NCBI GenBank assembly: GCA_025201845.1
Contig: MU604059.1
Location: 23,789-41,319 of the forward strand
Origin: Martensiomyces pterosporus
Taxonomy: Eukaryota; Kickxellomycota; Kickxellomycetes; Kickxellales; Kickxellaceae
Length of the DNA stretch: 17,531 bases
Reading direction: 5' to 3'
A program made the translations under genes and the position numbers. This document shows positions 1-17,531 of this stretch, piece after piece; position 1 is the stretch's first letter, and each line of letters begins with the position of its first letter. Below the pieces are notes generated by a model, which was given only the letters and a program-made list of their open reading frames with translations, was not told the origin of the DNA and made no database searches.

Positions 1-5
1 GCCAG

Positions 6-2066
6 ATGGACGCCGACGTCGAGATGACTGATGCCTCGGGCTCAGCAGACAGTGGCAGCGGGGCCCAGCGCCAGCCCGGCACCAGGCTCACCGCCAAGGC
101 CATCAACGATGCCTCGGCGTTTGGCTTGGGGCAGCACCAGCACCAGCACCAGCACCAGCCGTTCTCGGCGTCGACTGCTACGTTCCCCAGCACCAGCGAC
201 GCCGGCAGCAGCGGCAGCCTTGCACACATTGTGGCCGCTGCGGCTGCAGCCAGTGGCCAGCGCCTCACATCGCCGTCATTCGGGCCTGCGCCAACAGCAG
301 TTAGCGGCGGGTTGCTGCTCGACACAGACCTCCTGTCCAATCCATCCGCCTCGCTCGGGTTCACCAGCTCTGCACTGGGCTCGTTCGTTGCACCCAGTCT
401 TAGCGATGGCAGGCTGCACGGCATGGTGCCCCCGCATCTGGGCGGGTTCGCTGGGGGTGCGTCGATGACCGCCATTCCCAACGCCAACCCATTCATGCTT
501 CCTGGAAGCGGCCAAGGCCCGATTGCCGATTCCGATCCAATCACTGCTGCGTTCTACAGCGCCTTCGGGCTTTCGGGCAATAGCGCCCCGGTTGGCGGCA
601 GTGCCTCGCACCCGTCGTTTGCGTCATCTCTGCGTCCTGCTGCCTCGGCTGCACAGGGACTGAACCCATCGGCTGCGGCTGCTTTGGCATCGCAGCTGGC
701 CCGCCACCAACTGTCAGTGGCGGCAGCAGCAGCAGCAGCATCGGGACATGTGGGCAGCGAGAAGCCGTCGTGGAACTCGATGGCCATCCCTAACCCGCAG
801 CCCACTCAGCAGCCTTCTGGGTTTTCGAACCGGAACCCGGATACGGGCGACTTGGACTCGATGTTCAAGTCCATCAAGGACAACGAGGCATCGATTCAGA
901 GCCAATCATCAGCACAGCACCAGCATCAGCAACACCAGCAGCAGGGTGGCCGCCGGATTCCGGGTGCTAGTCCCGAGGCCCTGCAGATGCTCTACTTCAG
1001 CCAGCTGGCCAACACCGCCGCTGCGGCTACTACCGAGGGGTCGGTGGCTATCCCGACGTCGGCGGCGCTGGCGGGCGTGTCGAGCGCGCAGTCGTCCCTT
1101 TACGGACTGGGCGTCGCGTCGCGCAACGAGGCAATTCCGCGCACGATTAACCCGAGCGCCATCGACTTGCCTTCGCCCACGGTCATGTCGGGCGGGGAGG
1201 CCATGGCGACGGACGAGCATGCGCCGACGAATAACAAGAAGTCAGTCAAGCGGAGCAGGGCGTCGGGAAGCGCGTCGCGCGGACAGTCGCCACCCAATGG
1301 ACCGTCGCCATCCAGTGCGGCGTCGGCTGCTAAGCGGTCGAAGATCGACGAGACCAATGCGCCGGCGAAGGGTGCCAATGCACCAACCGGCGAGCCCAAT
1401 GCATCTGGCAATCTGCACAAGCTGCAGTCGGCCAAGACGCCTCAGCAGCAGCAGACACAGCAGGCGGGCAGGAAGCCAGCAGCTGGGAGTGGCGGGTCGC
1501 CAAAGCCCAGCACAGCTGCACCAAGTAGCAACCCATCGCTGCCCAGCAACGCTGCCAGCGGCGGAGCTAAGCCCAACGGGAGCAGCCAAGCGGCGGCGAA
1601 CGGCGCTGCGAGCAACAGCAACGGACACCCCCTGGTGTGCTCCAACTGCTCGACCACCACCACCCCGCTGTGGCGTCGCGACCCTGAGGGCAAGCCGCTG
1701 TGCAATGCGTGTGGGTTGTTCTTCAAGCTCCACGGAGTCACGCGTCCGCTGAGCTTGAAGACCAATGTCATTAAGAAGCGCAACCGTACGGGTACGAAGA
1801 AGAACGTAGGCGGCAGCGGACAGGGCCAGCACGCGCCGCCACCGGCTTCGCCCACAAATGCGCCGGCGCCTGCTCCTCCCCCGCAGCACCAGCAGAAGCA
1901 GGCCGCGCCTGTGCAGAGGGTGCCCCTGGTCGCCTCGAACCTGGCTACGCCCGGTGTCCAGCACCAGCACCACGGCCACTCGGTTGTGCCTTCGTCGAAG
2001 CCCCAGCAGCAGCAGCAGGGGATGTACGGCGGACGGCCATTGCCCAACGGCGTCCAGCAGGCTCTT

Positions 2067-2103
<37 letters not shown>

Positions 2104-2198
2104 GACAGGGTGTGCCTGCTGCTAACGGCCAGCAGCCGCAGCTCCCCAGCCACCACCAGCAACAACAGCAGCAATCGCAGCGAAACGTGTCTGCCTAA
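6..2198 (+). CDS. GATA-type zinc-finger transcription factor (AreA/Gat1-like finger), possibly 5'-partial
   Basis: This is a predicted nuclear DNA-binding regulator recognising GATA sites. One class IVa GATA finger is visible: Cys545-X2-Cys548, a 17-residue loop containing [14 protein letters not shown], then Cys566-X2-Cys569 (CNAC). It is followed by [17 protein letters not shown] and a basic IKKRNR tail that contacts DNA. The finger resembles fungal nitrogen regulators of the AreA/Gln3/Gat1 group (family knowledge). The rest is low complexity: Ala/Ser/Gly-rich N-terminal half, a His-Gln run at residues 43-51, basic candidate nuclear-localisation clusters at 411-418 and 443-446, and a Gln-rich C-terminus with 11 consecutive Gln at 689-699. 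The first ATG is only five bases inside the window and no in-frame stop precedes it, so the true start or an upstream exon may lie outside. No AreA N-terminal conserved domain is seen. Assignment to the GATA family is firm; the nitrogen role is inference. Confidence 0.93.
132..158 (+). repeat. CAGCAC repeat encoding alternating Gln-His
   Basis: Nine codons alternate CAG and CAC in frame inside the GATA factor, giving Gln-His repeats at residues 43-51. It is a short coding microsatellite, likely length-variable between strains. Confidence 0.8.
2070..2102 (+). repeat. Pure (CAG)11 polyglutamine tract
   Basis: Eleven uninterrupted CAG codons encode Gln 689-699 of the GATA factor, flanked by further mixed Gln/His stretches. 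Because the tract is pure CAG it is expected to slip and vary in length; such tracts are common in fungal activation domains. Confidence 0.9.
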
Positions 2199-2307
2199 GC
2201 GTTAATTAACAGTATTCCCATGCATAATCCCCCTTTTGTCCTGTACTTTATATTTAAAAATGAAACCCCCTCCAGCATCCATGCGCCTGGCCGCCGACGA
2301 AGAGCAG
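2199..2307. other. Convergent 3' intergenic region (109 bp)
   Basis: The GATA factor (+) and the threonine aldolase (-) end tail to tail with only 109 bases between their stop codons. An AT-rich patch near 2245-2260 is the only plausible 3'-end signal; no perfect AATAAA is present on either strand. The two 3' UTRs probably overlap. Confidence 0.6.
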
Positions 2308-3372
2308 CTAATTGCTGGCCAAAGTCAGCTCCTTGGCGGTCTCCAGGACCAGGTCAATGCACTCGTCGTCGATCTGGTGGTGGATCACGATGCGCGTGCT
2401 GCCGGCGTACGTCGTGCCCATTGTGATGCCCTTGGGCTTCAGAGCAGCCGACAGCTGGTCAGCGGTGGTCTTCGCCTCGGCGTCCTCGATCACCACCATG
2501 TTGGTGTCCACCGGCATCGCTAGCTTGAACCCCAGCTCCTGCAGACCATCAGCCAGACGCTTGGCCCTCGCGTGGGTCTCGCCCATGGCCGGCCAGATGT
2601 GATCGATTGCATAGAGCCCCGCGGCAGCCAGAATGCCGGCTTGGCGCCATCCGCCGCCGAATGCTTTGCGGAAGTGCCTTGCTTTGGCAATGAACGCCTT
2701 GGACCCAACCAGAACAGCGCCTACGGGGCACCCCATGCCCTTCGACAGGCAGAGGTTGAGCGAATCCGCCTCGCTGGCGTATTCCGCCAGAGAGATCCCC
2801 GTTGCAATCGAGGCATTCCACAGCCTTGCTCCGTCCATGTGCACAGGCACGCCCTTCTCTCTAGCAAACTGCCCAATTTCCTTGATATCCTCCAGGGGCA
2901 TGACGACGCCGGTCATTGTGTTCTCCAAGCACACCAGGTGGGTGGGCGCCGCATGTCCGTAGAATGTGTCCTCAATGAATTCCTCCTTCACATCCTCAAG
3001 GGTGAGAGTGAACCCCTTCTTTGGTGCCACCGGCACCATCATGGCGTGGGAGTGGAGCGAGGCGCCGCCCGACTCGTGCTCGAAGATATGCGACTCCCTG
3101 TGGCAGATGAGGGATTCCGGCGGGTTGTGGAGGTGGGTCCGGATCGCGAGCTGGTTCGACATCGTGCTGGAGGTGCAGAATAGGGCGGACTCCTTGCCGC
3201 AGAGCTGGGCCACTCGGCTCTCGAGCTGGTTGACGGTGGGGTCTTCTAAGAAGACGTCGTCGCCCAAGGGGGCATCCAACATCGCTTGCAGCATTGAGGG
3301 GGTCGGCTTGGTTGCAGTGTCGCTGCGCAGGTCCCAGTTGGGCTTCTGTGGAGGCAACTCGATCGAGGTCAT
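2308..3372 (-). CDS. GLY1: Low-specificity L-threonine aldolase, PLP-dependent
   Basis: A fold-type I PLP enzyme that splits L-threonine or L-allo-threonine into glycine and acetaldehyde, giving cytosolic glycine in fungi. The 354-residue length is typical. Visible motifs, numbered from the chosen Met: DLRSDTATKPT near 14-24; GDDVF at 37-41; a His/Glu-rich cofactor region around 91-101; HMDGAR with Asp180 and Arg183; the Schiff-base Lys211 in CLSKGMGCPVG; GGGWRQAG near 239-246; and Arg327 in STRIVIHHQ, expected to bind the substrate carboxylate. The open frame extends ten codons upstream, but the first ATG is at 3372, with A at -3. A TATA-like CATAAAAG and a CCAAT box lie about 110-140 bases upstream. 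A decayed second copy of part of this gene lies at 4804-5038. All key residues are present, so it is probably active. Confidence 0.96.
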   Translation of the reverse strand: MTSIELPPQKPNWDLRSDTATKPTPSMLQAMLDAPLGDDVFLEDPTVNQLESRVAQLCGKESALFCTSSTMSNQLAIRTHLHNPPESLICHRESHIFEHESGGASLHSHAMMVPVAPKKGFTLTLEDVKEEFIEDTFYGHAAPTHLVCLENTMTGVVMPLEDIKEIGQFAREKGVPVHMDGARLWNASIATGISLAEYASEADSLNLCLSKGMGCPVGAVLVGSKAFIAKARHFRKAFGGGWRQAGILAAAGLYAIDHIWPAMGETHARAKRLADGLQELGFKLAMPVDTNMVVIEDAEAKTTADQLSAALKPKGITMGTTYAGSTRIVIHHQIDDECIDLVLETAKELTLASN

Positions 3373-3824
3373 TGTAGGCTGTAGAGTATTGGGTGAAGAC
3401 AAAGCCTGCTTGGTGGTAGTGGGAGAAGAGAGCTGAGGCGAATGCTGAGTGCGTGGTGCCTAGATTCCCGCTTTGGCTGCTCCTTTTATGCTGTTCGGAG
3501 AGATTTAGATTGGCTCACTGAAATGTCTGCTGCTCAGCTTGGTCGATCCTCTCCAGACACGTCTCTACTCGGTGGCACCTCCTCCCACGCCCTACCCTGA
3601 GCGGCTGCTCGGTGACCTGCATGCCCAGCAGTGCCTGTTTCTACACCGCACACACATAATCTCTCCCTCCAGCATGACAAAGGCTGCGGTCAGATGGATT
3701 ATTCGGCAGTACACAGGAGGGAGCTGCGGACTTTGTATTCAGCCACCGGACAGGCAGACATATAGTGAATCACCAGGGGAAAAAAAGAAGCCTACCGAGA
3801 GCGCGCGGCAACGCAGTCAGCTGT
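3373..3824. other. Intergenic: aldolase promoter and 3' flank of the GST kappa gene
   Basis: 452 bases without a convincing gene. The left part holds the aldolase promoter elements (minus strand). The right part should be the 3' UTR of the GST-kappa-like gene; it contains a poly-A run near 3780 (plus strand) but no AATAAA in the minus sense. A plus-strand frame through 3539-3862 lacks an ATG at its start and resembles nothing known. Confidence 0.5.
3483..3513 (-). promoter_or_regulatory. CCAAT box and TATA-like element of the threonine aldolase gene
   Basis: On the minus strand a CCAAT pentamer (3513-3509) is followed about 20 bases later by CATAAAAG (3490-3483). Their order and distance to the ATG at 3372 suit a fungal core promoter with a 5' UTR of roughly 80 bases. 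Assigned by motif and spacing only. Confidence 0.5.
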
Positions 3825-4475
3825 CTACTGGTCAGCACTGCCGGCAAACAGCGTCCTTGTAGGGTAAAACTCCTTGCCTAGGTACTCTGCGATGTGCTCG
3901 AACCGATCCGAGCCAAAGAACAACTGCTCCTCTCCATCGCCCCTCGCTACTCGAAGCGTTGGCGCGCCGAACCCCCTCAGCCTCTTCACTTCCTCCGTAT
4001 TCCTCTTCACTTGCTCTCTAGCTCCCTGATCCTGGGCCGCCAGATCCACCACATCCTCGCTCACAATGCCGTGCAGCGCTTGCTTCAGGTCGTCCAGGGA
4101 CTCAAGCGCTTTCAGCTCGTGGTACTCCTCAAACCACAGACGCTTCAGCGCAGGGAGGAACTTCTCCGGGTGATTGGTCTTCAAGTACTGGAGGATGTGC
4201 AGGGCATTGCGTGTGTCGAAAAGCTTGTTTGCGGGAAAGTCAACGAAGGGCAGCTTGGCCAATTGGGCAATGCGCTGGAGATCGGTGAGGAGGAAGGAGA
4301 GCTTGTAGTCGCAGACTATGTTTTTGGCATTCTGGAGGATCTCGCTGAGAACCACGGGGCGGTACTCGATGCGGACGTCACGCCAGAGAGCTCTGTAGCG
4401 CTCGAGATACTCGAATCCGATGTAGCTGAAGGCGGAGCCGTAGTCGAAGTAGACGATGATTTCTGGGCCACCCAT
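3825..4475 (-). CDS. Kappa-class glutathione S-transferase / HCCA isomerase-like protein (DsbA fold)
   Basis: A 216-residue member of the thioredoxin-fold family that contains GST kappa and 2-hydroxychromene-2-carboxylate isomerase; members bind glutathione and often act in mitochondria or peroxisomes. The N-terminal strand IIVYFDYGSAFSYIGFE matches the GSTK beta1-helix region. Ser14 sits where GSTK has its catalytic Ser. Residues 20-40 (GFEYLERYRALW then a beta strand ending in RP) follow the GSTK pattern. Cis-Pro172 lies in GFGAPTL, and FFGSDR at 187-191 matches the C-terminal glutathione-site signature; the usual insertion is all-helical (about 50-160). The open frame continues 90 codons upstream without similarity, but the ATG at 4475 begins exactly at the family's first strand, has A at -3 and lies about 100 bases after a TATA box. 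No PTS1 (ends ADQ) and no clear presequence. Which reaction it performs cannot be read from the sequence. Confidence 0.88.
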   Translation of the reverse strand: MGGPEIIVYFDYGSAFSYIGFEYLERYRALWRDVRIEYRPVVLSEILQNAKNIVCDYKLSFLLTDLQRIAQLAKLPFVDFPANKLFDTRNALHILQYLKTNHPEKFLPALKRLWFEEYHELKALESLDDLKQALHGIVSEDVVDLAAQDQGAREQVKRNTEEVKRLRGFGAPTLRVARGDGEEQLFFGSDRFEHIAEYLGKEFYPTRTLFAGSADQ

Positions 4476-4566
4476 TTTAATATTATTATCAAACTTGTGC
4501 GGAGGAAGATGTGCTGCTGGAAATTTCAATGAAGTGTCGAGTGGTTCGATTGTTCTGGGTCCGTCT

Positions 4567-4574
4567 CTTTTATA
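4567..4574 (-). promoter_or_regulatory. TATA box (TATAAAAG) of the GST-kappa-like gene
   Basis: A consensus TATAAAAG reads on the minus strand from 4574 to 4567, about 92 bases before the ATG at 4475. It supports starting this protein at 4475, because any start upstream of about 4540 would precede the expected transcription start. Confidence 0.65.
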
Positions 4575-4803
4575 CAGCTTCGCGTCAGCTATTATTTTGC
4601 ATCCTGGAACTGGGCGCAGGGTGTGGGCGCAAAATGGCGGCAGCGGATGCATGGATGTATTAGTAATCGCCAACGCCAAAGCACCAGGGAAGACGCCATA
4701 TGTGATTACTAATCCAAAATGCCGCTTCAAGGGAAGAGCATGCAAGCCAAGAGTCGTTGCAAAGAGTACCTGGACAGCAAGCTGTTTCAGGTGCAGTCAG
4801 GTT

Positions 4804-5038
4804 GCTTGCAGCTTCCAGGATAATGCCGGTGTACTCGCTGTCAATATGATGGTAGGCGAGGGATTCGGGCGGACTGGGGAGGTGCGGGCGGATGGCTGTC
4901 TGGTTGGACAATGTGGTGGGTCTGCGGAAGAGTGCTGCTTCTTTGCTGCGTAAATTGGGCTGCTTGGTGTTCAATGGTGCTTGTCACGATGCCCTTGCCG
5001 TAAAAATCGCCGCCTACGGGTGCAAAACGCATGGCCTG
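4804..5038 (-). pseudogene. Decayed fragment of a second L-threonine aldolase gene
   Basis: The minus strand encodes, in two frames, a stretch clearly matching residues about 29-105 of the neighbouring intact aldolase. One frame gives QAMRFAPVGGDF (intact QAMLDAPLGDDVF) through IEHQAAQ (intact LESRVAQ). The other gives KEAALF, LSNQTAIRPHL and PPESL (intact KESALF, MSNQLAIRTHL and PPESL), ending in ILEAAS for HESGGAS. The switch is near 4951-4955 and equals one extra base. The DNA also aligns directly, for example GAGGGATTC followed by GGCGG near 4858 versus 3109 in the intact gene. The Lys-bearing C-terminal two thirds and the N-terminus are missing, so this cannot be an enzyme. It lies in the same orientation as the intact copy, separated from it by the GST-kappa-like gene, which points to an old local duplication. 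The 3' flank of the relic now supplies the upstream region of that gene. Confidence 0.85.
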
Positions 5039-5265
5039 CTTTTTGCATTCCACAAAATACTCACATATGAACAACTGCATTACGCGACAATAGATGTGCT
5101 CATATGAGAGGTGAGGATATGCTACACCAGCCATCAGCTTTGGAGTCAAACACTGGCCCACCTGCCATTTTAAAATTGAAATCAGGCGTAATATCTAGCG
5201 CTATTGCAGCCATCACAAGCGATTATCTGACTAGGAAAAAAGTGCATATAGCCAGTGTACGAAGC
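5039..5265. other. Intergenic between SDR gene end and aldolase relic
   Basis: AT-rich sequence with no gene. It contains a small inverted repeat, CATATGA at 5064-5070 and TCATATG at 5100-5106. It should carry the SDR 3' UTR, but no AATAAA is seen in the minus sense. No further aldolase similarity could be followed by eye beyond 5038. Confidence 0.45.
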
Positions 5266-6063
5266 TTAGGAGGCATACTGTGAGATTTCTGCTGCGTTCC
5301 AAGAATAGTATTTGCCAGACAGGTCCTTTGTGGCCTCCAGAGCCAGCCGCACGATGACATGGGCAGGCTTCTCAGGAGGCAGCAGGGTGCCAGTGGTGTG
5401 CAGGTCATGGAACTTTGCCAGCTCATCAGGCAGCATGCCCTGGTCGCCCTCTGCGCGGATCTTGGCCTGCATGTCCGTGTCAACGACACCAGGCCTAATG
5501 GCCAACGCCGTGATCCTTGGCTCCTCGACAGAGATAGACTCGGTGAGCATGTTCAGGGCCGCCTTGCTGGCGCAGTACGCCGCCCACCCATGGTACGCAT
5601 GCGAAGCGGCACCCGAGCTGACATTAATGATCCTTCCCTCCGACTCTCTAAGCAGAGGCAAGGCGCGCTGGGTCAGAGCCACGATGCTGAACAGGTTGAC
5701 GTCGAAGTGCCGTTTCCACTCGTCCACAGGCGCATCGGCAAGCTTCTGGATAGGCTCCAGGACACCCGCGTTGTTGATAAGAGCCGCCAGAGGAAGGCCG
5801 GTATTGCGGACCAGCTCAACGGCCTTGTCCAGGTCGCTGTCCTTGGTCATGTCGCCGGCGCAGGCGATGAATTGCGCGCCCTGGGTGGCCACGCTCTGAG
5901 ACTCGGATGCGATGGAAGCAAGGAGCTCGGCTGACCGGGCAAAACCAACCACGGATACGCCGCGCTGGAGAAGAGCAAAACTGATGGCTCTGCCAATGCC
6001 CTTGGAGGCTCCAGTGACGATGGCCACGCTGCCCGCGACCGACTTTATACCAGCTTGGCTCAT
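5266..6063 (-). CDS. Short-chain dehydrogenase/reductase, IRC24/YIR036C (benzil reductase) type
   Basis: A classical 265-residue SDR, expected to be an NADPH-dependent carbonyl reductase in the cytosol. The cofactor motif TGASKGIG is at 17-24, followed by a GFARS strand end near 40-44 (basic residue favouring NADPH), and NNAG at 97-100. The catalytic set is Asn near 123, Ser150, Tyr163 and Lys167 (YCASK), with PGVVDTDM at 191-198. Several stretches resemble the yeast YIR035C/YIR036C group from memory of that family: NAGVLEPIQ, FSIVALTQRALP, WAAYCASKAALN, RPGVVDTDMQ and a late GKYYSWN. Substrates of that group are diketones such as benzil, so the physiological substrate is unknown. ATG at 6063 sits directly before the Rossmann strand, so the start is secure. 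No signal peptide, membrane segment or PTS1 is visible. Confidence 0.93.
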   Translation of the reverse strand: MSQAGIKSVAGSVAIVTGASKGIGRAISFALLQRGVSVVGFARSAELLASIASESQSVATQGAQFIACAGDMTKDSDLDKAVELVRNTGLPLAALINNAGVLEPIQKLADAPVDEWKRHFDVNLFSIVALTQRALPLLRESEGRIINVSSGAASHAYHGWAAYCASKAALNMLTESISVEEPRITALAIRPGVVDTDMQAKIRAEGDQGMLPDELAKFHDLHTTGTLLPPEKPAHVIVRLALEATKDLSGKYYSWNAAEISQYAS

Positions 6064-6314
6064 TGCTAATTCCCGCTATTCGGTGCGAATTTTGTTTACC
6101 CGAGGGTTTGGAACTCGGAAATAAAATGAAAAAGTGATAAATACACAGAGAAAGAATCGGCTGGGAAGCGTCCAGCTGCTTGGGGGCTTTCGTGGGCTCA
6201 ATAATCGCCGCAAAGCGCCTGCTCGGACCGCTGCTCTGCGCGCTGTGCCACCATAGGGAGGATGAGGGGAATTCATGGGAAAAAGACCCACTAGCCATGC
6301 TTGAACCGGATGCA

Positions 6315-6320
6315 TTTATT
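6315..6320 (-). terminator. AATAAA poly(A) signal of the ABCD-like gene
   Basis: AATAAA reads on the minus strand at 6320-6315, about 30 bases after the stop codon at 6350. Its distance suits a short 3' UTR. The SDR promoter must fit in the 286 bases between 6064 and 6349; only weak TATA-like sequences occur there. Confidence 0.6.
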
Positions 6321-6349
6321 GGCTTTGTGTACTCCAGCTCAAATAGAAC

Positions 6350-9300
6350 TCACAGGTTGCTCAACGCTGACGTAAACTCGTCAATTGATGGTGCTGGCGT
6401 CGCCTGCTTGTCCACCGACGTCTTGCTCTGTCTGCCATGAACAGCAGCAGCGGCTGTGGCTGTGGCCACAAAAACACTGGGGGTCGACAGTGCGCCCATC
6501 AGACTCGAAACCGGCGACTCAGACGACGGTACTGTCGAGTCCTGCATGCTTCTTGACGGTGCTCCACGCTGGGCGTACGGGGGCCTTGGGATCCGTGACG
6601 GACTCGAGGCAACAGAGCCTGCCTGGGTCTTCGCCGGCGCTGCGTTTCGGGAGTACATCCGCGGCGACGCATTGCTGCTGCTACTGCTGCTGGCCTCGGC
6701 AGCTAGTGGGTATGAGGGCGTGCTGCTTCCGGCGATCGACCCTGCAAATGCGCTGAACATGCCTGGAGCATCATCCAGCGTTGACAGGTCGGGCGAATCG
6801 CCGTGGCGGCTGAAGGGGCGACTCACAGGACGGTCGGCTTTGCCTGGTGCAGCAGAGGCACCATTAGGCAGCTGCGTGTGCACCTTGTCCGATGTGCCGT
6901 TTTCGCCAGCTTTGAGTGCCGAGTAGCGATGTGCTGCGCCCGTGCTGCGACTCGTAGTTGACCGCTGGTAGGTCCTCGATCTAGCGTACGGGTTCTTGGC
7001 AGGCTGGTTAGCCGCAGATGCAGGTGCCAGCTGGGAAGGCGCATCCTGCAGTGGTGCCTTGTTTGATGGCGTGTCGACTGTGCTGATCTCTGGGATGGGC
7101 AACAGAGGAGCCTCAGGCAAGCGCTCTTCAGAGCCCCCCTCCTCCTCGATCGATTCAATAGCAGGAGCCAGTGCGCTATCTGCAGTGCCGGCAATCGCTG
7201 CATCGTTTTTCCTCAGTTCTTCGTCCGTGTCTGTAGAGTGAGTATTCGTGGCCTGCTTTGCAGCGCTGCCTACACCATGGTTGTCCTCATCAAGAGCAGT
7301 CTGTGCAAGAGACGGCTGGGGCTGCACCTGTTGCACAGCAGTGGCAACTGCAGAGGTGCTGGTCTGCGGCGGCGGTGGCGGCAGTGGCACCGAGGATGTC
7401 GAGGCTAGCGAGTGCGACGAAGACGGAGTCTCGTCCCTACCAGACGACGCACTCCCATTCGGCACATCTGTCCTTGGCACAGCCGGACTAAACGCCGATG
7501 ACTTTGAAAATGCATTGTCGATAGTGAGCATCCTCGTCCTCGTCGCTATAAGCTCTCCACGCGAGGGGGAGAGATCAGACACGCTCGATCTGGTGGTAAG
7601 CGACGGCGACACAGCTCTCGACTGTCTGCGAGACACAGTGCCAGCACCTCCAGGCGTGGACTCGGGTGTCATCAGCCACCGTCTCTCCGTAGTCGAGCAC
7701 TGACTCAGTGTTGATGCTCTCCTCTGCAGCTTGCTTTCCCTTACACTCAGCGACACGCCGCTCCACAGCCAGGTGGGCGGCTCGTCGATGCTGAACGCCG
7801 GCCTCTGCGCGTTGTACCCAAAGGAGCAGAATGACCACTTGCTGGGGTCCTTTACCGACAGCCTTAGGACCCTAGTGAACTCGCCAATACTGGCCAAGTA
7901 CCCGTCGCCATTTGCGGCGCTTCCAAGCGACGCCTCGAACGGGTCGTTTTCAGACATCACCAGCAGGGTGATCTGGTGCTGCCTAGCGGCATTAAACAGC
8001 TGGCGGACCTGGTCGGGGGTGAGCGAGTTCAGTGCATCGTCAACAAAGGCAAACCGGGGGCTGTGGTAGACCAAGCGGCAGATAGCCAGGGAATAGAGCT
8101 CCTCCGCCGAGAGAGCTTTTGACCAATCCAACACGCGCCCCCAGTCACCATCCACCTTCTCCAAGAGACACTCAACGCCCAAATACCTCAGGATGGCGGC
8201 GAGGTGGTGCTCTGTGACGCCTCGCTTGACGGACTGTGTCTTGTCGTGTGGGAAAATGATCTGGTCCCACAGCGAGCTGCCAGGCTTGATGTAGGGCTTT
8301 GCCACAACATGCATAATCGAGCTGTGCAGTTTGGGACATGCGAGGACGCCACTTCGCAGCGGCCAAATGCCCATTGCTACTTTGCATATGGATGTGCGGT
8401 GCTGGTGTGTGGACCCGACGACCAGACAATGGTGCCCGCGGTCAACTCGCAGTGTTAGTGCGGCGAAGTACAGGCGGGGTGGCGTTTGTGGGCTCGACAC
8501 TTCTACTTGCTCGAAAATTATTGATTCGTCGCTGTCCCTGCGAGCTGGCCCAGCTGTCGTCCCCTGTGCTGCAGCTGGTGTGGATGAATCGTAGATTACC
8601 TGGATGCCCAGGAAGCCACTGCTGCCGCCTGCCGGGTTGGCCGCTGAAACGCCGTTTGACATCGTGTCGGAGTCTGAATTACAATACGTGCAGTGGGCAG
8701 TGCCGCCTAGCAGAAAGGATGTTGGCAAAGTTGGTGGAGTACGTGGTGGAGTACAGCCGCCAGTACCCGAGTCGAGCAAATCAGCAGAACAGCAGGATGA
8801 TCGCGAACTGCCGTTGTCGTCGTTGTCGCCGGTGGTGCTAGCGGGTATGCCGGGCTGAAGGTCCGAATCAGCAATCGTGGCCTGGGCAGTGTCGCTGCGG
8901 TTGCTATGTGAGAACTCAAAACTATAAAGCCGTGCAGTACGAAGAGGGCTGTTGGCAAAAGCGAGAGAGAGCGAAAGGGAAAAGCAGGCAGGTGCCTTTC
9001 CGCTTTCCTTGCTCCTTTTCGCCAACGAAACCTTCATCGCCGCTCTTTGTGGCTTGCCGCCTGCCTCTGCACTTGTTTGTTGTTTTGGTTGCGTGGTTGT
9101 TAGGTCGCAGGCAACAATGAGTGGTGTTAAACGGGCAATTATTGCAATTGGCCACTGCGCCCAGGAGATTAAGAAGATCAAGACGTTCAGCAGTACTGGA
9201 TTGCTGCTGCTGTACCCAGGGCTGCTAGAGGTGCCTAGTGATCCGGGTGGTATTGACGGGAGCCCGTTGCACGCCTGCGCCGGTCCATGTGATGATCTAC

Positions 9301-9352
9301 AACCTAAATGGCGAAGAGCGCCCACCAGCGGAGAGGCGAGCAGTGAGGTCAT
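6350..9352 (-). CDS. ABCD-type ABC nucleotide-binding-domain protein with degenerate catalytic motifs and a long disordered tail
   Basis: Residues about 279-500 follow the peroxisomal ABCD/Pxa1-Pxa2 nucleotide-binding domain. Parallels include GIWPLRSG for GLWPTYGG, PYIKPGSSLWDQIIFP for PYMSVGSLRDQVIYP, WGRVLDWSKALS for WxxVxDWKDVLS, and AICRLVYHSPRFAFVDD for ARLFYHRPKFALLDE. Catalytic residues are altered: Walker A is GSTHQHRTS (313-321) with Arg where Lys belongs, the signature is LSAEEL rather than LSGGE, the Walker B Glu is Asp439, and the switch His is Glu468. No ABC transmembrane domain is present. Residues about 540-1000 are Ser/Pro/Ala-rich and disordered, with PPPPPP near 658 and SRIP at 919-922. 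The start is uncertain. Met1 (9352) has C at -3 and lies almost on a TATA-like element. Met106 (9037) and Met231 (8662, A at -3) are likelier; a hydrophobic stretch at 51-82 may then be untranslated. I infer a pseudo-ATPase with a binding role; function unknown. Confidence 0.8.
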   Translation of the reverse strand: MTSLLASPLVGALRHLGCRSSHGPAQACNGLPSIPPGSLGTSSSPGYSSSNPVLLNVLIFLISWAQWPIAIIARLTPLIVACDLTTTQPKQQTSAEAGGKPQRAAMKVSLAKRSKESGKAPACFSLSLSLAFANSPLRTARLYSFEFSHSNRSDTAQATIADSDLQPGIPASTTGDNDDNGSSRSSCCSADLLDSGTGGCTPPRTPPTLPTSFLLGGTAHCTYCNSDSDTMSNGVSAANPAGGSSGFLGIQVIYDSSTPAAAQGTTAGPARRDSDESIIFEQVEVSSPQTPPRLYFAALTLRVDRGHHCLVVGSTHQHRTSICKVAMGIWPLRSGVLACPKLHSSIMHVVAKPYIKPGSSLWDQIIFPHDKTQSVKRGVTEHHLAAILRYLGVECLLEKVDGDWGRVLDWSKALSAEELYSLAICRLVYHSPRFAFVDDALNSLTPDQVRQLFNAARQHQITLLVMSENDPFEASLGSAANGDGYLASIGEFTRVLRLSVKDPSKWSFCSFGYNAQRPAFSIDEPPTWLWSGVSLSVRESKLQRRASTLSQCSTTERRWLMTPESTPGGAGTVSRRQSRAVSPSLTTRSSVSDLSPSRGELIATRTRMLTIDNAFSKSSAFSPAVPRTDVPNGSASSGRDETPSSSHSLASTSSVPLPPPPPQTSTSAVATAVQQVQPQPSLAQTALDEDNHGVGSAAKQATNTHSTDTDEELRKNDAAIAGTADSALAPAIESIEEEGGSEERLPEAPLLPIPEISTVDTPSNKAPLQDAPSQLAPASAANQPAKNPYARSRTYQRSTTSRSTGAAHRYSALKAGENGTSDKVHTQLPNGASAAPGKADRPVSRPFSRHGDSPDLSTLDDAPGMFSAFAGSIAGSSTPSYPLAAEASSSSSSNASPRMYSRNAAPAKTQAGSVASSPSRIPRPPYAQRGAPSRSMQDSTVPSSESPVSSLMGALSTPSVFVATATAAAAVHGRQSKTSVDKQATPAPSIDEFTSALSNL

Positions 9353-9362
9353 CAGCGCCCGC

Positions 9363-9378
9363 TATTTATCTTTATTGG
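9363..9378 (-). promoter_or_regulatory. CCAAT box and TATA-like element upstream of the ABCD-like gene
   Basis: On the minus strand CCAAT (9378-9374) is followed directly by a TATA-like AGATAAATAG (about 9371-9362). The pair lies only 10-25 bases before the first ATG (9352). If it drives transcription, initiation would fall downstream of that ATG, favouring Met106 or Met231 as the real start. A second CCAAT (9151-9147, minus strand) lies nearer to Met106. Confidence 0.35.
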
Positions 9379-10725
9379 GGGCAGACGAGCTCCTCGCGGA
9401 TGCTAGTGTCAAGTGTCTGCAAGAGAGGAACGGATAGTCCGTGGGCGTGTAATGGAGAATGCGTGGAGATCCGGCTGCAGTGAGGGAAAAAAAGCGCTTG
9501 GATGCATTAGAAGGAGTGGTTCTCACTGAGGACCGCATGCGGCGCCCCCTTGGGCGTCTTATGTAGTAGCAGGGGGGAACAAAGGCGCCATGCAAGGAAT
9601 GTGAGCTCGTCTTGGTATTTTTGAGACACGAGGATGCAGTTCCGCGCTTCAGCACAATCGGCTCCTTTGAATCCAATATTCCCTATTTCATAACAGGCCG
9701 TCCCCCCTGCATTCCTGTCCCTCGCTTGCATTTGAGATGGAAAATGCCGGCAAATGTGCCTGATAAACAGCGCATGCGTGTTTCTACAGTTTGAGACACA
9801 TCAGCCGTGTCTGTAGCGCACATGCAGCAAGCAGCAAAGGCAGAGCAGCACTCAAACCCACGCAGGCCGGGGTGATCTGCAACCACTGATCCGCAGATGC
9901 ACTGATCTATTAATGTGAATATCCAGATCAATGCTGCCGCCATCATTGGTAGCGCTAAAATTAGAAACGGTGTAGTCTCCGGCGCAGCGGCGGAGCTTGA
10001 CTTGGCAGCATCCAGCATTGGTCGCAATGTCGAGTTGTGGCAATTGCCTATAGCCGAGAAGCAGCAAAAAAAAAAAGGGACAAGCCTGCCTGCCTTCACG
10101 CAAGAATAGCGCAGACATGAGAGCGCAGATCTCCACTTTCTGTACAAAGAACAGGCGCTCACACATTAGCAGCAAATCAGCAGTCGCAGCCGCCAGCTGG
10201 CTGGAGAGGAGCGTGTCTTGGCACACCACCGCGTCATACATCCCCCCGTGACATCCGCCCTCCCCAAGCATCGGCAGCGGCATATGTGCAGGCGGCAAGA
10301 AGGGCTTGTTTGTTAGCTTATCTGGAAACACACAATTATACAAGCGGCCGCAGCGTGCAAAGAGGGGCCACATGAGAGGGGGGCGGGAGGGAGCAGGTGA
10401 CTTGCCAATTGTGTACTATTAAAAACAAGAATGCGGACCAAACACTATATGGCGGTGTGGTGATAATATCGTGCTGGCACATTTCGCACGGAATTGTCTC
10501 CTTGCGTCAGGCTGACGGAGACAATACACGCAGCAGCAGGCAGGCAGGCACTGCGCTGTGGAGTGCTGAAGTAGTGAACACTTTCGTGAATGAGCTAAAC
10601 AGGAAAGAGAAAGTTGGACTTTGGTGATCACACAAAGCCTCGCAGTCCAGAAAAGAGGCTCCATCGTTTCCTCTTATGCGCAGCCCTCTTCCTTCTGTGT
10701 GTGTACGTTTGCTCACACACGCTTT

Positions 10726-10731
10726 TATAAA
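10726..10731 (+). promoter_or_regulatory. Upstream TATA box (TATAAA) of the C2HC gene
   Basis: TTTTATAAAG occurs about 140 bases before the ATG at 10869. It is one of two TATA elements spaced 38 bases apart and could give a longer transcript. Confidence 0.45.
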
Positions 10732-10763
10732 GCTGCGCAAAATAGACACGGACAGCGCCTTGT

Positions 10764-10771
10764 TATAAATA
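10764..10771 (+). promoter_or_regulatory. Proximal TATA box (TATAAATA) of the C2HC gene
   Basis: A consensus TATAAATA lies 98 bases before the ATG, implying initiation near 10795 and a 5' UTR of about 70 bases. This is the same spacing as the TATA box of the GST-kappa-like gene in this window. Confidence 0.65.
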
Positions 10772-10868
10772 CCCTCCAATGCCCCGCCCCATCCGCCAGC
10801 ATCCTTGGCTGGCTCTATACTCGCATTCCCATCGCCATTCTTCTCGCTAAACCCGCATGCAATAGACA

Positions 10869-11198
10869 ATGTCAGACTCCGCACCGCCTCCAAGGACTCA
10901 CCCGCGTGGCGTCGAATGCCTGGCGTGCAACACATGGTTTGCCACCTTTGAGGACGCCGTCGAGCACCTCTCCACAGTGTGCCCTAAAAATCCACAGCTT
11001 CATCCCCAACAGCCAGCACCGCAGCAGCAGCAACAACAAGAGCAGCACGTTCAGCAGCAAGATACTGCCAGCTGGACAGGAAACACAAACGATGGCGATG
11101 TGCTTGAGATCTCAGAGGAGGACATGCAGGCAATCAAGAATTTCTTTGCACGGCAGGAGCATGTTGCGTTGCTCAACAGCATCCTGAACTCGATCTGA
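10869..11198 (+). CDS. Small protein with one C2HC zinc-finger-like motif and a Gln-rich linker
   Basis: I do not recognise a named family. The 109-residue protein starts MSDSAPPP and has Cys17-X2-Cys20-X12-His33-X4-Cys38 (GVECLACNTWF to HLSTVC), which fits a single C2H2-type zinc finger with Cys as last ligand. Residues about 45-65 are Gln-rich, encoded by mixed CAG/CAA. The last 30 residues (ISEEDMQAIKNFFARQEHVALLNSILNSI) look like an acidic-then-amphipathic helix and could be an oligomerisation or docking segment. The gene is supported by two TATA boxes, A at -3 of the ATG, a PUF element and AATAAA signals downstream. A single finger suggests protein or RNA contact, or DNA binding only as part of a complex; this is inference. 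Confidence 0.8.
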   Translation: MSDSAPPPRTHPRGVECLACNTWFATFEDAVEHLSTVCPKNPQLHPQQPAPQQQQQQEQHVQQQDTASWTGNTNDGDVLEISEEDMQAIKNFFARQEHVALLNSILNSI

Positions 11199-11241
11199 AC
11201 CACCAAACCTCACACCACCCTCATGTCGTCACTATGTACCA

Positions 11242-11249
11242 TGTATATA
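11242..11249 (+). promoter_or_regulatory. PUF-binding element (UGUAUAUA) in the 3' UTR of the C2HC gene
   Basis: TGTATATA lies 44 bases after the stop codon and 32 bases before the AATAAA. UGUAHAUA is the consensus of Pumilio/Puf3-class RNA-binding proteins, so the mRNA could be under Puf control. Eight bases can occur by chance, but the location in a short 3' UTR is as expected. Confidence 0.5.
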
Positions 11250-11280
11250 CTTTCTGCACCTTACATGTACTGCTTGTATC

Positions 11281-11286
11281 AATAAA
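11281..11286 (+). terminator. AATAAA poly(A) signal of the C2HC gene
   Basis: A perfect AATAAA occurs 83 bases after the stop codon; a second one follows at 11317-11322. Together they predict 3' ends near 11300-11345. The convergent prion-like gene ends at 11458; no AATAAA is seen for it on the minus strand in the 259 bases between the two stop codons. Confidence 0.7.
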
Positions 11287-11457
11287 CTGGAGATTATGCC
11301 GGATATCCATTTGACTAATAAATTTGAATATGATTTACACATGCACGTAGTATAAATTAAAAAGATGGCAAAAAGATGAGGATAGCTACACAGAAAAAAG
11401 AGAGGGCACACATAAAAGCTGAGACGTTGGCAGACAGGTGGCCAATGGCTAGGCCAA

Positions 11458-13542
11458 TTAGCCCAGCACAGATGGCGCAAACTGAACCTGCTTCTTGGGC
11501 TTTTCACCAGGATAGCTCATTGGAGTAGCTGAGGTATAATTATTTTGCTGCTGCTGCTGCGCCTTGCCGCCATTGCCCGGGAAGTTACGCATATGATGAG
11601 CCATGCTGTTCGTCGTAGGCGCGCTCTGTGACATGTGGCTCTGGTATGTCTGCTGGCTGCCGTAGTTGATGGGCACTGTGTTGGCATGCGCAATTGCTGG
11701 TGGCGGAGCAGCAGCAGCGCCAGTGTTGTATGCCTGCACGTCGTACTGGGGATACCTAGGCGGGTGCGGCTGCTGCTGCTGTGCCCTGCCGCCATTGCCC
11801 GGGAAGTTACGCATATGATGAGCCATGCTGTTCGTCGTAGGCGCGCTCTGTGACATGTGGCTCTGGTATGTCTGCTGGCTGCCGTAGTTGATGGGCACTG
11901 TGTTGGCATGCGCAATTGCTGGTGGCGGAGCAGCAGCAGCGCCAGTGTTGTATGCCTGCACGTCGTACTGGGGATACCTAGGCGGGTGCGGCTGCTGCTG
12001 CTGTGCGTGTGCCAGATTCTGCTGCGACGCAAACTGGCCCAGCTGATGTGAGTATCCGTACTGCTGTGGCGGAGCATGCGATTGCTGGTACTGCTGGTAC
12101 TGCTGCGACTGATGCACGGCGTGAGGATGGTACGGGTAGATAGTGGCAGAGGCCGACAAGAACTGTGGACCCGCTTGTGAGGACAGCTGAGGCGACGCAT
12201 ATTGATGCTGTTGTGGCTGGTTGGCATACTGTCCAGGCTGAGCACGCGGAGGAATAACGGCTGCCGGGGCTGAGGGGAGGTGCACATACGAAATATTCGA
12301 CACCTGAGGATGCGGATTGCCCAGCAGAATGGTGCTACTAGCAAAGCTGCTATGCTTCTTGCTCTTCTTTGAGCTGTACTTGCTCGGCATTCCAGCGAAT
12401 CCAGCAGCCTCAGCATCGCCAACCATTTCGCTGTTGGTCACGCTCGCAGCCTCCATCTGTACTCCTTGCCGCTGCAGCTTGGAGGTGGACTGCTGGTAGT
12501 AGGCAGCAGTAGGAGAGATCCCTGAAGCATAAGCAGTGTCATGCAGCCAGTCTGATGAATTGGCCTTACCGCCAGCGCCAGCTGGCTTATCCTGGTGCCG
12601 ATGATGCTTCTTCTTCTTGTCTTTGGCACTGCTACCTTCCTGCTGCTGCTGAACGTTGATGTGCGCCTGGCTGGCCGCAGCACCGATGCCTCCCATGCCG
12701 TTATTTGTGGCGGAGAGCACGGAATGAGTGGATGGATGCTGGGCGCTGCTGTGGTCGAATGCCTGGTAGCTGGTGCTCTGAGTGGCTGTGGCTGCGGCGG
12801 TGGATGCTGGAATTTGCATACCAGCAGCTGTGGAGTAAACAGTGTGCTTGCCCTTTTTCTTGCCGCCCATGCCACTAGGAGAGATGGGCATAGGGAGAGG
12901 CTGGGAGCTGGCATTAAGACTGCTGCCGGTCCAGCTGGGAAACGTGTTGGAGCTGGACATTGCTGCAGCACTAGCAGGTACAGCAGCCGAAGTGGTCGCG
13001 CTGGCGGTACTTGAGCTGATGGTGGCGCCGGTAGTGGAGTTTGAGTACTTGCTAGGCCTTGACGGGTTCGACGATCCTGTGTGACTGCTCGCATGTGCAA
13101 CAATAGAACTCTGCGCATATGCAGTATAGCTTGGAGGCAGCAGGTGTGCGTTGGGGTTTTGCCCTGGTTTGTAGTCGCCGTAGTTGGCCGATGGGTAGTT
13201 GTTTGGCTTTTGGTGGGGCTTGTGCATTGGCTGTGGTGGCGGCGGGTCCTTTTCCTTGTTGCTCAACAGCGTTGTTCCTGCCACCAGTCCCCCCAGGGCC
13301 ATCATGCTAGCACTGAAACCCAGCTTCAAGGCATCCGAGCCTTTGGTCAAGGCAATGCGCCGCTCAGCATCATCGCTGTCATCACAGTCCTTGCTATTCG
13401 TCTGTGGGTAGTGCGCAGCACTCTGGGCAGCATCCATTTCGTGCTTCCGGTAATTCCGCGCTTCGTAGCTGCTGGGCTGGCAGTACCCTTGGTTAGCAGA
13501 AGCATGCTCCTGGCGGTGGTGGTAGTAATTCATTTGCGACAT
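11458..13542 (-). CDS. Gln/Tyr/Ser/Pro-rich, prion-like protein with an internal 74-residue duplication
   Basis: I do not recognise a family. The 694-residue product starts MSQMNYYHHRQEH. It has an acidic patch at about 53-60 (DCDDSDDAE), then a glycine-rich hydrophobic stretch at 71-93 (LKLGFSASMMALGGLVAGTTLL) that could be a membrane segment or amphipathic helix, then a Pro run near 100. The rest is low complexity, with basic clusters at 228-232, 307-316 and 391-397, and a Gln/Tyr/His/Pro-rich region from about 420. Two copies of a 74-residue unit fill 513-586 and 587-660. The end is KKQVQFAPSVLG. Composition resembles proteins of condensates or cell-surface scaffolds. The start ATG has a weak context (T at -3); a second Met is at codon 4. 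Being open over 2 kb with codon-consistent in-frame duplication supports a real gene. Function unknown. Confidence 0.78.
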   Translation of the reverse strand: MSQMNYYHHRQEHASANQGYCQPSSYEARNYRKHEMDAAQSAAHYPQTNSKDCDDSDDAERRIALTKGSDALKLGFSASMMALGGLVAGTTLLSNKEKDPPPPQPMHKPHQKPNNYPSANYGDYKPGQNPNAHLLPPSYTAYAQSSIVAHASSHTGSSNPSRPSKYSNSTTGATISSSTASATTSAAVPASAAAMSSSNTFPSWTGSSLNASSQPLPMPISPSGMGGKKKGKHTVYSTAAGMQIPASTAAATATQSTSYQAFDHSSAQHPSTHSVLSATNNGMGGIGAAASQAHINVQQQQEGSSAKDKKKKHHRHQDKPAGAGGKANSSDWLHDTAYASGISPTAAYYQQSTSKLQRQGVQMEAASVTNSEMVGDAEAAGFAGMPSKYSSKKSKKHSSFASSTILLGNPHPQVSNISYVHLPSAPAAVIPPRAQPGQYANQPQQHQYASPQLSSQAGPQFLSASATIYPYHPHAVHQSQQYQQYQQSHAPPQQYGYSHQLGQFASQQNLAHAQQQQPHPPRYPQYDVQAYNTGAAAAPPPAIAHANTVPINYGSQQTYQSHMSQSAPTTNSMAHHMRNFPGNGGRAQQQQPHPPRYPQYDVQAYNTGAAAAPPPAIAHANTVPINYGSQQTYQSHMSQSAPTTNSMAHHMRNFPGNGGKAQQQQQNNYTSATPMSYPGEKPKKQVQFAPSVLG
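11563..12006. repeat. Tandem duplication of 222 bp, two nearly identical in-frame copies
   Basis: Copy one is 11785-12006 and copy two 11563-11784 (order of translation). By eye they differ at one base, giving Arg or Lys as the last residue of each 74-residue unit. Synonymous sites are identical, so the duplication is recent or kept uniform by conversion. Both ends of the unit lie at Ala-Gln4/5 stretches encoded by CAG, which suggests unequal crossing-over or slippage between short CAG tracts. Collapse or artificial expansion in assembly is the alternative. Confidence 0.92.
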
Positions 13543-16500
13543 ATATGCGGCGTGGCAGGTGGAAAATGGGCGAAATGCAAGGGTAATCCTTGTTCTAATT
13601 TGTAGTTCCTACTTTACGCACACCCCTTTTCTGCAGCACAAAGACCAAGGCTTCTGTGGCTCGTGAGTGGTTGATGCGGACGTATGATGTGGAATTAATG
13701 TATGCCAAAAGGAACCCACGTAAATAAATGAATAATGAAAATGGAGGTATCCTTTTTTTTAGCACACCAGACCTGAAAATGTTGGTTGTAATAGCAGCCT
13801 ATATATAGGTATATTGAAAGCGTAGAAGACAAAAGGCGTCGAGGCTATATAATGAATAGCCTAATAATTAGCAGTAAGAGAGAGAGGATGTGGATGTTTC
13901 TTCCCAGCTGCTGGGTTTGAAATACAAAAGTTGGAATGAGAGAAGAGGAGCTGAACACAAGAAAGAAAGAAGAGGACAGGCAGGTGTTTACGGCTTTTCT
14001 ACCCTCCTTTTATTCGCAGCTGCCTGGCGACAAAGGGTGCCTGAATACATAATTATCCACCGTATATTATACTTTAGGGATGTGCTGGCTTTCCGTCTCA
14101 ATACAAGGGAAATAATACGTAATCGACACAGCCCTTCCCCTCCTCTACACCCCGTTTACCGTTGTGCTGCGTCCATGATTTCTTCGTGCATCTCTCTTGT
14201 TCTCCATAGCCCCGTTCTCAAGCGCACATACGACAGATGCTGATACGCAGAATAAGAAAAAACATATGCCCAGGTGATAGCAGGCAAACAATGCGCCGTG
14301 TTTGCGCATACTGTGTTTTTGCCAAAAATAGGAGAATATGCAGACATGTCAAGCGGAATCCATTGTTCACACAGCAGCAGCAAGTGGGTATATATGCTTT
14401 CTTTGCTTTCATTTGACAAGTAGGATTGAAAACAACCCGCACACTACCCCCTGGCACGAATCCCGCCGCCTGCTGCTTGCCTGCTTTTCAGATTAAAAAC
14501 TGAGGGCTTGCTGGTGGCCGCAAGCAATAGGGGCAAATGACTCCTTGGAAAGCCTAATTAGACACACTAGAGTGTTCACGCTGTGTCGGAAGAGGGGTGT
14601 AAGGCGGCGGGCTGTGTACCCTCCTCCCGTGGGCTGCTGCTCCATTCATTTGATTGGGAGTGCAGCAGGCAAAAGAGCCGTAAGGCAAGGGCATACACCG
14701 CATTCGCTTCTGCCCTTAACACGCAAACCACTATCCATTGCCATGCTCCGTCTGCCCGCCAGTGTGGGGTCGCCCTGAGCCTAGCTCAGGAGCTTGAGCA
14801 AAACCCCCCCGCTTCCTACATCACTTCATCGATAAGTAATCTGGTGGCTGCGCATTCCCATATGAGCCCTCTATCATCTCCGACAACTGTCTTCAGCAAG
14901 CTGCATAAAGCAACAACAAAAAGCAGTTTTGAGGCGCCAAGCACAGGATCACCAACGTGCCTTTGCAGCTCTTGTCAATTCCGAAGGCGGCACACCTCGG
15001 TCAGAACTGTGTTCACCAGGTCTCTGATTCGGCAGCCTTTATCTGGCCCGAGTCAGCGACCATCCCAACACGCCATAGCATGGCCGCATAGGCCTACGCT
15101 ATATTAAGCAGGATATGATCTGTGCTCACTCTAGGCTGATTCAATAGCAAAAACCGGGCATTCAGGTTCAGGTCGTGGGTCCATATCTCTTTCTTGCTGC
15201 CAGACGGATACCAAGTTCCACCAAGCAAACGGAAGGCATGGGGTATCGTGGTGTCAGAAACAGCACATTGGGATTAGAACTAGGAAGGCGTAGCTTGGGT
15301 GTAGCTAATCATTGCGCCCACGTTTGCTTTTGCATCTACCATGTCACAGAGAAAAAACTGGATGCATGCGTCTCCGCAGCAGGTTGGGGGCGGAGACAGG
15401 CGCTAGAGGGTCATGTTGCTCTGAATTCCCATCCTGCTGCGGTTTCTCAAGAGAGTAGACACACTTCTACACTTTTGACACCCATTCGACGCCGCTACCT
15501 GGCAGCAGGAGAAGATGCAGCGGCTATTGGAGCGCTGGTGGCAAAGATAAGCACAGGATATATAGCATACAATACACAACGAATGTGCGCGAAATTGGCT
15601 TTGCTTGTGCAGCTCGTATCCAAGTAAGCACAATGCATGGACAGGAATCCCCCAAACCGCCGCATTATGTCTGCAGTCAGCGCATCAATGCCCCTTTCTC
15701 TTCCCCCTCTTTTGCTGACCACATGCGGGTGCGCTGTCCCTCTTTGGATGACGTCAAGCGCCGTTGGATGCAGCACACAGGCAGCCATGAAAGCCACGCT
15801 CATATTTTAGCAGTGTCCTGCTACCATTTCAATGCTCTCTTGCGACAGAAAAAAAACATGCTTTCTCCCCACACTGGAACATCGCTGCCTCCGATTTCTG
15901 AATAGCGGTTTTGGAGCTCCTGCAGCTTTGAAACATATTCATGCTGCATTGGCCTAAAAGTGCACTCTTGGGAGAAGCACGGTTGTGCTGTCATTACTCC
16001 ATCCTCTGTAAGTAAATAGAGGGCGAGGTGCATCGTATACACAACAGATAATAGACACACTACTGCCCCTCCAGGTACACGACAGCTTGCACACCGAGTC
16101 ATGGGAATTCATTGTGACACTCACACACTGAGCATATGGATTCCCTCGCTCCACAAAGTACGTAACCAAGGTGCAAACCCGAAGGAAAGAATGAGATGCA
16201 CCTAATGCCAACATGGCGGTATTAGAATGCCAGGACTAAATTTGCTTTTCTGTAGAGCCCTCTTATTTTCCAAACACCGAACAATACTGTCATGCTTTCT
16301 GTATCCCTTAAAACACCAAAGCAGACCGTGATTTTGACCTACATATACACACAACAATGGCATGATGCATGGCGCAAGGAGCGGCGTTTTTTTTTTCTCT
16401 CTCTTGGGCATTGTGTTCATGTGCGCCCATATTGCTTGTGTTGGCTACGCCGCTATCTCTACATATCTTGCATGGTTGGGTTGATAATTTGGATTAGCTT

Positions 16501-16800
16501 TGGATCACTGCTACTTCAAAGTGGGTAATACAAAGGAATTATTGAGCTCATTTACCGTGCAGCTGGTTCTGTTTACCATGTAAGGGTGTTGGTGTTTTGA
16601 TCCGCTGCATCCTTCTGTTGACAACGACGATCTTCACATTTCACAGACGCTATTTGTTGTTTGCAATTGCAATTTGCACTCAAAGGCAGCTGCAGTTTCG
16701 ATTGGGCATCATGATTGAGATACTGGCGAGCATAGAAAGAGATCATCGCTGCCTCATATAATCATCGTCTTCACGCAATTATTGCCTGATATCAAGAGTG
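13543..16800. other. Long intergenic region without convincing genes
   Basis: About 3.3 kb, more AT-rich than the genes, with frames of at most about 175 codons that match nothing and mostly lack ATG starts. The left end should be the promoter of the prion-like gene. A self-complementary CCTATATATAGG lies near 13799-13810, and TATA-like sequence near 13848 reads in both directions, about 260-300 bases from the ATG at 13542. No tRNA B-box, rRNA or transposase similarity was seen. The extent is unusual given the compact left half of the window. Confidence 0.45.
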
Positions 16801-16847
16801 CGCATGCACATCGCAGTGTCATCGCAGAGCAAGCCAGGGAGCAGCAG

Positions 16848-16886
16848 AGTGCAGGCAGCGCCGAGGCAAGGCGCTGCCAAAGCACT
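16848..16886. repeat. Strong inverted repeat (hairpin potential)
   Basis: GGCAGCGCC (16854-16862) and GGCGCTGCC (16870-16878) form a perfect 9-bp stem with a 7-base loop. Outside it AGTGC (16848-16852) pairs with GCACT (16882-16886) across a 1x3 internal loop. The structure is stable and GC-rich in either strand. Confidence 0.75.
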
Positions 16887-16903
16887 CGCAGATCGCACGA
16901 AAA

Positions 16904-16936
16904 GTGCTGGCGCCGCTCTTTACCAAACTCCAGCAC
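16904..16936. repeat. Second inverted repeat next to the first
   Basis: GTGCTGG (16904-16910) is complementary to CCAGCAC (16930-16936) with a 19-base loop. It lies 18 bases after the stronger hairpin and could be part of one structured element. Confidence 0.55.
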
Positions 16937-16986
16937 CAGCATGCCCCAGTCCTGAGAGCACCGAGGCGAGTGCGTCCAAGCCAGGG

Positions 16987-17062
16987 GCGAATGTGCCTCC
17001 AAGCCAGCGGCGAATGTGCCTCCAAGCCAGCGGCGAATGTGCCTCCAAGCCAGCGGCGAATC
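16987..17062. repeat. 23-bp minisatellite, about three perfect copies plus partial ends
   Basis: The unit GCGAATGTGCCTCCAAGCCA plus GCG occurs at 16987-17009, 17010-17032 and 17033-17055, with a truncated copy after it and a diverged copy just before it (about 16966-16986). A period of 23 is not a multiple of three, so the repeat is not coding in a single frame. Confidence 0.92.
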
Positions 17063-17352
17063 GGGAGCGCCTGCGCTTCAGGAAAGATGTGCGGCACGTT
17101 TCGTCCTCAGCCCCTCCCTGCGCAAGCGCTCTGGCCGATTGTCGCTGGCTGCCTGCTGGCGTGCAGGCGCAGGGAGGGGATGGGGCACCGCTTTATTGTG
17201 TGCTACCGCTGTGCTCTGCTGCCTTGCGCCAAATCGCCTTTCTCCTTGCGCCGCTCACACTCAGGCGACGCCTGGTTGATCCAGGGCTGCCGGGACCACA
17301 CCAGCGGCGCACAAGGGGCACCAAACAACCACCACAACGCAGCCCGCGCTGC

Positions 17353-17460
17353 TGCTGGTCCTGTCCTTGCCTTTTCTTTCCTGCCTTGCCTTTTTGCTGC
17401 TCATCCAGTCTCGCTCTTGTGCCGCCTCTCCTTCTATCCACCCATCCTGCCTCGCCCTTG
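17353..17460 (+). promoter_or_regulatory. Pyrimidine-rich stretch, possible upstream region of a gene beyond the right edge
   Basis: The plus strand is rich in C and T runs (CCTTGCCTTTTCTTTCC and similar) from about 17353 to 17460. CT-rich stretches of this kind are common just upstream of transcription starts in fungi. No TATA box or ATG-initiated frame follows inside the window, so this is only a suggestion. Confidence 0.25.
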
Positions 17461-17506
17461 TACATACACGCCCGCGCACCGCCTATCCACCGCACACCTG
17501 GCACCA

Positions 17507-17531
17507 CACCCGCACCCGCACCCGCACCCGC
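17507..17531. repeat. (CACCCG)n hexanucleotide repeat cut by the window edge
   Basis: Four full CACCCG units and one base run to the last position of the window, so the full length is unknown. It is not the TTAGGG type of fungal telomere repeat. It could be a microsatellite or, in one frame, encode alternating Pro-Ala or Pro-His. Confidence 0.8.

Follow-up and report, generated by a model that had tools for sequence, protein, structure and literature searches.

The window analysed here, a stretch of 17,531 nucleotides from the fungus Martensiomyces pterosporus, carries on its minus strand the gene for a protein (P0001) that consists of one ABCD-type nucleotide-binding domain (NBD) followed by a tail of about 470 residues, and that is well supported, by sequence comparison and by a predicted model, as a conserved pseudo-ATPase derived from the NBD of an ABCD (peroxisomal-type) protein. 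A repurposed, non-hydrolysing ABCD domain had been proposed in the initial annotation of this DNA, and the proposal is borne out, in that the homologues share the loss of motifs and the predicted model has the fold; to judge from the sequences, P0001 probably acts as an adaptor and is not a broken gene. Three features were found beyond that annotation: an SxIP motif, a conserved block following the NBD, and a gene elsewhere in the genome that encodes a membrane domain (TMD) only. To the explanation taken as a whole, namely that P0001 would be a pseudo-ATPase protein-binding module that reaches microtubule tips through its SxIP motif and EB1 and docks on an ABCD3-like TMD protein, we would give somewhat better than an even chance. 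More generally, a dismantled ABC engine retained in many species of one fungal order would mean that such ATPases are reusable as pure protein-binding parts.

The gene and its surroundings

The stop-to-stop open reading frame (1003 codons, 1003 aa) occupies positions 6350-9361 of the minus strand, and to this extent the earlier description of a frame open for about 3 kb stands; as a coding sequence it comes down to 2.3 kb, the most likely CDS running from Met 8662 (MTSLL...) to 6350, stop included, and encoding 770 aa. This start was chosen because most full-length family members begin at the equivalent Met, many of them with a leader of the GFLGIQVI type. Third-position GC content (GC3) is 0.72 in the NBD, where it resembles that of neighbouring genes, 0.55 in the upstream extension and 0.61 in the tail, but it lends the start at Met 8662 weak support, because the rise sits within the NBD and both the upstream extension and the tail are without it. 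The extension itself (8663-9361, minus strand) is open and in frame 5' of the likely start, lacks GC3 bias and lies partly inside the public gene model, GQ54DRAFT_306269 (P0002). That model matches P0001 identically except where the two models differ: it places the start further upstream and treats the Walker A region as intronic. No second copy of the P0001 gene was found in the genome among the best-scored candidates.

A public model that extends the start and splices out this region might be taken as a sign of a decaying pseudogene or of a gene-model artefact. This we consider extremely improbable, as at least 27 other database sequences carry the family, 26 of the 27 with the LSQCSTTER block described below, and in GC3 the NBD resembles the neighbouring genes; decay as such was rejected on the strength of the conserved family, and the earlier view that this is not a simple dead gene holds, the family being conserved across many Kickxellales. 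A further candidate, that the NBD is an exon of a larger transporter gene, was rejected because most full-length members share the start Met and because the genome's four ABC_membrane_2 matches lie on other contigs (C43, C36, C16 and C11, the P0001 gene being on C131).

Downstream lies a gene for a short-chain dehydrogenase (SDR; 5266-6063, minus strand), which stands outside the proposed mechanism. In Kickxella, one gene model (P0023) spans both an SDR (54% identical over 257 aa) and the NBD-only gene, and since it runs the two together the gene order is shared with Kickxella. Elsewhere in the window, a 222-nt tandem duplication (11547-11990, 99% identical, and probably recent) lies within a low-complexity frame of 716 codons on the minus strand, and a plus-strand frame at 3-2198, open at the window edge and rich in Gln and Ala runs, encodes what we take from its sequence to be a GATA-type zinc-finger protein.

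An ABCD domain that has lost its catalytic motifs

The NBD spans roughly residues 45-300 (7763-8530, minus strand, as for all features below). A phmmer search against the PDB gave matches to a 1337-residue "ABC transporter D family member 1" (9e-40), which is presumably the Arabidopsis protein, and to ABCD1 (3e-25), ABCD3 (1e-19) and ABCD4 (6e-17), while the profile TIGR00954 matched at 7e-36 at its NBD end, under its whole-protein cut-off; a Pfam search of P0001 gave no match, even at E 10. The predicted model, the folded part of which ends at residue 370, has the ABCD NBD fold and matches ABCD1, ABCD3 and ABCD4, the closest solved NBDs being those of ABCD1 and ABCD3. Thus phmmer, TIGR00954 and predicted fold agree on the family originally called; where a lack of significant ABCD matches had been contemplated, such matches were found, and by sequence similarity the ABCD assignment lies far beyond chance. 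Just one NBD was matched within the 770 aa, and no fused N-terminal ABC_membrane_2 domain was matched by Pfam. The reported absence of a transmembrane domain likewise holds, in that none was detected by Pfam or by a hydropathy scan (maximum 1.37), the latter being weak: the TMD-only control P0033 had just 2 segments over threshold, and across the 9 proteins scanned the TMD controls scored low as well. Among 25 family proteins no precomputed Pfam domain is present except in P0023, which owes its domains to the fused SDR.

The segments by which the ABCD scaffold had been recognised (GIWP, DQIIFP, DWSKALSAEE and RLVYHSPRFAFVDD) are all found in P0001, although GIWP did not survive as a feature of the family, its W occurring in 2 of 21 aligned members. 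The replacement of the Walker A Lys, the LSGGE signature, the catalytic Glu and the switch His in P0001 was confirmed, the residues previously numbered Arg319, Asp439 and Glu468 becoming 89, 209 and 238 when the 770-aa protein is numbered from its Met. How far the losses are shared was read by aligning 22 members of the family to 8 ABC sequences having a canonical Walker A. At the Walker A equivalent (GSTHQHRTS, 8390-8416; canonical GPNGxGKSS), Arg89 stands in place of Lys, which is present in 0/21 alignable members, 19 of these 21 having Arg. The signature equivalent, LSAEE (8099-8113), keeps the Ser in 1/22 (P0001 itself) and the fourth-position Gly in 9/22. Within the Walker B equivalent FAFVDD (8036-8053) the Asp (Asp208) is kept in 22/22, while the catalytic Glu, replaced here by Asp209, is present in 2/15 alignable members (7 being gapped), and in the H-switch equivalent SENDPF (7937-7954) Glu238 replaces a His found in 0/20 alignable members (2 gapped). 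The Q-loop Gln is found in 0/22. Orthologues with intact motifs were looked for, and the Walker A Lys, Q-loop Gln and switch His proved absent from every alignable member; among the 8 comparison sequences the Q-loop Gln is itself missing in one and the switch His in two. When strongly conserved ABC columns are counted, 4/14 nucleotide-motif columns are kept as against 18/33 others, so that the loss is concentrated in the expected direction but not significantly (p 0.12).

Two protein searches returned at least 28 database sequences of this family (P0002-P0026 and P0028-P0030, P0002 being the window gene itself); about 8000 candidates were scored per search, and distant relatives may be missed. 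Among the matches listed, the named members come from Martensiomyces, Coemansia and Kickxella only, all of them Kickxellales. Identity of the homologues to P0001 over the NBD is 37-51% (21 comparisons), from which we infer purifying selection on this domain. In public annotation many family proteins go under the name of long-chain fatty-acid transporter or of ABCD member, names that are misleading for proteins without a TMD or hydrolysis residues. A search of the open-access literature gave, among the matches listed, no title or abstract start dealing with the solitary-NBD family or with an ABC-derived EB1 partner.

With Walker B Asp present in all members and Arg so regular at the Lys position, a remodelled pocket could have drifted to another ligand (nucleotide, acyl-CoA or metal) and serve as a sensor; but most of the remaining pocket positions differ between species, and we regard this as very unlikely. 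The best-kept ABCD stretch is a different one, the segment PYIKPGSSLWDQIIFP following the Q-loop (8249-8296; Y124 22/22, G128 21/21, L131 22/22, P138 22/22). In transporters, the region after the Q-loop lies close to the coupling helices of the TMD. One reading of this strong conservation is that P0001 acts as a regulatory NBD without hydrolysis, docking in trans on two-domain ABCD half-transporters (Pxa1/Pxa2-like) to lock or tune fatty acyl-CoA import. Three such two-domain ABCDs are present in the genome (L001, L002 and L003), and ABCD1 and ABCD3 provide the closest solved NBDs. Half-transporters, on the other hand, carry their own fused NBDs and so offer no obvious docking site, and the signature and Walker A needed for an NBD sandwich are lost; such a role seems unlikely. 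The preferred explanation is that the dead ABCD NBD would serve as a protein-binding module and not as an engine, perhaps still keeping its membrane-domain-facing surface and, speculatively, docking by it in trans on a membrane domain of ABCD type.

The tail, its SxIP motif and EB1

After the NBD comes a block, RRASTLSQCSTTERRW...SRRQSRAVSPSLTTRSSVSDL (7571-7723), with invariant alignment columns: LSQCSTTER, then R or H, then W, is present in 28/29 sequences (P0001 included), the one other, P0029, being a partial protein that ends earlier. The stretch SRRQSR..SP.LTARSS.SD follows the LSQCSTTER block. Further on, the family alignment picks out a conserved island NPYARSRTYQRS (6959-6994) and a conserved C-terminus SIDEFTSALSNL (6353-6388; often DE[LF]xxALxNL in the family), and between these lies the SxIP-type motif SPSRIPRPP (6578-6604). 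Its core, SRIP[RQ], is present in 24/29 sequences (23/28 if the window gene is not counted a second time through its public model), and is absent from the Kickxella alabastrina models P0017, P0022 and P0023 and from the partial proteins P0028 and P0029. Any SxIP at all turned up in 15.5% of shuffled tails on average; the SRIP[RQ] core is fixed while the rest of the tail is poorly conserved. Its surroundings are basic and Ser/Pro-rich, and it is on composition that a disordered state of the SxIP region would rest. The disordered tail of about 500 residues described initially is right as to a long tail (about 470 residues), its disorder around the motif being suggested by composition. The peptide SRIPRP had no match in a text search of the open-access literature.

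The same genome contains an EB1 gene (PF03271, E 8e-14), whose product has in its C-terminal region the sequences FYFSKLREIE and DDGFV, which we take to be functional parts of that region. In human EB1, SxIP sequences bind the EBH domain, the residues following SxIP and basic charge both mattering (PMC12695022, in the part of its text available), and the accessible text on Bim1, the yeast and hence fungal EB1, describes cargo bound through SxIP (PMC8441410). The fit is incomplete, since the SxIP-locking segment reads FVAD in this fungus as against FVIP in human EB1 (PMC12695022, available part). Taking the motif as a guide, we infer that P0001 is probably recruited by EB1; the tail SxIP would bind the EB1 of the same genome, bringing P0001 to growing microtubule ends, and this putative function is the best supported of the mechanisms considered. 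RRxS and SP sites near both the NBD and the SxIP motif may in addition tune EB1 recruitment by phosphorylation.

Those same sites can be read in another way. The block after the NBD is better kept than SxIP (28/29 against 24/29) and rich in RRxS and SP sites (RRxSxLSQCSTTER, SRRQSR..SP), as might be expected if the protein were a conserved pseudo-ATPase whose tail is a kinase substrate or a 14-3-3-type scaffold, with SxIP incidental and no tie to peroxisomes. One would then have to account for an SRIP[RQ] core that stays constant in 24/29 sequences amid diverging surroundings, and for the presence of EB1, and we consider a scaffold of this kind possible, if rather doubtful.

A membrane-domain-only protein, and comparison with known systems

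If P0001 docks on a membrane domain, the candidates lie among the genome's four ABC_membrane_2 matches (L001-L004). L001, L002 and L003 are ABCD half-transporters with their own NBDs, the first two nearest to ABCD1 and plant-type ABCD1 and the third having in human ABCD4 a far closer relative than either ABCD1 or ABCD3. L004 (protein P0033; G000:C11:82890-83528) comprises a leader of about 480 residues and a membrane domain, and its frame reaches a stop soon past the final predicted helix; a P0001-like NBD was looked for on its contig and not found. The leader is of low complexity and contains acidic repeats of the YTED type as well as the conserved block HRFVSHTPWGxSTGRLTR. A search with P0033 returned at least 38 proteins, namely its public copy P0034, 36 homologues and an ordinary ABCD (P0071). 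When P0033 was scanned together with its 36 homologues, none of these 37 TMD-only sequences showed a Walker A or signature pattern, and SxIP occurs in 5/37, scattered and not as a shared motif. Among the matches listed, 34 of the 36 homologues are 63-87% identical and those of Mycoemilia and Spiromyces 33-35%, so that conservation of the TMD-only protein is far higher than that of the NBD-only protein. Among solved structures it is closest to ABCD3 (116.8 bits) and then to ABCD1 (71), which are also the best structural matches of its predicted model (mean pLDDT 72). Its loop at the second coupling region, a position to which we apply the labels EAA-like and coupling-helix-2, is degenerate. At the position of the peroxisome-targeting H0 motif there is a stretch of 14 residues, FIKSVSRLLGIGFP; by the motif definition given in the available text of PMC5059523, P0033 fits 6 of 12 defined positions, the Spiromyces protein 8 and the Mycoemilia protein 5. 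As an unrelated window of the Mycoemilia protein (P0069) also scores 6, the weak case for FIKSVSRLLGIGFP as a degenerate H0 motif depends more on where it lies than on how well it scores.

In a tree of 23 sequences the TMD-only family groups with human ABCD3 (UFBoot 90) and inside ABCD1-3 (97). The AU test rejects its grouping with L001 (0.017), L002/P0071 (0.005) and ABCD4/L003 (0.002), and keeps its placement with the whole ABCD1 clade (p 0.29) or outside ABCD1-3 (p 0.17). The solitary-NBD family is monophyletic in the NBD tree (UFBoot 100) and falls outside the ABCD1-3 group (UFBoot 85); none of the five alternative placements is rejected by the AU test, neither that with ABCD1-3 (p 0.44) nor that with ABCD3 (p 0.21), though the latter is excluded by RELL and ELW. 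The NBD tree leans against a shared ABCD3 origin of the two.

Each of the two proteins looks like the other's missing half, each is found once in the genome, and by a hand count among the matches listed 15 of the 24 organisms given for NBD-only proteins recur among those given for TMD-only proteins. Among the same matches, no NBD-only protein appears for Dipsacomyces, Linderina, Mycoemilia or Spiromyces, where the TMD-only protein is present; gaps in gene models are possible. In Kickxella alabastrina, the entries for P0022 (NBD-only) and P0055 (TMD-only) give the same length for the longest contig, 304,826 bases, and the two may share a scaffold. We put forward, speculatively, the hypothesis that P0001 pairs with such a protein, its docking partner most likely being the solitary, ABCD3-like P0033, and that the NBD-only/TMD-only pair might link peroxisomes to microtubule tips; the role as a peroxisome- or lipid-related adaptor that was suggested initially is likewise a putative one. 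A more specific version is that in Kickxellales an ABCD3/PMP70-type transporter was split into two genes, giving a non-transporting tether between peroxisomes and EB1 (a peroxisomal TMD protein plus a dead, SxIP-bearing NBD). This was lowered from unlikely to quite unlikely because the NBD tree places the family outside ABCD1-3 (85) and two measures exclude the ABCD3 grouping, but a tether as such needs no shared origin of its pieces. If the links to EB1 and to a membrane domain are true, they would amount to a new tie between an organelle and microtubule tips, and would bear on the extra ABC-D genes of early fungi.

With the ABCD half-transporters (ABCD1/ALDP, ABCD3/PMP70, yeast Pxa1/Pxa2) P0001 shares NBD sequence, predicted fold and the segments PY...DQIIFP and W...LS...RLxYH.P.FA..D; unlike them it has no TMD that was found, has lost Walker A, Q-loop, signature, catalytic Glu and switch His, and has a long SxIP tail. 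TAP1, CFTR and Pdr5 have degenerate nucleotide-binding sites, with catalytic motifs lost and fold kept, beside a working site in a full transporter; the same combination of motif loss with a kept fold is seen in P0001, but in an NBD that is free-standing. ABC-E and ABC-F proteins are active ATPases with two NBDs per chain, whereas P0001 has a single ABCD-type NBD without hydrolysis residues. What P0001 has in common with these and with Caf16-type proteins is an ABC NBD without a TMD (PMC2848647, available part). As in SxIP-type plus-end trackers such as fungal Duo1, which binds Bim1 (PMC8441410, accessible text), the SxIP core sits in a basic, Ser/Pro-rich region, but here the motif rides on an ABC-derived domain and EB1 binding is putative. 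Aspergillus peroxisomes, in the available part of the account, hitchhike on endosomes, so that a route through EB1 would be different. Lastly, some early-diverging fungi have extra ABC-D genes, the origin and function of which are called enigmatic (PMC4692070), and one survey places two extra ABC-D genes outside the Pxa1/Pxa2 groups and calls them worth investigating (PMC2848647). These genes, of Rhizopus, Rhizophagus and Spizellomyces, resemble the setting of P0001 in belonging to early-diverging fungi and lying outside Pxa1/Pxa2, but the accessible text of both papers treats them as transporters, with one putative pseudogene among them, and describes no ABCD proteins divided into TMD-only and NBD-only forms.
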